Source of the DNA: Bacteroidota bacterium
Lineage (GTDB): Bacteria > Bacteroidota > Bacteroidia > Chitinophagales > Chitinophagaceae
DNA length: 59,046 bases
Reading direction: 5' to 3'
Assembly: GCA_014190475.1 (NCBI GenBank)
Contig: BJGL01000005.1
Span: 1-59,046, forward strand
Both the position numbers and the translations under genes were made by a program. The first letter of the stretch is position 1, and each line of letters starts with the position of its first letter. The notes under the pieces were generated by a model, which saw only the letters and a list, made by a program, of their open reading frames with translations, did no database searches and had not been told where the DNA came from. Shown piece after piece: positions 1 to 59,046 of this stretch.

Positions 1-229
1 CCTGTGCTGCAATGGAGTAAGCACGTCTAGGAGAATCTTGAAAACAAAAAGCTTTTACCTGATATCCCAGCTCTCCCAACGAAGCAGCTGCAGAAGCTCC
101 CGCCAAACCGGTACCCACTACAATTACTTCTAGCTTTCTTTTGTTAGCTGGATTGACCAGTTTACAATGTCCCTTGTAGTCAGTCCATTTATGTTCGAGA
201 GGGCCAGCTGGTATTTTGGAATCAATCAT
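1..229 (-). CDS. sdhA: Succinate dehydrogenase / fumarate reductase flavoprotein subunit, N-terminal fragment
   Basis: Translating the minus strand from the ATG at 229 gives an open frame to the window edge. The N-terminus begins [15 protein letters not shown] and then shows the FAD-binding dinucleotide fold, [21 protein letters not shown], followed by an SIAAQ-type motif, all typical of the Bacteroidota SdhA/FrdA flavoprotein. It oxidises succinate to fumarate in the membrane-attached complex II. It starts 26 nt after the stop of sdhC, so the two form one operon in the order sdhC-sdhA, with the Fe-S subunit gene expected beyond the edge. Only about 76 codons are visible. Confidence 0.9.
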
Positions 230-255
230 AGAAAAGTATTACTAGATTAATAAAT

Positions 256-942
256 TTATTTCACCCAACCTGCGTACATGCTTATTGGCATTAAAGCAAA
301 TGCCAGGGAAACCACAATTGAAAATGCGGTACCCGCACTTTCAATAATTTTCAAATAACGAGGATTGCTAACACCCAATGTTCTGAATGCACTTTGAAAA
401 CCATGCATCAAATGCCAAGCCAACGAGAGGCAGCCAATGGTGTAAAGAACAACAACAGGGAGATTTCCTTGAAAAACACTTAACATTTCGCCATACAAGT
501 TGTGATACTCTTTTCCATCTATCATCACAGGTTCCAAACCAGTAATTCGACTGGGCACCCAAAAATGAGCCAGATGCATTACCAGAAAAAGGAACAACAG
601 GGTTCCCAGAATTCCCATACTACGGCTGTACCACTTACTTCCCTTATTTCCCATGGAAACTGCATACCCTTTTTTTCGAGCAGCACGGTTGGTCAGTTCC
701 AACGACCAGCCTTGGAAAATATGCAATAGAAAACCAGCAAACAGCCCTACCTCCAATAAACGAGGAACTACGTTGGCTCCCATAAAATGAGCTGCTTTGT
801 TGAACATGACGCCACCGTCCATTGCCCATATACAGGCATTTAATCCAACGTGTACAATTAGGAACAGGATCAAGAAGATTCCTGTCAACCCCATAGTCCA
901 TTTCCTACCTACAGAGGAATTGAACAATGCAGACCATTTCAT
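256..942 (-). CDS. sdhC: Succinate dehydrogenase cytochrome b558 subunit
   Basis: A 228-residue membrane protein with five hydrophobic stretches (about 15-40, 63-78, 108-128, 160-180, 200-222) and conserved histidines in the helices (HVG, LLHIFQG, MHLAHFW, WHLMHGFQ) that would ligate two hemes b. This is the single-subunit diheme anchor used by Bacteroidota and epsilonproteobacteria. It passes electrons between the flavoprotein/Fe-S subunits and menaquinone. It is first in the sdhCA(B) operon. A -33/-7 promoter lies about 55 nt upstream (997-1030). Length and motif order match the family and nothing is missing. Confidence 0.93.
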   Translation of the reverse strand: MKWSALFNSSVGRKWTMGLTGIFLILFLIVHVGLNACIWAMDGGVMFNKAAHFMGANVVPRLLEVGLFAGFLLHIFQGWSLELTNRAARKKGYAVSMGNKGSKWYSRSMGILGTLLFLFLVMHLAHFWVPSRITGLEPVMIDGKEYHNLYGEMLSVFQGNLPVVVLYTIGCLSLAWHLMHGFQSAFRTLGVSNPRYLKIIESAGTAFSIVVSLAFALMPISMYAGWVK

Positions 943-996
943 CGGCTAGAAATTATAAGGTTAGCGATAGTAAAAATCAAGCAATTCTTCAGCTTG

Positions 997-1030
997 CAAA
1001 ATTAACAAGCCGCAAGTAAAAAAGGGCAAA
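997..1030 (-). promoter_or_regulatory. Bacteroidota-type promoter for sdhC
   Basis: On the minus strand TTTG (1030-1027) is followed after 22 nt by TAATTTTG (1004-997), which fits the TTTG...TAnnTTTG consensus of the phylum's primary sigma factor. The start codon of sdhC is 54 nt further on. Found by eye; no start-site data. Confidence 0.55.
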
Positions 1031-1060
1031 GAATTTTGTAAAAAACGTTCTTTTTCAACT

Positions 1061-1636
1061 TTATAGATCAAGATCCGGAAGTCCGGAACCTAAGAGAAGG
1101 CCCACCTTTTTAAAAAGATGAAAGGGCTTATAAGTACGCCAGTCAGGTAGTGTTATCAATGGTAATAAACGATCAAGTCGGGCTTGTTGAAATTCCAAGG
1201 AGCTGGAGACCGAAAGATTCAAACAGACGGCCCACCCGCCTCTATCCAGCAGCTCCTCTTTCCACTCCTCATAATAGTCCGTTCCATCAAAATGAAAATT
1301 CAAAACATTTTCCCCGATTAAAATGAAGTGACAAATCCCTTCGTCCATAAATTTCTCAAGCACCTCTCGCTTGAGCTGCATGATATCATTTTCCAGGGCA
1401 TCATTCCATTCGCCCAATAATTCAATAACCATGTAGCGTTCCTCATAGTCAGCAATCAATACTTTCAGGTAAAGGGTTCTGCTTCCAAACTCATCCCACA
1501 ATGGATGAATGTAGTAGTTGTATACAGTTTGAGAAAACTCAAACTCTGAATACACTCTTCCGAAAAAAGGAGAACGCTGATCCTGTTCACTTATATAAAC
1601 ATGCTGCCAATTATAAAACGGCTCGAGCGTGTGCAT
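1061..1636 (-). CDS. Conserved protein of unknown function, last gene of the murQ operon
   Basis: A 191-residue soluble protein with no signal peptide or membrane segment. It is rich in aromatic and acidic residues (for example DGTDYYEEWKEELLDRGGW near 118-136). I do not recognise a catalytic motif. It starts 9 nt after the murQ stop on the same strand, so it should be co-transcribed with murQ and the sugar kinase. That placement suggests a cytoplasmic role near amino-sugar recycling, but this is inference only. The length of the frame and the tight spacing support a real gene. Confidence 0.8.
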   Translation of the reverse strand: MHTLEPFYNWQHVYISEQDQRSPFFGRVYSEFEFSQTVYNYYIHPLWDEFGSRTLYLKVLIADYEERYMVIELLGEWNDALENDIMQLKREVLEKFMDEGICHFILIGENVLNFHFDGTDYYEEWKEELLDRGGWAVCLNLSVSSSLEFQQARLDRLLPLITLPDWRTYKPFHLFKKVGLLLGSGLPDLDL

Positions 1637-1645
1637 ACAATCGAA

Positions 1646-2458
1646 TTACGATAAGAGCAATAAAGCTTTCTTGACACTGCCGGCTTTTAGCAAAAGATTC
1701 TTGGCATCTTCATAGGATTCAAGTTTGGCCTTTTCCATTAACATTTTTGTTCCGCGATCCACCAACTTCTCATTGGTGAGTTGCATGTTGACCATTTTGT
1801 TGTCCTCCACCCTACCCAATTGTATCATTACGGAGGTAGAAATCATATTCAGTACCAATTTTTGTGCAGTTCCACTTTTCATACGGGTGCTTCCGGTTAC
1901 AAACTCAGGACCAACCACTACTTCAATAGGATAATCCGCCGCAGCACTTAAGGGGGACTGAGGGTTACAACAAATACTGCCAGTTATTATGCCATTTTCC
2001 CTGCAACGCTGTAAGGCGCCTATTACATAGGGCGTGGTTCCACTGGCTGCTATTCCAATAACAACATCTTGTGCAGATACAGTATGCCCTTGCAAGTCGA
2101 TCCATCCTTGTTCCCAGCTATCCTCTGCATTCTCCACTGCTTTTGTAATGGCTTGTTCTCCTCCTGCAATAATTCCAATTACTAAACCAGGAGGAACTCC
2201 ATAGGTAGGTGGACATTCACTTGCATCTACTATACCCAATCGACCACTCGTCCCTGCCCCAATATAAAACAGGCGACCCCCCATAAGCATTTTATCGGCA
2301 ATTACTTCCACTAATTTTTCAATCTGCGGAATTGCATTTGCTATAATTGTAGGAACTTTTTGATCCTCCTCATTGATATGCGTTAGCAACTGCTTGATAG
2401 ACATTTTTTCCAAATGCCGATATAAACTACTATTCTCTGTGATACGTTCAAAACTCAT
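1646..2458 (-). CDS. murQ: N-acetylmuramic acid 6-phosphate etherase
   Basis: MurQ cleaves the lactyl ether of MurNAc-6-phosphate to give GlcNAc-6-phosphate and D-lactate in peptidoglycan recycling. The 270-residue protein carries the SIS sugar-phosphate fold with the signature GRLFYIGAGTSGRLGIVDAS followed by ECPPTYG (about 61-87), which includes the family's catalytic glutamate, and a second conserved block GSTRMKSGTAQKLVLNMIST (about 189-208). The length is slightly shorter than the usual 300 because the C-terminal helical part is brief. It sits 3 nt downstream of a BadF-type kinase, a pairing known for MurNAc use. NagA, the next step, is at 44322-45404. Confidence 0.95.
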   Translation of the reverse strand: MSFERITENSSLYRHLEKMSIKQLLTHINEEDQKVPTIIANAIPQIEKLVEVIADKMLMGGRLFYIGAGTSGRLGIVDASECPPTYGVPPGLVIGIIAGGEQAITKAVENAEDSWEQGWIDLQGHTVSAQDVVIGIAASGTTPYVIGALQRCRENGIITGSICCNPQSPLSAAADYPIEVVVGPEFVTGSTRMKSGTAQKLVLNMISTSVMIQLGRVEDNKMVNMQLTNEKLVDRGTKMLMEKAKLESYEDAKNLLLKAGSVKKALLLLS

Positions 2459-2461
2459 AAA

Positions 2462-3304
2462 CTATGAATGATACTTTATCAGTCCTTGCATGGGGTTACG
2501 AAGAATGCTACCGAGCTCAAATTCATAATGTGCACAGAGTTGTTTTACCACATCACTGAAAATAGAGGCCACTCCCCCTGTGAAATGCAAGGGGAATTTC
2601 CATACCTCCGGATAACGACAGAGATGCTGAAAGAAGAAATCATTCAGCCCATCCTCGAGAATATTTTCAATCATGTAATGCCCCCTGTTCTCGGCAAGAA
2701 AAGTTGTAAACGTAGCTAAATACCGGTTAGGCAGTGGCTTCTTGTAAACATTTTCAAGAATCTCCGCCGGCGTTGTGGTATAGCTAAGATCAAAGCGACC
2801 CCTTAGTTCTTCGTCAAAAATCCCATAGAGATAATACTGGATTACTTTTTTGCCCAAATACGCCCCACTCCCCTCATCGCCCAGTACATAACCCAAGCCA
2901 GGACTATTTTTAATAATTTTCTTTCCGTTGTAAAAACAAGAATTAGAACCCGTACCCAAAATACAAGCAATCCCCTTTTCTCTACCACACAACGCTCGGG
3001 CAGCTCCCATAAGATCATGTGTAACTTCTATCTTGGCCTCGGGAAATAAAGCCTCGAGGGCTTTCCGTACAATTTTCGCATTTGAAGGGTTAGCACAACC
3101 TGTGCCGTAGTAAAATATTTCTTGAATATTCGCCTTCTTTAATCGAGGCAACAACTCTTGTTGAAGTAGTGAAATGATTTCTGGAGCACTTAAAAAATAG
3201 GGGCTAATACCAGCCGTGAGCAGGTTTCGTTTCTTAGTCCCTTCAAGAAGGCACCATTCCGTTTTTGTAGCACCGCTATCTGCAATCAATTTTACCGTAG
3301 CCAT
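2462..3304 (-). CDS. BadF/BadG-type amino-sugar kinase (probable MurNAc/GlcNAc kinase, MurK-like)
   Basis: A 280-residue ASKHA-fold kinase. The phosphate-1 loop is LIADSGATKTEW (about 6-17), the phosphate-2 region is GIACILGTGSNSCFYNG (about 110-126), and GLGYVLGDEGSGAYLGKKVI (about 135-154) is the BadF/BcrA family signature; FTGGVAS near the C-terminus is the adenosine loop. Members next to murQ phosphorylate MurNAc and/or GlcNAc, so a MurK role is the best reading; GlcNAc kinase is the alternative. It is the first gene of the kinase-murQ-unknown operon and is divergent from the S41 protease at 3377, with an inverted repeat in the gap. Confidence 0.85.
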   Translation of the reverse strand: MATVKLIADSGATKTEWCLLEGTKKRNLLTAGISPYFLSAPEIISLLQQELLPRLKKANIQEIFYYGTGCANPSNAKIVRKALEALFPEAKIEVTHDLMGAARALCGREKGIACILGTGSNSCFYNGKKIIKNSPGLGYVLGDEGSGAYLGKKVIQYYLYGIFDEELRGRFDLSYTTTPAEILENVYKKPLPNRYLATFTTFLAENRGHYMIENILEDGLNDFFFQHLCRYPEVWKFPLHFTGGVASIFSDVVKQLCAHYEFELGSILRNPMQGLIKYHS

Positions 3305-3342
3305 TGCTCAATCAACACAAAATAGGTTCAATGCAAATAAGT

Positions 3343-3358
3343 TAACTTGCACAAGTTA
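3343..3358. promoter_or_regulatory. Inverted repeat, candidate operator between divergent genes
   Basis: TAACTTG-CA-CAAGTTA: 7-bp perfect arms around a 2-nt spacer in the 72-nt gap between the kinase start (3304) and the S41 protease start (3377). Symmetry and location fit a dimeric repressor site that could control both directions. No cognate regulator is encoded nearby, so function is inferred. Confidence 0.4.
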
Positions 3359-3376
3359 CGCAAAATATAGGCCGGA

Positions 3377-4894
3377 ATGGTAAATAAAAAACGAGATATT
3401 GCGCTACCAATAATCATAGCACTTTTATTAATTCTTGTATTATTTGCCGGCCAATTTTTCTTTCCAGCCATTCATCTTTTTGGGAACAATAAGCAATCAA
3501 CCTACCAGCAAGTTTTAGAACTGGTCAAAAACAAATATGTAGATCCTGTAAACCTAGATAGCATAGAATCGGTTGCAGTGGATGAGTTGCTAAAAGAATT
3601 AGATCCCCACTCCAACTATCTCACCCCAATTGAAGTGACGGAGTCAGCTGAATTACTGAAAGGTCATTTTGAAGGCATTGGTGTGGAATTCAGTCTTTTC
3701 AACGACACGGCAACTATCACTTACGTAATCCCAAACGGTCCCGGCGAAAAAGCAGGTATTCAACCGGGGGATCAACTAGTAAGTGTCAATAAGCATTCTC
3801 TTATCCGGAAAAATATTTCCACGGATACAATTCGTTCCTTAGTAAGGGGAAAGCGAAATTCAATAGTGAACTTAACGCTAGTTAGAAATCAACAATCCTT
3901 ACAGTTAGCAGTTAAACGAGATCGCATACCGTTACCTGCAATTGAGGCCAAATACCTCCTTGACTCCAAAACTGGCTATATCCGCTTGGAACGCTTTTCT
4001 GAAACCAGTTATGAGGAATTCATGCAAGCGGTAGAAATGCTAAAAAAACAAGGAGCCCAACAACTTATTCTTGACTTGAGAGGAAACGGTGGCGGATTAT
4101 TGAGTGAAGCAGTAGACATTGCGGATGAATTTCTTGATCAGGATAAGCTTATTGTTTATACAGAAGGAAATAAAATTGGCAAACAAGAGTACCGCTCTCG
4201 CAGACCCGGACAATTTGAAAATGGAAAAATATTCCTGCTCATCGATGAATTTTCAGCCAGCGCCAGTGAAGTCTTAGCTGGGGCCATTCAGGATTGGTGT
4301 AGAGGCAAAATAATTGGCCGAACCTCCTTCGGTAAAGGGCTGGTGCAAGAGGAGTACAATCTTTCAAACGGTGGAGCATTACGGCTTACTGTAGCCCGGT
4401 ATTACACACCTTTAGGAAGATGCATCCAGTTGCCCTATCAGCAAATGGATACGCTTCAAAAGAACCGCTATTTTATTACCCCCTGCAAGGACACACTTCG
4501 CGCAGAGAATGGTATTACCCCCCATATTAAAATTCCTTCCACAACCGATACTACCCTGCTTGCATCAGTAACTATCATGAACGCCTTATCTCGTATCAAT
4601 CAGTTTTCTTTTGAGTACTATCAACAGAATATTTCAAGGCTTACTAAAAAAAATAGCCCCCAATCCCTGCTTACCGATAAGGAGTTATTGAAAGATATTT
4701 GGGAGAAATGGATACGCTCCGAAAAAATAGCGACTACTTCACCCCTCGCTTATTCGTCCGTTGAAAAACAGTTTTTAACAGAAAGAATCCTAGCCACCAT
4801 TGCAAGATACAAGTGGAGAAGCAATGGCTATTACCAGATTCTAAATGCAAACGACAGTACACTGCGTGTAGCCATGAAACTAATCAATCAATAA
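3377..4894 (+). CDS. S41 family C-terminal processing peptidase (CtpA-like)
   Basis: A 505-residue periplasmic protease with an N-terminal signal anchor (about 9-30), a PDZ domain (about 90-170) and the S41 catalytic domain. The motif EFSASASEV places the nucleophile at Ser295 with Asp306 (AIQDW) and the general base Lys320 (SFGKG), the same spacing as in E. coli Prc. Such enzymes trim or degrade envelope proteins. The C-terminal 100 residues are outside the catalytic core and unassigned. The stop overlaps none of its neighbours; the next gene begins 2 nt later, so the two are probably co-transcribed. Confidence 0.92.
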   Translation: MVNKKRDIALPIIIALLLILVLFAGQFFFPAIHLFGNNKQSTYQQVLELVKNKYVDPVNLDSIESVAVDELLKELDPHSNYLTPIEVTESAELLKGHFEGIGVEFSLFNDTATITYVIPNGPGEKAGIQPGDQLVSVNKHSLIRKNISTDTIRSLVRGKRNSIVNLTLVRNQQSLQLAVKRDRIPLPAIEAKYLLDSKTGYIRLERFSETSYEEFMQAVEMLKKQGAQQLILDLRGNGGGLLSEAVDIADEFLDQDKLIVYTEGNKIGKQEYRSRRPGQFENGKIFLLIDEFSASASEVLAGAIQDWCRGKIIGRTSFGKGLVQEEYNLSNGGALRLTVARYYTPLGRCIQLPYQQMDTLQKNRYFITPCKDTLRAENGITPHIKIPSTTDTTLLASVTIMNALSRINQFSFEYYQQNISRLTKKNSPQSLLTDKELLKDIWEKWIRSEKIATTSPLAYSSVEKQFLTERILATIARYKWRSNGYYQILNANDSTLRVAMKLINQ

Positions 4895-4896
4895 AA

Positions 4897-6258
4897 ATGG
4901 ATATAAAGAATAACATCCTTGAAACAATTGGCAATACTCCTCTAATTCGATTAAACCGAATTACCCGCACGTTGCCCTGTGAAGTATTGGCAAAAGTGGA
5001 CTACTTTAATCCTGGTAACTCGATCAAAGACAGAATGGCCTTAAAAATGGTGGAGGTTGCCGAGCAAGATGGACGCTTAAAACCAGGAGGTACCATCATA
5101 GAGGGCACTAGTGGTAATACAGGTATGGGATTGGCACTAGCAGCGGTTGTAAAAGGTTATCAATGCATTTTTGTTACTACCGATAAACAATCAAAAGAGA
5201 AAGTTGATATTTTAAAAGCCGTGGGGGCAGAAGTAATAGTATGCCCCACTAATGTGCTTCCTGAAGATCCCAGAAGTTATTATAGCGTTGCCGCACGATT
5301 AGCCAAAGAGATCCCCAACTCTTGCCACATGAATCAGTATGACAATCTGGCCAACCGACTGGCACATTACGAATCAACAGGACCAGAAATTTGGAAACAA
5401 ACTGATGGAAAAATAACACACCTGGTCTGCACAGCAGGTACCGGAGGTACCATTACGGGTACCGCAAAATATCTAAAGGAAAAAAATCCAGCTATTCAAA
5501 TTTGGGCCATTGATGTATATGGCTCCCTGCTCACTAAATACTTCAGAACAGGTGAAATTGATATGAATGAAGTAAAGCCATACATAAGCGAGGGTTTCGG
5601 AGAGGACTTTGTGCCTAAGAATTACGATATGCAGTATATTGATCACTTTGAGCAAGTGACCGATAAAGATGGTGCGATTATGGCTAGACGATTAGCTAAA
5701 GAAGAAGGCCTTTTCTGTGGATACAGTGCGGGAAGTTGTTTACAAGGACTTTTTCAATTAAAGGATAAATTGAAAAAGGGAGACATGCCTGTTTGTATTT
5801 TACATGACCACGGAAGTCGATATGTGGGAAAAATTTATAACGATCAATGGATGATGGAACGCGGCTTTTTAGATGTAAAAACGATTCGTGAAATTATTCG
5901 TAGCAGAGGATCCAAAAAATTAATCACAGTAGCACCTCAACACACGGTTTCCGAAGCCGTAGAATTGATGAAAAAATATGATGTTGAGCAAATACCGGTG
6001 ATGGAGGGCGAACAACCAGTGGGAGCGATTAGTCAACATGGGCTCTTTAAAAAAATATTTGCAGACCCCGATCTTAAAAACTCTTCTGTTCAGGCTGTGA
6101 TGGAAAAAGGATTTCCAATTGTACCCTTTGACAGCCCTGCAGAGAAGTTGACACAATACATCAGTAAGGATAATGGGGCTGTACTGACCCGAGACGAAGC
6201 AGGCGCTTACCATATTGTTACAAAATATGATGTAATTGCTGCCTTAGGGAACCCTTAA
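4897..6258 (+). CDS. cbs: PLP-dependent cystathionine beta-synthase with C-terminal CBS domain pair
   Basis: I place the start at the ATG at 4897 (453 residues, MDIKNNILETIGNTPL), not at the upstream in-frame ATG inside the previous gene, because this is where homology to the fold II PLP enzymes begins. NPGNSIKDR contains the Schiff-base lysine (Lys44), GTSGNTG binds the cofactor phosphate, and GTGGTITG is the second phosphate loop. Residues about 335-453 form two CBS motifs, which in this family usually sense nucleotides or AdoMet. There is no N-terminal heme domain. The enzyme condenses serine or a related substrate with homocysteine; a cysteine synthase activity cannot be excluded. It lies 2 nt behind the S41 protease gene. 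Confidence 0.88.
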   Translation: MDIKNNILETIGNTPLIRLNRITRTLPCEVLAKVDYFNPGNSIKDRMALKMVEVAEQDGRLKPGGTIIEGTSGNTGMGLALAAVVKGYQCIFVTTDKQSKEKVDILKAVGAEVIVCPTNVLPEDPRSYYSVAARLAKEIPNSCHMNQYDNLANRLAHYESTGPEIWKQTDGKITHLVCTAGTGGTITGTAKYLKEKNPAIQIWAIDVYGSLLTKYFRTGEIDMNEVKPYISEGFGEDFVPKNYDMQYIDHFEQVTDKDGAIMARRLAKEEGLFCGYSAGSCLQGLFQLKDKLKKGDMPVCILHDHGSRYVGKIYNDQWMMERGFLDVKTIREIIRSRGSKKLITVAPQHTVSEAVELMKKYDVEQIPVMEGEQPVGAISQHGLFKKIFADPDLKNSSVQAVMEKGFPIVPFDSPAEKLTQYISKDNGAVLTRDEAGAYHIVTKYDVIAALGNP

Positions 6259-6264
6259 AAAAAC

Positions 6265-6272
6265 TAGATTTG
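6265..6272 (+). promoter_or_regulatory. -7 promoter element for fba
   Basis: TAGATTTG matches TAnnTTTG exactly, 22 nt before the fba start; a weak -33 (TTAG) lies 17 nt upstream. It suggests the aldolase has its own promoter despite only 36 nt separating it from the preceding gene. Confidence 0.5.
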
Positions 6273-6294
6273 CAACCACTGAAATCCTCTTTTT

Positions 6295-7362
6295 ATGAAA
6301 AAATATAATGCAGGTGTACTACATGGTGAAGAATTAAAAGCGCTTTACCAAGATGCTATCGAAAACAATTTTGCGCTACCTGCTGTCAATACCATTGGAA
6401 CAAACTCGATTAACGCTACGCTGGAGACTGCTGCTAAAGTAAACTCCCCTGTTATTATACAATTCTCAAATGGTGGGGCGCAATTTATTGCTGGAAAAGG
6501 AATGCCCAACGATCAATTGCAAGGAAATATACAAGGAGGAATTTCAGGAGCTCTCCATGTCCATAATGTAGCAAAATATTATGGAGTACCAGTTGTGTTA
6601 CATACCGATCATGCTGCCAAAAAATGGCTGCCCTGGATTAGCGGATTATTGGATGCGGGTGAAACGTATTTCAAAGAGAAAGGACAGCCACTGTTTAGTT
6701 CACACATGTTAGACCTTAGCGAGGAACCTATAGAGGAGAACATTGCAACATCAGTTAGTTTTTTCAAACGTATGAAGCCGCTTGGAATGAGCATCGAGAT
6801 TGAACTTGGAGTAACCGGAGGAGAGGAAGATGGGGTTGACAATTCTGATGTTGAAAATTCAAAGCTTTACACACAACCTGCTGAGGTATCCTATGCCTAT
6901 ACCGAATTAAGTAAAGTAGGCCCTTTATTTACTGTAGCAGCAGCATTTGGTAATGTACATGGTGTATATAAACCTGGAAATGTTGAATTACGTCCTGTTA
7001 TTCTTAAAAACAGTCAAGATTATATTCAACAACAATTCAAGACTGGTGCTAAACCTGTCTACTTTGTATTCCATGGCGGGAGCGGTTCTCCACAAGAGCA
7101 AATTCGGGAGGCTATTTCTTATGGTGCGATCAAAATGAATATTGACACAGACTTACAATGGGCATTCTGGGATGGAGTACTTGGTAATTATAAAAAGAAC
7201 GAAGCCTATTTGCAAGGTCAATTAGGGAACCCCGAAGGGGACGATAAGCCCAATAAAAAATACTACGATCCCAGGGTGTGGTTACGTAAAGGTGAAGAAG
7301 CTTTCATCAAACGCTTGGAAGTTGCATTTGAGGATTTGAACTGCATTAATAGAAATGCATAA
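6295..7362 (+). CDS. fba: Class II fructose-bisphosphate aldolase
   Basis: A 355-residue zinc aldolase of the FbaA (class IIA) type. It interconverts fructose-1,6-bisphosphate with dihydroxyacetone phosphate and glyceraldehyde-3-phosphate. Visible motifs: VLHTDHAAKKWLPW with the catalytic Asp and a Zn histidine (about 101-114), IEIELGVTGGEEDGVDN (about 167-183), FGNVHGVYKPG with another Zn ligand (about 223-233), and FHGGSGSP (about 263-270) plus IKMNIDTDLQWA for phosphate binding. Length and motif order match E. coli FbaA. The gene converges on the protease gene at 7367 with only 4 nt between stop codons. Confidence 0.96.
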   Translation: MKKYNAGVLHGEELKALYQDAIENNFALPAVNTIGTNSINATLETAAKVNSPVIIQFSNGGAQFIAGKGMPNDQLQGNIQGGISGALHVHNVAKYYGVPVVLHTDHAAKKWLPWISGLLDAGETYFKEKGQPLFSSHMLDLSEEPIEENIATSVSFFKRMKPLGMSIEIELGVTGGEEDGVDNSDVENSKLYTQPAEVSYAYTELSKVGPLFTVAAAFGNVHGVYKPGNVELRPVILKNSQDYIQQQFKTGAKPVYFVFHGGSGSPQEQIREAISYGAIKMNIDTDLQWAFWDGVLGNYKKNEAYLQGQLGNPEGDDKPNKKYYDPRVWLRKGEEAFIKRLEVAFEDLNCINRNA

Positions 7363-7366
7363 TTGA

Positions 7367-9490
7367 TCAAGCTCGTTTAGCAGTGGCAGGCATTTCTTTG
7401 ATCATATCCTGCATCGTTTTTATACCTTGCTCAACGTATATATCCTTGCCGAGGGTTTTTAACCAACGCTCAAACCGCTCTTGCTTCGGTTTATCGTTAG
7501 ACCACCGGTTCTCCTCCCCTTGTAAGGCATTTACTTGAAGAGAAGTTCTTCCTTGTTGTAATGAATCCAAACGCTTGACAGCACCTCTTATTTGCTCCTG
7601 TGCTTTAGTATATGCATCTAATTGTAGATTCACTACTTTTTCATTCTGTCGAGATAAATACGATGCTGTATTACTGATTAACTTAAAAAGTGTATCCGTG
7701 CCGATTCTTCTGCGCGCCATGGCTACCACAGAATCTTTTTGATAAGCGGGTGTCCAGGTGATATAGGCAGTTTTTGGAATTTGGTCCCAGGGAAGCGCCT
7801 CCTTGGTATCCTTTTCTCGAAACTTCAAAAACTCCATGTTGTCCGGTATAATCACATCAGGGGTCACTCCTTTTAACTGCGTTGATCCCCCATTAACCCT
7901 GTAGAACTTTTGCAAGGTCAACTTTACGGTACCAAGCTCTGCATTGGTGGAAGAGAATCCATATTGTGGATCCAACCCAATATTACGCTGTACGGTTCCC
8001 TTACCATATGTTGAACTACTTCCCATAATAACGCCTCGGCCATAGTCCTGTATGGCCGCTGCAAATATTTCAGAAGCAGAGGCGCTGAATTCATTCACTA
8101 AAACTACTAGGGGGCCTTCATACTGAACCGCTCTGTCCTTATCCTTTAAAATAGTAGGTGGGCGATCTCTGTCCTTTACTTGAACAATGGGCCCTTCGGC
8201 AATAAATAATCCTGCCATTTGAACCACATCATAAAGCGATCCTCCTCCATTATTCCTGAGATCAAACACCAAACCACTGATTCCTTCAGCCTTTAATTTA
8301 GTCAATTCATTAGCTACATCGGTAAAACATCGACGCCCATTTGGGTTCTCAAAATCAGCATAAAAATCAGGAAGATAGATATAACCAATTTTTCGCCCTG
8401 CCTCTTGTATAACAGCACTGCGAGCATATCCCTCATCTTGTACAATGCGGTCTCTGATCAGAGAAACTACTTTGATAGTACCATCGATCTTGCGAATAGT
8501 AAGCCGAACCTCAGAATCCTTTTTTCCCCGAATTAATTTTACTGCATCCGTTGTCATGAACCCGGTGAGATCAACTGGCTCCTCGGCAGCTTGCCCTACT
8601 TTTAGAATAATGTCTCCCGCTTGAATTTGACCAGATTTGGAAGCAGGACTGCCCGCCACAACACTGGTGATTTTAATATTGCCCTCATCATATTGTAGCG
8701 TAGCACCAATTCCAAAAAACTGTCCGCTCATTTCCTCGTCAAAGTAACGCTTATCAACAGGGGGCATGAATTCAGTATGCGGATCCATGGTGGTGGTAAT
8801 TGTATTGACGAACAAATTAAACTTATCGTCCTCGTTGAATTTATTCCGAAACCGATCAAAAGTTCTGGCCATGATTTTACCAACTTTCTCACGTGCCTCT
8901 TTTTCCAACTCCACAGCACTTTTACTGCTTTTATTATCTTTCTCAAGAGCTTTGCGATTAAGATCCAAACCTTCTGCATACCGTTCTAAGGTCATATACT
9001 TCAGTTTGTTTCTCCAGCGTTGCTCTCGCTCCGAAGCATTGACCGGAAAATCCAATTGCTCGGAATCCAACACTACTTCTTCGGGAGCTGTAAACAAAAA
9101 AGGATTGGTTAATAATTTTTGATACAGCAACTCGGCCTCCTGTACGCGCGTAGTAAATAGATTCCCAGCCGCTTTAAAAAAAAGGATGGGCGCACCGGTC
9201 AACTCATCGTCAATCTTGCTTTCATATACGCGCAATGAGACGATATCACTTTTAAGAAAAATGTTCTTTTCGGGATCTAGCTCGGTTAGGTAGCGTTCAA
9301 AAACACGCTTTGAAAAAGCATCATCAATTTGCTGTGGACTATAATGTCCATCTGAAAGCATCCTGCCCACCAGAAACATAATTTTCTCGTATTTATCAGG
9401 GGGTAAGTTTGTTTTACTTTTTCCTAAAAGTTGGGTAGTAACTACCGATCCAATCAAGACCAAAACCACCAGAACGCTGATTCTCTTCAT
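7367..9490 (-). CDS. prc: Carboxy-terminal processing protease, Prc/Tsp type (S41)
   Basis: The frame can be extended upstream to 9529, but I choose the ATG at 9490 (707 residues, MKRISVLVVLVLIGSVV...) because it gives a clean signal peptide and leaves the -7 element at 9527-9534 outside the gene. The order is an N-terminal helical domain, a PDZ domain (about 250-345), the S41 core with EFSASASEIF (Ser471), QDYGRG (Asp482) and YGKGTVQ (Lys497), and a C-terminal DUF3340-like helical part. Prc cuts misfolded or tagged periplasmic proteins and, in E. coli, the murein hydrolase MepS. It is a second, longer S41 paralogue within 4 kb of the one at 3377. Confidence 0.94.
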   Translation of the reverse strand: MKRISVLVVLVLIGSVVTTQLLGKSKTNLPPDKYEKIMFLVGRMLSDGHYSPQQIDDAFSKRVFERYLTELDPEKNIFLKSDIVSLRVYESKIDDELTGAPILFFKAAGNLFTTRVQEAELLYQKLLTNPFLFTAPEEVVLDSEQLDFPVNASEREQRWRNKLKYMTLERYAEGLDLNRKALEKDNKSSKSAVELEKEAREKVGKIMARTFDRFRNKFNEDDKFNLFVNTITTTMDPHTEFMPPVDKRYFDEEMSGQFFGIGATLQYDEGNIKITSVVAGSPASKSGQIQAGDIILKVGQAAEEPVDLTGFMTTDAVKLIRGKKDSEVRLTIRKIDGTIKVVSLIRDRIVQDEGYARSAVIQEAGRKIGYIYLPDFYADFENPNGRRCFTDVANELTKLKAEGISGLVFDLRNNGGGSLYDVVQMAGLFIAEGPIVQVKDRDRPPTILKDKDRAVQYEGPLVVLVNEFSASASEIFAAAIQDYGRGVIMGSSSTYGKGTVQRNIGLDPQYGFSSTNAELGTVKLTLQKFYRVNGGSTQLKGVTPDVIIPDNMEFLKFREKDTKEALPWDQIPKTAYITWTPAYQKDSVVAMARRRIGTDTLFKLISNTASYLSRQNEKVVNLQLDAYTKAQEQIRGAVKRLDSLQQGRTSLQVNALQGEENRWSNDKPKQERFERWLKTLGKDIYVEQGIKTMQDMIKEMPATAKRA

Positions 9491-9526
9491 ATTCAACCAA
9501 TATTTTAAGTGCAAAAACATGGAAAT

Positions 9527-9534
9527 CAAAAATA
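9527..9534 (-). promoter_or_regulatory. -7 promoter element for prc
   Basis: TATTTTTG on the minus strand, an exact TAnnTTTG match, 36 nt upstream of the chosen ATG at 9490. It supports that start over the one at 9529, which would lie on the promoter itself. No clear -33 element. Confidence 0.45.
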
Positions 9535-9556
9535 GCGTAAAATGAGGCCCTATTTT

Positions 9557-9585
9557 TTTGAGAAGCAGGTTTTTACCTAATTTTG
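9557..9585 (+). promoter_or_regulatory. -33/-7 promoter for tRNA-His
   Basis: TTTG (9557-9560), 17-nt spacer, TAATTTTG (9578-9585). The tRNA starts 47 nt later. This is one of the clearest matches to the Bacteroidota consensus in the window. Confidence 0.6.
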
Positions 9586-9632
9586 CAACTCCTTAACCTC
9601 TCCCCCCTAGTTGGAGATTATCAGGAATCATG

Positions 9633-9706
9633 GTGGCTATAGCTCAGTTGGTTAGAGCATCAGATTGTGGTTCTGAGGGTCGCCGGTTCGAGCCCGGTTA
9701 GCCACC
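9633..9706 (+). tRNA. tRNA-His (GTG anticodon)
   Basis: A complete cloverleaf: acceptor GTGGCTA (9633-9639) pairs with TAGCCAC (9699-9705); the D-arm is AGCTCAGTTGGTTAGAGC; the anticodon loop TTGTGGT gives GTG (His); the T-arm CCGGTTCGAGCCCGG is canonical. The base before the gene is G (9632) and the discriminator is C (9706), the G-1:C73 pair that marks histidine tRNAs. CCA is not encoded. Confidence 0.97.
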
Positions 9707-9710
9707 CAAC

Positions 9711-9737
9711 ACCTCGTCTTAGGACGAGGTTTTTTTT
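9711..9737 (+). terminator. Intrinsic terminator after tRNA-His
   Basis: An 8-bp stem ACCTCGTC / GACGAGGT with loop TTAG, followed by a run of eight T. It starts 4 nt after the tRNA. Confidence 0.9.
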
Positions 9738-9783
9738 AATAAATAGTCTTAAATACGGTCTTAAGATTGAACAATCACCTCTC

Positions 9784-9805
9784 ATAAACGTTATGAACCG
9801 TTTAT
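9784..9805. promoter_or_regulatory. Inverted repeat upstream of outer-membrane receptor
   Basis: ATAAACG (9784-9790) and CGTTTAT (9799-9805) are perfect 7-bp inverted arms around an 8-nt spacer, 65 nt before the receptor start at 9870. The spacing would put the half sites about 1.5 helical turns apart. Possible operator; no evidence of binding. No TAnnTTTG element could be placed confidently between 9738 and 9869. Confidence 0.35.
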
Positions 9806-9869
9806 ATTATCTCTAAACCTTGTCCACAAGAGACTGCTCACTTAGTCGTTTAATAATCAAATTTTTAGC

Positions 9870-12512
9870 ATGCTAGTTCGCCTTTTCCTTTTTTTAAGTT
9901 TTCTCTCCTTCCAATCGGCCCAAGCACAACCACCAGCTGCGATGGCTAGAGGTGGCGCTAATAGTCGTCAAATGCCTAACGGAAGCTTTTATGGAAAGGT
10001 GTTGGAGTCTACTACCGGAAAACCCATCGAACTAGCCTCAGTTCAATTGCTTCAAAACAAGCTGGATACAGTCACTAAAAAGAGAAAAGACGTAGTGATA
10101 GCAGGAATGTTGACGCGTGCTAATGGCGAGTTTCGGCTTGAAAACATACCTGCCTTTGGTCAATTCAAGCTACGCATCAATGTAGTTGGCTACAAGACAA
10201 TCGAACAAACCATAGGGTTTGATCTAAAAATGCCAACTGGTGGTAATGCAGATTTTACTACCATGCTTGCTGCACTGGATAAGGATCTTGGAAATATCAA
10301 AATTGATATCGCTGAAAAAACATTAGAAAACGTTACAGTAAGCGCGAGTACCGGTGGATTGAAATTGGGAATTGATAGAAAAGTTTTCAGTGTGGATCGA
10401 AATATTGTATCCGCAGGTGGAACTGCCGTTGATGTGATGCGCAACGTTCCCTCCATTAATGTGGATCTAGATGGAAATGTTACCATGCGTAACAATACAC
10501 CTCAGCTATTCGTAGATGGCCGTCCCACCGTACTTAGCCTGGATCAAATTCCAGCTGATGCAATAGAAAGTGTAGAGATCATTACAAATCCCTCCGCTAA
10601 ATTCGATGCCTCTGGCGGTACTGCCGGCATTCTAAACATTATTCTGAAAAAAAATAAACGTGTTGGCTACAGCGGGAATGTTCGATCCAATATTGATTCC
10701 AGAGCACGCGTTGGAGGTGGGGCTGACATCAATGTGAGACAAAACAAGCTCAACTTTTTTGGCAGTTTGAATTATAACATGCGCAAATCGATCAGTGCTG
10801 GAAGCACGGAGCGCACTACCCTAATCGCCAACCCTAACACCTTTTTAAAACAAGAGGACAGCAGTATCTCCAAAGGAAATTTTCTCTTTTTCCGGGGTGG
10901 CTTCGACTACTTCATAGATAACCGTAACACGCTTTCATTCTCCATAAACAAAGGGGGAGGAAAATTTACCCCTACCAATGACAGCTATAGTACTATTGAC
11001 TCCCTCTTCTCTCCCAGCGTTCGTTCCTATAACGATCGCTTTTCAAACTCGGCCAGTGAATTTAATTTCACAGGGCTAAGTGCTAGCTTTAAGCATTTAT
11101 TTCCCCGCGCAGGCGAGGAATGGTCTATTGATTTTACACAAAATAGTAGTAAGAGTGAAAACAGTAATGAGATACGCACCGCCTATTACACAAATCTCTT
11201 AAGCTCTTTTGTAAAAGTTCAGGATCAGCTTCAGGCTGGATCAGGTGATAACACCAATGTGGTAGTTCAAACTGACTACACACTACCCCTCTCTGATAAA
11301 GTAAAAATTGAAGCAGGATTACGCGGGCAATGGAGAACCGTTGATAATAAAAATAATTTCTTTATTAAAACCACAACAGGCACTATCCAAATTCCAAACT
11401 TGTCAGTCAACTATACAAGTGACGACAATGTGTTTGCAGGATACGCCACCCTCTCGAAGCAGGTTAGTAATTTTGGTTACCAAATAGGACTACGCGCTGA
11501 ACGTTCGGAGTATAACGGCTTTTTGCCTGATCGGAATGAAAAGTTTGCAATTGAATTTCCAATCAGTCTCTTCCCGAGTCTTTTCATAAGTAATAAATTA
11601 AAAAAGAATGCTGAGCTCCAGTTGAACTATACCCGCAAAATAAATAGACCTAACTTTTTCCAACTATATCCTTTTACCGATTACGCAGACTCGTTGAATC
11701 TTAGCAGAGGAAATCCAGGTTTACTTCCTGAGTTCACCAACTCCTTTGAACTTTCTTATCAGAAAACGTATTCCAATAAAAACAATTTGCTGGGCTCCGT
11801 CTACTTCAAACACACCGATAATCTGATTACACGATACCAGGACAAAGAGACCAACCCCATTACTGGCAAAGAAGTATTGATCAATACATTTATAAATGCC
11901 AATTCCAGCTATGTAACAGGAGCCGAGTTGGTTGCTAAAACTAAAATCAATAATAAGTGGGATTTGACCAGCAACTTCAATTTATTTACTTCAGCGATCC
12001 GACTTGCATCCAGTTTCGAAAACTCAATTGACCCTTTTGTGAGTTACCAGATTAAACTCAACAATATTTACAAGCTGCCCAAAAACATCACCTTTCAATT
12101 ATCAGGAGAATACCAATCAAGATCAGTTTTACCCCCCGGTGGCAGTGGTGGCGGAGGCGGAGGACGTTGGGGCGGCGGCGGTGGCGGTATGTGGGGCGGT
12201 GGGATGTGGGGACAAGCCAGTGCAGCACAAGGCTACCAAAAGGCAAACTATTTTATTGATGCTGCAGTACGAATTGAGCTTGGGAAAAACAAGCAAACGA
12301 GTATTTCACTAAATATGAATGACGTATTGCGCACAAGGCGTCAGCAAATCTACTCAGCGTCTTCCTTGTTTGTACAAGACGTTTTCAGAAGAAGAGACCC
12401 ACAATTACTCCGGCTTAATATTAACTGGCGCTTTGGAAAATTTGATCCCAATCTGTTCAAGCGTAAAAGCAACAAATTGATGGGAGAAGGAATGGAAAAC
12501 ATGAATATGTAG
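9870..12512 (+). CDS. TonB-dependent receptor-like outer-membrane barrel (CarboxypepD + plug + barrel)
   Basis: An 880-residue protein. The signal peptide (1-20) ends SAQAQ. A CarboxypepD-type beta-sandwich domain follows (about 38-135: YGKVLESTTGKPIELASVQL...GEFRLENI...), then a plug-like domain (about 150-265: VDVMRNVPSINVDLDGNV, LFVDGRPTVL, AIESVEIITNPSAKFDASG) and an outer-membrane beta-barrel of the OMP_b-brl_3 family ending NWRFGKFDPNLF. Residues about 757-782 are almost pure Gly with Trp, Met and Arg, predicted as an extracellular loop. Substrate unknown; no SusD-like partner is adjacent. The gene converges with ftsE, with 14 nt between stops. Confidence 0.88.
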   Translation: MLVRLFLFLSFLSFQSAQAQPPAAMARGGANSRQMPNGSFYGKVLESTTGKPIELASVQLLQNKLDTVTKKRKDVVIAGMLTRANGEFRLENIPAFGQFKLRINVVGYKTIEQTIGFDLKMPTGGNADFTTMLAALDKDLGNIKIDIAEKTLENVTVSASTGGLKLGIDRKVFSVDRNIVSAGGTAVDVMRNVPSINVDLDGNVTMRNNTPQLFVDGRPTVLSLDQIPADAIESVEIITNPSAKFDASGGTAGILNIILKKNKRVGYSGNVRSNIDSRARVGGGADINVRQNKLNFFGSLNYNMRKSISAGSTERTTLIANPNTFLKQEDSSISKGNFLFFRGGFDYFIDNRNTLSFSINKGGGKFTPTNDSYSTIDSLFSPSVRSYNDRFSNSASEFNFTGLSASFKHLFPRAGEEWSIDFTQNSSKSENSNEIRTAYYTNLLSSFVKVQDQLQAGSGDNTNVVVQTDYTLPLSDKVKIEAGLRGQWRTVDNKNNFFIKTTTGTIQIPNLSVNYTSDDNVFAGYATLSKQVSNFGYQIGLRAERSEYNGFLPDRNEKFAIEFPISLFPSLFISNKLKKNAELQLNYTRKINRPNFFQLYPFTDYADSLNLSRGNPGLLPEFTNSFELSYQKTYSNKNNLLGSVYFKHTDNLITRYQDKETNPITGKEVLINTFINANSSYVTGAELVAKTKINNKWDLTSNFNLFTSAIRLASSFENSIDPFVSYQIKLNNIYKLPKNITFQLSGEYQSRSVLPPGGSGGGGGGRWGGGGGGMWGGGMWGQASAAQGYQKANYFIDAAVRIELGKNKQTSISLNMNDVLRTRRQQIYSASSLFVQDVFRRRDPQLLRLNINWRFGKFDPNLFKRKSNKLMGEGMENMNM
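12138..12215 (+). repeat. Gly-rich low-complexity codon tract inside the barrel gene
   Basis: A G-rich tract of repeated GGT/GGC/GGA codons broken by TGG and ATG, encoding residues about 757-782 (GGSGGGGGGRWGGGGGGMWG and a few more). It is in frame and unbroken, and probably length-variable between strains because of its repetitive codons. Confidence 0.75.
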
Positions 12513-12526
12513 CAACATTCGTTCGC

Positions 12527-13213
12527 TTACATATGAATCGAAGCTAGCTCCTCTACCCTGCCCTGCCCAGTACGAATCATTCTTGCGGGAAACTTTTGTA
12601 CCACAATATAATCGTGGGTAGCCATAACAACAGCAGTGTTGTAATCACGGCTGATATGAAATAGTAATTTCATGATCTCATCTGAAGTTTCGGGGTCCAG
12701 ATTACCCGTAGGCTCGTCTGCTAAAATTAATTTGGGGGAGTTCAGTAATGCTCGGGCAATATCAATACGTTGTTGCTCTCCCCCACTTAATTCAAAAGGC
12801 ATTTTAAACCCTTTGGATTTTAATCCCACTTTATCGAGCACGTCTGCGATCTTTTCATTCATCATTCGTTCATCTGTCCACCCTGTTGCCTTTAAAACAA
12901 ATTTCAAATTCTCATTTACGTTTCGATCGGTCAACAACTGAAAGTCTTGAAATACAACACCCAGTGTTCTTCTTAAAAATGGAACCCGTTTCCAATCCAA
13001 GTCCTTTAAATCAAAACCCGCTACCATACCGGTTCCTTCCACCAAGGATAGTTCACCGTACAACGTTTTTAAAAGACTGGATTTACCGGAACCAGTTTTA
13101 CCAACCAGATAGACAAATTCACCCTTATTGACAGTCAAGTTCACATCTTGTAAAACAAGGGATGAACCCTGATAGATATTGACTTGGCTTAACGATATGA
13201 TTGAATCTGACAT
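12527..13213 (-). CDS. ftsE: ABC transporter ATPase, cell-division protein FtsE
   Basis: A 228-residue nucleotide-binding domain. Walker A is GKTGSGKSS (about 38-46), the Q-loop is FQDFQLL, the signature is [15 protein letters not shown] (about 142-156), Walker B is LILADEPTG and the H-loop is ATHD. The opening [22 protein letters not shown] and the 'F-FQDFQLL-DR-V-ENL' block are typical of FtsE, which with FtsX couples ATP use to activation of septal peptidoglycan hydrolases. FtsX is not adjacent here, so a LolD-like role is a lesser alternative. The start ATG lies in an AT-rich gap without an exact -7 match. Confidence 0.85.
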
Positions 13214-13253
13214 ATAAATATTTATTACAAATTACTAAAAAGAAAAATGAGTA

Positions 13254-14423
13254 TCAAAATACCAATGACTCATTTTCGTGATGAATGATCAGCTCCTTTT
13301 TGATTCCATTTTCCACCCGACCAATTATTTGCGCTGCTACATCAAAAGAGGATGCAATATCAATAATTGCTTGTGCATGCTGACGGTCTGTATAAATTTC
13401 AAGACGAGTACCCATATTGAATACCTGCATCATTTCTCGTAAATCGGAATGACTGGCTTCCTGAATCAACCTAAAAACAGGTGGAGGTGAAAAAAGATTA
13501 TCCTTAATTACAGTGAAATTCCCTGGAAGATATTTCAAGCATTTAGTTTGCCCACCACCGCTGCAATGAATTAGCCCATGCACCGCATCAGGCAATTGCG
13601 CCAATATCTTTTTCATAACAGGAGCAAAAGTGCGGGTTGGACTCAACAATAGTTGTCCTATCGTGTAGCGAGAGCCTTGATCAATAATCTCACTGCTAAG
13701 TGTGTAAGGCCCTGTATAAGCTACGGTACTTTCCATCGCTGGATCCAACGACTCGGGGTATTGCTGTTGATAGGTATGATTTAATAAGTCATGTCGAGCG
13801 CTAGTAAGTCCATTACTGGCAATTCCACTGTTATAGGCATTTTCATAGGAGGCTTTTCCAAATCCAGCTAATCCTACAATTACATCCCCGGGTTGTATTT
13901 TTTCATTGGTGATCAAATTAGCCTTAGGCCAGCGAGCAGCCATAGTTCCATTAATTGCAATCGTACGAACTACATCACCCACGTCAGCCGTTTCCCCACC
14001 CATAAATTGAATATCCACCCCGTGTTGATTCATTTGATCAAAAAAGGAGCTGGTCCCATCAATGATAGCCGCCAACACCTCCCCGGGAATTAGTTTTTTG
14101 TTTCTATCGATTGTTGACGAGAAAAGAAGTGAGGAGGTGACCCCCACACAAAGCAAATCATCCAGGTTCATTACAATAGCATCCTGCGCTACCCCCTTCC
14201 AGACAGAAAGATCCCCGGTTTCGCGCCAATATAAATAGGCCAGAATAGATTTAGTGCCCGCCCCATCTGCGTGCATAATCGATACCCAATTACTGTCATT
14301 GCATAAGAAATCGGGATATACTTTGCAAAAAGAGTGAGGATATAGTCCGGGGTTCAGCTGCTTGACGGCAGCATGTACTTCCTCTTTTTGGGCAGAGACC
14401 CCTCTTTTATCGTAACGTGACAT
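13254..14423 (-). CDS. purM: Phosphoribosylformylglycinamidine cyclo-ligase (AIR synthase)
   Basis: PurM closes formylglycinamidine ribonucleotide to aminoimidazole ribonucleotide with ATP, the fifth step of purine synthesis. I start at the second ATG (14423, MSRYDKRGVSAQKEEVH, 389 residues) because homologues begin at this point. The N-terminal AIRS domain carries WVSIMHADGAGTKSILAYLYW and IVMNLDDLLCVG; GGETADVGDVV is the metal/ATP region; the C-terminal domain has VIVGLAGFGKASYENAYNSG and HCSGGGQTKCLKY. This is the longer Bacteroidota form of the enzyme. It is divergent from ribF. Confidence 0.93.
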   Translation of the reverse strand: MSRYDKRGVSAQKEEVHAAVKQLNPGLYPHSFCKVYPDFLCNDSNWVSIMHADGAGTKSILAYLYWRETGDLSVWKGVAQDAIVMNLDDLLCVGVTSSLLFSSTIDRNKKLIPGEVLAAIIDGTSSFFDQMNQHGVDIQFMGGETADVGDVVRTIAINGTMAARWPKANLITNEKIQPGDVIVGLAGFGKASYENAYNSGIASNGLTSARHDLLNHTYQQQYPESLDPAMESTVAYTGPYTLSSEIIDQGSRYTIGQLLLSPTRTFAPVMKKILAQLPDAVHGLIHCSGGGQTKCLKYLPGNFTVIKDNLFSPPPVFRLIQEASHSDLREMMQVFNMGTRLEIYTDRQHAQAIIDIASSFDVAAQIIGRVENGIKKELIIHHENESLVF

Positions 14424-14475
14424 GTGCGGCAAACTTACAGATTCCTTACGGTTCGGTCAACTGCTCTACGACAAC

Positions 14476-14483
14476 TATCTTTG
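14476..14483 (+). promoter_or_regulatory. -7 promoter element for ribF
   Basis: TATCTTTG, an exact TAnnTTTG match; a TTCG lies 20 nt upstream as a weak -33. Its position 9 nt before the ATG at 14492 excludes the much earlier in-frame start at 14417 and implies a very short leader. Confidence 0.5.
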
Positions 14484-14491
14484 CAAGCCAA

Positions 14492-15421
14492 ATGCAAGTC
14501 CATACCGCATTAAATCAGCTTCCGGCTTTTAAAAAGGCCATAATTACCATTGGCACCTTCGATGGCGTTCACAATGGCCATAAACAGGTATTACATGCCC
14601 TTAAAAGCACCGCACAATCCGTAGGAGGCGAGTCCGTACTGATTACATTCGATCCGCACCCCAGAAAAGTGGTGAGTTCGGCCATATTGGGTATTCGATT
14701 GCTTAATACCCTTGAAGAAAAGAAAAAGCTGTTAGAAAAAGAAGGAATTGATCACTTGGTAATTGTTCCCTTCACTGAAAAATTTGCGAATCTTTCTGCC
14801 ACCGAATATATTGAGGAGTTCCTAGTTGCCCATTTTCATCCCCATACTATTATCATGGGTCATGATCATCAATTTGGCAGAAACCGACAAGGCAACTATG
14901 CCTTGTTAGCTTCCAAAGCGGAACAGTTTGGCTATTTATTAAAAGAAATTCCGAAACAAGTAGTAGAGGATATTACCATCAGCTCTACAAAAATTCGAGA
15001 ACATCTCTCTCGCGCTGCAATAGCAGCGGCCAATCAATTATTGGGATATCCGTTCTTTTTTAGTGGCCGCGTTGTACATGGAAACAAAATCGGCCGAACA
15101 CTGGGCTATCCTACCGCTAATTTAAAAATTGAAGACCCCGAAAAAATTGTGCCTGGAAATGGCATCTATGCGGTGTATGCTCGCCCTGAGGGATCCGATC
15201 ATTTATTTAAAGGAATGATGAGTATTGGCTTTCGCCCAACTGTAGACGGAAAAAGTAGGGTAATAGAAGTGAATATTTTTGAATTTGATAGAGAAATTTA
15301 TGACGAACTTTTAGAAGTTCATATGGTAGCCTACTTGCGAGAAGAGAAGAAATACGAATCATTACAAGGACTAATTGAGCAACTGGGCAAAGACAAGCAA
15401 AATAGCTTACAAGTCCTATAA
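14492..15421 (+). CDS. ribF: Bifunctional riboflavin kinase / FAD synthetase
   Basis: A 309-residue enzyme. The N-terminal adenylyltransferase domain shows ITIGTFDGVHNGHKQVL (nucleotide-binding HxGH motif) and ISSTKIREHL; the C-terminal flavokinase domain shows GRVVHGNKIGRTLGYPTANL and IYAVYARPEG...GMMSIGFRPTVDG. It makes FMN and then FAD, which complex II in this window also needs. I use the ATG at 14492 because the longer frame would overlap the purM start and the promoter. The gene converges on holA with 6 nt between stops. Confidence 0.95.
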   Translation: MQVHTALNQLPAFKKAIITIGTFDGVHNGHKQVLHALKSTAQSVGGESVLITFDPHPRKVVSSAILGIRLLNTLEEKKKLLEKEGIDHLVIVPFTEKFANLSATEYIEEFLVAHFHPHTIIMGHDHQFGRNRQGNYALLASKAEQFGYLLKEIPKQVVEDITISSTKIREHLSRAAIAAANQLLGYPFFFSGRVVHGNKIGRTLGYPTANLKIEDPEKIVPGNGIYAVYARPEGSDHLFKGMMSIGFRPTVDGKSRVIEVNIFEFDREIYDELLEVHMVAYLREEKKYESLQGLIEQLGKDKQNSLQVL

Positions 15422-15427
15422 CTCACC

Positions 15428-16429
15428 CTAACTGGCTGTCATCTTAACGATGATCTCTTTCAACAAAGAAGCGTCTTCAGTTGCAGGCGCTCCGACTCCA
15501 ACAGATTTGAGATTGTACTGATGTAATAAAAGGAGGTTAAACTCTATCCCCTTATACCCGTATAAGCGGGCCGCCTCTTTGTAATTACGTATAGAGAATG
15601 GAGGAATCCCCAGTTGACTGGCCAGTAAACGATCATCGGATGTATCCGTACCAAACAACATATACACTTTTGAGAAAAAACTATATAACAGCGGTAAAAT
15701 CAATTGTAAGGGTGCAGCTTTAGGATTTTGTTTGAAATACTGAATAATTCGAAAAGCTTTCAGAAAATCTTTTTGTGCTAAAGCCGTCTGCAATTCAAAT
15801 ACATTGAACTCCTTACTTACGCCAACAAATCGCTCTATTGCATCCTCGTCAATTACCGCACCCGCTTTACTATTCAATTGAAGTTTTTCTATTTCCTGCT
15901 CAACTTTGCTTAACTCACTACCAAGATGATCCACCATTAATAGCAAGGCACGAGGGGAAATTTTGAGTTCCTTAGCGGCAAGCCGTTGCTCAATCCATGC
16001 AGCAACTTCTTTTTCATTTAACTTTTTGAAAGAAATATAAGTGCCCTTTTCCTTTATCAATCGAGCTACCTTTTTTCGATTGTCTAGTTTTTTCTCCTTG
16101 TAGGCAATTACTAAAATGGTAGAAGAGAGTGGCTGTTCAAAATAAGGTTCCAGTTTTTCAATATCGCGCAATTGCTGGGCCTCTTTCAGTACAACTACCT
16201 GACGTTCTGCAAACATCGGATAGCGCCTACATTGGTTCACCAGATCAGCCCAGGAGGTTTCCCGGCCATAAAAGACTGTACAATTAAACGCAGCTTCTTC
16301 AGGCTTAAGGATTGTTTTTTCTGCAGCTTCAGTCAATTGATCAATAAAGTAATCTTCCTCACCCTCTAGCCAATAGAAGGGGCTGAATTGCCCTTTGGAC
16401 CAACTCCGTAAAATACTGGCTACATCCAC
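15428..16429 (-). CDS. holA: DNA polymerase III subunit delta
   Basis: A 333-residue clamp-loader delta subunit, which opens the beta clamp. The start is a GTG (MDVASILRSWSKGQFSPFYWLEGEEDYFIDQ), and FYWLEGEEDYFID is the family's N-terminal signature. Other blocks: QVVVLKEAQQL (about 74-84), LVIAYKEKKLDNRKK (about 106-120), the lid region (about 135-215) and a helical collar domain. A TAATTTAG sequence 12 nt upstream of the GTG is one mismatch from the -7 consensus. Length fits the family. Confidence 0.93.
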   Translation of the reverse strand: MDVASILRSWSKGQFSPFYWLEGEEDYFIDQLTEAAEKTILKPEEAAFNCTVFYGRETSWADLVNQCRRYPMFAERQVVVLKEAQQLRDIEKLEPYFEQPLSSTILVIAYKEKKLDNRKKVARLIKEKGTYISFKKLNEKEVAAWIEQRLAAKELKISPRALLLMVDHLGSELSKVEQEIEKLQLNSKAGAVIDEDAIERFVGVSKEFNVFELQTALAQKDFLKAFRIIQYFKQNPKAAPLQLILPLLYSFFSKVYMLFGTDTSDDRLLASQLGIPPFSIRNYKEAARLYGYKGIEFNLLLLHQYNLKSVGVGAPATEDASLLKEIIVKMTAS

Positions 16430-16460
16430 ACAGCTAAATTAAACGATTTAAAAACCATCT

Positions 16461-16491
16461 AAAAAGAAAAAGTCCCGCCGGATGGCGGGAC
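16461..16491 (-). terminator. Intrinsic terminator of the TonB receptor gene
   Basis: Read on the minus strand, an 8-bp stem GTCCCGCC / GGCGGGAC (16491-16472) with loop ATCC is followed by TTTTTCTTTTT. It begins 45 nt after the receptor stop at 16536 and lies before the holA start region. Confidence 0.88.
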
Positions 16492-16535
16492 CTGAATACT
16501 TAAAACCCAGTAGTTAACTGATTGCGCTAAGGCGA

Positions 16536-19490
16536 TCAGAATAAGTTGTAACCATAACTAACATAATACAAGCCTCCAACATAAGGGCTACCAAATCCTG
16601 TACGCTGATAGTTATTGGCAATGTTAGTACCTCCCACGCGGAACGTACTCTTTGGATTCTGAGGAGGACGATAAGTAACCTGAGCATCCCACCATCCAAA
16701 TGCTGGAAGTGTACCTGTTACAAAGGTTCCCTCGTAATAGTTACGATCTTGCCATTTGTAAACAACATTGAAACCAACGTTCTTGTATACATTCTCGTTG
16801 CGCATACCAATGTTTACACGGTATTTAGGAGCATTAAAATAAGTTACAACTCCTTCTTCAACATCCTGCAATTTGTCAGAGAATACGTTTCCATAAACCA
16901 CATACTTTCTTACCCACTGGTATTCAAAACCAACGCCCCATCCAGTAGAAGTAACTGGCTCGGCAGAGTTCTGAACGTAGGAAAGGTTTGTACTAGTGAA
17001 TGGAGAGTAGAGATCAGAATTAGCTCCTGTGCGAGATTGCGCTAGAGCAACTCCAACCAAAAAGTCTTCATAGCGACTATAATAGTAGTAAGCATCAATC
17101 AATAACTTCTTACCAATTACACCTTTGTAGCCCACCTCATAAGACTTAACTGTTTCAGGCTTTACAGGCTGGAATCGAGCACGTACTAAACGACTGGAAT
17201 CAGCAAGGGTTCCTGCTCTATAAGAAAGAACACTGGCAGCTGTATAACCTGGACGAGTTGAATTAAGCTTATAGTAATCTTGGAACTCAGGCAAGCAACC
17301 CATCAAAACACCAGAACCAGTTACTAAACTGATGTATTGATTCTGGTTAGTTGGGAAACGATAGGCAGTCTGGTAAGACAAACGAAGGAAATTCTCTTTT
17401 GCCAATTTGATAACAGCAGAAACACGAGGCGTAAAACGGCCCTTGAAGTTTGTTTGCTTATCAAAACGTCCGGATGCAGTCAACGTTAAACCGCCCTCCA
17501 ACATACTTTTCTTCATTTGCATGTATCCACCATACTCATTTACGCGGATCAATTGAGCAGTATCAGCAAACAGTGTTCCTTGAGAATTTAATACCCACTG
17601 TTTCCAACTGGCTCCAGCCATGAGTTCAACCTTATCAGAGAAGCCACCCATATCAGAAATATTCAACTGCGTCTCGGCAGAATAGAAGTCTGTCTTATCT
17701 AAGAACAACGCACCACCCTTACTGATTGGTGTTGTTTTGATACGGTTCATGGCATCGGTGAAAGCTTTTGTTCCAGGCAGTAAACGCGTAGCATCTGCTG
17801 AAGCTCTGGCAACTTGATGGAGTGTAAAGTCACTTGCTTGCACCCCATTCAAACGACGACCTTCAGAGAATGTGCCAATATAAAGTGGGAACCAGCTACT
17901 ACTTGGGCTGGCCGTTTCATTTAAGAAAGCACCCAGCGCAGTTGCGTTATAAGACTTACCTGCATTTTCTTGTGTGGTGTAGCCACGAATAAACCAGTTC
18001 TTATGACGCAGCTCAAGTTTATGCTGCCCCATTGTCAAATTCTTTAATGAATAACGATCGGCACCTGTATAAACAGTTGTACCAGCACCAATATAGCTGT
18101 TCAATGATAGCTCAAGCTTATCATTGAACTTATAATGAATACCCCCATTAAAACGAATATTCAAGGTGTTATAATCCACCAATTGCTGCTCCTCATAACC
18201 AGTACGAGAAACGGTAGCCCCTCCAAAATAGTTATTCTTTAAACCATTATAGAAAGGGAACATTTGTTCAATCAAAGGTTTTAATTGAGGGCTGTTGATG
18301 GCACCTAAAACAGGAGCCGGGAAAAATGGGAAAGCGTAAAATCCTTGGCGTTGTGCATCGGTAGGATATCTGGGATTTCCAATTGCACCATAGTAAGCGT
18401 TAAGCAAAGAGACCACATCTAGAGCACCACCAGTTGCGCCAAGGATACCACCACGGATTGATCCTTGTACAAAATTTGCAAACGCATTCATATTGGCAGC
18501 AGTCTCGTCTCCGTAAATATTGATACCATTGAAATCAGAATTGTTGGTTCTGTTACCTGGCACAACAGCACTTAGGATACCAATCTGAGCTTTATTGCGA
18601 TAATCTTCAGCCTCCCAATCAGAGCCCTTTACCATAGAGGCAGCTAATTTGATCGCTAACTTATTCTTATAGGCTTTAGCCCAGCGGAAAGACCAGTCGT
18701 AAAAAGGAGCAGCAGCACGCTGTTTTTGATCTACGTGCATCATACCCTGCTTAATGTTATAACTAAAACCCTGGTATTTAAATGGGTTTTTTGTATTGAT
18801 CAAAACAGTTCCATTCATACCACCGGAACCGTAAAGCGCAGAAGAAGCACCAGAGAGCACCTCTACGCTTTCTACATCCAGATCAGATGGACCAACCATA
18901 CTACCTACGGCAAAGTTCAGACCTGGCGCTTGGTTATCCATTCCATCCATTAACTGATTTAAACGCGTATTACCGCTGCTTACAAATCCACGAGTGGTAA
19001 TAGTGCGAAAAGTTAAACTCGCTGTATGCACATCCACTCCCTTAAGGTTACCGATAGCCTCATAAAAGTTAGGAGCGGCAACGTTGCGAAGTGCAGTTGA
19101 GCTCAAACGTTCTACGGTTACAGGCGATTCCAATAAACGGGTGGGTGTTCTAGTTGCAGACACCACAACCTCCTGTCCTAATGACTCATTTACTTTCAAT
19201 TCGATGGATAAATCTGCCAAAGAGTTAACACTAACTTCTTGGTCAGAAAATCCAATAGAACTAAAAACGAGCGTAACAGGAAGCTTGGATACTGATAGGG
19301 CAAATTGACCATCAGCATTCGTATAGGTTCCTTGTGATGTACCCTTTACTACTACTGAAACAGCAGGAACAGCTTCTTTCGATGCTTGATTACGCACCGA
19401 ACCTTTTACTGTAACTTGTTGAGCATAAGCAGAAAAGGAAATTAATAGCACCGCAAGTGAAGAAGCTAAGAAATTGTAGCTTTTTCTCAT
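16536..19490 (-). CDS. TonB-dependent outer-membrane receptor
   Basis: I place the start at the ATG at 19490 (984 residues, MRKSYNFLASSLAVLLISFSAYAQQ), which gives a standard signal peptide; the frame's upstream extension has none. A CarboxypepD domain (about 25-105) precedes a TonB plug (about 115-235: VVVSATRTPTRLLESPVTVERLS, GFVSSGNTRLNQLMDGMDNQ, DVESVEVLSGASSALYGSGGMNG), then a barrel ending YVSYGYNLF with a terminal aromatic residue as expected for BAM recognition. The substrate cannot be told from sequence and no SusD or ABC partner is nearby. It has its own strong terminator and appears monocistronic. Confidence 0.92.
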   Translation of the reverse strand: MRKSYNFLASSLAVLLISFSAYAQQVTVKGSVRNQASKEAVPAVSVVVKGTSQGTYTNADGQFALSVSKLPVTLVFSSIGFSDQEVSVNSLADLSIELKVNESLGQEVVVSATRTPTRLLESPVTVERLSSTALRNVAAPNFYEAIGNLKGVDVHTASLTFRTITTRGFVSSGNTRLNQLMDGMDNQAPGLNFAVGSMVGPSDLDVESVEVLSGASSALYGSGGMNGTVLINTKNPFKYQGFSYNIKQGMMHVDQKQRAAAPFYDWSFRWAKAYKNKLAIKLAASMVKGSDWEAEDYRNKAQIGILSAVVPGNRTNNSDFNGINIYGDETAANMNAFANFVQGSIRGGILGATGGALDVVSLLNAYYGAIGNPRYPTDAQRQGFYAFPFFPAPVLGAINSPQLKPLIEQMFPFYNGLKNNYFGGATVSRTGYEEQQLVDYNTLNIRFNGGIHYKFNDKLELSLNSYIGAGTTVYTGADRYSLKNLTMGQHKLELRHKNWFIRGYTTQENAGKSYNATALGAFLNETASPSSSWFPLYIGTFSEGRRLNGVQASDFTLHQVARASADATRLLPGTKAFTDAMNRIKTTPISKGGALFLDKTDFYSAETQLNISDMGGFSDKVELMAGASWKQWVLNSQGTLFADTAQLIRVNEYGGYMQMKKSMLEGGLTLTASGRFDKQTNFKGRFTPRVSAVIKLAKENFLRLSYQTAYRFPTNQNQYISLVTGSGVLMGCLPEFQDYYKLNSTRPGYTAASVLSYRAGTLADSSRLVRARFQPVKPETVKSYEVGYKGVIGKKLLIDAYYYYSRYEDFLVGVALAQSRTGANSDLYSPFTSTNLSYVQNSAEPVTSTGWGVGFEYQWVRKYVVYGNVFSDKLQDVEEGVVTYFNAPKYRVNIGMRNENVYKNVGFNVVYKWQDRNYYEGTFVTGTLPAFGWWDAQVTYRPPQNPKSTFRVGGTNIANNYQRTGFGSPYVGGLYYVSYGYNLF

Positions 19491-19639
19491 AAATCGGAAT
19501 TTTGGTTTAAAATAGAATGGAAAAGTACGCATTGTAGGGGGACTATAAAAATTTAATTTTAAAGGCCTAAGGATAAGTTGTTGAAATCTCAAACTGACTG
19601 GTTTACCGTACTTTACAACAGTCAGATTACTTTCGAAGT

Positions 19640-20566
19640 ATGTCCACTTTTCAATTTATAAATCAGACGGGTTTTTATAGGGGTAAAGTAAGAGATGTTT
19701 ACAGTATTGGGGAGAATTTGCTTGTTATGGTAGCCTCAGACCGCATCTCCGCCTTTGACGTAATACTACCCCGCCCCATACCCTTCAAGGGGCAGGTTTT
19801 AAACCAAATAGCCAGCCATATGCTGGAGGCTACCCGTGATATATGTCCAAACTGGCTTCTATCTACTCCTGCCCCCATGGTATCGATTGGCAAAAAATGT
19901 ACACCCTTTAAAATTGAAATGGTAGTGAGAGGGTACCTAACCGGACACGCTTGGAGAACCTACCGATCTGGACAAAGAATGCTTTGCGGGGTTGAAATGC
20001 CTGATGGGCTGCATGAAAACGATCCATTCGAAACACCCATCATTACCCCTTCCACCAAAGCATCAGAGGGGCACGATGAGGACATAGACGCTAGCACAAT
20101 TGTTTCGAGTGGCTTAGCAACACAGGAAGAGTGGAACAAATTAGCTAGCCTGGCACTTCAATTGTTTGAACGAGGCACTAAAATTGCTGCTGAAAGAGGA
20201 CTAATATTGGTGGACACAAAGTATGAATTTGGAAAAATTGGAGATGAGATTTATCTCATGGATGAAGTGCATACACCGGATAGCTCCCGATACTTTTTTG
20301 CCGAAGGATATAAAGAAAGACAAGCAAAGGGCGAACGCCAACCACAACTTAGTAAAGAGTTTGTTCGCGAGTGGTTGATTGAAAATAATTTTATGGGCAA
20401 AGAGGGCCAATCCGTTCCCACCATGAGCGATGAGTGGGTGGCTACAATTTCTAAGCGCTACATTGAGCTTTATGAGAAAGTAATTGGCAAAGCATTCATA
20501 CCAACACAACTAAGCGAGGAAGAGATTTTTAAATCAACCTCAAAAGCGTTAGCGCAAATTCATTAA
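19640..20566 (+). CDS. purC: Phosphoribosylaminoimidazole-succinocarboxamide synthase
   Basis: A 308-residue SAICAR synthase, joining carboxyaminoimidazole ribonucleotide with aspartate. Motifs: [31 protein letters not shown] (about 11-41), [15 protein letters not shown] (SAICAR signature 1, about 94-108), and [31 protein letters not shown] (signature 2, about 192-222). It is the longer form also seen in eukaryotes and Bacteroidota. Its stop codon and that of trhO share the palindrome TTAA at 20563-20566. PurM, another step of the pathway, is 5 kb away. Confidence 0.96.
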
Positions 20567-21612
20567 AACTTTTGCCTGTTGGGTAATCGAAGCGCGTCTA
20601 ATCGGTCTTTGGCCTTGTTGAAAATATGCTGTCCCTTATCCTTCCCTTTTCTTATTTTTTTTCTCTCCTCTTCGGGCAAATGAATCGTATCCTGGCAGGC
20701 CAAAGAGCAGCACCCCTCCATCACAGTAGCACAAGATTCACATTGTATAAAAAGTAAGTGACAACCATCATTCTTACAGTTGGTATGTGTGTCCGCAACT
20801 TGTCCACATTGATGACAATGTGCAATGACATCCTCAGTAATTCGTTCGCCCAGTCTTTCATCAAAAACAAAATTTTTACCAATGAATAAACTAGGAAGTT
20901 CTTTTTCTCTTACGTTGCGCGCGTAGTTGATTACACCGCCCTCGAGGTGATACACATTGTTAAACCCCTGATGCAATAGAAAGGCAGAAGCTTTTTCACA
21001 ACGGATACCCCCGGTACAATACATTAAAATAGTTGCCTCTTTCTTGTCTTTCAATAAATCAGCAGCCATAGGCAACTGCTCGCGAAAAGTATTAGAGGGG
21101 ATCTCAATCGCATTTTTAAAATGCCCCACCTCATACTCATAGTAGTTTCGCATATCAACTATAATCGTATTGGGATCCTGCGCTAGCCTATTAAACTGTT
21201 CAGGGGTAGCGTACTTCCCTTTTCGCTGCATGCTAAAAGTTGGGTCTTCAATACCGTCAGCCACAATTTTATCCCGCACTTTAATATCCAACACAAAAAA
21301 AGATTTTCCATCGTCATGAACAGCTATGTTCAGACGAACACCCTGCAAGGGTGGAATCGTATCCAAGTAGGTGCGTAATGCAGAGAATTGAGTTGTAGGC
21401 ACACTAATCTGTGCATTAATACCCTCTGAGGCCACGTAAATCCTACCCAGTACCCCTATGGCATGCAACGAATGGTAAAATTGATTTCGAAACTCATCCG
21501 GATGATCAATTTGGAAATACTGATAAAAGGAGATGGTGGTACGAGGTGTGGAATCTTGTAGTATTTTCTCCTTAAGTTCTCGCCGGGATATCCGGTTATG
21601 CAATGAAGCCAT
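20563..21612 (-). CDS. trhO: tRNA uridine(34) hydroxylase, rhodanese family
   Basis: A 349-residue member of the YceA/TrhO family, which hydroxylates U34 of certain tRNAs. The N-terminal ferredoxin-like domain is [17 protein letters not shown] (about 56-72); the rhodanese domain has [21 protein letters not shown] and the active-site loop [14 protein letters not shown] (about 199-212). A cysteine-rich C-terminal segment ([19 protein letters not shown]...[16 protein letters not shown]) can bind zinc. The stop overlaps the purC stop by 4 nt in convergent orientation. A -7 element 63 nt upstream may drive it. Confidence 0.93.
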
Positions 21613-21674
21613 ATAAAAGAATTTTAGTTCGACCAGAACCCCAATTGCAGGTTGGGCAAAATTCTAAATCAGCA

Positions 21675-21682
21675 CAAAGATA
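21675..21682 (-). promoter_or_regulatory. -7 promoter element for trhO
   Basis: TATCTTTG on the minus strand, an exact consensus match, 63 nt before the ATG at 21612 and just after the stop of the DUF5686 gene. It suggests trhO is transcribed separately from the run upstream. Confidence 0.4.
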
Positions 21683-21697
21683 AGCGGTCAACTAAAA

Positions 21698-24151
21698 TTA
21701 GAACCCTTTAACCCCGATTCGAAAACCAGTCAAATGAATACCCGAAGGCTGATAGCCCATCACGTAATCCACTCGAATCTGCTTCAATAAATTATCTACT
21801 CCTACAAACCACTCCCAATGATTACGCGTTGTAGAAATGTAGCAAGCGTTTAAGCCCATCACCAGGTACGGCTTGAGTTTATTGACCCCCGGAATTTTAT
21901 TAGTCAGCAATCCTTTAAAATTGTATTCAAGATGGCCTAATGAGTAAAAACGTTCAACATGACTAAGCCTGTAAAGTGAAAGTAATTGGAAGCTATTCAA
22001 ATATTCATTGGCAAGTTGAGAGGCATTTCCATTAAAATGGATATAATCGGCCAACGGAACAGCTTGATTGTTCAAGAAGCCACCCATCGCAAACCGGTAG
22101 CGAAATACCCCTTTCAATTTTAAATTAATATTATCCGTTATACCCATTCGCCACTTCGTATATCGTGCATCATTACCCGCCCATGCTCCAAGCGTTTGTG
22201 TTATTTGAAAACTTAATACAGGCTTATCACTGCCAATATTAATGATTCGTTCTGGCAGCTTAATATATCGCGTACCAGGCTGCCAACGTAATGCTACCGT
22301 CATGTCGGCCACCTGGTGTCTTGCGATGTTTTGGTTGACCAGCTCATCCGGGTAATTGGGCGTATAGGCACGATTGGGTTTATTAATCCAAGTGTAATCT
22401 GTTTGATTATCGATTGCGGTCCGATCCTCAAAACGAATTCCCCATTGTAGCGATAAACCCGCACCTAACCCTTTTGAATAAGTAATTCTAAAAACGCGAG
22501 CTTCATAAGATTTGATTCGATTTGATTCATAGAGCAGTGATGAGAAAGTGTTTCCCTTATCTGTAATGGGACTTTGCCCATTGAACTGTAAAACCTGATG
22601 ACCCACCCCTAGCGTAATTGAACTCCTAAATTGCGTTCCGAAAACATAGGAAAAAGTGGAGTAAGGATTGAAGTGCTGATTACCAAAGCCAGTTCGTAAC
22701 ACCAGGTTACCATTAAGCTGTTTTCGGGTGCCTGTACTATCCCATTTATATTGCCACCGCAATTGCGGTTGGAAGACAAGCCCTTCGGCAGGGTTAAAAG
22801 AAAGCTGATCAATGATTGAATTAACAGATAAATCAAACTTATCCCTTTTTGTATAGATAGTTTGCCCGGTAAGCAACAAACGAGGGATACTAAATTTATT
22901 TCTAACCCTATTTAAAGAATCTAAATAAGCGGGATCTCTACGTCTTTGCTCCAGACTATCTTTTTTATAATAATCTACCAGTTCTTCTGCCGTTAATGGC
23001 ACGGGCCTAACTTGATCCCAATATTCCACTGACCGACGATTGGCGCTATCAGCATACCGAAGTAAAAAACGATCAAAATATTTTTTTGTCCAAGATGGTT
23101 TTAAAACGTAGTCGGAGTAAACGTTTAAAAAACTGCCGTAGGCATCGAATCCAAATTTTTTGGCAGCGGGATACAGCACTTGACTAACTAGACGCCACTC
23201 GCCTTTTTCTTCCTCGTTATAGAGCTGAACTACTTTCAAGGTATCAACAAATTCAAGCTGTTGGGCACGAACCAAGTTGAGGTCCACGGAGTGGAGTTGC
23301 CAATCTTCCTGCACAATTGTAATTTCTCCTGCAAAAACCGGCTCACTTTTTCTTTTTGGGATTACTTGTATTCGACTTAGGACTTTGTTGTTTTCTATGA
23401 AAGAGCCTATGAGTTTAAACCGATAATAATAAAAAGCAGATGACGACAAGGGAGAAATAAATCCTCTAGGATTAAGACGGGTACCCGGTAAAACAATATT
23501 GTCATAAAATGAATATTGATCGGGCACCGCCAGCCCAAACCCATCGCTATCGCCGCTTACTTTTGAGGATAATACCTCAACCTTTTTTTCTTTTTCTCCC
23601 CGTTGTGCATAGCGGGAGATAGTTTCCGATAAATAAAGAAACTTTTTTTTACTGGTATCCCCATCTTCAAAGTCAACTTTCTGCGATAAGAAACGAGTTG
23701 GGAAGTCCCGCAACCGAAGTTGCCCTTTGGAGTACACCATACAGGAAAATTCTTGGAGGCGCTGTTGATTGGTTTGCTGTTGCTGAATCATTTCACGAAT
23801 CAGCCTGTAAGCAGGATCCTCTTTATTTGAAATGACCACATCCGGGAGCATTAACGCTTGTTTTTGCAGTACAAAATCTAAACGAACTGACTCCACTCCC
23901 ACTGTTATAGTTTGCTCCTGCTTGGCAAAACCAACATATTGACAAATAATTTTATACTTGCCGGGCGATAAGCTTAACTCAAAAAAACCCTCTGCATTGG
24001 CAGAGATACCCTGTTTAGATCCTTGTACGGATATAGAAGCAAAGGCAAGCGGATGACCATCCGCATCCATCACTCTCCCTTTTACAAGGCCAGCACTCGC
24101 TTCAGAAAAAATTAACCCAATAAATAACAGCAGTAATAATCGAACGATCAC
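21698..24151 (-). CDS. DUF5686-family outer-membrane protein with CarboxypepD domain
   Basis: An 817-residue protein with a signal peptide (1-20), a CarboxypepD beta-sandwich (about 22-100: VKGRVMDADGHPLAFASISVQGSKQG...) and the DUF5686 region beginning VVISNKEDPAYRLIREMI (about 105-122), followed by a long C-terminal part with alternating beta-strand pattern and a final FRIGVKGF, consistent with an outer-membrane barrel. The family is common in Bacteroidota and has no settled function. Its start overlaps the stop of the small membrane protein upstream by 4 nt, so the two are translationally coupled. Confidence 0.85.
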   Translation of the reverse strand: MIVRLLLLLFIGLIFSEASAGLVKGRVMDADGHPLAFASISVQGSKQGISANAEGFFELSLSPGKYKIICQYVGFAKQEQTITVGVESVRLDFVLQKQALMLPDVVISNKEDPAYRLIREMIQQQQTNQQRLQEFSCMVYSKGQLRLRDFPTRFLSQKVDFEDGDTSKKKFLYLSETISRYAQRGEKEKKVEVLSSKVSGDSDGFGLAVPDQYSFYDNIVLPGTRLNPRGFISPLSSSAFYYYRFKLIGSFIENNKVLSRIQVIPKRKSEPVFAGEITIVQEDWQLHSVDLNLVRAQQLEFVDTLKVVQLYNEEEKGEWRLVSQVLYPAAKKFGFDAYGSFLNVYSDYVLKPSWTKKYFDRFLLRYADSANRRSVEYWDQVRPVPLTAEELVDYYKKDSLEQRRRDPAYLDSLNRVRNKFSIPRLLLTGQTIYTKRDKFDLSVNSIIDQLSFNPAEGLVFQPQLRWQYKWDSTGTRKQLNGNLVLRTGFGNQHFNPYSTFSYVFGTQFRSSITLGVGHQVLQFNGQSPITDKGNTFSSLLYESNRIKSYEARVFRITYSKGLGAGLSLQWGIRFEDRTAIDNQTDYTWINKPNRAYTPNYPDELVNQNIARHQVADMTVALRWQPGTRYIKLPERIINIGSDKPVLSFQITQTLGAWAGNDARYTKWRMGITDNINLKLKGVFRYRFAMGGFLNNQAVPLADYIHFNGNASQLANEYLNSFQLLSLYRLSHVERFYSLGHLEYNFKGLLTNKIPGVNKLKPYLVMGLNACYISTTRNHWEWFVGVDNLLKQIRVDYVMGYQPSGIHLTGFRIGVKGF

Positions 24152-24510
24152 TCCATCTTAGATTTAGAAATGCGAAGATAGCTACCCGCTAATGCAGCTA
24201 CCCCTCCTAGGAGACCACCCAAAACTCCAGTTAACAAAATCAATGCAGCTGAGGATCCCTGCAAGGGAAATAAAACGGCAACTTGCTTGGATAATAGGCT
24301 GCTATTTTGCCAATCAATCCACCAAGAGAGTCCTCCCCACGCCAAGAGCATACCTAAAAAACCAGCTGCAAATGCTTTGGCCGGGGCTTGATGGATCATA
24401 GCCGCCACCAGGAATGCAACGGGCACAAAACCCCACCAAGGTGATAGCGCCCATAAAGAGATTCCCACTCCGCTCAGCATTGTTAGTAGAACTGATAAAA
24501 AAAACTTCAT
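24148..24510 (-). CDS. Small hydrophobic membrane protein of unknown function
   Basis: 120 residues with four predicted membrane segments (about 3-19, 27-42, 46-63, 88-110) separated by short loops, and a basic C-terminus (RISKSKME). I do not recognise the family. It starts 8 nt after the penicillin acylase-like gene and overlaps the DUF5686 gene by ATGA, so it sits in the middle of a co-expressed envelope module. Confidence 0.75.
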   Translation of the reverse strand: MKFFLSVLLTMLSGVGISLWALSPWWGFVPVAFLVAAMIHQAPAKAFAAGFLGMLLAWGGLSWWIDWQNSSLLSKQVAVLFPLQGSSAALILLTGVLGGLLGGVAALAGSYLRISKSKME

Positions 24511-24518
24511 ATAAAAAA

Positions 24519-26960
24519 TTATGATTTATTAAATCGTAATACCCATTTAACCTGTTGATTGGCACGATCCCCATCTCGCATATACCAGCATCGATTATAT
24601 TCTCCTTTTTCCCAAACCGAAATATTATTATCATAAAACCGACTACCCGGATTACCACTCTGACCACCAGGAAAAACTCCATATGCCTCGATCCCATCTG
24701 TCAAATGAACAATCATACGCCAGCTGGGACCATGACTATGCTTTATGGCGTTTACAATATTGCCATATCCCCCAACTGCCAGCCCTTTCCTGGCAAAAGC
24801 TGGAAGTGCCTCTTTTAATAAATGATATACACTGGGGTTCATAAATCGACTCCAGACCAATTTGCCCTCCGCCTCTTTAGCGGCTAAAAAAAGGGCTGCC
24901 TTTTTAAAAGAAGCAGTTATGGTCATAGCTAGTGATTCAACTTCGGTTGTATTAATATCATCAGCATACCGGTGGACTGAATCTCTTAACAACCACTCTA
25001 TCGTTGTTTGCTCTGAAGGCCAAGGGGCAACAGGATTTGTACGGCTGATTTCGTCCTTCCAAATTGACACTTGTACAGAATCCCAAAAACATTGAAAAAC
25101 TGTTTGTCCTTTTGAATCAGGAGAAGCTAGTAAATCCCAACTGCGTAAAATTTCCAAGTACTCACGCTCTTTTAATCCCAGCTGCCCTTCTTGAATGTTG
25201 GCAAGCAAAACGGGACGAACATCCTCCGCTGAAACATTAAAGTAATCAGCATGCAACTCCATCATGTCTCTTGGAGTGATAGCTGACATTGTTGCCAGTT
25301 TTTTATCAATGCGAACACCCCGAGCGGTAATATAACTTCCGGGAATAAAATAAGGATAAGTACCATCGGCTGCACGTTGATTGGCGCTTTGTAAATAACC
25401 ACGCGCTGGATTAATTGCATGCGGATTTTCTTGTTGAGGGATGTACCCTTGCCACAAATAACTACTGTCTTGACCAGGCATTACATAGAGTCCTTGTCCA
25501 TCCCACCTTGCAGGAAAACGTCCCTGCTGCCAAATAGCAATATCACCAGATCGGGATGCAAAAATAAAATTCTGACCGGGGCAAGTGAATGTCGAGATCG
25601 CTTCCTCATAATCGGCATAGTTACGTGCCTTATTGAGTTTGTAAAAGGTTAAGCCCTCGTTACTCGGATCGTGAGCAGCCCAACGCACAGCAAGGTTTCG
25701 GTCTGCTGAGATGGCATTGGAAAAGCGATTATCAAATTGCACGGGGCCAAATACCGTATAAGCAACCGTATCAAATACGGAGAGGCTGTCCTTAATTTTT
25801 ATCTCCTCAATCCTCATGGTTGTGGGTACCCATTCACCATTAAACCAATAAGAGGACCGAGTCTGATCCTTGAATTTTATTTCGTAATAATCTTTTACAT
25901 CTCGCTGTGAGTTGGTGACCCCCCAGGCGATGCTATCATTAAACCCAATTACAACAAATGGTGATCCGGGAAGAGAAACACCATAAGAATTATGCGTAGG
26001 TGTTTTCAATTGGATCTCAAACCAGATAGAGGGTAATGACAATTCGAGGTGGGGGTCATTCGCTAAAATTGGATACCCGCTTTTTGTTTTACTTCCTCCC
26101 ACAACCCAATTATTACTTCCATTGCCAGGATCGGGACGATCCAGTGATTGTGCGGCAACGGTAGTTTTATTATTAAAGTATAAAGAATCTGCAGTAGCGG
26201 GCTTTACCGGAATAACAGCCGGCTTGGGAAATTCCGTTCCAATAGGAACAATAGGTAGCAAGGAATCCGGTACCTGTGGATATAACTGTTGCAATTCTTC
26301 CGGCATAAAAATGGATTTGGCGTTTGTATTAGCCAAATCATTTTCTGTACCTCCGGACAACATCTTTGACATCATCTTTAACAGGAGTGCAGTTTTGAGA
26401 TTGCTCCATTTTTCTGGCTTACTCTGTAATAATTTATATTCTATAGGTAAAGCTGATTCTGTAAGCTGCTCAATGTAGGAATTTACACCAGCGGTATAGG
26501 CATCAAAAAATGAGCGAAATTGTGTGTCTGCTTCAATTTCTTTAAGTGCGTTTTCTGCAGCGTAGACCATTCCTAATCTACGTTGTTCTTTATCAAAATT
26601 GATGGCTTTACTACCCGCCAGTTCACTGGCACGACCTGCGGCAGCTCTAGTTTGTAGATCAATTTGAAAAAGACGAAAACGAGCATGTAAATAGCCCTGG
26701 ACAAAATAGAGATCTTGTTCGTTTTCAGCAAACACATGTGGCACTAAACGATCATCAAAAAAAACTTCAACAGGCCCCTGTAATCCATTTATAGAGAGAG
26801 TACCCCCATAATCTTGGCGGGCAGGTTCGGCATTTTGCCAAAATCCATATTGTGGACTAAAAAAAGCACCCAATGGAGGAACTTTTCCTAATGGACGATC
26901 GAACACGGCTACCAGTGCAACAGTAATAGCAGTGCTACATAAAAATGGAACAATACGCAT
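24519..26960 (-). CDS. Penicillin acylase family N-terminal nucleophile hydrolase
   Basis: An 813-residue exported protein with an N-terminal hydrophobic segment (4-20). The alpha-chain part includes VEVFFDDRLVPHVFAENEQDLYFVQGYLHARFRLFQIDL (about 64-102), typical of penicillin G acylase and AHL acylases. Self-cleavage is expected before Ser282 in GNGSNNWVVGG, which becomes the nucleophile of the beta chain; GYPILANDPHLELSLPSIWFE and AWGVTNSQRDVKDYY follow as expected. The C-terminus contains YGNIVNAIKHSHGPSWRMIVHL. Family members cleave amide bonds of penicillins, acyl-homoserine lactones or other N-acyl compounds; the natural substrate here is not evident. Confidence 0.9.
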   Translation of the reverse strand: MRIVPFLCSTAITVALVAVFDRPLGKVPPLGAFFSPQYGFWQNAEPARQDYGGTLSINGLQGPVEVFFDDRLVPHVFAENEQDLYFVQGYLHARFRLFQIDLQTRAAAGRASELAGSKAINFDKEQRRLGMVYAAENALKEIEADTQFRSFFDAYTAGVNSYIEQLTESALPIEYKLLQSKPEKWSNLKTALLLKMMSKMLSGGTENDLANTNAKSIFMPEELQQLYPQVPDSLLPIVPIGTEFPKPAVIPVKPATADSLYFNNKTTVAAQSLDRPDPGNGSNNWVVGGSKTKSGYPILANDPHLELSLPSIWFEIQLKTPTHNSYGVSLPGSPFVVIGFNDSIAWGVTNSQRDVKDYYEIKFKDQTRSSYWFNGEWVPTTMRIEEIKIKDSLSVFDTVAYTVFGPVQFDNRFSNAISADRNLAVRWAAHDPSNEGLTFYKLNKARNYADYEEAISTFTCPGQNFIFASRSGDIAIWQQGRFPARWDGQGLYVMPGQDSSYLWQGYIPQQENPHAINPARGYLQSANQRAADGTYPYFIPGSYITARGVRIDKKLATMSAITPRDMMELHADYFNVSAEDVRPVLLANIQEGQLGLKEREYLEILRSWDLLASPDSKGQTVFQCFWDSVQVSIWKDEISRTNPVAPWPSEQTTIEWLLRDSVHRYADDINTTEVESLAMTITASFKKAALFLAAKEAEGKLVWSRFMNPSVYHLLKEALPAFARKGLAVGGYGNIVNAIKHSHGPSWRMIVHLTDGIEAYGVFPGGQSGNPGSRFYDNNISVWEKGEYNRCWYMRDGDRANQQVKWVLRFNKS

Positions 26961-26993
26961 AACAGGTGTTTGGAACTGTAAGGTAAGAAAGAT

Positions 26994-27650
26994 TCAGCTT
27001 TCCTTTCCGGTTAGCATGGGTACAAAAGAAAACTGCTCGAAACGCTCCACGCGCAATGCATTGTTTTCTCCATTGGTAACACGGCACATTTGCTGCGTCT
27101 CCCCCTCTCCCACTGGCAATACCATTACTCCACCCGGCTTCAACTGAGCAACTAACTTTGGAGGAATGTGAGGAGCCGCAGCGGTAATCAATATTTTATC
27201 AAATGGCGCAAATGTGGGAAGCCCCTCAAACCCATCTCCATAAAAAAATTTGATGCCTGGTTGTTGTTGGAGCCATTTAAATTGCTTGTTAGAATCAAAA
27301 AGTTTTCGTTGCCGTTCAATCGTAAAAACCTGCACACCGAGTGAAGCCAATACAACAGCCTGATAAGCACTACCCGTTCCAACTTCAAGTACTTTTTCAA
27401 ACCGCTTTACATCCAACAACTGTGTTTGATAGGCCACTGTGTAGGGATGTGAGATGGTCTGGCCTTCTCCTATAGGAAATGCTCGATTTTCATAGGCGAT
27501 ATCATCAAATGCAGAATCCAGAAAAAAATGCCGAGGAATTTGTGCTATCGCAGCCAATACTTGATCGTTGGAGATGCCTTGAGAACGAAGCTGATCGACC
27601 AATTTTTTTCGCAATCCTTGGTGACGGTGTTTATCCTCCGTAGGCCTCAT
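26994..27650 (-). CDS. pcm: Protein-L-isoaspartate O-methyltransferase
   Basis: 218 residues. Pcm methylates isoaspartyl residues with SAM so that damaged proteins can be repaired. The family motif AFPIGEGQTISHPYTVAYQTQLL (about 56-78) is present, SAM motif I is VLEVGTGSAYQAVVLA (Ala where Gly-Tyr usually follows 'GTGS'), and ILITAAAPHIPPKLVAQLKPGG is the post-II/III region. The start overlaps the stop of the phosphosugar mutase by 4 nt and the gene is followed by the acylase after 33 nt. Confidence 0.94.
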   Translation of the reverse strand: MRPTEDKHRHQGLRKKLVDQLRSQGISNDQVLAAIAQIPRHFFLDSAFDDIAYENRAFPIGEGQTISHPYTVAYQTQLLDVKRFEKVLEVGTGSAYQAVVLASLGVQVFTIERQRKLFDSNKQFKWLQQQPGIKFFYGDGFEGLPTFAPFDKILITAAAPHIPPKLVAQLKPGGVMVLPVGEGETQQMCRVTNGENNALRVERFEQFSFVPMLTGKES

Positions 27651-29368
27651 AGATTCAATGCTCCCCTATAATTTTTAATCCGTTGCTGCAATTGCATTTT
27701 TATTTCTTCAAACTGATTTGCCTCTTTTAAATCTTCTCTAACACTAAAGTAAAATTTAATCTTAGGTTCCGTACCACTAGGACGTGCCGAAATCACGGTA
27801 CCATCAGCCAATACAAGTTGTAACACATTTGATCGTGGCAGCGTTAATGGCCAAGTCTGACCACTTGTGAGCTCCTTCCCTACCTGTGCTTCATAATCGA
27901 GTAGCTGTGTTACGGCACTACCCGCAATAGAGATAGGCGGATTTGTTCTAAACCCATTCATCATGGCAGCGATTTCCTGTTGCCCCTCTTTTCCTTTTCG
28001 TGTGATGGATAGTAACTCTTCAAGATAAAAACCGTGACGAACTGACAAATCGATCAGCTTTTGGTATAGACTTCTTCCTTTCGATTTTTCATAGGCAGCC
28101 ATTTCACAAAGTAGCGCCACCGCACTAACCCCATCTTTATCTCGTATTTTATCTCCAATCATTAAACCAAAACTCTCCTCCCCCCCAATAATATAATTTT
28201 CGTTGGCTTCCTTCTCCCGTATCAAGTCTGCAATCCATTTGAAACCCGTTAAAACTCGATAACAGGATACCCCGTTTTCTTTGGCAATAGCATCAATTTG
28301 CGGAGTGGTAACAATGGTCGTAATCACCATGTCATTTGACTTGGCAACTCCCTTTTCTTTTCTTGCCTCCAATAAATAATTAAAAGCCAATACTGCTGTT
28401 TGATTGCCATTTAGCAGTACCCAGTTTCCCGCTGAGTCCTTTACCCCAATGGCTAATCGATCGGCATCAGGATCTGTTCCGCATAAAATATCTGCATCTA
28501 ATTGTTGTGCTAAGTTTAGTCCAAGCTGCATGGCCTCACTCTCCTCGGGGTTGGGATATGCCACAGTTGGAAAATTTCCATTGGGTTCTTCTTGTTCTTT
28601 TACAATATGAACATTCGTAAAACCAAACTCCTTCAGTACCGTGGGAACCAACCGAATTCCTGATCCATGAATGGGAGTATACACAATCTTAAGGTCCTTG
28701 TAACGTGCCACAATTTCCGGATAAACGCTCAACGATTTCACCATTTGCGTATAACGTTGATCCATCTCCTTTCCAAGAGAGGAGATCAGAGACTCACCTC
28801 CCGACCACCTTACCTGCGCAACTCCTTCAATCTTTTCCACTTCCTTTATAACATTTTTGTCATGCGGAGCCACCAATTGAGACCCATCATTCCAGTATGC
28901 CTTGTATCCATTGTATTCTTTAGGATTATGCGAAGCCGTACAGACTACGCCCCCCTGACAACCTAACTCACGTATTGCAAAAGATAGTTCCGGCGTGGGT
29001 CTTAAGTCTTCGAATAAATAAACATGAATTCCATTAGCAGCAAAAACCTGTGCAGTAGTTTCAGCGAAAAAACGGCTATTGTTACGGCTGTCGTGAGCAA
29101 TAGCTACTCGAATAACTCCACTAAAAACTTGCTTCAAATAATTAGCAAACCCTTGCGTGGCCATACCTACCGTATACTTATTCATCCGATTTGTACCGAC
29201 GCCCATCAAACCCCTCAGTCCTCCTGTGCCAAACTCTAAATTTCTATAAAACGAGTCCTCCAGTTCTTTAGGATTATTAGCCAATAATTGCCGAATAGCC
29301 TCCTTGGTTGCCTGGTCGTATTCCCCTTGCAACCAGTCATTGATTTTTTCCTGCGCGATAGGATCCAT
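27647..29368 (-). CDS. Alpha-D-phosphohexomutase (phosphoglucomutase / phosphomannomutase)
   Basis: 573 residues with all four domains of the family. The phosphoserine loop is GGVVCTASHNPKEYNGYKAYW (about 138-158), the metal loop is GTDPDADRLAIGV (about 298-310), the sugar-binding loop is GGEESFGLMIGDKIRDKDG (about 397-415) and the phosphate-binding loop is SARPSGTEPKIKFY (about 537-550). This long PGM2-like form moves phosphate between C1 and C6 of glucose, mannose or ribose/deoxyribose phosphates; which substrate is not decidable by eye. First gene of the run down to DUF5686. TAACTTTA about 20 nt upstream of the start resembles a -7 box with one mismatch. Confidence 0.93.
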   Translation of the reverse strand: MDPIAQEKINDWLQGEYDQATKEAIRQLLANNPKELEDSFYRNLEFGTGGLRGLMGVGTNRMNKYTVGMATQGFANYLKQVFSGVIRVAIAHDSRNNSRFFAETTAQVFAANGIHVYLFEDLRPTPELSFAIRELGCQGGVVCTASHNPKEYNGYKAYWNDGSQLVAPHDKNVIKEVEKIEGVAQVRWSGGESLISSLGKEMDQRYTQMVKSLSVYPEIVARYKDLKIVYTPIHGSGIRLVPTVLKEFGFTNVHIVKEQEEPNGNFPTVAYPNPEESEAMQLGLNLAQQLDADILCGTDPDADRLAIGVKDSAGNWVLLNGNQTAVLAFNYLLEARKEKGVAKSNDMVITTIVTTPQIDAIAKENGVSCYRVLTGFKWIADLIREKEANENYIIGGEESFGLMIGDKIRDKDGVSAVALLCEMAAYEKSKGRSLYQKLIDLSVRHGFYLEELLSITRKGKEGQQEIAAMMNGFRTNPPISIAGSAVTQLLDYEAQVGKELTSGQTWPLTLPRSNVLQLVLADGTVISARPSGTEPKIKFYFSVREDLKEANQFEEIKMQLQQRIKNYRGALNL

Positions 29369-29402
29369 ACAATTGATTTTGAAAGGATAAAGTTACCGAA
29401 AT

Positions 29403-30395
29403 TTGGCCTTTAAATTATTAACACTGCCAATACAACCACACATAATCGTTTTTTATAAATACACATTGAGTTTACTCTTTTTCGTTTTCTCCACATTCAC
29501 CTATTGCCAACCTATTCAATTCGATACTACTGCTTTTCAAAAGGAACAACTAAAAAAAAATAGAATCAAATGGGTAGCGGCAGGAAATATCGGAGGCTAT
29601 GGAGGTGCAATGATAGGACTCTACACAGCTTGGTACCGGAATTACCCGCAAAGTAAATTTCACAGTTTTAATGATTGGAAAGAATGGAAACAGGTGGATA
29701 AAGTGGGGCACTTATATGGAGCCTATATTGAGAGTGTTGGAAGTATGGAGCTATGGAAATGGGCCGGCATGGAGCGAAAAAAAAGAATTTGGATTGGAGG
29801 ATTAAGTGGAGCAGCTTACCAAACTGTAATAGAAATACTGGATGGTTTCAGCAAGGACTGGGGATGGAGTTGGGGAGATTTTACTGCTAACATGATTGGA
29901 AGTAGCTTACTCATTGGACAAGAATTAGCTTGGAATGAGCAACGAGTACGTATCAAATTCTCTTATCATCCTCAATTCTATAATGATCCTGTATTGCAGG
30001 AAAGAAGTGATCAACTTTTTGGCAAGAATCAATCAAATCGATTTCTAAAAGATTATAATGGGCAAACTTACTGGGCTAGTATTTCAATAGCCCCCTTTTT
30101 AAAAGAAACAAATTGGCCAAAATGGCTAAATATTGCTTTTGGCTATGGGGCTAACGGACTATTAGGAGGCCGTGAAAATATGGCCACCAATCCGGGTGGC
30201 GGCATTTTATTCGATCGAAGAGATATTCCACGATATAGACAGTGGTATATTGCCCCTGACATTGATTGGAAAAAAATTCCTACTCATCGAGCTGGCCTAC
30301 GATTTCTCTTTACATTTCTGAATGCATTCAAGTTTCCAGCGCCAGCGATTGAGCTCTCCAGCGGTAAAGTTCGCTTTCATCCCCTCTATTTCTGA
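29403..30395 (+). CDS. DUF2279 family predicted exported protein
   Basis: About 330 residues if translation starts at TTG 29403. That start lies close to the divergent promoter region, and TTG at 29466 is an alternative that leaves the hydrophobic export signal SLLFFVFSTFTYC intact. There is no in-frame ATG near the N-terminus. The body contains the DUF2279 features: AGNIGGYGGAMIGLYTAWY, KVGHLYGAYIES and SWGDFTANMIGSSLLIGQE. The family is thought to be periplasmic or outer-membrane associated and has no known function. The next gene begins 27 nt downstream. Confidence 0.75.
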   Translation: MAFKLLTLPIQPHIIVFYKYTLSLLFFVFSTFTYCQPIQFDTTAFQKEQLKKNRIKWVAAGNIGGYGGAMIGLYTAWYRNYPQSKFHSFNDWKEWKQVDKVGHLYGAYIESVGSMELWKWAGMERKKRIWIGGLSGAAYQTVIEILDGFSKDWGWSWGDFTANMIGSSLLIGQELAWNEQRVRIKFSYHPQFYNDPVLQERSDQLFGKNQSNRFLKDYNGQTYWASISIAPFLKETNWPKWLNIAFGYGANGLLGGRENMATNPGGGILFDRRDIPRYRQWYIAPDIDWKKIPTHRAGLRFLFTFLNAFKFPAPAIELSSGKVRFHPLYF

Positions 30396-30422
30396 TTTGA
30401 ATTGTGTTAATTTAGCAGGTGT

Positions 30423-31751
30423 ATGACAGCCCTTCAATTTTTAGAACCCTTACTATTTATTGCATTTACCCTGGTTGCAGTCACGCTGGTGATCAAACGT
30501 GGTAAAATTATACTCAAAACAATACAACTAGGTCGAAGCGAGGAAATGAAAGGTTCGCCAATTGATCGTTGGAAAAATGTACTGCTGCTGGCACTTGGGC
30601 AGCAGAAAATGTTTCGAAAACCAGGAGTAGCCCTTTTACATTTAATCGTTTACGCCGGATTCATCATTATTAATATTGAAATAGTTGAAATTATTTTAGA
30701 TGGAATACTGGGGCAGCACCGGTTATTTGCTCCCCTACTGGGTTCACTCTACCCTCTTTTAATCAACGCATTTGAGTTATTGGCACTTCTGGTCTTACTG
30801 GCCTGTATCGTTTTTATAATCCGGAGAAATTTAAAATCAATCAGCCGACTGCAAAGCACTGATTTGGAAGGCTGGCCCCGCAACGACGCGATGATTATTT
30901 TGACTGCTGAAATTATATTGATGTCACTCTTTTTATTCATGAATGCCAGTGATACACTTTTGCAGCAACGCGGTCATCCTCATTATAGCCAACATGCTAC
31001 TGGAAACTTCTGGATTTCCTCACTATTATACCCCTTACTTAACAATTGCAGCAATTATACTCTTGTAGTACTGGAAAGAACCAGCTGGTGGCTCCATATT
31101 CTTGGTATCTATGCTTTTTTAAATTATCTCCCCTACTCTAAACATCTACATATAATCCTGGCATTCCCCAACGCCTATTATGCGCGGCTGGAACCAGCTG
31201 GAAAAATGGAAAACATGCCTTCGATTCAACAAGAAGTCATCTACGCCATGCAACCAGAATTAGCTCCTGCCGAGAGCAATACAAATCCTCCTCGGTTTGG
31301 CGCGCGTGATGTGATGGATTTGAGTTGGAAAAACTTACTAGACGCATACAGCTGCACCGAGTGTGGCCGATGCAGTAGTGCTTGTCCAGCCAACCAAACT
31401 GGAAAACTGCTTTCGCCTAGAAAGATCATGATGGATACGAGAGATCGACTGGAAGAAGTAGGAAAATCGCTTGCAAAGCAGGGAACCTGGCAAGATGATG
31501 GTCGCTCACTATTGCATCATTATATAAGTATTGAAGAAATTAATGCATGTACTACTTGTAACGCTTGCGTACAAGAATGTCCGGTCAGCATCAACCCGCT
31601 CGATATAATTCTCCAATTACGGAGAAATTTAGTTATGGAAGAAAGTAACACCCCAGCTGAATGGGCCACCCTTTTTGGAAATGTAGAAAACAACTTTGCG
31701 CCTTGGAAATTTAATCCTGAGGACAGAGAAAAATGGATTCAATCCTCGTAA
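30423..31751 (+). CDS. Membrane-anchored 4Fe-4S protein of a heterodisulfide reductase-like complex
   Basis: 442 residues. The N-terminal half has about five membrane helices (3-24, 68-92, 110-133, 155-174, 221-240), as in the NarI/HdrE-like cytochrome domain. Two 4Fe-4S motifs follow: C311-x2-C314-x2-C317-x3-C321 and C376-x2-C379-x2-C382-x3-C386, the second ending in CP as usual. The partner carrying the CCG-type catalytic cluster is at 33627-34412, on the same strand but 1.9 kb away. The pair is expected to exchange electrons with the quinone pool; the substrate is unknown. Confidence 0.88.
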   Translation: MTALQFLEPLLFIAFTLVAVTLVIKRGKIILKTIQLGRSEEMKGSPIDRWKNVLLLALGQQKMFRKPGVALLHLIVYAGFIIINIEIVEIILDGILGQHRLFAPLLGSLYPLLINAFELLALLVLLACIVFIIRRNLKSISRLQSTDLEGWPRNDAMIILTAEIILMSLFLFMNASDTLLQQRGHPHYSQHATGNFWISSLLYPLLNNCSNYTLVVLERTSWWLHILGIYAFLNYLPYSKHLHIILAFPNAYYARLEPAGKMENMPSIQQEVIYAMQPELAPAESNTNPPRFGARDVMDLSWKNLLDAYSCTECGRCSSACPANQTGKLLSPRKIMMDTRDRLEEVGKSLAKQGTWQDDGRSLLHHYISIEEINACTTCNACVQECPVSINPLDIILQLRRNLVMEESNTPAEWATLFGNVENNFAPWKFNPEDREKWIQSS

Positions 31752-31753
31752 GT

Positions 31754-32476
31754 CTATTTTTTATCACCTTCCGTAGACCAGCGCTCTAATTGCTGACCAA
31801 CCCGTTTTGTTTCCGCATCTGGCTGACTGATACGATGTGCCGCATCCTTTTTTCGGATTAATTTATACAACTGCCAACCAGCTGTTATCAAAAAAATGAA
31901 TCCGATAATTAAACTGACCAGTGATTGATTATCGTTGATTTTATTGGCTACTAATTGTCCTCCGAAAATAAAAATACTATTGCCCATTAAGGTACCCATC
32001 CCAATTCCCAAGATATAGGCATTGTATTGCGCATTTTTTGCCTCCAATAAACCACGAGAAAACAACACAGTACTCCAACCAAACCAAAATGGAATTTGAA
32101 CAGGATTGATGGCACTCATCAAAAACCCTAAAAGTAATTTAGGAAGTGCACTATCCAGGATCAAATTCCGATCTTGGCTGTTTTCTGAAAAAGCCATGTA
32201 GAAATTAGAGGTTGCTAGCACAATCAATAAAAGAAAAGTAAGAAAATCAAAGATGCTTAACAGACGGGTCTGTTTTCGCAACCAATCCATGGCAACCAGG
32301 GATAATCGAACATAGATCATTTCAGCCATTAAAGAACCCAGCGAAAACAAAAGCGCAGCCTGTATACCACTGGCAATTGAAATTTGCATGGCCGCTACAT
32401 TTAAAGTACCCAGCGGTAAAGAACCAATAAAACTGACCAGGAGCCCAATTAAGAGTACCTGAATTAATTTAATCAT
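31754..32476 (-). CDS. LysE/RhtB-family exporter
   Basis: 240 residues with six predicted membrane helices and the family N-terminus LLVSFIGSLPLGTLNVAAMQISIASGIQAALLFSLGSLMAE (about 11-51), where the conserved P-x-G-x-x-N motif is visible. Members export amino acids or related solutes. The C-terminus is a charged cytoplasmic tail. It begins 14 nt after the ATP-grasp gene on the same strand, so ligase and exporter are probably co-transcribed. It converges with the Fe-S gene, with 2 nt between stops. Confidence 0.85.
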   Translation of the reverse strand: MIKLIQVLLIGLLVSFIGSLPLGTLNVAAMQISIASGIQAALLFSLGSLMAEMIYVRLSLVAMDWLRKQTRLLSIFDFLTFLLLIVLATSNFYMAFSENSQDRNLILDSALPKLLLGFLMSAINPVQIPFWFGWSTVLFSRGLLEAKNAQYNAYILGIGMGTLMGNSIFIFGGQLVANKINDNQSLVSLIIGFIFLITAGWQLYKLIRKKDAAHRISQPDAETKRVGQQLERWSTEGDKK

Positions 32477-32490
32477 ACTAGCAAAATACT

Positions 32491-33537
32491 CTATAAACCG
32501 GAAACATCAAGCTGTTCAAGCTTTTTAAAATGTTTGCGTGCCGCTTTCAAAAAATTCCATCCACGTTGGAAAGACCAATAATGGATTCCCTGCCGATGAT
32601 TGTACGCGCTAATTTTATACAGCGCACTCCAATGTTTCAAAAGAGTTCGGTACGCCTGCAGGAGTGATAAACCGCAATCGTAGATGTGATTTGGCTCTGC
32701 ACCACATCCATTGAATTCAATAATGGAAAAAGAATGTCCGGCTTTCAAGTCCTTTACTGAACTAGCCTTCAAATCATAACGACCATAGTAAAATTTAGTA
32801 TGTAAACTAAGCTTGTCAAATTGCGCCTGTAATTGTTCATCAATTTCATGTGCCAAGTTGATGAATTGCGCACCACGATTATGATTACCGGCGTACGAAA
32901 GAAAGTAGGGCTTTCCATTTTCTAAAATCGTATGCCAATTAGCCTCATGTTTAGCCTTTAATTCCTTTGTACGATTAGCTCCTTTGGGATGCAACTTGAC
33001 TAGTTGCGCTAGCGTGGCTACCCCGTTTCCCATGACCTGTAGCAAATCCTTTTGAATAAACCCACTAATCACCCCCTTTTTTTCGGATGGATGTCGATAA
33101 TAGAACAGACTATACTCATTTGGATACTGGATCCAATCCTGCACAATGTAATGAACTGGTACAGCCTGGTGATAACGCGACCATTGTTCCCAGGACTCGA
33201 TACGACGAAATAATATCCCTTTCATTCCCACATCCGGCTTAACCGTAAAAGGAAGCGTAAAGCCAGCCTCTCGAATCTGTTGCAAAGCTTCCGAATCTGA
33301 CAGAGAAGAATCGATATAGATTGTTTTAGGATAAAAATGACTGGGCAGTTGTTCATACATTTCGCGCTTCCCCTCCCCTTCAAATCCCCCAAATGTGATG
33401 GTGGGGTTGGAGGAACTGAAAAACCAAAACGATCGACTGCGCAAACAATACCATAGCCACCAGGGAAAAAGAGGCAGGTATAGAATAAAAAAATTCCACT
33501 CCTCCCAGCGTAATAAACGGTTGAAGAACTTTGGCAT
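32491..33537 (-). CDS. ATP-grasp carboxylate-amine ligase-like protein (D-Ala-D-Ala ligase-related)
   Basis: 348 residues. The N-terminus (about 10-45) is an unusually aromatic hydrophobic stretch, WNFFILYLPLFPWWLWYC, likely membrane-associated. An ATP-grasp core follows: FTVKPDVGMKGILFRRI (about 97-113) supplies the ATP lysine, HYIVQDWIQYPNEYSLFYYR (about 128-147) the hinge and acidic residue, and YGRYDLKASS...SIIEFNGCGAEPNHIYD (about 250-285) the metal-binding E-x-N. Related proteins are often labelled D-alanine-D-alanine ligase, but this aromatic N-terminus marks a separate subfamily of unknown substrate, so I give no symbol. Confidence 0.78.
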   Translation of the reverse strand: MPKFFNRLLRWEEWNFFILYLPLFPWWLWYCLRSRSFWFFSSSNPTITFGGFEGEGKREMYEQLPSHFYPKTIYIDSSLSDSEALQQIREAGFTLPFTVKPDVGMKGILFRRIESWEQWSRYHQAVPVHYIVQDWIQYPNEYSLFYYRHPSEKKGVISGFIQKDLLQVMGNGVATLAQLVKLHPKGANRTKELKAKHEANWHTILENGKPYFLSYAGNHNRGAQFINLAHEIDEQLQAQFDKLSLHTKFYYGRYDLKASSVKDLKAGHSFSIIEFNGCGAEPNHIYDCGLSLLQAYRTLLKHWSALYKISAYNHRQGIHYWSFQRGWNFLKAARKHFKKLEQLDVSGL

Positions 33538-33548
33538 AAGTTGGTGAT

Positions 33549-33556
33549 CAAAAATA
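33549..33556 (-). promoter_or_regulatory. -7 promoter element for the ATP-grasp/LysE pair
   Basis: TATTTTTG on the minus strand, exact consensus, 12 nt upstream of the ATG at 33537. Confidence 0.45.
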
Positions 33557-33600
33557 CTGCAATCAGGCCACGTTCATTCCTGACAACTGTTCAAATTCTG

Positions 33601-33608
33601 TACTTTTG
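33601..33608 (+). promoter_or_regulatory. -7 promoter element for the CCG-domain Fe-S gene
   Basis: TACTTTTG, exact consensus, 18 nt upstream of the ATG at 33627. It overlaps the TTG at 33606 that would give a longer product, so the ATG is the better start. It forms a divergent promoter pair with the element at 33549. Confidence 0.5.
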
Positions 33609-33626
33609 TTGAACAACTTTACTTTC

Positions 33627-34412
33627 ATGAATATTCCTACACTGGCTTCCTGTGTTGCAGCTGGTAAATCCCCCTCCATTTTGTTTTGGGTGGGTTGCGC
33701 AGGCAGTTTTGATCAACGCGCGCAAAGTATTAGCAAAGCTTTTGCGCACATTTTACAAAAAGTAGGTATTGAATTTGCCATTTTAGGAAAAGAGGAATGT
33801 TGTACTGGCGACCCCGCAAGAAGAGCGGGTAACGAATTTTTATTTCAAATGATGGCGTATCAAAATATTCAAACCTTAAATGGCTATGGAGTCAAAAAAA
33901 TCGTAACTACTTGTCCGCATTGCTTCAACACATTAAAAAATGAGTATCCCGAATTAGGGGGCCACTACGAAGTTATTCACCATACCGTTTTATTACAACA
34001 ATTGATTGACGAAGGAAAAATTCGTCTTAAGGAAGAAGGACCTTTCAAAGGAAAGCGTATCGTTTATCATGATAGTTGCTATTTGGGAAGGGCAAATGGA
34101 ATTTACGAAGCTCCTCGAAAAGTGCTAGCGCTCTTAGACAGCGAATTGGTAGAAATGAAAAGATGTCGCTCTAATGGGCTTTGTTGTGGAGCAGGCGGGT
34201 CACAAATGTTCAAAGAAGAAGAAAAAGGAACGCAACGCATAAATAAAGCAAGAACCGATGAGGCCTTGGCAACTTCAGCCTCCATTGTAGCAGCAGCCTG
34301 CCCATTTTGCAATACTATGCTTACAGATGGAATCAAAGGAGCTGAGAAAGAGGACACCGTCAAGGTGCTTGATATTGCAGAAATTATTGAAAAAGGAATG
34401 ATTACTGAGTAA
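33627..34412 (+). CDS. CCG-domain (Fe-S)-binding oxidoreductase subunit (HdrB/LutA/GlpC-like)
   Basis: 261 residues from the ATG at 33627. Two cysteine-rich CCG domains are visible: C58-C59 with C96-x2-C99 (EECCTGD, TCPHC), and C151, C186-C187 (CCGAGG) with C225-x2-C228 (ACPFC). In HdrB, LutA and GlpC-type proteins these bind an unusual Fe-S cluster and contact the electron donor or the substrate. It should pair with the membrane Fe-S protein at 30423, from which it is separated by the inverted ligase/exporter pair. A 168-residue gene follows 8 nt later and probably belongs to the same unit. Confidence 0.88.
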   Translation: MNIPTLASCVAAGKSPSILFWVGCAGSFDQRAQSISKAFAHILQKVGIEFAILGKEECCTGDPARRAGNEFLFQMMAYQNIQTLNGYGVKKIVTTCPHCFNTLKNEYPELGGHYEVIHHTVLLQQLIDEGKIRLKEEGPFKGKRIVYHDSCYLGRANGIYEAPRKVLALLDSELVEMKRCRSNGLCCGAGGSQMFKEEEKGTQRINKARTDEALATSASIVAAACPFCNTMLTDGIKGAEKEDTVKVLDIAEIIEKGMITE

Positions 34413-34420
34413 TCCCAATC

Positions 34421-34927
34421 ATGAAATTAGACTATCAAACACTGCTCCCACAAGATTATTCAGCATCATCTCGCGTTTGGATTTACCAAGCTTCTAGAAT
34501 TTTTTCCATACAAGAAGCACTGGAGCTTGAATCCCAACTTGAACAATTTACCAAGAATTGGCAGTCCCACGGTGCCCCTGTACAGGCTACATCCCTATTG
34601 CTTTTTGGAAGATTCATTATTTTAATTGCGGACGAAAGCAACGTTCTAGTGAGTGGTTGTAGTACAGATGCTTCCGTACGAGAAATAAAGAAAATTGAGC
34701 AAGAATATGGCGTTGGACTTTTTGATAGAACACAATTAGCCTTTTATGTAAACCAAAAAATAGAACTTTTACCGTTAGCGCAATTGAAGTATGCTTGGGA
34801 AAAGAGTTTTATCACAAATGAAACCCTCTACTTCAATAATATGGTTGGCACCTTGAAGGAACTCGCCACTCAATGGATAATTCCTGTAGAAAAAAGTTGG
34901 CTACAACCAAAATTAGTACAGCCCTAA
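34421..34927 (+). CDS. Conserved 168-residue protein linked to the Fe-S gene
   Basis: A soluble protein without signal peptide or membrane helix. The order is WIYQASRIFSIQEALELESQLEQFTKNWQSHG, then LLLFGRFIILIADES, then DRTQLAFYVNQKIELLPLAQLKYAW. Homologues in Bacteroidota are sometimes labelled 'ABC transporter ATPase', but there is no Walker A, signature or Walker B motif, so that name is not supported. It is 8 nt downstream of the CCG-domain gene; a role in assembly or function of that oxidoreductase is inference. It converges with the barrel gene at 34933 with 5 nt between stops. Confidence 0.8.
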   Translation: MKLDYQTLLPQDYSASSRVWIYQASRIFSIQEALELESQLEQFTKNWQSHGAPVQATSLLLFGRFIILIADESNVLVSGCSTDASVREIKKIEQEYGVGLFDRTQLAFYVNQKIELLPLAQLKYAWEKSFITNETLYFNNMVGTLKELATQWIIPVEKSWLQPKLVQP

Positions 34928-34932
34928 GTTTG

Positions 34933-37332
34933 CTATCTTTTCGTCTTCTTTTTTGCGCTACTCTTATTACCCGTAAATACATAGGCTAGTGAGAAGCGGT
35001 AGTTACGCGTATAAGTAATGCTGTAGCTTTCTACCGAAAAATTGGGACCATAGGTAAAATTTCTGCGCTCCTGATTCATGAGCGGATCAATCATATTAAA
35101 AGTGGTAATTAGTTTTTTAGCCAAGAACTTAGCTTGAACCCCTACCGTTAAACTACTATTCCAACGCGCAAACCCCTGCGGAGTTGCAAATCGATTCAAA
35201 TTAAAATTAGAGGTAAGATTCCAATTCTCATGTGGCGTCCATTGATGACCCAGCGTAGTTGTGAAGGATGGGCCATTCCTAAACTTCCTGACTAAACGAT
35301 CGTAAGCGCTATACTTGATATAAGTAAAACTAGCGCTGGAATTCAATTTTAGCTTTTTGGCAATTGTAAATCCGTTCCATGTGCTTGCCTCCAACTCCTC
35401 TCGGCTACTGATATTCTCCCAGGTAATTTCTGTTTTACCGCCCTCCACTAAAGTTCGAACCTGACTAAAAATATCATTCACTTGGTGGTAGCCCACACCC
35501 AGATTTAAAAAATACTTGGGTCGATTTCTACTAAGCACCAAATTATAGTGATCGGTAGTTGAAGCCAGTAAATCAGGATTGCCAAAACGCAAATTGTAGG
35601 GATCTGCAAAATCAAGCACTGGATTTAATTGCTGCATACCCGGACGATTGATACTCCTTCTGTAAGAAAGTGTGGCACTAAATCGATCTTTCCAGGATTT
35701 ATTCAAATTGAAAAAAGGAAGCCAGGTAGGATATTGGTTCGATACCTGTTTGTCTTCATTTCGAATATCAAAACCAATTTGAGTTTTCTCCAGCGAAGTA
35801 CCCGCCGTTATACTAAAGCTTTCGCCAATAACTTTTTTGAAAGATACTCTCCCCTGATACACACCCTGTGTAAATACAAAATCATTACTCAGCAACGGAA
35901 GTGGAAGAAAAATTTGCGCTGGCATTTTTTGATAGGAGGCCGCCGTAATCGCATGTGTACTCGTAAAACTATAAAAAGCCCCCCCTGAAAAAGTTAATTT
36001 TGCAGGTTGCCATGTTTTATCATACATCACACGCAGTGTCCCTCCTCGATTCTTATTATCAATGGCTTGTCGTTGCATGGAATCCTCCCGAGTAATTCCA
36101 CCATCAGGGCGCAAATAGAATTGAAAAAAATCTCGATCACTGGCTTGTTGACCACCATTCCAATTTGTCAAAATTCTTAGTGATTGCCCCGCTTTAGGTT
36201 TATAGGTATAATTCAGCTGCAAGGAGGGCGACCAATTATTATTTCCACTATAAATGGAACGATCTGTGATACGCCAAGGAACATCAAACTGATTGATAGC
36301 GGTGAATCGTGTGCCGGAAAATTGAGTAGCCGCATTTTGATTCAGCTGAAGCACTCCGTTGAACATGGACTTCGCGTTGAGCTGATAATCTAAGTTGACT
36401 CGAAGGGATGGACGTTTATTTTGACTATGATTGCGATTAGAGGTGGATAGATAATTAATGGAATCTGCATAACGATTTTGACGGGTAGAATACCCTTGCC
36501 CTTGAAATCGATTATAATTGAATCCGGTATTTACAGCCAGCGTTAAACCCTTTTTCCGATAATTGTAACTTCCCGTAACGGAAAATTCACCTCGAGTGCC
36601 CGCAGTAATTCCGATTCTTCCACTTCTCCCAATTCTTCCTTTTCGCATTACTATATTGATCACTCCTCCTTGCTCATTTGCATATTGAGGTGGCGGGTTA
36701 GTCATCACCTCAATTTTTTCAATTGAACTGCCAGGCAGTGACTCCAGCAAATCCTGAAGTTGTTGCAAATTCAATTCAACTGGCTTATCATCAATTAAGA
36801 TCCGAGGCTCTTTTCCCCTTACAGTAATTTTTCCGTCAGCGTCCTTTGCCACCAAAGGCAATTGAGTCAACAATTCACCAGCCGTAGCCCCTGCTGCATT
36901 GGCGGATTCTGTTACATTGAAGGTTAAATTACCCTCTTTGGACTCAATAATGGGTTTTTCAGCATAAATCACTACTTGTTCTAGTTGACCTATATCATTG
37001 TTTTTCATTACAATATCAGGTATATTGAAATCTAATCTTTCAGCTCTGATATGAATACTATCAATACGTATTGGTCGCTTGCCTACATAACTGAGTTTCA
37101 AAAAATAATACCCCATTTTTAATAGCGAAAACTTGAAATCCCCTTTATTATCGGTTTGTATCGTCAAGAATTGAAGCGTGTCCGCCATTGAGGTCAATTG
37201 AACAGTGACGCCTTGGAGTGGTTCTGATTTTTCAGTAATCAGATTGCCAGATAAAACGCCTCCTTTGCCGGGCTGGGCAATAGAAACCTCCGAAAAGGCC
37301 AACATACAGATGAGTAGTAAAAAACGTTTCAA
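34933..37332 (-). CDS. TonB-dependent receptor-like outer-membrane barrel
   Basis: 799 residues beginning with TTG (MKRFLLLICMLAFSEVSIAQPG), which gives a good signal peptide and sits 17 nt behind an exact -7 element. A CarboxypepD domain (about 24-110: VLSGNLITEKSEPLQGVTVQLTS...), a plug-like domain (about 115-230: GELLTQLPLVAKDADGKITVRG, RILIDDKPVELNL, SIEKIEVMTNPPPQYANEQGG) and an OMP_b-brl_3-type barrel follow. It is the same architecture as the protein at 9870 but lacks the Gly-rich loop. Ligand unknown; the basic tail NKSSAKKKTKR after the last strands is unusual for a barrel end. Confidence 0.87.
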   Translation of the reverse strand: MKRFLLLICMLAFSEVSIAQPGKGGVLSGNLITEKSEPLQGVTVQLTSMADTLQFLTIQTDNKGDFKFSLLKMGYYFLKLSYVGKRPIRIDSIHIRAERLDFNIPDIVMKNNDIGQLEQVVIYAEKPIIESKEGNLTFNVTESANAAGATAGELLTQLPLVAKDADGKITVRGKEPRILIDDKPVELNLQQLQDLLESLPGSSIEKIEVMTNPPPQYANEQGGVINIVMRKGRIGRSGRIGITAGTRGEFSVTGSYNYRKKGLTLAVNTGFNYNRFQGQGYSTRQNRYADSINYLSTSNRNHSQNKRPSLRVNLDYQLNAKSMFNGVLQLNQNAATQFSGTRFTAINQFDVPWRITDRSIYSGNNNWSPSLQLNYTYKPKAGQSLRILTNWNGGQQASDRDFFQFYLRPDGGITREDSMQRQAIDNKNRGGTLRVMYDKTWQPAKLTFSGGAFYSFTSTHAITAASYQKMPAQIFLPLPLLSNDFVFTQGVYQGRVSFKKVIGESFSITAGTSLEKTQIGFDIRNEDKQVSNQYPTWLPFFNLNKSWKDRFSATLSYRRSINRPGMQQLNPVLDFADPYNLRFGNPDLLASTTDHYNLVLSRNRPKYFLNLGVGYHQVNDIFSQVRTLVEGGKTEITWENISSREELEASTWNGFTIAKKLKLNSSASFTYIKYSAYDRLVRKFRNGPSFTTTLGHQWTPHENWNLTSNFNLNRFATPQGFARWNSSLTVGVQAKFLAKKLITTFNMIDPLMNQERRNFTYGPNFSVESYSITYTRNYRFSLAYVFTGNKSSAKKKTKR

Positions 37333-37349
37333 ACCAATGTCTTAGACGT

Positions 37350-37357
37350 CAAATATA
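37350..37357 (-). promoter_or_regulatory. -7 promoter element for the barrel gene at 34933-37332
   Basis: TATATTTG on the minus strand, exact consensus, 17 nt before the TTG start. It supports the TTG start and forms a divergent pair with the miaB element. Confidence 0.5.
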
Positions 37358-37421
37358 CCTCTATCATTCACCTAATCTGTTAAAGAACCGTGACAACCTG
37401 TCAGATTCAAGCAGCTCTTGG

Positions 37422-37429
37422 TATATTTG
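37422..37429 (+). promoter_or_regulatory. -7 promoter element for miaB
   Basis: TATATTTG, exact consensus, 20 nt before the miaB ATG at 37450. No convincing -33. Confidence 0.5.
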
Positions 37430-37449
37430 CGGTTCCCCAAATTTAGTGT

Positions 37450-38877
37450 ATGGAGGAGTTGATTTTAGATAAAACACAAGATGAGGCTAGACAAGGTGAG
37501 GCGTATGCCCCTGACCAACTATTGGATAAGAAATTCAAACATCATTTCTATATAGAGAGCTATGGCTGTCAAATGAACTTTGCAGACAGCGAGGTTGTGG
37601 CTTCTATCCTTCAAGGAGCAGGATTTGGACCCACCAGAAATCAAGAGGAAGCTGATCTCATTTTCATTAATACTTGCTCTATACGGGAAAAGGCTGAACA
37701 GACTGTTCGCAAACGGCTGACCACTTTTAAAAGCTTAAAACGTAAAAAAAAGACCCTTTTGATTGGGGTGCTAGGATGCATGGCGGAGCGTTTGAAGTCA
37801 AAATTTCTTGAGGAAGAAAAGTTGGTGGATCTTGTAGTAGGCCCGGATGCCTATCGCTCCCTTCCTACATTGATTGAAGAAGCGGCAGGTGGACAAAAAG
37901 CAGTAAACGTATTGTTGAGCCGTGAGGAAACGTATGCAGACATAGCCCCCGTCCGATTAGACAGCAACGGCATAAGTGCTTTTGTAAGTATTATGCGTGG
38001 GTGTAACAATATGTGTTCTTTTTGCGTGGTTCCATTCACGCGCGGCCGTGAAAGAAGCAGAGACATGCAAAGCATTCTTCAAGAATGCACCGATTTATAT
38101 GAAAATGGGTACAGAGAAATAACATTGCTTGGACAAAATGTAGATTCCTATTACCATGCTACTTCGCATGAAACATCTTCTCCAGTCACTTTTGCTAACT
38201 TATTAGAGCGGGTGGCACAAATCGCTCCAGATTTATTGATCCGTTTCTCTACTTCCCATCCCAAAGACATTACCGATGAAGTGCTTTACACCATGGCCAA
38301 GTATGAAAATATTTGCAAATACATTCATCTTCCAGTGCAAAGTGGTTCCAGCCGGATTTTGCAATTAATGAATCGGACGTATACGCGTGAATGGTATATA
38401 GCCAAAGTTGATCGAATACGAGCTCTATTACCTGATTGCGGCATTAGCGCAGATATCATTGCTGGATTTTGTACAGAAGAAGAAAAAGACCATCAAGACA
38501 CACTCTCCATAATGGAATATTGCAAATACGATTTTTCCTATATGTTCTTTTACAGCGAGCGGCCGGGCACCCTGGCTGCACGACGTTATACGGATGATGT
38601 GCCAGAAGAAATCAAAAAAAGAAGACTGGAAGAAATAGTATCGTTGCAAGGCAGGTTATCCTTGGAGAGTAACCAACGCGATATTGGAAAGTCTTTTAAG
38701 GTGCTGATCGAGGGAGATAGTAAAAAAGATAAAGCAGCATGGAAGGCTAGAAATTCACAAAATAAGGTTGTGGTTTTTCCAAAAGAAAATCATCCCTATA
38801 AAAAAGGAGATTTTGTAACAGTAACCATAACCGATTGTACGCAGGGAACCCTAAAAGGTAATATCGTTACAAACTAA
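37450..38877 (+). CDS. miaB: tRNA-2-methylthio-N6-dimethylallyladenosine synthase
   Basis: 475 residues. MiaB adds a methylthio group to i6A37 of tRNAs reading UNN codons. The N-terminal MTTase domain has the three cluster cysteines Cys40 ([11 protein letters not shown]), Cys76 (NTCSIRE) and Cys110 (LGCMAE). The radical SAM motif is Cys185-x3-Cys189-x2-Cys192 ([22 protein letters not shown]). A C-terminal TRAM domain (about 410-475) ends in [13 protein letters not shown]. It heads the miaB / sigma-54 activator / lptE / unknown / secG run, with 11 nt to the next gene. Confidence 0.97.
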
Positions 38878-38888
38878 CTTATTCATAC

Positions 38889-40169
38889 TTGATGATGGAT
38901 ATACAAAGTATAAAAAATAGATTTGGCATCATTGGTAACGCACCTGCCTTAAATTATGCTATGGAAGTAGCCGCGCAGGTTGCCGCTACTGATTTAACGG
39001 TTTTGATCAATGGGGAAAGCGGTGTAGGTAAGGAAGTTTTCTCTCAAATCATTCATTCCCTCTCTGCCCGTAAACACAATGCATTTATAGCGGTTAACTG
39101 CGGGGCTATTCCAGAAGGAACAATTGATTCTGAACTTTTTGGTCACGAAAAAGGCTCTTTCACTGGTGCCACTGAGGCTCGGAAAGGCTATTTTGAAACT
39201 GTAAATGGAGGCACCATTTTTTTAGACGAAATTGGAGAATTGCCCCTTGGTACACAGGCTAGGCTATTGCGCGTACTCGAAACGGGTGAGTATATACGGG
39301 TGGGCTCCTCCAAAGTTCAAAAAACTGATGTTCGTGTAGTAGCTGCTACTAATAGAGAATTACTGCAACAGGTACAAAATGGAAAATTTCGGGAAGATCT
39401 TTACTATCGCCTGAGCACTGTCCCAATCCGCGTACCCTCCTTGCATGACCGACCTGAGGACATCCATTTGTTATTCAGAAAATTTGCCGCAGACTTTGCC
39501 ACTAAATATAAAACAGCATCGGTACAACTGGATGAAGAGGCAAAGCAGGTGCTATTGAATTATCCTTGGCCTGGTAATGTTCGGGAACTCAAAAATATTG
39601 CGGAGCAAATTTCCGTCTTGGCTCAAGAGAAATTAATTACGGCAGAACATTTAAAAAAATACTTACAACCCTACTCAACTAATCGCCTACCCATCTGGAC
39701 AGGAAACCAAAGTACCCAACCAGAGTTTGCCAATGAGAGGGAAATCCTTTACAAATTATTCTTTGACATGAAAAAGGATGTCAATGAACTGAAAAGAATG
39801 TTTGTTGAATTATTGAGCAATCCGGACATTGCGGCTTCCTATCCTCAATTAGCCGGCAAATTGCATGAATTAAAATCAAATGCACCCGATTTATTAACTA
39901 CTCTTCCCGGTCCTGCTTCTTCCCCCATAACACCAGCTGTGCATCCGACTGCTGTACCAATTTTAGCAGCTGGATTTACGCACCCTACCACAGCAATCCA
40001 GGAACATGTAGAAGTTGACGAGAGTTTAAATATTATGGAAAAGGAAAAAGAATTAATCCTGAAAGCGTTAAAAAAACATAAAGGAAAACGAAAAGATGCA
40101 GCACTTGATTTAGGGATAAGTGAAAGAACATTGTACCGAAAACTCAAAGAATACGACATTGAAGAATAA
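38889..40169 (+). CDS. Sigma-54-dependent transcriptional activator lacking a receiver domain
   Basis: 426 residues. The AAA+ domain begins almost at the N-terminus: Walker A is GESGVGKE (42-49), the sigma-54 contact loop is GSFTGA (89-94; the commonest form is GAFTGA), Walker B is IFLDEI (110-115) and the arginine fingers are in FREDLYYRL. A linker of about 130 residues, partly Pro/Ala-rich, leads to a Fis-type helix-turn-helix (ALKKHKGKRKDAALDLGISERTLYRKLKEY). There is no receiver, GAF or PAS sensor domain. Control may therefore depend on expression level or on the linker. It is co-transcribed with lptE, whose start overlaps its end. Confidence 0.92.
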   Translation: MMMDIQSIKNRFGIIGNAPALNYAMEVAAQVAATDLTVLINGESGVGKEVFSQIIHSLSARKHNAFIAVNCGAIPEGTIDSELFGHEKGSFTGATEARKGYFETVNGGTIFLDEIGELPLGTQARLLRVLETGEYIRVGSSKVQKTDVRVVAATNRELLQQVQNGKFREDLYYRLSTVPIRVPSLHDRPEDIHLLFRKFAADFATKYKTASVQLDEEAKQVLLNYPWPGNVRELKNIAEQISVLAQEKLITAEHLKKYLQPYSTNRLPIWTGNQSTQPEFANEREILYKLFFDMKKDVNELKRMFVELLSNPDIAASYPQLAGKLHELKSNAPDLLTTLPGPASSPITPAVHPTAVPILAAGFTHPTTAIQEHVEVDESLNIMEKEKELILKALKKHKGKRKDAALDLGISERTLYRKLKEYDIEE

Positions 40170-40689
40170 TAGTCTACTCAGCTCCCCTCTTTTGTTGCTT
40201 TTAATTGCAGCAACTACTTGCTTACTACAAATGGGATTAAGCAGCTGTGGGGTTTACCGTTTTACTGATGCATCGGTCCCAGATAGTATCAAAACGGTCA
40301 AGGTTAATTTTATTGAAAATAAGGCTTCGTATATAAACCCTCAATTAAGCCCACGATTGACAGATAAAGTAAGGCAAAAAATTGTTGCACAAACTCGACT
40401 GATCCAAACCAATAATGATGCGGACTGGGAAATCAGCGGAGCCATTACACAATACAGTTTCTCTACTTCTGCGATTGCAGGACAGCAATCGGCCAACAAC
40501 CGACTAAGCGTCAGCTTGCAGTTAAGTATTTACGACCGAAAAGCAGATGAAACCAGAAAAGTGGATGTAAGTAGAAGTTTTGAATTTAAAGGTAGTCTGT
40601 CGGTACAAGCCGCTGAGGCGTCACTGGGCGATGAGTTGATTCGAACTTTAGCAGATGATATCTTTAATAAAGTATTTTCGAATTGGTAA
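40159..40689 (+). CDS. lptE: LPS-assembly lipoprotein LptE
   Basis: I choose the TTG at 40159 (about 176 residues, MKNNSLLSSPLLLLLIAATTCLLQ) over the GTG at 40120, because only the shorter form has a proper lipoprotein signal peptide; it ends in a lipobox LSSC before GVYRF. GVYRFTDASVPDSIKTVKVNFIEN and the later ISGAITQYSFSTSAIAGQQ and NRLSVSLQLSIYD match Bacteroidota LptE, which plugs the LptD barrel for LPS export. The start overlaps the activator's stop codon by 11 nt. Confidence 0.88.
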   Translation: MKNNSLLSSPLLLLLIAATTCLLQMGLSSCGVYRFTDASVPDSIKTVKVNFIENKASYINPQLSPRLTDKVRQKIVAQTRLIQTNNDADWEISGAITQYSFSTSAIAGQQSANNRLSVSLQLSIYDRKADETRKVDVSRSFEFKGSLSVQAAEASLGDELIRTLADDIFNKVFSNW

Positions 40690-40692
40690 CGC

Positions 40693-41367
40693 ATGCAACA
40701 ACCACTCTCCAATATTGCTTCCGTTCTCTTGGGCAAATCCTCAGTGGAGGAATGTACGCTGACCGAGATAAAAAAACTTTGTGCCGATTATCCCTGGTTG
40801 GGAACAGCACGCCTCTTGCTAGTACATAAGCTTAAGGCTGTTCAAGATCCCTCTTGGGTAGCCGCCTACGAACAAGCACAACTTTTTTTTCCTACTACCA
40901 ATTGGTTAAATCTATTATTGGATACTTCTACCCAAAAATCATCCTCTAGCCAGGAGTCCATCGTCGCACAAAGCAAAACCCTTAGCAAGGAACCACTTGC
41001 CTTTGAGCCCTATCATACCATCGACTATTTTGCATCACAGGGAATTCAATATAAACCCGAGGATCAACCAGCTGATAAATTTGGGCAGCAACTCAAAAGC
41101 TTTACGGAGTGGATCAAGGCTATGAAACGCCTTCCCTTGTCAGAAATGGGAAAATCAATTGACCCAAAAGAGGAAAAACAAGTGGAGCAGCTGGCCGGTA
41201 ACTCACTACAACAAAATGAAGTAATAACAGAAGCGATGGCAGAAATATGGATTAAGCAGGGGAACATCGCAAAAGCCAGGGAAATCTTTAGCAAATTAAG
41301 TTTGCTGGAGCCCTCAAAAAGCGCTTATTTTGCCAACCGAATTGATGAATTAAACGCATCGTTATGA
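40693..41367 (+). CDS. Unknown protein with a C-terminal TPR-like helix pair
   Basis: 224 residues, no signal peptide. The N-terminal part (about 1-75) is helical with LTEIKKLCADYPWLGTARLLLVHKL; the C-terminal 45 residues (ITEAMAEIWIKQGNIAKAREIFSKLSLLEPSKSAYFANRIDEL) read as one tetratricopeptide repeat with its capping helix. It lies 3 nt after lptE and overlaps secG by ATGA, so it is firmly in the operon. The function is unknown; a scaffold role for envelope export is speculation. Confidence 0.82.
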   Translation: MQQPLSNIASVLLGKSSVEECTLTEIKKLCADYPWLGTARLLLVHKLKAVQDPSWVAAYEQAQLFFPTTNWLNLLLDTSTQKSSSSQESIVAQSKTLSKEPLAFEPYHTIDYFASQGIQYKPEDQPADKFGQQLKSFTEWIKAMKRLPLSEMGKSIDPKEEKQVEQLAGNSLQQNEVITEAMAEIWIKQGNIAKAREIFSKLSLLEPSKSAYFANRIDELNASL

Positions 41368-41714
41368 TCATATTATTTGTAATCCTCATTGTCGTTGCTG
41401 CCTTGTTTCTAGGGTTTTTTGTTTTAGTTCAAAACCCAAAAGGAGGTGGCCTTTCCGGAAATATCGCCGGATTTAGTACGCAATTCATGGGAGTGAAGCA
41501 AACCACCGATGTGCTAGAAAGAGGCACATGGATCTTTGGCGCTGTGGTTGCTTTATTATGTCTGTTTTCAGTCTTTTTCATACAGGGAAGTGGAAGCAGT
41601 CAAAGTGATCGAGCTAAAGAAGCAAGTGGGTTAACTGTTCCTACACAGGCATCTCCTTCGCCAGCAGCAACATTACCTACACCCGCACCGACACCCACTC
41701 AGCCTGGAAAGTAA
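41364..41714 (+). CDS. secG: Preprotein translocase subunit SecG
   Basis: 116 residues with two membrane helices (about 2-22 and 53-71) joined by the SecG signature VLVQNPKGGGLSGNIAGFSTQFMGVKQTTDVLERGTW (about 21-57). SecG assists SecYE during protein export. The C-terminal tail is a Pro/Ala/Thr-rich extension (ASPSPAATLPTPAPTPTQPGK), common in this phylum. It closes the operon and is followed by a strong intrinsic terminator. Confidence 0.95.
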   Translation: MIILFVILIVVAALFLGFFVLVQNPKGGGLSGNIAGFSTQFMGVKQTTDVLERGTWIFGAVVALLCLFSVFFIQGSGSSQSDRAKEASGLTVPTQASPSPAATLPTPAPTPTQPGK

Positions 41715-41734
41715 TTTTTCAAGATATTTAGCAG

Positions 41735-41762
41735 ACCCCACGATAGCGTGGGGTTTTTTTTT
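41735..41762 (+). terminator. Intrinsic terminator after secG
   Basis: An 8-bp stem ACCCCACG / CGTGGGGT with loop ATAG followed by a run of nine T, 20 nt after the secG stop. Confidence 0.93.
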
Positions 41763-41776
41763 CTTAATTTAAAGCT

Positions 41777-42790
41777 GTGCGGATCAAATTTATTTTAGTG
41801 GTAATTCTTGGGTGCTGCATGTTGGTGCTGGGTTGGATAGGCTGGGGCTTATTTGGACCTACCCTATCGTATAACCAAAAGTACCTCTATGTGGCCGAGC
41901 CATCACCCCGCAATCAACTGTTAACGCGCGCAAGCAAGAATGGAGTGCTACTGTCAACCTTTTGGGTAAATCAGCTTCTTGGTTGGTGGAAAGTGGATAC
42001 GATACGAGCAGGACGTTACAAAATATCAACAGGCATGAGCGCCTTTCAATTGGCAAGAACTCTTAGAAACGGAAACCAATCCTACGTAAAACTCAGTATC
42101 AACCGGATCAGAACCGTAGAGGAGTTAGCGGGCAAGATTGGAAATGGGATTGATTCTAAAATTGATTCCTTGCAATTACTCCGTTACTTTCGAAACAATG
42201 ACTCAATTCAAAAATATGGCGTAAACACCCAGACACTCCTGGCATTAGCGCTACCCTATACCTATGAAATTGGGTGGGCTGAGGAGCCCTCGGAAATAAT
42301 TGACCGATTTCATAATCGTTGGAAGCAATACTGGGAAACTGAAAAAATACAACAAGCAAAAAAGAAGGGGCTTTCACCCCTTCAAGTGTCAATCCTTGCT
42401 TCTATTGTTGAAGAAGAAACAAACAACAAAGAAGATCGTTTCCTTATTGCCAGCACCTATTTAAATCGTCTCCGAATAGGTATGAAGCTACAAGCTGATC
42501 CCACTGCCAAATATGCCAGTCGAGATTTTAAACTAAATAGAATTCTGTATGAGCATCTTAAAATCAACTCTCCTTATAATACGTACTTGAATACAGGTCT
42601 CCCACCCGGCCCTATTTGTACACCCTCCCTGCAGGCCCTAGAAGCGGTATTAGAAGCCCCCACCACCAATTATCTATTCTTTGTAGCGAGCTGGAAATTT
42701 GACGGAAGAACGTTATTCTCATCCAGCTACGAGGAGCACCAGACTTATGTAAAATTGTTTCATGCGGCACAACGTAAAAGACTTGAATGA
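41777..42790 (+). CDS. mltG: Endolytic murein transglycosylase MltG
   Basis: 337 residues with a GTG start (MRIKFILVVILGCCMLVLGWIGWG), giving one N-terminal membrane anchor. The YceG/MltG domain shows FWVNQLLGWWKVDTIRAGRYKISTGMSAFQLARTLRNGNQ (LysM-like part, about 55-94) and the catalytic region ILASIVEEETNNKEDRFLIASTYLNRLRIGMKLQADPTAKY, where the first Glu of the EEE triplet region is the expected acid; YNTYLNTGLPPGPICTPS is also conserved. MltG cuts nascent glycan strands and helps set their length. Its start is only about 14 nt beyond the T-run of the secG terminator. Confidence 0.93.
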   Translation: MRIKFILVVILGCCMLVLGWIGWGLFGPTLSYNQKYLYVAEPSPRNQLLTRASKNGVLLSTFWVNQLLGWWKVDTIRAGRYKISTGMSAFQLARTLRNGNQSYVKLSINRIRTVEELAGKIGNGIDSKIDSLQLLRYFRNNDSIQKYGVNTQTLLALALPYTYEIGWAEEPSEIIDRFHNRWKQYWETEKIQQAKKKGLSPLQVSILASIVEEETNNKEDRFLIASTYLNRLRIGMKLQADPTAKYASRDFKLNRILYEHLKINSPYNTYLNTGLPPGPICTPSLQALEAVLEAPTTNYLFFVASWKFDGRTLFSSSYEEHQTYVKLFHAAQRKRLE

Positions 42791-43737
42791 ACGGAAACAA
42801 TAAAATAATTGATTACCTGGTTACAATACCCCTTGTAAAATGGCTTATTCACAGAAGTAAAACCACAACACTTCCTGGCTTTACCGGCATTCCAATTTAC
42901 CAAGTAATTTCTTTTTTTATTCGGCAGGTACAAACCATTGGAATGACAGAAAGAGCATCTGCTATTGCATTCAATTTTGTAATGGCAATACCCCCTGCCA
43001 TCATTTTTCTATTTACTTTAATTCCTTACCTGCCCATCACGCAATCGTTGCAACAAGAACTCTATAAGCTGATAAAAGATATCATACCTGGAGAGAGAAA
43101 TAACGCAGTACTCATCAATTTCTTACAGGACTTTATCAATAATCCTAGAAATGGTTTATTATCAATTGGCTTTATCCTATCACTATACTTTTCCTCCAAT
43201 GCCATGATGGGGATAATGCGCTCATTTGATAAGAACTATGCTGGCTTTAAAAAAAGATCAAACTGGCAACGACGTAAAGCAGCCCTTCGTCTAACCGTTT
43301 TACTTTATTTATTTGTCATGGCCTCATTAGTTGCCCTAATTGCTCGTGACGTGGTTCTGGAATGGCTAGGAATTGAAAACGCATCACTTCGCTCCCTTCT
43401 TTCTAATCTGCGCTGGATCGTTATCTTTCTTTTATTTTTTTCCTGTATTTCTTTCATTTACAAGCTCGCTCCCTCTGTCCACAAAAAATGGAAACTAATT
43501 AATCCTGGCTCGATTGTAGCTACTAGTTTGATGTTGATCACCTCGGGTGCTCTTTCCTGGTGGGTAGCCAATTTTTCACAATACAATCAATTATATGGCT
43601 CTATCAGCACTGTACTGATCATCATGATTCTGATTTTTATCAACTCCTTAATTTTACTAATAGGATTTGAATTGAATGTAAGTATCTACTCCCTGCAATC
43701 AGCTCGTACAGAAACCAGAATGGATCCTGAAAGCTAA
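42787..43737 (+). CDS. YihY/BrkB-family inner membrane protein
   Basis: 316 residues with about six membrane helices and the family pattern: MTERASAIAFNFVMAIPPAIIFLFTLIPYLP (about 53-83), NPRNGLLSIGFILSLYFSSNAMMGIMRSFDKNYAG (about 117-151), LAPSVHKKWKLINPGSIVATSLMLITS (about 226-252) and NQLYGSISTVLIIMILIFINSLILLIGFELN (about 269-299). The family was once called ribonuclease BN, but that is not supported. It overlaps mltG by ATGA and so is translationally coupled. Stops of this gene and trmH are 1 nt apart. Confidence 0.9.
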   Translation: MNGNNKIIDYLVTIPLVKWLIHRSKTTTLPGFTGIPIYQVISFFIRQVQTIGMTERASAIAFNFVMAIPPAIIFLFTLIPYLPITQSLQQELYKLIKDIIPGERNNAVLINFLQDFINNPRNGLLSIGFILSLYFSSNAMMGIMRSFDKNYAGFKKRSNWQRRKAALRLTVLLYLFVMASLVALIARDVVLEWLGIENASLRSLLSNLRWIVIFLLFFSCISFIYKLAPSVHKKWKLINPGSIVATSLMLITSGALSWWVANFSQYNQLYGSISTVLIIMILIFINSLILLIGFELNVSIYSLQSARTETRMDPES

Positions 43738-43738
43738 T

Positions 43739-44320
43739 TCACTCTAACTCCCACTCTTTGGATAATCGAAGTCGCGCCTCCACTTCTTGTGGATGTCCTT
43801 GGTAATGTCCTGCCTTTTCTTTTTGCCGAAACGCTTCATATAAAGTAACAGCACAGGCCACGCTGATATTTAAGGATTGTATGATCCCCACTTGAGGAAT
43901 AACAAAATTACCATCCGCCTTGACTCTGATTTCGTCACTAACTCCGCTATGTTCATTACCAAACACCAAGGCAAGAGGCCTTGTAAAATCTACTGCATAC
44001 AAGGGAACTGCCTGTGTATCCAGGTGTGTAGTCAGAATTTTTAATCCCCGACTTCGAATACTATCAAAACATTGATCCGTATCCTCGAACTGGTGTACGG
44101 TTAACCATTTAGCAGCACTGGAGGAACTTCTGGCTCCCCATTTTTTATGACGAGGGATTTTAGTGTTCAAGATATATAGCTCTTGCACCCCAACCGCATC
44201 ACAAGTTCGCATTACGGCAGAAATATTATGTGGGTCAAATACGTTTTCCAACACAATGGTCAAATCAAATTGTCTGCGTTGTAGAACAGCTTGTAGTTTA
44301 TCAAATCGGGCTGGCGTCAT
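43739..44320 (-). CDS. trmH: tRNA (guanosine(18)-2'-O)-methyltransferase, SPOUT family
   Basis: 193 residues. TrmH methylates the ribose of G18 in the D-loop. The sequence aligns along its length with E. coli TrmH: RFDKLQAVLQRRQFDLTIVLENVFDPHNISAVMRTCDAVG (about 4-43) carries motif 1, LALVFGNEHSGVSDE (about 119-133) motif 2 and IPQVGIIQSLNISVACAVTLYEAFRQ (about 144-169) motif 3 of the knotted SAM site. It begins 1 nt after nagA and may be co-transcribed with it. Confidence 0.93.
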   Translation of the reverse strand: MTPARFDKLQAVLQRRQFDLTIVLENVFDPHNISAVMRTCDAVGVQELYILNTKIPRHKKWGARSSSSAAKWLTVHQFEDTDQCFDSIRSRGLKILTTHLDTQAVPLYAVDFTRPLALVFGNEHSGVSDEIRVKADGNFVIPQVGIIQSLNISVACAVTLYEAFRQKEKAGHYQGHPQEVEARLRLSKEWELE

Positions 44321-44321
44321 A

Positions 44322-45404
44322 CTAATTAATTACTTCATATCCTTGCGCTCTATGTACTAAGGGAATACAAGGCATATCAATCCCAACAGCGGAAGTACCT
44401 AAGAAAGGAACCCCATTAAACACCCTGGCTGGATTAGAAATACAAAGTGCAACTGCGTCCTGAGTAGAAAACCCCGCCTTAAAAATAAGATTATTGAACG
44501 CACGTAGCATTGTTAATGCTGAGCCACTTAATACCCCATTCGCAACATAATGATCATTATTTAATGTGTGCTGATAGGGCCCTTTATCGCAGCTGGTTAC
44601 AGCATCGGTAATCGTAAATAATCGATTTCCCATTACTTGATAGGAAAGTTTTATAACAGACCAATCAACATGATAACCATCGGGAATGATACTAGCCATT
44701 ACGCTGTTATGAGAAAAAGTAGCCCCCACTAACCCCGGAGCACGATGTTGTAAAGGAGACATCGCATTGAAAAGATGAGTAACTAAAGATACCCCATTTG
44801 AAAAGGCATGATTAGACTGCTCAAAAGTTGCCATGGAATGACCAGCAGAAAGTAGGACATTTGCATTCACCAAGAAATGTAATATTTCTTGCGTACATAC
44901 CTCAGGTGCCAGCGTGATCATCTTGATAATATCTTTGCCCTGTAACAAAAGCTGCTCGACATCTTTCAGCGATGGAACTTTAATGAACTGTGCATCATGC
45001 GCGCCCCTTTTTTCAGGATTTATCCAGGGACCTTCGAGATGCAAACCCAAACACCCTTTGCCTCCTTTTTCCCAATAGTCCTTTACTGCCTTGATACCAC
45101 TTTCGATAGTACTTGGATTATTAGTGGCAATGGTGGGTAAGAAAAAATGAGTTCCCTCTTTTGAAAACTCTTGATACATTAATTCAAGCGTTTCCCAAGA
45201 AGGAAATGCAGAAAACAAATGAGAAGCTGCTCCATATACCTGTAAGTCAATAAAGGAAGGGATCAAAAGGTCAATCTCGGGATAGCTATTTTGATAGGGC
45301 TCAATACTAACAAGTCTATTGTTGCTAAGTGTAACTTCCTGGTTGCTTAGCCACTCATGACCCGTAAAGATTAGTTTAGCTAGAAAACGTTTTTCAACTG
45401 CCAT
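44322..45404 (-). CDS. nagA: N-acetylglucosamine-6-phosphate deacetylase
   Basis: 360 residues of the amidohydrolase superfamily. NagA removes acetate from GlcNAc-6-P, the product of MurQ. Motifs: LLIPSFIDLQVYGAASHLF (about 46-64), GCLGLHLEGPWINPEKRGAHD with the metal-binding Glu (about 117-137), LSAGHSMATFEQ (about 195-206), VTHLFNAMSPLQHRAPGLVGA (about 214-234), PDGYHVDW and ITDAV with the catalytic Asp. The first metal site of some homologues (HxH) is absent, as in the single-metal NagA class. TACCCTTG 14 nt upstream is one mismatch from the -7 box. Confidence 0.93.
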   Translation of the reverse strand: MAVEKRFLAKLIFTGHEWLSNQEVTLSNNRLVSIEPYQNSYPEIDLLIPSFIDLQVYGAASHLFSAFPSWETLELMYQEFSKEGTHFFLPTIATNNPSTIESGIKAVKDYWEKGGKGCLGLHLEGPWINPEKRGAHDAQFIKVPSLKDVEQLLLQGKDIIKMITLAPEVCTQEILHFLVNANVLLSAGHSMATFEQSNHAFSNGVSLVTHLFNAMSPLQHRAPGLVGATFSHNSVMASIIPDGYHVDWSVIKLSYQVMGNRLFTITDAVTSCDKGPYQHTLNNDHYVANGVLSGSALTMLRAFNNLIFKAGFSTQDAVALCISNPARVFNGVPFLGTSAVGIDMPCIPLVHRAQGYEVIN

Positions 45405-45432
45405 GGTGCTTCCAGAACAAGGGTACTTCTTA

Positions 45433-45900
45433 TTATTTTGACTTGCTCAAGGAACGACGAAAGATAAATCGAGTAATGAAAATACCCTCGCCGTCATCTT
45501 TACCTGCATTACTTTCCACAGCTGATGTAACATAGGCAAGTTCCCAACCTTGTTGCGTGAGCGTATTCAGTTTAGAAGTAATGACCGCATCATTGGAAGC
45601 AATATTTCTAAAATTGATACCTCCCAGACTGAAGAAGTTTAAAAGCTTAGTCTCATTGAGCTCATCAATCTTAACATCAGAACGCTTGACGGCACCCTGG
45701 CGTGAATCATTACCATCTTTTCTCTCTGTTGTTAACTCATCTGCGTTAACGGCTCCATTATTCTCAATAATCCGAGATCGACCCAGTCCCATAGGAACAA
45801 TAGACTCAACACTGGTAATAATCTTAAACTCGTATTGTGCTTTAGCCTCTGTGAAAAAAGTTACGATGGCAACAAGCAATAAGAATTTGACGGTTTTCAT
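45433..45900 (-). CDS. Secreted protein of unknown function with a DUF4177-like end
   Basis: 155 residues: signal peptide (1-21, ending TEAKAQ), then a beta-rich domain. The block LNTLTQQGWELAYVTSAVES (about 112-131) followed by ITRFIFRRS resembles the DUF4177 fold (small protein with 'LN-LG-EGWEL' and a C-terminal strand). A charged central insert (about 55-80, DELTTERKDGNDSRQGAVKRSD) is unassigned. It lies 28 nt before nagA on the same strand. Function not known. Confidence 0.75.
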   Translation of the reverse strand: MKTVKFLLLVAIVTFFTEAKAQYEFKIITSVESIVPMGLGRSRIIENNGAVNADELTTERKDGNDSRQGAVKRSDVKIDELNETKLLNFFSLGGINFRNIASNDAVITSKLNTLTQQGWELAYVTSAVESNAGKDDGEGIFITRFIFRRSLSKSK

Positions 45901-45930
45901 AATTGATGATTTTAATTTTTGAAATCAAGG

Positions 45931-46494
45931 TCAAATCTCGGAATTATTCTTCATTAATTGAAATACCACGGCCGCAGCAATCAGTTGGATACAACCCATG
46001 CTCATAAACAGTAAATCAAAAGAATAGTAATAAGCCAACAAGCCGCCCACGGCAAATGCAATTCCAGATACTAATTGTGATTGCCCAGTAGAGAGCCCCC
46101 ATGCATAGGTATCATGGTCTTTAGTTAAACTAGCTGCAAACAAAGCATCCCAAACCGGTGTGCCTATGGCTTCAGCAATACCTAAACCAATTTGTACAAA
46201 AAAAAGTTCGAGGGGTGTTTCAACCAGCAAATAACAAAACGTCAATATTGCGTTTAGCAGGTACCCGATAAAGAGCAATTTCGTTTTATACTTTTTACGA
46301 TTGACTAGCTTTCCTACCAGTATGTAAAAAAGGCCTGTACAAATTAAGTAAGCCGACCATGCCCAAGTAATATCCAGCAAATCTCCCCCAATTCGTTCCG
46401 TGAAAATTGCATAGAGCGGCCCCAGCATTCCTTCGCCAAAATACCAGATATTGGCGCCCCACAGGAGCATTTTAGTTGTTTTGCTGAGTTTCAT
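45931..46494 (-). CDS. Half-length (six-helix) MFS transporter protein
   Basis: 187 residues with six predicted membrane helices (about 9-30, 40-62, 72-91, 95-113, 135-157, 160-180). The loop after helix 2 contains GKLVNRKKYKTK, a variant of MFS motif A, so it corresponds to the N-terminal half of a normal 12-helix transporter. No in-frame or frameshifted second half exists in the flanking 30 and 64 nt. It may be a true short family that dimerises, or a truncated gene. It starts downstream of the 174-residue gene and is followed 30 nt later by the secreted protein. Confidence 0.72.
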   Translation of the reverse strand: MKLSKTTKMLLWGANIWYFGEGMLGPLYAIFTERIGGDLLDITWAWSAYLICTGLFYILVGKLVNRKKYKTKLLFIGYLLNAILTFCYLLVETPLELFFVQIGLGIAEAIGTPVWDALFAASLTKDHDTYAWGLSTGQSQLVSGIAFAVGGLLAYYYSFDLLFMSMGCIQLIAAAVVFQLMKNNSEI

Positions 46495-46558
46495 GTGGAT
46501 GGCTAGCTTTTAACGCTAAGATGTAAGGATTAAGTGAGCGTTTAACTAGCGATGATAT

Positions 46559-47083
46559 TTATATTTTATCTGCTTGTCGTCCTACAAGTTGCCATCCTTT
46601 TTTTCGATTAGCTTTTCGCACCCACCGCTCTGCTACTTTTAAATGATATGTATTTCGCTTGCCTTGCAAGCTAACATCAATGGTTGCGTTAAAAACAAGG
46701 TCCGCATTATTTTTATTATAAGCTTGGGCAGGATTTTGTCCATTGATCGTAAAGCCAAAATCTGCCAGCGTGATGTTCATACTGTCCTCTTTGTAGCTGT
46801 GGTAGATCAGATATCCTGTCTCAATATTCTTTAGTTGTTCTTTTTGGGTCTCAATCCACCCATTACTATGACCATATCGAAGTTGCTTTGAAGTGCGAAA
46901 CTTAATTTTCTTTAAATCGCCCTTCACGAGGGCCTGGTGATATTCCATCGCATTGAGTAGTAGTGATACATAAATTGGCTCAATATTGACAATAGAATCT
47001 AAAAGGATAGGCTTCTGGGCCTTTGCCTTCACTGGGTTCAAAGCCATGAAAAGAAAAAACAAGTAAAGTAAAAAAGTTCTCAT
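46559..47083 (-). CDS. Secreted protein of unknown function, 174 residues
   Basis: A signal peptide (1-22, ending VKAKAQ) is followed by a mature part of about 150 residues with mixed helix and strand: PILLDSIVNIEPIYVSLLLNAMEYHQALVKGDLKK, then KQLRYGHSNGWIETQKEQLKNIETGYL, and strands ending WVRKANRKKGWQLVGRQADKI. The shape is reminiscent of NTF2-like secreted domains (helix, then curved sheet with a 'WVRKANGWQLVGRQ' ending), but this is a guess. It starts just behind the terminator of tRNA-Pro. TAATTTAC 13 nt before the ATG resembles a weak -7. Confidence 0.75.
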   Translation of the reverse strand: MRTFLLYLFFLFMALNPVKAKAQKPILLDSIVNIEPIYVSLLLNAMEYHQALVKGDLKKIKFRTSKQLRYGHSNGWIETQKEQLKNIETGYLIYHSYKEDSMNITLADFGFTINGQNPAQAYNKNNADLVFNATIDVSLQGKRNTYHLKVAERWVRKANRKKGWQLVGRQADKI

Positions 47084-47097
47084 TGGTGGTAAATTAA

Positions 47098-47130
47098 CTA
47101 AAAAGCCCTGACATTAGTCAAGGCTTTTTA
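47098..47130 (-). terminator. Intrinsic terminator after tRNA-Pro
   Basis: On the minus strand GCCTTGAC-TAAT-GTCAGGGC forms an 8-bp stem with one mismatch, followed by TTTTTA, 6 nt after the tRNA. A-runs on both sides mean it could act in both directions. Confidence 0.8.
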
Positions 47131-47135
47131 TTGGG

Positions 47136-47209
47136 TCGGGACGACTAGATTCGAACTAGCGACCCCTTGCACCCCATGCAAGTGCGCTACCGGGCTGCGC
47201 TACGTCCCG
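47136..47209 (-). tRNA. tRNA-Pro (GGG anticodon)
   Basis: On the minus strand the acceptor CGGGACG pairs with CGTCCCG, the D-arm is AGCGCAGCCCGGTAGCGC, the anticodon stem CTTGC/GCAAG encloses ATGGGGT (anticodon GGG), and the T-arm is CTAGTTCGAATCTAG. Discriminator A. CCA is not encoded. Confidence 0.96.
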
Positions 47210-47237
47210 TTCCAAGGGGGAATTTCTCCAGGGGAGG

Positions 47238-47245
47238 CAAATTTA
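47238..47245 (-). promoter_or_regulatory. -7 promoter element for tRNA-Pro
   Basis: TAAATTTG on the minus strand, exact consensus, 28 nt before the tRNA 5' end; no TTTG at the expected distance. Confidence 0.45.
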
Positions 47246-47263
47246 GCGCTATTTTTCGGATTT

Positions 47264-47292
47264 TTTGGATCGGAGAGTAAGCTTTACCTTTG
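47264..47292 (+). promoter_or_regulatory. -33/-7 promoter of the pyrC'-glycosyltransferase operon
   Basis: TTTG (47264-47267), 17-nt spacer, TACCTTTG (47285-47292), then 7 nt to the ATG at 47300. Both elements match the Bacteroidota consensus with the same spacing as the tRNA-His promoter. The implied leader is extremely short. Confidence 0.6.
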
Positions 47293-47299
47293 TCTCTTA

Positions 47300-48565
47300 A
47301 TGAAGCTACTCATTAAGCAAGCCCTTGTTGTTGACCCAAATTCTCCCTATAACAACAAAAAGGTTGATCTTCTTATCGAAGACGGTATCCTCACTAAGAT
47401 TGGAAAAATAGATACAGCTGGTGCTGACAAAACAGTCAGCAGCCCTCACCTATGCATCTCTCCTGGCTGGGTCGATTCATTTGCAAATTTTGCTGACCCG
47501 GGTTACGAACACAAAGAAACATTAGAATCCGGTGCGGCGGCTGCAGCGCAGGGAGGTTTCACGGATGTGCTTATAATACCCAACACGAATCCGGTATTGC
47601 ACAACAAGGCAGGTGTTGAATATATTTTACACAAAAGTCAGTCTCTTCCCACCACCATTCATCCAATTGGGGCAATTACCAAACAAGCGGAGGGAAAAGA
47701 GTTAGCAGAGATGTATGATATGTTCGAAAATGGAGCGGTTGCATTTTCGGATGGACAGCGATGTATTCAATCTGCTGGTCTGCTTATAAAAGCACTTCAA
47801 TACGTCAAAGCCATAGACGCTGTTGTAATTCAAATACCCGACGATTATAGCATTAATCCAAGCGGACTTATTAATGAAGGAATCACTTCAACACAACTCG
47901 GCTTACCTGGCAAACCTGCGATAGCTGAGGAATTAATGGTTGCACGTGATCTTGCTTTATGCAACTACGCTGAATCTAAACTACATCTAACAGGCATTAG
48001 CACTGCTAATTCCTTACAATTAATACAAACGGCCAAGAAAGAATCAGTATCGGTAAGCTGCTCAGTTACTCCCTACCATCTTTTCTATAGCGACGAAGAC
48101 CTTGCCAATTACAATACCAATCTCAAAGTGAATCCGCCTCTTAGAAGTAAGAAAGACAGGGATTCATTAAGAGTGGCTGTTCAAGCGGGGCTGATTGATT
48201 GTATTGCCAGTCACCACCTCCCGCATGAATCAGATAGCAAAATAGTAGAGTTTGAACATGCCCAATACGGAATGATTGGACTTGAAACAGCCTATGCTGT
48301 AACCAACACTTCAATTGAAAATCTTACTCCTCTGCGAACTGCAGAATTATTTTCACTCACCCCCCGTAAAATTTTTGGGTTAGATTCACCCACCATTGAT
48401 ATCAATCAAAGGATTTGCTTTACACTTTTTGATCCAACCATCGAATGGACACCAACAAAAGAAACGTTACAATCTCGTTCATCCAACACGCCGTTCCTTG
48501 GAAAGAAATTGCAAGGAAAAGTAATTGGTACGCTACATCACAACGCGATTAGCCTCTTTGTATGA
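47300..48565 (+). CDS. Dihydroorotase homologue, predicted catalytically inactive (PyrC'-like)
   Basis: 421 residues with the full amidohydrolase/dihydroorotase layout: ISPGWVDSFANFADPGYEHKETLESGAAAAAQGGFTDVLIIPNTNPV matches the class I enzyme. Nearly all metal and substrate residues are changed: the D-x-H-x-H motif is D59-S-F61-A-N63, the substrate Arg of 'HFR-PG' is Ala65, the 'HxED' His is Gln178, the 'HxST' His is Gly232, and 'TDHAPH' reads S-H305-H-L-P-H. Asp151 remains (FSDGQ) but would have no partners. In Pseudomonas, an inactive PyrC' supports aspartate transcarbamoylase; here the neighbours are glycosyltransferases. It starts a five-gene overlapping operon. Confidence 0.85.
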   Translation: MKLLIKQALVVDPNSPYNNKKVDLLIEDGILTKIGKIDTAGADKTVSSPHLCISPGWVDSFANFADPGYEHKETLESGAAAAAQGGFTDVLIIPNTNPVLHNKAGVEYILHKSQSLPTTIHPIGAITKQAEGKELAEMYDMFENGAVAFSDGQRCIQSAGLLIKALQYVKAIDAVVIQIPDDYSINPSGLINEGITSTQLGLPGKPAIAEELMVARDLALCNYAESKLHLTGISTANSLQLIQTAKKESVSVSCSVTPYHLFYSDEDLANYNTNLKVNPPLRSKKDRDSLRVAVQAGLIDCIASHHLPHESDSKIVEFEHAQYGMIGLETAYAVTNTSIENLTPLRTAELFSLTPRKIFGLDSPTIDINQRICFTLFDPTIEWTPTKETLQSRSSNTPFLGKKLQGKVIGTLHHNAISLFV

Positions 48566-49038
48566 ATCTAAAGCGCCTTACCTGGAGTTTTACAACCGCC
48601 TTCCTGATGATGGCTATAAGCTGGTTAGGCTTTTTAAACGATATACCGAATCCAACTACCGCGCAACTTTTGGTATATGGCTTCTATGCGCTCAGCACTT
48701 GGTTCTTACTTTTTTTTAATCGAAGTGAAAGTCAGGCCTTTAAGGACTTTTTCCAGATTGGATTTAGACACTTTATTTTAGTTACCCTACTGATGGCATT
48801 GTTCTCCTATATCTTTATTCAATTACATCCCAACTTGATAGAAGATTCAGCGAAACAGCTACGATTGGCCATTCAAGCTTCAAATAATAGAACGCCGGCC
48901 GAAATTGAAAGAGATGTTAAACTCTTTATTGAAGGATATCCCACTGCGATGGTATCCCGAACAATTTTCGGATATTTGGTAGTAGGGAGTTTGGTTACAG
49001 CCATCAGCTCCTTCTTGCTTACGCTACAAAAGAAATAA
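48562..49038 (+). CDS. DUF4199-family membrane protein
   Basis: 158 residues with four membrane helices (about 6-25, 32-51, 66-87, 130-153) and a long loop (about 90-127) containing AIQASNNRTPAEIERDVKLFIEGYPT, the DUF4199 pattern. Function unknown. It overlaps the preceding gene by ATGA and the following gene by TAATG, so translation of all three is probably coupled. Confidence 0.8.
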   Translation: MNLKRLTWSFTTAFLMMAISWLGFLNDIPNPTTAQLLVYGFYALSTWFLLFFNRSESQAFKDFFQIGFRHFILVTLLMALFSYIFIQLHPNLIEDSAKQLRLAIQASNNRTPAEIERDVKLFIEGYPTAMVSRTIFGYLVVGSLVTAISSFLLTLQKK

Positions 49039-49979
49039 TGGATCTATCCTTAGTCATACCCTTGCTAAATGAAGCTGAGTCACTTCCCGAGTTGACCCAT
49101 TGGATTGAAAAAGTGATGAATGAACATCGATACTCCTATGAGATCATTTATGTGGATGACGGAAGTGAGGACGACTCCTGGCAGGTTATTCAAACACTTC
49201 AGCAAGAAAACCCAAACGTAAAAGGCATAAAGTTTCAACGTAATTATGGTAAGTCTGCGGCACTGCAAGTAGGCTTTACTGCGGCCACTGGAGACATTGT
49301 AGTCACAATGGATGCGGACTTACAAGACTCACCAGAGGAAATTCCGGGACTACGCCATATGATTTTAGAAAAAGGGTATGATCTAGTAAGCGGATGGAAA
49401 AAGGTTCGTTATGATAATACCCTCACTAAAAATATCCCCTCCCGGTTCTTTAATGCCGTTACGCGAAGCATGTCGGGCATTCACTTACATGATTTTAATT
49501 GCGGATTAAAAGCGTACCGAAAAAATGTAGTTAAAAGTATTGAGGTATATGGAGAAATGCATCGTTATATACCCGTACTTGCAAAATGGTCAGGCTTTAA
49601 AAAGATCGGAGAAAAAGTGGTAGAACACCGGCGGCGGAAACATGGCATTTCCAAATTTGGTTGGGATCGCTTTGTTAATGGGTTCCTTGACCTATTATCC
49701 ATATCATTTGTTGGAAAATTTGCCAAACGCCCAATGCACTTTTTTGGCTTATGGGGATCGCTTTGTTTTTTGATTGGATTTTTTGTTGCAGGATTTTTAG
49801 TGCTGTCTAAAATAGTTGACGCGAACTTTGCATTAACCAACAGACCTGGCTTCTATATTGCGCTTACTTTATTGGTAATTGGTATGCAATTATTTTTAGC
49901 TGGATACTTGGGCGAACTTATTGCCCGAAACTCCCCTACTCGCAATCAGTACCTGGTAGAAACTCAAATTGGTTTTTAA
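49038..49979 (+). CDS. Glycosyltransferase family 2, membrane-bound (DPM1/GtrB-like)
   Basis: 313 residues. The GT-A domain has LSLVIPLLNEAESLPEL, the nucleotide-sugar motif YVDDGSEDDSW, FQRNYGKSAALQVGFTAATGDIVVTMDADLQDSPEE with the metal-binding DAD, and KWSGFKKIGEKVVEHRRRKHGISKFGW. Two C-terminal membrane helices (about 236-257 and 272-296) follow, as in enzymes that transfer sugar from a nucleotide donor to polyprenyl phosphate. It probably makes a lipid-linked sugar for surface glycans or lipid modification. Confidence 0.92.
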   Translation: MDLSLVIPLLNEAESLPELTHWIEKVMNEHRYSYEIIYVDDGSEDDSWQVIQTLQQENPNVKGIKFQRNYGKSAALQVGFTAATGDIVVTMDADLQDSPEEIPGLRHMILEKGYDLVSGWKKVRYDNTLTKNIPSRFFNAVTRSMSGIHLHDFNCGLKAYRKNVVKSIEVYGEMHRYIPVLAKWSGFKKIGEKVVEHRRRKHGISKFGWDRFVNGFLDLLSISFVGKFAKRPMHFFGLWGSLCFLIGFFVAGFLVLSKIVDANFALTNRPGFYIALTLLVIGMQLFLAGYLGELIARNSPTRNQYLVETQIGF

Positions 49980-51112
49980 TGTCCGGCATTGTAATCATAG
50001 GTCCGGCGCATCCGCTTCGGGGTGGTGGCATTGTAAGTTTTAATGAACGATTAGCCTACGCCTTTCAAGAAGCAGGTCACCCTTGCGAAATCTGGTCATT
50101 TTCGTTGCAATACCCAGGCTTTTTATTCCCTGGAAAAACGCAGTTTGTAAATACGCCCCCTCCTGCAGGTTTAACAATCCGCACGTTGATTAATTCAATC
50201 AATCCCTTGAATTGGATAAAAGTGGGCTGGCAGCTGAGAAAGAAAAATCCATCATTAATTATTGTACGATTTTGGATTCCCTTTATGGGGCCTTGCCTTG
50301 GCACCATTTTACGATTGGTTAATAAAAGACAAACAAAAGTTATCTGCATTGCAGACAATATAATCCCGCACGAGAAAAGACCCGGCGATCAGCTATTCAC
50401 TCGATATTTTGTAAGAAGTTGTGACGGCTTTGTGACCATGAGTAAATCGGTGTTTAATGACTTAAAAAAAATAGCCCCTGATAAACCCGCAAAACTCACC
50501 GCGCATCCGTTATATGATCAATTTGGTCCTCCGCTACCAAAAAAAATAGCGCGCGAAAAATTAGCCTTAGCAAGCCAGGATAAGATCATTTTGTTCTTTG
50601 GCTTTATCAGACCCTACAAAGGATTAGACCTTTTGCTTACAGCCATGCGGGAGCAACCGCTTCAGTCGATGGATGTAAAATTGCTGATTGCCGGAGAATT
50701 TTATGAGCATGAAAGCCGCTACCACCAGTTAATTCAAGAGTACCAATTACAAAAAAGAGTTATACTCCATACAAATTTTATTCCTGACGAAGAAGTTGGA
50801 CTTTACTTGTCTGCAGCGGATGTAATTGTACAACCCTATAAAACAGCCACACAAAGTGGCGTAACCCCTCTTGCCTATCATTTTGAAAAACCTATGATTG
50901 TTACCAATGTAGGGGGTCTCCCAGAAATGGTACCGCACGAAAAGGCAGGTTTAGTATGCGAACCTACTCCAATAGATCTAGCAAGAAGTATTGAGGCCTT
51001 TTATAAAAAGGATGCCTCCTATTTTACGGCAGGCATACAAGAGGAGAAAAAGAAATACGAATGGTCCACAATGATTGAAACATTATTTACGTTGCATAAA
51101 GAGCTCAAATAA
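49979..51112 (+). CDS. Glycosyltransferase family 4 (GT-B fold)
   Basis: 377 residues without membrane helices. The N-terminus has GPAHPLRGGGIVSFNERLAYAFQEAGH (acceptor domain, with the GG motif); the C-terminal domain has KIILFFGFIRPYKGLDLLLTAM (about 197-218) and SAADVIVQPYKTATQSGVTPLAYHFEKPMIVTNVGGLPEMV (about 278-318), containing the donor-binding region; the usual E-x7-E acidic pair is not obvious (the position reads Q-S-G-V-T-P-L-A-Y). Its start shares TAATG with the upstream stop. It may add a further sugar to the product of the upstream GT2. Confidence 0.9.
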   Translation: MSGIVIIGPAHPLRGGGIVSFNERLAYAFQEAGHPCEIWSFSLQYPGFLFPGKTQFVNTPPPAGLTIRTLINSINPLNWIKVGWQLRKKNPSLIIVRFWIPFMGPCLGTILRLVNKRQTKVICIADNIIPHEKRPGDQLFTRYFVRSCDGFVTMSKSVFNDLKKIAPDKPAKLTAHPLYDQFGPPLPKKIAREKLALASQDKIILFFGFIRPYKGLDLLLTAMREQPLQSMDVKLLIAGEFYEHESRYHQLIQEYQLQKRVILHTNFIPDEEVGLYLSAADVIVQPYKTATQSGVTPLAYHFEKPMIVTNVGGLPEMVPHEKAGLVCEPTPIDLARSIEAFYKKDASYFTAGIQEEKKKYEWSTMIETLFTLHKELK

Positions 51113-52071
51113 TGGCTAACATGCGCTACACCTTACCTCTACTTCTGTTTTTTAATGTCATGGGGATGCTTAGGATTTCGGCGCAAGTAAATCCCAGCCT
51201 TATATCTGCCAGCGCCTTAAAACAATTACAAACCAAAGAGGACACATTAAAAGATTATGCATTTTATCTGACTACGGACAGTTTACCGGAGGAAAGGATG
51301 ATCGCAGATAGTGTTTTTACCCGGACTTTAGTTCGTGCTTTACAAATCCCCCACTCTTTCTATTACCCCTTTGATTCCGTTTTAGGAATTTCAAAAAAAT
51401 ATGCCCCCGATTCCAGTTTTAGAATTATTACTTGGAATCTTCAGTATAACGATTATTATAACCGACAGCGAGGAGCCATACAAATGAATACGAAAGATGG
51501 CAAACTCAAACTATTTCCACTGCGAGATGCCTCAGAATTTACCGACCATCCAGAGGACTCGATACGAACGGCAAAAAATTGGATTGGTGCTCTTTACTAT
51601 AACATCATTAAAAAAGAGGATCAGGGGAAGTCTTTCTACACTCTTTTTGGATTAGATCCCAATAATGCAAAAAGCACGCTCAAATGGATGGAGGTGCTTC
51701 ATTTCAATTCCCAAGGAGAACCCATTTTTGGTGGCCCCTTTTTCAGCTATGAACGAGATAGTCTTCCTAAAAAAACACAGCTACGCATCAGCCTTGAGTA
51801 CAAAAAGAACGCACGAGTGCTTATGGATTATATTCCGGATTTGGATTTGATTTTGGTCGATCATCTTATTTCAGAGAATGATGATGCAGAGAGTCCTTGG
51901 ACCTTAGTACCCGATGGGGATCAGGAGGGCTTTAAATGGGAAAAGGGGAAGTGGATACACATCAACAAGGTATTCACCCAAAAACTACAGGACGGGAAAG
52001 CGCCGCGTGAACAGCCACTCTTTAACCAGCCCGGTCAGGAGAAAATACCAGCTACGAAAAAAGGGAACTAA
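51112..52071 (+). CDS. Secreted protein of unknown function at the operon's end
   Basis: 319 residues with a signal peptide (1-24, ending RISAQV) and no other membrane segment. Repeating beta-rich blocks such as FRIITWNLQYNDYYNRQRGAIQMNTKDGKLKLFPLRD (about 102-138) and NWIGALYYNIIKKEDQGKSFYTLFGLDPNNAKST (about 160-193) suggest a beta-sandwich or porin-like periplasmic protein. Homologues appear confined to Bacteroidota as far as I recall. It shares TAATG with the glycosyltransferase upstream and so should be co-expressed. Confidence 0.8.
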   Translation: MANMRYTLPLLLFFNVMGMLRISAQVNPSLISASALKQLQTKEDTLKDYAFYLTTDSLPEERMIADSVFTRTLVRALQIPHSFYYPFDSVLGISKKYAPDSSFRIITWNLQYNDYYNRQRGAIQMNTKDGKLKLFPLRDASEFTDHPEDSIRTAKNWIGALYYNIIKKEDQGKSFYTLFGLDPNNAKSTLKWMEVLHFNSQGEPIFGGPFFSYERDSLPKKTQLRISLEYKKNARVLMDYIPDLDLILVDHLISENDDAESPWTLVPDGDQEGFKWEKGKWIHINKVFTQKLQDGKAPREQPLFNQPGQEKIPATKKGN

Positions 52072-52075
52072 AGAA

Positions 52076-53869
52076 TTATTCGTCGAGCTTAAGCACAGCC
52101 AGGAATGCCTCTTGCGGAACTTCCACGTTACCAATTTGGCGCATTCTCTTTTTACCTTCTTTTTGTTTTTCTAACAATTTGCGCTTGCGGCTAATATCTC
52201 CCCCATAACATTTTGCTGTTACATCTTTTCTCATCGCAGAGATATTTTCACGTGCCACTACTTTAGCACCTATCGCAGCCTGAATTGCAATTTGGAATTG
52301 CTGACGAGGCAATAACTCCTTTAACTTTTCACAAAGCTTGCGACCAAATTCCTGTGCTCTACTGCGGTGAATCAATGCGGATAAGGCATCTACTTTATCG
52401 CCATTGAGGAGAATATCCATTTTACAGATATCACTTACCCGATAACCAATGGGATGGTAGTCAAAAGAGGCATATCCCCTTGTTTGTGATTTAAGCTTAT
52501 CGTAGAAATCAAACACAATTTCTGTAAGCGGCATCTCAAAAATGAGTTCAACACGCGTAGGCGTTAAATAACTTTGATTGATCAGAATACCTCTTTTACC
52601 CAAACAAAGCGTCATGATGTTACCTATATATTCTGGCTTCGTGATGATCTGTGCCTTTATAAAAGGTTCATCGATATGATCCGTTTTTACCGGATCAGGA
52701 AACTCTGTTGGGTTATTGACAATAATTGTTTCTCCCTTTGTAGTGGTGGCAATAAAACTAACGTTCGGTACGGTGGTAATTACAGTCTGATTAAACTCAC
52801 GCTCCAAACGCTCCTGGATTATTTCCATGTGAAGCATACCTAGAAATCCGCAACGAAATCCAAAACCTAAGGCTTGTGACGTTTCCAGTTCAAAAGTGAG
52901 CGATGCATCATTTAACTGCAATTTATCCATGCAGTCCCTGAGTTCTTCAAATTCGTCTGTATTTACAGGGAAAATACCAGCAAATACCATGGGCTTCACT
53001 TCCTCAAATCCTTTGATCTGTTCAGGAGTAGGATTGGAAGCCAGCGTAATGGTATCGCCTACTTTTACCTCTTTTGCATTTTTGATCCCCGTAATGATGT
53101 AGCCTACATCTCCGGTTTTAACTTCTTTCTTCTCGGTCATCTTAAGTTTGAGAATACCGACCTCATCAGCCTCATATTCTTGATTGGTAGAAACAAACTT
53201 TACTCGGTCTCCCTTTTTAATGGAGCCATTCATGATACGGTAGTAGACAATTATACCGCGGAACGAATTGAACACGGAGTCAAAAATCAGGGCTTGTAAG
53301 GGCGCGTCGGGATTACCCTTGGGGGCAGGTATCCGCTCCACAATGGAAGACAGCACCTTTTCCACACCAAGTCCGGTGCGACCACTTGCATGCAAAATAT
53401 CTTCCCTTTTACAACCTATTAAATCCACAATCTGATCCTCGACTTCCTCGATCATAGCTCCATCCATATCAATCTTATTGATAACCGGTATGATCTCAAG
53501 ATTATTTTCAATAGCAAGATATAAGTTGCTGATTGTCTGTGCTTGAATACCCTGGGTGGCGTCGACCAGCAAAAGGCATCCCTCACAGGCAGCGAGCGCC
53601 CGACTCACTTCATAACTGAAATCAACGTGGCCAGGCGTGTCAATCAAGTTTAGAATATATTCCTGGCTATCCGTATGCTTGTAATTAATCTGGATAGCAT
53701 GACTTTTTATGGTAATACCCTTTTCTCGCTCCAGATCCATGTCATCCAATACTTGATCCATCATATCCCGGTCTGAAATGGTATTAGTTACCTGTAAAAG
53801 ACGATCAGCCAGGGTTGATTTACCGTGGTCAATATGCGCGATAATGCAAAAATTCCGGATATTCTTCAT
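52076..53869 (-). CDS. lepA: Elongation factor 4 (LepA), translation GTPase
   Basis: 597 residues, the family's normal length. The G domain shows [19 protein letters not shown] (G1), a G2 region at [36 protein letters not shown] (G3) and PVINKIDM (G4). Domains II and III follow, and the LepA-specific C-terminal domain has [44 protein letters not shown]4 acts on the ribosome and helps translation initiation or recovery under stress. A -7 element lies 25 nt upstream. Confidence 0.97.
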
Positions 53870-53894
53870 GAATCAGAGGCCGCTTTTAGCGGTG

Positions 53895-53902
53895 CAAAGG
53901 TA
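53895..53902 (-). promoter_or_regulatory. -7 promoter element for lepA
   Basis: TACCTTTG on the minus strand, exact consensus, 25 nt before the lepA ATG, in the 48-nt gap after mazG. Confidence 0.45.
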
Positions 53903-53917
53903 ACCCTTTTCAAGCGA

Positions 53918-54727
53918 TCACTGCGAGGAAAGATGCTTAATTCGGTTCCAGATAGCATCCATTTCTTCCAGCGTCATTTCATTCAGACGCTGACCACCCT
54001 CTTGGGCAGCTTCTTCCATCAACTGAAATCTTTTTACAAATTTTTTATTCGTACGCTCGAGTGCATTCTCTGGATCTACATTTAAAAAACGGCCGTAATT
54101 GACTAAGGAAAATAACAGATCTCCAAACTCTTCTTCGATGCGCTCCTGTTGTTTGGCCTTTTGAGAGAGATCTTGAGCGGCCGTTACTTCTTGTTCCAAT
54201 TCCAACATCTCTTCTTTCACCTTATCCCACACCTGATCCGCATTTTCCCACTCAAATCCAACCTGCTTGGATTTCTCTTGCAAACGCATCGCCTTCACCA
54301 AAGCTGGTAAGCTAACAGGCACTCCGCTCAGTACTGATTTTTTGCCTTCCTTCATCTTAAGCTTCTCCCAATTTCTTTTCACCTCATGTTCGTCCTGTAC
54401 CTTAACATCACCGTAAATATGCGGATGCCGATCAATTAACTTTTTGCAAATACCCTCTACCACTTCATTAAAAGTGAAAGCATTTTGTTCTGATGCAATT
54501 TTTGCATAGAAAACTACATGTAAAAGTAGATCACCCAATTCCTCTTTGATAGATGACAAATCCCCATTTGTAATTGCATCCGCTAATTCGTACGTTTCTT
54601 CAATAGTCAACTGGCGTAATGAAGCAAGTGTTTGCTTCTGATCCCAAGGACATTTTTCGCGCAGATCGTCCATAATGGATAGCAAACGGCTCATAGACTG
54701 ATCTGGACTAGAGGGAGTTGATTTCAT
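53918..54727 (-). CDS. mazG: Nucleoside triphosphate pyrophosphohydrolase MazG
   Basis: 269 residues with two MazG repeats. Repeat 1 is LREKCPWDQKQTLASLRQLTIEETYELADAI...IKEELGDLLLHVVFYAKIA (about 17-78), with the E-x-x-E / E-x-x-D metal ligands; repeat 2 (about 158-245) has VKEEMLELEQEV and RIEEEFGDLLFSLVNYGRFL. It hydrolyses NTPs to NMPs and pyrophosphate, removing damaged nucleotides. The ATG at 54727 is only 5 nt behind an exact -7 element, so either the message is leaderless or translation starts at Met12 (54694, MSRLLSIMDDLRE). Confidence 0.94.
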   Translation of the reverse strand: MKSTPSSPDQSMSRLLSIMDDLREKCPWDQKQTLASLRQLTIEETYELADAITNGDLSSIKEELGDLLLHVVFYAKIASEQNAFTFNEVVEGICKKLIDRHPHIYGDVKVQDEHEVKRNWEKLKMKEGKKSVLSGVPVSLPALVKAMRLQEKSKQVGFEWENADQVWDKVKEEMLELEQEVTAAQDLSQKAKQQERIEEEFGDLLFSLVNYGRFLNVDPENALERTNKKFVKRFQLMEEAAQEGGQRLNEMTLEEMDAIWNRIKHLSSQ

Positions 54728-54732
54728 AAATC

Positions 54733-54740
54733 AAATGTAA
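54733..54740 (-). promoter_or_regulatory. -7 promoter element for mazG
   Basis: TACATTTG on the minus strand, exact consensus, ending 5 nt before the ATG at 54727; transcription would begin at or just inside the first codon. Confidence 0.4.
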
Positions 54741-54809
54741 GAAATGCCCATGCAGGTTATGATGAATTGAGAGTTGAGATTTTCTTTATTTTTACACCAA
54801 TAATTTATT

Positions 54810-55184
54810 ATGAAAAACGCGGCTAGAATACTCTTACTGATAGGTTGCACTTTTTCACTGTTAGGATTTCAGTGCGAAAAGCAAGTCAATGGTCCCCTAT
54901 TAAAGGGGAAGTTAGCTGTCAACGGAATTTGCTCCAATATCACCATAACGCTTGTCGAGGGCAACCTAGATCCAGGTCAGTTTGAGAATAATTGGACCGA
55001 TCCCACCACCGGCATTACCTATCAAAATGCATTCCGATTAGCCAACCCTTGCCAGTTCCCAAGCCACATAAGAGAAGGCAATGAATTCTATTTTCGTGTC
55101 ACTACCCGGGTAAATGAAACATGCGCAACTTGCTTGGCCTATTACCCTACCCCTCAAACAGCTCTAGCGATCCAAGTGGAGTAA
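54810..55184 (+). CDS. Small exported cysteine-containing protein of unknown function
   Basis: 124 residues. An N-terminal export signal (about 5-20) is followed by LLGFQC (Cys22), which may be a relaxed lipobox. The mature part has a beta-rich pattern (LLKGKLAVNGICSNITITLVEGNL) and four more cysteines (C41, C77, C104, C107) that could form disulfides. No family recognised. It starts after an AT-rich stretch with no exact -7 match and converges on the DUF6526 gene with 3 nt between stops. Confidence 0.72.
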   Translation: MKNAARILLLIGCTFSLLGFQCEKQVNGPLLKGKLAVNGICSNITITLVEGNLDPGQFENNWTDPTTGITYQNAFRLANPCQFPSHIREGNEFYFRVTTRVNETCATCLAYYPTPQTALAIQVE

Positions 55185-55187
55185 GCG

Positions 55188-55616
55188 TCAGATGCGCCAA
55201 TAATCAGCTCTCCAATTAACAATAGCTTCTTTTATTTGCTTCGCCGTCAATTTTTCATCGAGTGCCCGTGCAGCTAATGCAGGAAATTCATCATCCGAGG
55301 CAAAGCGCAATGCAATTATTTGGCTCATTCGCAAGTTTTGATTGAGAGCAGAACCGGTCAATCTAAAATGACGAAAGTTTTCCTCACTACGAATTACACG
55401 GTCTTGCACTTTCAATGCATAAACACGTAACAAAGCAGCAGTGCTGGCCAATGTAAGACAAATAAAAAAGAGTAAGAGACTTTGCCATACTGTATTGGTG
55501 TTGCAAAGAAGCATCCAACCACTGGCTAAAACGCCCCCTATGGCTAGAGGTGCAATAAAATAATGATAGAAGGGATGTAGGCGAGAGTGGTTCGTAAAAG
55601 TTTGAGGAGTTTTCAT
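55188..55616 (-). CDS. DUF6526-family membrane protein
   Basis: 142 residues. Two membrane helices (about 18-38 and 43-64) follow an N-terminus containing QTFTNHSRLHPFYHYF; the cytoplasmic remainder has ALKVQDRVIRSEENFRHFRLTGSALNQNLRMSQIIALRFASDDEFPAL, then KQIKEAIVNWRADYWRI, the DUF6526 pattern. Function unknown. Divergent from the Cache-like lipoprotein gene with 79 AT-rich nt between starts, in which I see only imperfect -7 matches. Confidence 0.82.
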   Translation of the reverse strand: MKTPQTFTNHSRLHPFYHYFIAPLAIGGVLASGWMLLCNTNTVWQSLLLFFICLTLASTAALLRVYALKVQDRVIRSEENFRHFRLTGSALNQNLRMSQIIALRFASDDEFPALAARALDEKLTAKQIKEAIVNWRADYWRI

Positions 55617-55695
55617 GTAGATATTTTAAATTAAGATAATTACTAATTGGAAAAAAAAGAGGATTTATTTTTATATTTTATGGTAATTTACATGA

Positions 55696-56193
55696 ATGAA
55701 CCTACAAAAGCAACTTACATTATTAATCTTTATTGCAGTAGCAGCAATTTCTTGCAAAAAAAATGAGGCTACTCCTGAACAACAAGTTGAAAATGCACTA
55801 GACCAATTTGTAGCGTCCCTGGTTGCAAATCCACCCACCAACGCAAATGCATCAGCCCGAGTAAAACAGTATATGCAAACAATTGCGGTTCCTCCTCAAT
55901 ATTTTTACGGCTCAACTTTAACACTACTTGATACTGCTGGTGTTGCGAAATACAGTCCTTATTGGTATAGGTCTGGTGATAGCTTAATGACACTCGATCT
56001 TGCGGCTGACACTTCTTATCATATTAACAGTCAATCTTGGCTTCGACAGCCTATAGATAATGGTGTAGCAATTTGGACAGCTCCCTATTTTGATGCAGGC
56101 GGAGGTAATATTTGGATGAAAACAAGATCAGTTCCGGTTAAAGTAAACGGTAAAATAATTGCAGTAGCCACTACAGATTTACCAACTCGATAG
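55696..56193 (+). CDS. Lipoprotein with a Cache-like sensory domain
   Basis: 165 residues. A signal peptide ends in lipobox AISC (Cys20) followed by KKNE. The mature part contains TLLDTAGVAKYSPYWYRSGDSLMTLDLAADTSYHINSQSWLRQPI and WTAPYFDAGGGNIWMKTRSVPVKVNGKIIAVATTDLPT, which reads like the C-terminal half of a dCache ligand-binding domain ('W-x-PY-D-x-G...T-x-S-x-PV-x-x-x-GK-x-I-x-V-x-x-x-D'). Cache domains normally sit on kinases or chemoreceptors; here there is no transmembrane signalling part. It could be a periplasmic binding partner. Family assignment is by eye. Confidence 0.72.
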   Translation: MNLQKQLTLLIFIAVAAISCKKNEATPEQQVENALDQFVASLVANPPTNANASARVKQYMQTIAVPPQYFYGSTLTLLDTAGVAKYSPYWYRSGDSLMTLDLAADTSYHINSQSWLRQPIDNGVAIWTAPYFDAGGGNIWMKTRSVPVKVNGKIIAVATTDLPTR

Positions 56194-56195
56194 TA

Positions 56196-56228
56196 TAAAA
56201 AAACCCGCACTTTGTGCTGGAGTTTTTG
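56196..56228 (+). terminator. Weak intrinsic terminator after the Cache-like gene
   Basis: CCCGCAC-TTT-GTGCTGG with mismatches is followed by AGTTTTTG. The stem is short (4 bp plus 2 after a mismatch) so this is tentative. Confidence 0.35.
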
Positions 56229-56297
56229 TTCGTGCCCATTAATGGATTGTGTTCGCTTCGCTCACACATCTCAATAAATTGGTCTTACCCAAAGCCT

Positions 56298-56320
56298 TTC
56301 CCACGCCTTCGGCGTGGGAA
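56298..56320. repeat. Strong hairpin in the spacer before tRNA-Leu
   Basis: Perfect 10-bp arms TTCCCACGCC / GGCGTGGGAA with loop TTC. No T-run follows on either strand, so it is not a standard terminator. The surrounding 56214-56328 spacer also holds GTGTTCGC-TTC-GCTCACAC, a second imperfect hairpin, and has no convincing gene. It resembles a short interspersed palindromic element. Confidence 0.6.
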
Positions 56321-56328
56321 GTCGTTTG

Positions 56329-56412
56329 TGCCCAAGACTGGATTCGAACCAGCACGCCGTTTCCAGCGCTACCACCTCAAGGTAGTGCGTCTACCAATTT
56401 CGCCACCTGGGC
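56329..56412 (-). tRNA. tRNA-Leu (GAG anticodon)
   Basis: On the minus strand the acceptor GCCCAGG pairs with CTTGGGC (one G-T pair), the D-arm is TGGCGAAATTGGTAGACGC, the anticodon stem CTACC/GGTAG encloses TTGAGGT (anticodon GAG), a long variable arm CGCTGGAAACGGCG is typical of class II tRNAs, and the T-arm is CTGGTTCGAATCCAG. Discriminator A; CCA not encoded. Confidence 0.96.
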
Positions 56413-56435
56413 CCACTCCTTTTGAAAAGGGGATG

Positions 56436-56443
56436 CAAATATA
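56436..56443 (-). promoter_or_regulatory. -7 promoter element for tRNA-Leu
   Basis: TATATTTG on the minus strand, exact consensus, 23 nt before the tRNA and just after the kinase stop codon. Confidence 0.45.
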
Positions 56444-56448
56444 AGAAA

Positions 56449-57600
56449 CTATTTTGGCAGGGTTATAGCAAACGTAGTTCCTTTACCCAGCTCAGATTGC
56501 TTTACAAAAAGCTTTCCATTATGAAACTGCTCAACAATTCTTTTTGATAAAGTGAGGCCCAACCCCCAGCCTCTTTTTTTAGTTGTAAAACCAGGATTGA
56601 AAACTTGAGCTATCTCATTTTTGGGAATCCCCTTTCCAGTATCAGCAACTTCAATTTGCACAACATTCGCATCCTCAACAATGAGAACAGCAACCGCTCC
56701 CCCGCCATTCAACGCATCGAGTGCATTCTTCAGTAAATTTTCGATTACCCAATTAAATAAGGGTGGAGACAACAAAACATGCAAGGGGTGTGTGGCCTGT
56801 ACTTCCATTGAAAATTGTACACCGGCCCCTGCTCGCTTTTTCATATAGTCCACCATCTCCCGCACTTGTGTGACTAACTCCGTTTTCTCTAATTGAGGCT
56901 TACTGCCAATTTTTCCAAATCGATCAGACACCAATTGCAAACGACGAATATCCTTCTCTAACTCGGGTACAATCTTTTCAGTGCCGGGAACATCTCTTAA
57001 CATCTCCAGCCAACCCTCCAGGGAGGATACTGGGGTTCCCAGTTGATGCGCAGTTTCTTTGGCCATGCCTGCCCAAACTTGATTCTGTGAGGAGAGATAA
57101 CTGCTTCGAAGAGAAATAAGGATAAGTGTAATGAATAAGGCTACAATACAGAGCTGTACAATAGGGAAATAGCGTACTTGATCTAGCAAGGAGGATTCAC
57201 CATAGTAATAACGGTTTTGCCTCGATGGCACTACCGGGTCCGTCCAAATTACAGGTGGGTGAGATTTTTTAAACTGCTGCAGTTGCTTTTTTAAATAAGC
57301 AGGATCTGCAGCAGCTTTAGTAGTATCGAAATTGATATAATTCAAAATACTATCACGCTCATTGGTCTCGATAATTGGAATGGTTTTATTTTCTGTAAGA
57401 ATTCGCGTGGCAAATAGTATTTCTGCATCGATCGGAGCCCGAATTAAAAACTGTGAAGCTTCTGCCCACTGCTCCACCACTTGCCTCTCTCTTATTGCAA
57501 TTTTTTTAGCTAAGTATTGAGAGTAAAAAATAGTCCCTGAAACAATCAATATCGCAAGAAGCGCGATCAGGTTTTTCCAGTGTAACAAGGCACGGAGCAT
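56449..57600 (-). CDS. Membrane sensor histidine kinase
   Basis: 383 residues. Two membrane helices (about 12-30 and 147-166) enclose a periplasmic domain of about 115 residues with no recognised fold. The dimerisation/phosphoacceptor region has AKETAHQLGTPVSSLEGWLEM with His185, followed by the ATP-binding domain: N box VIENLLKNALDAL, G1 VADTGKGIPKNEI, F box FNPGFTTKKRG and G2 GWGLGLTLSKRIVEQ. No response regulator gene is adjacent, so its partner is unknown (an orphan kinase). The ligand is also unknown. The tRNA-Leu gene follows after 36 nt. Confidence 0.92.
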   Translation of the reverse strand: MLRALLHWKNLIALLAILIVSGTIFYSQYLAKKIAIRERQVVEQWAEASQFLIRAPIDAEILFATRILTENKTIPIIETNERDSILNYINFDTTKAAADPAYLKKQLQQFKKSHPPVIWTDPVVPSRQNRYYYGESSLLDQVRYFPIVQLCIVALFITLILISLRSSYLSSQNQVWAGMAKETAHQLGTPVSSLEGWLEMLRDVPGTEKIVPELEKDIRRLQLVSDRFGKIGSKPQLEKTELVTQVREMVDYMKKRAGAGVQFSMEVQATHPLHVLLSPPLFNWVIENLLKNALDALNGGGAVAVLIVEDANVVQIEVADTGKGIPKNEIAQVFNPGFTTKKRGWGLGLTLSKRIVEQFHNGKLFVKQSELGKGTTFAITLPK

Positions 57601-57633
57601 GCATCGAATTTAAGAGGATTAACAAGCTTACCC

Positions 57634-57641
57634 TAATTTTG
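57634..57641 (+). promoter_or_regulatory. -7 promoter element for the GT2 gene
   Basis: TAATTTTG, exact consensus, 16 nt before the ATG at 57658. Confidence 0.45.
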
Positions 57642-57657
57642 CTCTATTAATTTAATC

Positions 57658-58686
57658 ATGCCTCACCCACGCGTAGCTGTTGTTATCCTAAATTGGAACG
57701 GAAAATCCCTATTAGAGCAATTCCTACCCTTTTTGGAAAAGTCCAGCTACCCAAACCTGGAGTTAATTGTAGCCGACAATGGCTCCAGCGATAGCTCCGT
57801 TTCATTTTTAAAAAAGCAATTTCCAAAGATCAATACAATTATTCTTCCCGAGAATTTAGGATACGCGGGGGGATATAATTCCGCCCTACAACAGGTAAAG
57901 GCTGATTATTACTTCTTGTTAAATTCTGATGTGGAAGTAAGTCCAGGATGGATTGAACCAATTGTAGATTTAATGGAAACACACTCAAATATTGCAGCTT
58001 GTCAGCCCAAATTACTCTCCTATCATCATAAAAATCAATTTGAATATGCTGGGGGCGGCGGAGGATGGATTGACAGTCTAGGCTATCCTTTTGCAAGAGG
58101 ACGAGTACTTGAAGAATGTGAAATAGATCATGGTCAATATGATACTGCAACTCCAATCTTCTGGGCAAGTGGAGCTGCTTTTTGTATACGAGCAAGTGCT
58201 TTTCATGAGATGAAAGGATTTGACGCCAGCTTTTTTGCACACCAGGAGGAAATTGATCTTTGTTGGCGTTTACAGCGTAAAGGGTATCAAATCTATGCTT
58301 GCCCCCAATCGGTGGTTTGGCATGTGGGAGGAAGTACGCTTCCCAAGGGAAATTCACAAAAAACTTTTCTTAATTACAGGAATAACCTTTGGATGCTTGC
58401 CAAGAACTTGCCCTTAGCTACATTATGTTGGGTTATACCGGTACGCTTTGCACTTGATGCCCTAGCCGCGTACAAATCACTTTTCAGTGGCAACCCCGGC
58501 TATTGGTGGGCTGTGGCAAGATCTCACTTTGCATTAATCGGAAGATTGATAAAAGGGTTTGACAAGCCCGGCAATGAGTCTCCCAAAAAAAATACACTGA
58601 CTGGACGCTACAAGGGATCTATCCTCTTTGACTATTTTATAAAAGGCAAGAAAACATTCCTTGAAATCACGGGCACCCATGGGTGA
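57658..58686 (+). CDS. Glycosyltransferase family 2 (WbbL/rhamnosyltransferase-like)
   Basis: 342 residues. GT-A motifs: VAVVILNWNGKSLLEQFLP (about 6-24), LIVADNGSSDSSVSFLKK (nucleotide binding), LGYAGGYNSALQQVKADYYFLLNSDVEVSPGW with the metal-binding DVE in place of DxD, FWASGAAFCIRASAFHEMKGFDASFFAHQEEIDLCWRLQRKGYQI (about 169-213) with the catalytic-base region. The C-terminus has a hydrophobic stretch (LATLCWVIPVRFALDALAAY). Related enzymes transfer rhamnose or similar sugars in O-antigen and cell-surface polysaccharide. Donor and acceptor are not determined. Confidence 0.9.
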   Translation: MPHPRVAVVILNWNGKSLLEQFLPFLEKSSYPNLELIVADNGSSDSSVSFLKKQFPKINTIILPENLGYAGGYNSALQQVKADYYFLLNSDVEVSPGWIEPIVDLMETHSNIAACQPKLLSYHHKNQFEYAGGGGGWIDSLGYPFARGRVLEECEIDHGQYDTATPIFWASGAAFCIRASAFHEMKGFDASFFAHQEEIDLCWRLQRKGYQIYACPQSVVWHVGGSTLPKGNSQKTFLNYRNNLWMLAKNLPLATLCWVIPVRFALDALAAYKSLFSGNPGYWWAVARSHFALIGRLIKGFDKPGNESPKKNTLTGRYKGSILFDYFIKGKKTFLEITGTHG

Positions 58687-58704
58687 TTTTTATTTTTTTC
58701 ACCT

Positions 58705-58712
58705 TATTTTTG
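58705..58712 (+). promoter_or_regulatory. -7 promoter element for the small membrane protein gene
   Basis: TATTTTTG, exact consensus, 17 nt before the ATG at 58730. It rules against the earlier in-frame ATG at 58661. Confidence 0.45.
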
Positions 58713-58729
58713 CATCACAATTTTTTGAA

Positions 58730-58948
58730 ATGAACGCACAACAAGAATACCAGCAGGAGCTTGAGAAAATTCAGCAATCCGATTTTAAACACAACTGGGT
58801 TTCCTCTTCAGGTTTTCTTTTTTACTTACAAGTTGGATGCCTCATCGCCTTTATGTTTGGAGCTTGTTCTATGCTCTACACGAAGCGATATGAGAAAATT
58901 GATGTCCCTGTACAGGAAAGCACCCTGTATACCCCCAAGTACAAATAA
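58730..58948 (+). CDS. Small single-pass membrane protein of unknown function
   Basis: 72 residues from the ATG at 58730 (MNAQQEYQQELEKIQQSDFKHNW). I prefer this start because it follows an exact -7 element and does not overlap the glycosyltransferase; the longer 95-residue frame would begin inside that gene. One membrane helix (about 26-47, SGFLFYLQVGCLIAFMFGAC) lies between an acidic-amphipathic N-terminus and a short polar C-terminus. No family recognised. Confidence 0.65.
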   Translation: MNAQQEYQQELEKIQQSDFKHNWVSSSGFLFYLQVGCLIAFMFGACSMLYTKRYEKIDVPVQESTLYTPKYK

Positions 58949-58980
58949 TTAAGGGGCTTTTTTAAAATCGGACAAACCCC

Positions 58981-58988
58981 TAATTTTG
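58981..58988 (+). promoter_or_regulatory. -7 promoter element for the tRNA at the window end
   Basis: TAATTTTG, exact consensus, 36 nt before the tRNA 5' end. A 6-bp GTTGCC-GAAA-GGCAAC hairpin (58996-59011) lies in the leader. Confidence 0.4.
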
Positions 58989-59024
58989 TCCTCCCGTTGC
59001 CGAAAGGCAACCAGTTCTTTATCT

Positions 59025-59046
59025 GCGGAAGTAGCTCATTTGGTAG
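59025..59046 (+). tRNA. 5' fragment of a tRNA gene, probably tRNA-Gly
   Basis: GCGGAAGTAGCTCATTTGGTAG is an acceptor strand plus the first part of a D-arm, cut by the window edge. The GCGG(A/G)A(G)-TAGCTCA opening is typical of glycine tRNAs in this phylum, but the anticodon is not visible. Confidence 0.7.

Follow-up and report, generated by a model that had tools for sequence, protein, structure and literature searches.

The window, a stretch of 59,046 nucleotides from a member of the Chitinophagaceae (Bacteroidota bacterium, GCA_014190475.1, contig BJGL01000005.1), contains a forward-strand ORF (47300-48565) that starts with ATG and encodes 421 aa free of internal stops. It is the first of five same-strand genes, packed with ends overlapping by one to four bases. 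It is followed by genes for a DUF4199 protein (48562..49038; 4-base overlap; Pfam PF13858, 34.6 bits against a cut-off of 32.3), a family 2 glycosyltransferase (GT2; 49038..49979; PF00535) and, with an overlapping start, a group 1 glycosyltransferase (49979..51112; PF00534). The run ends with a 319-aa protein known from its ORF coordinates (51112..52071), which at E 0.001 matched nothing in Pfam, NCBIfam or PADLOC. An earlier sequence-only reading had placed the ORF at the head of a glycosyltransferase operon, and the tight run with DUF4199, GT2 and the group 1 enzyme agrees with it. Since a tRNA-Pro (GGG) gene, found at gathering score, occupies 47134-47209 on the opposite strand, only 90 bases (47210..47299, +, delimited by the tRNA scan and the sequence) are left as promoter room before the ATG. 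There, TACCTTTG begins 15 bases ahead of the start codon, and we take it to resemble the Bacteroidota promoter consensus TAnnTTTG. No RNA element was found upstream of the gene, tRNAs alone having reached gathering scores, and a link with defence systems was dropped, as PADLOC gave no match. Further upstream (45931-46494, -) lies a gene for a 187-aa MFS-type protein of about half the length of its family profile, possibly a shortened transporter.

The protein encoded by the first gene is, as had been proposed from the sequence, a homologue of class I dihydroorotase (DHO); it comes nearest to the DHO of Aquifex. With phmmer, residues 1-413 of 421 align with the Aquifex DHO (E 1e-83), indicating full-length homology, and the best solved relatives are the Aquifex chains 4bjh, 3d6n, 6gde and 1xrf (E about 1e-83). 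The NCBIfam model TIGR00857 (pyrC_multi) is matched with 337.2 bits, over its cut-off of 279.05. An AlphaFold model built with 30 aligned rows as input has a mean pLDDT of 81.7; its top Foldseek hit is 3d6n_A, the Aquifex chain from the complex of DHO with aspartate transcarbamoylase (ATCase) (E 3.3e-38), and VIA-align superposes it on 4bjh_A, likewise an Aquifex chain from that complex, over 400 residues (Z 46.6, rmsd 2.9). Other class I DHOs follow close behind (2z00, Z 45.0), so the fold match to Aquifex alone shows no complex. From homology, alignment and model, we refer to this protein and its relatives as pseudo-dihydroorotases (pseudo-DHO; PyrC'/PyrX-like).

According to PMC3880350, the ligands of the Aquifex DHO are His61, His63, Asp153, His180 and His232, with Asp305 next nearest to zinc. 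In an alignment of 70 sequences, window protein included, all six metal and catalytic positions are substituted in the window protein: Phe61 and Asn63 stand for His61 and His63, Gly152 for Asp153, Ile179 for His180, Gly232 for His232 and His305 for Asp305. In addition, Ala65 replaces Arg65. The protein thus keeps none of the six residues expected of a catalytic class I DHO (HxH, Asp153, His180, His232, Asp305). Nearly all catalytic residues had been said to be lost on first reading; the loss stands, and is strengthened, while the one residue believed to remain does not survive. Phe61/Asn63 for HxH, Ala65 for the Arg, Gly232 and His305 for the Asp all hold in the Aquifex register. Asp151, taken for a retained ligand, pairs with Aquifex Asp152, one off from Asp153, and Gln178, placed at a metal His, pairs with Asp179, the true counterpart of His180 being Ile179.

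The loss of ligands recurs across the class, assigned from named relatives as Bacteroidia. We inspected 90 class rows, the window protein among them, selected (not at random) by their scores and coordinates in the match lists. The HxH pair (His61 and His63 together) occurs in none; 36 rows keep no ligand, 45 keep one, 4 keep two and 5 keep three. Every one of the six ligands occurs somewhere among these rows, with a maximum of three per row. All six are present in the 20 homologue rows from outside the class. A fewest-changes count on the larger of the two trees described below (67-row tree) gave 3 to 13 changes per site; since such counts fit both late losses and chance regains, the idea of parallel ligand loss was dropped.

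Coding sequences are nevertheless well preserved. In four of six pairs of close orthologues dN/dS is 0.032-0.053 (identity 85-89%), and dS is saturated in the other two. Of the six places once held by ligands, five lie at the 79th to 94th percentile of variability within the clade (408 columns, entropies computed from 64 of the 90 class rows); the sixth, that of Asp153 and now mostly filled by Gly, is only at the 36th. Gly86, Pro279, His306, Pro308, Lys314 and other residues are invariant in these 64 rows. The low dN/dS together with the variable ligand positions indicates a protein under selection, though not for its former active site. This upholds the earlier proposal of a selected pseudoenzyme rather than a decaying gene, with which the lack of HxH in all 90 rows also agrees. 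Two low-confidence loops of the model (184-204 and 308-324) were considered as a contact surface for the ATCase catalytic subunit PyrB and rejected, their conservation being no higher than average (29% and 35% of windows of equal length, respectively, are as conserved).

The search for a second pyrC and for pyrB, suggested along with the first reading, found both in the same genome. The second DHO (448 aa; contig C15, L002 1420-2766) scores 611.8 bits against a PRK09236 cut-off of 535 and is of the type of Porphyromonas gingivalis 2gwn (E 3e-138). It keeps the His63, His180, His232, Asp305 and Arg65 positions, with Gln in place of His61. This Gln is also found in 2gwn and in 12 of 25 rows of the 448-aa type, and the Gln-bearing protein is the single DHO listed in 2 of the 9 genomes of the class that have PyrI. 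The 448-aa DHO is probably catalytic. An SDDG motif is present in it and in L104, where 23 of the 25 rows of the type have a lysine motif. PyrB is encoded on another contig (C66; 326.5 bits, over the TIGR00670 cut-off), with a PyrR gene preceding it, so that pseudo-DHO and pyrB are on different contigs. We were not able to find PyrI or an E. coli-type DHO (TIGR00856) in this genome, which accordingly has PyrB without PyrI.

The pseudo-DHOs form one clade, with an SH-aLRT of 99 in a tree of 67 of the 90 class rows and all 20 outside rows (67-row tree), and with 100/100 in a tree of 25 of the class rows, a Rufibacter plasmid row and 12 of the 20 outside rows (26-row tree). Their nearest neighbours are intact DHOs from other classes of the same phylum. 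The outside rows make one group in the 67-row tree (91) and two in the 26-row tree, which is the better supported of the two trees. In 7 of the 20 outside loci, pyrR and pyrB lie directly beside the DHO gene; for the five outside rows nearest to the pseudo-DHOs (99/94, 26-row tree), pyrB is absent from the stretch fetched. Among relatives, 93 of 97 genomes, the own one included, have a match to the window protein at E <= 0.001, a count that includes other DHOs. For the separate collection scan, a family-level alignment (A2) served as query. The simplest history would be that a DHO partner of ATCase was inherited and turned into a pseudoenzyme within the class. We also placed five PyrX-like genes of alphaproteobacteria, each no more than 3 kb from pyrB, and in the unconstrained 26-row tree they group apart from the pseudo-DHOs. 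Despite this topology, we dropped the claim of an origin separate from alphaproteobacterial PyrX, because a joint clade was not rejected by the AU test (p 0.519; joint tree 0.84 higher in score), a result that fits one origin of pseudo-DHOs as well as several.

PyrI, a protein unrelated to pseudo-DHO, was found in 9 of 247 genomes of the class, encoded beside pyrB. In none of the nine does a match reach the level of pseudo-DHO (best E 2e-18 to 3e-12). Among PyrI-free genomes, the class I match reaches E <= 1e-30 in 213 of 238 and E <= 1e-75 in 194. The counts 213, 194 and 25 (below) were made by hand from the match table of the 247 genomes; the 213 include at least one intact DHO (G164, of Hymenobacter type and beside its own pyrB), and the 18 other genomes between E 1e-75 and 1e-30 had a row-level check only if they are among the 90 rows. 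The association is strong (Fisher p 6e-9, uncorrected for kinship), and as the PyrI genomes come from just four families, the exclusion probably reflects few events. We also considered whether a catalytic DHO had replaced pseudo-DHO at its locus in the PyrI genomes, and found none in 9 of 9, their DHO being on a different contig from GT2 or hundreds of kb distant.

No class I match was found in 25 PyrI-free genomes. Three of these (G420, G454, G484) also have no PyrB match, two (G408, G257) have weak carbamoyltransferase matches only, and eight are less than 90% complete. The remaining 12, of good quality, have PyrB and neither partner: G107, seven of family f107 (G423, G456, G486, G513, G540, G564, G588), three of f114 (G440, G471, G499) and G469. 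A partner therefore seems to be dispensable in places. The counter-pattern, in which no clear PyrB accompanies the class I match, occurs in G402, G521, G573, G589 and G594, of which G589 and G594 are less than 80% complete and G402 has a weak match (3.5e-37).

The type of PyrB changes together with these patterns. Relative to the PyrB of the window genome, and among rows fetched by score or choice (non-random), identity is 61-80% where the genome has a class I match (33 rows), 38-48% where it has neither partner (10 rows) and 30-34% where it has PyrI (9 rows). The 33 rows are 37 less the self row, two rows of G164 (47%, with an intact DHO) and one of G519, which was left out (PyrB 71%; genome 67% complete, no class I match). 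Outside the class, identity is 58-62% (8 genes, one fetched twice), these being the PyrB of the pyrB-adjacent DHO loci and of one further outside genome. It is 45-52% with the PyrB beside the five alphaproteobacterial PyrX-like genes and 39% with that of Bacillus.

Some PyrB genes call for separate mention. The divergent PyrB (38-48%) of G107, G423, G440 and relatives gives the impression of a catalytic subunit adapted to working without a partner. G469 (L084) has a PyrB of the PyrI type (34%) with neither PyrI nor pseudo-DHO, and G524 (L076) has one (33%) besides an ordinary second PyrB, with no PyrI match; both could be contaminations. In the Hymenobacter plasmids L283 and L284 (both 2998-4275), the gene after pyrB encodes a class I DHO that is intact, with all six ligands, and the G164 gene (L127), also beside its pyrB, is 95% identical to this plasmid DHO. 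The pair is possibly a different, and perhaps mobile, ATCase-DHO cassette. Long open frames in G165 and G226 were considered as PyrB-DHO fusions and excluded, the PyrB match being absent there.

The first reading had suggested that, given the operon, the protein might have a partner other than ATCase or a moonlighting role. In one form of this idea pseudo-DHO would serve the glycosyltransferases, perhaps by acting as a scaffold or a sensor that ties the supply of pyrimidine (UDP-sugars) to glycosyl transfer. The overlapping gene run of the window speaks for this, as does GT2, which lies close downstream on the same strand at 36 of the 40 loci compared within the order. The same gene order appears in another family, on a 12.5-kb plasmid of Rufibacter tibetensis (L282 3001-7236) with pseudo-DHO, two DUF4199 genes, GT2 and another glycosyltransferase (from 12 plasmids fetched of 295 records), and G440 and G499 lack both GT2 and pseudo-DHO. 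The latter two have PyrB, and we count them against an ATCase partner. On the other hand, of 28 chosen genomes 26 retain GT2, and among these are twelve that lack pseudo-DHO, namely the 9 with PyrI and the PyrB-poor G420, G454 and G257. Moreover, outside the order the linkage is mostly not seen: GT2 is found within about 3 kb of flanks in 5 of 20 other class loci and not in 15 (for L195, the flank is under 1 kb on one side), and G116 keeps both genes on separate contigs. The persistence of GT2 where pseudo-DHO is gone, and the way in which pseudo-DHO follows the type of PyrB, speak against a different partner, and we consider a role in glycosyl transfer improbable.

About equally improbable is that the protein is a working amidohydrolase, metal-free or using other residues, whether its substrate be carbamoyl aspartate or a different compound. 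A DHO that has lost its zinc residues need not be inactive: dihydroorotase activity is reported, in a paper on COG0523, for a PyrC paralogue lacking the conserved zinc residues (PMC2770081). In our rows His306, adjoining the lost Asp305, is invariant. However, variability at five of the six ligand positions is unlike a selected active site, Arg65 is lost and the genome has another DHO. Still less credible, with hardly any probability left to it, is a disappearing remnant, that is, a redundant DHO gene carried along by its position in the operon. Such a remnant would explain the drift of most catalytic positions and the several lineages with no match. Against it are the low dN/dS in four of six pairs, the class I homologues at E <= 1e-30 in 213 of 247 genomes (a number that takes in at least one intact DHO) and the retention of pseudo-DHO also where GT2 is not nearby.

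Because pseudo-DHO follows the type of PyrB and the absence of PyrI, and is tied less closely to GT2, ATCase is the best partner that we can infer. We propose, with a probability of roughly 80%, that the pseudo-DHO is a non-catalytic structural subunit, of the PyrC'/PyrX type, of a class A2 ATCase (PyrB). By analogy, the window protein would bind PyrB physically, in a dodecamer, and be needed for ATCase activity, while having no catalysis of its own. An ancestral DHO, which outside the class is intact and partly encoded in a pyrR-pyrB-pyrC arrangement, would, inside the class, have been deprived of the metal site, presumably after another DHO of the 448-aa type carried the reaction. The pseudo-DHO would have been kept because PyrB needs the protein for assembly or stability, and lineages using PyrI would have a different PyrB and do without it. 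A broader version holds that, across the class, PyrC' and PyrI can stand in for each other as the non-catalytic partner of ATCase, and that PyrC', starting from an intact ancestral enzyme, lost the metal site stepwise in several lineages, so that the class would show all grades between enzyme and scaffold; it is more tentative and rather less probable than its opposite.

Family models call such proteins dihydroorotase, and metabolic models of many genomes in the class would be misled by the name. Should the proteins prove to be ATCase subunits, the first committed step of pyrimidine synthesis would run on a pseudoenzyme-dependent complex, and the exclusion between PyrC' and PyrI would offer a natural test of the role of the non-catalytic partner. 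Members with 0 to 3 ligands could trace how an active site is lost under retained structural selection.

An inactive DHO as ATCase subunit is already known. What is new, unless covered elsewhere, is a class-wide clade in Bacteroidota, encoded away from pyrB and excluding PyrI: no pseudo-DHO is named in this phylum in the titles and abstract openings listed by the literature searches, which mostly leave out subscription papers. In the class A2 ATCase of Pseudomonas, an inactive DHO (pDHO, PyrC') is described as a structural subunit (PMC7053772), and the comparison with it made on first reading is supported. Compared by description, both are class I DHO homologues of about 45 kDa without the zinc ligands and with PyrB as expected partner. 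Unlike the Pseudomonas system, the window gene lies away from pyrB, heads an operon of DUF4199, GT2 and another glycosyltransferase, and its product is a predicted partner of PyrB. In Sinorhizobium, disruption of the pyrB-adjacent DHO gene of S. meliloti leads to pyrimidine auxotrophy, and it has been proposed that PyrB needs the pseudoenzyme PyrX for its activity (PMC5929573). The apparent counterpart in S. meliloti Ak57, identified beside pyrB by position and annotation, keeps 0 of 6 ligands, as the window protein does, and its neighbour PyrB is 49% identical to that of the window genome; unlike the window gene, it comes directly after pyrB, and in the unconstrained tree it sits in a clade of its own (100/100), although a joint clade was not rejected (AU p 0.519). 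The class A1 ATCase-DHO dodecamer of Aquifex aeolicus is the nearest system by sequence and fold and shares the ATCase partner, but its DHO has all ligands and is reported active in the complex (PMC3880350). Finally, PyrI of class B ATCase is a non-catalytic partner of PyrB to which the pseudo-DHO is predicted to be analogous: it never occurs together with a pseudo-DHO-level match in the 247 genomes, and the genomes that have it differ in carrying another type of PyrB.
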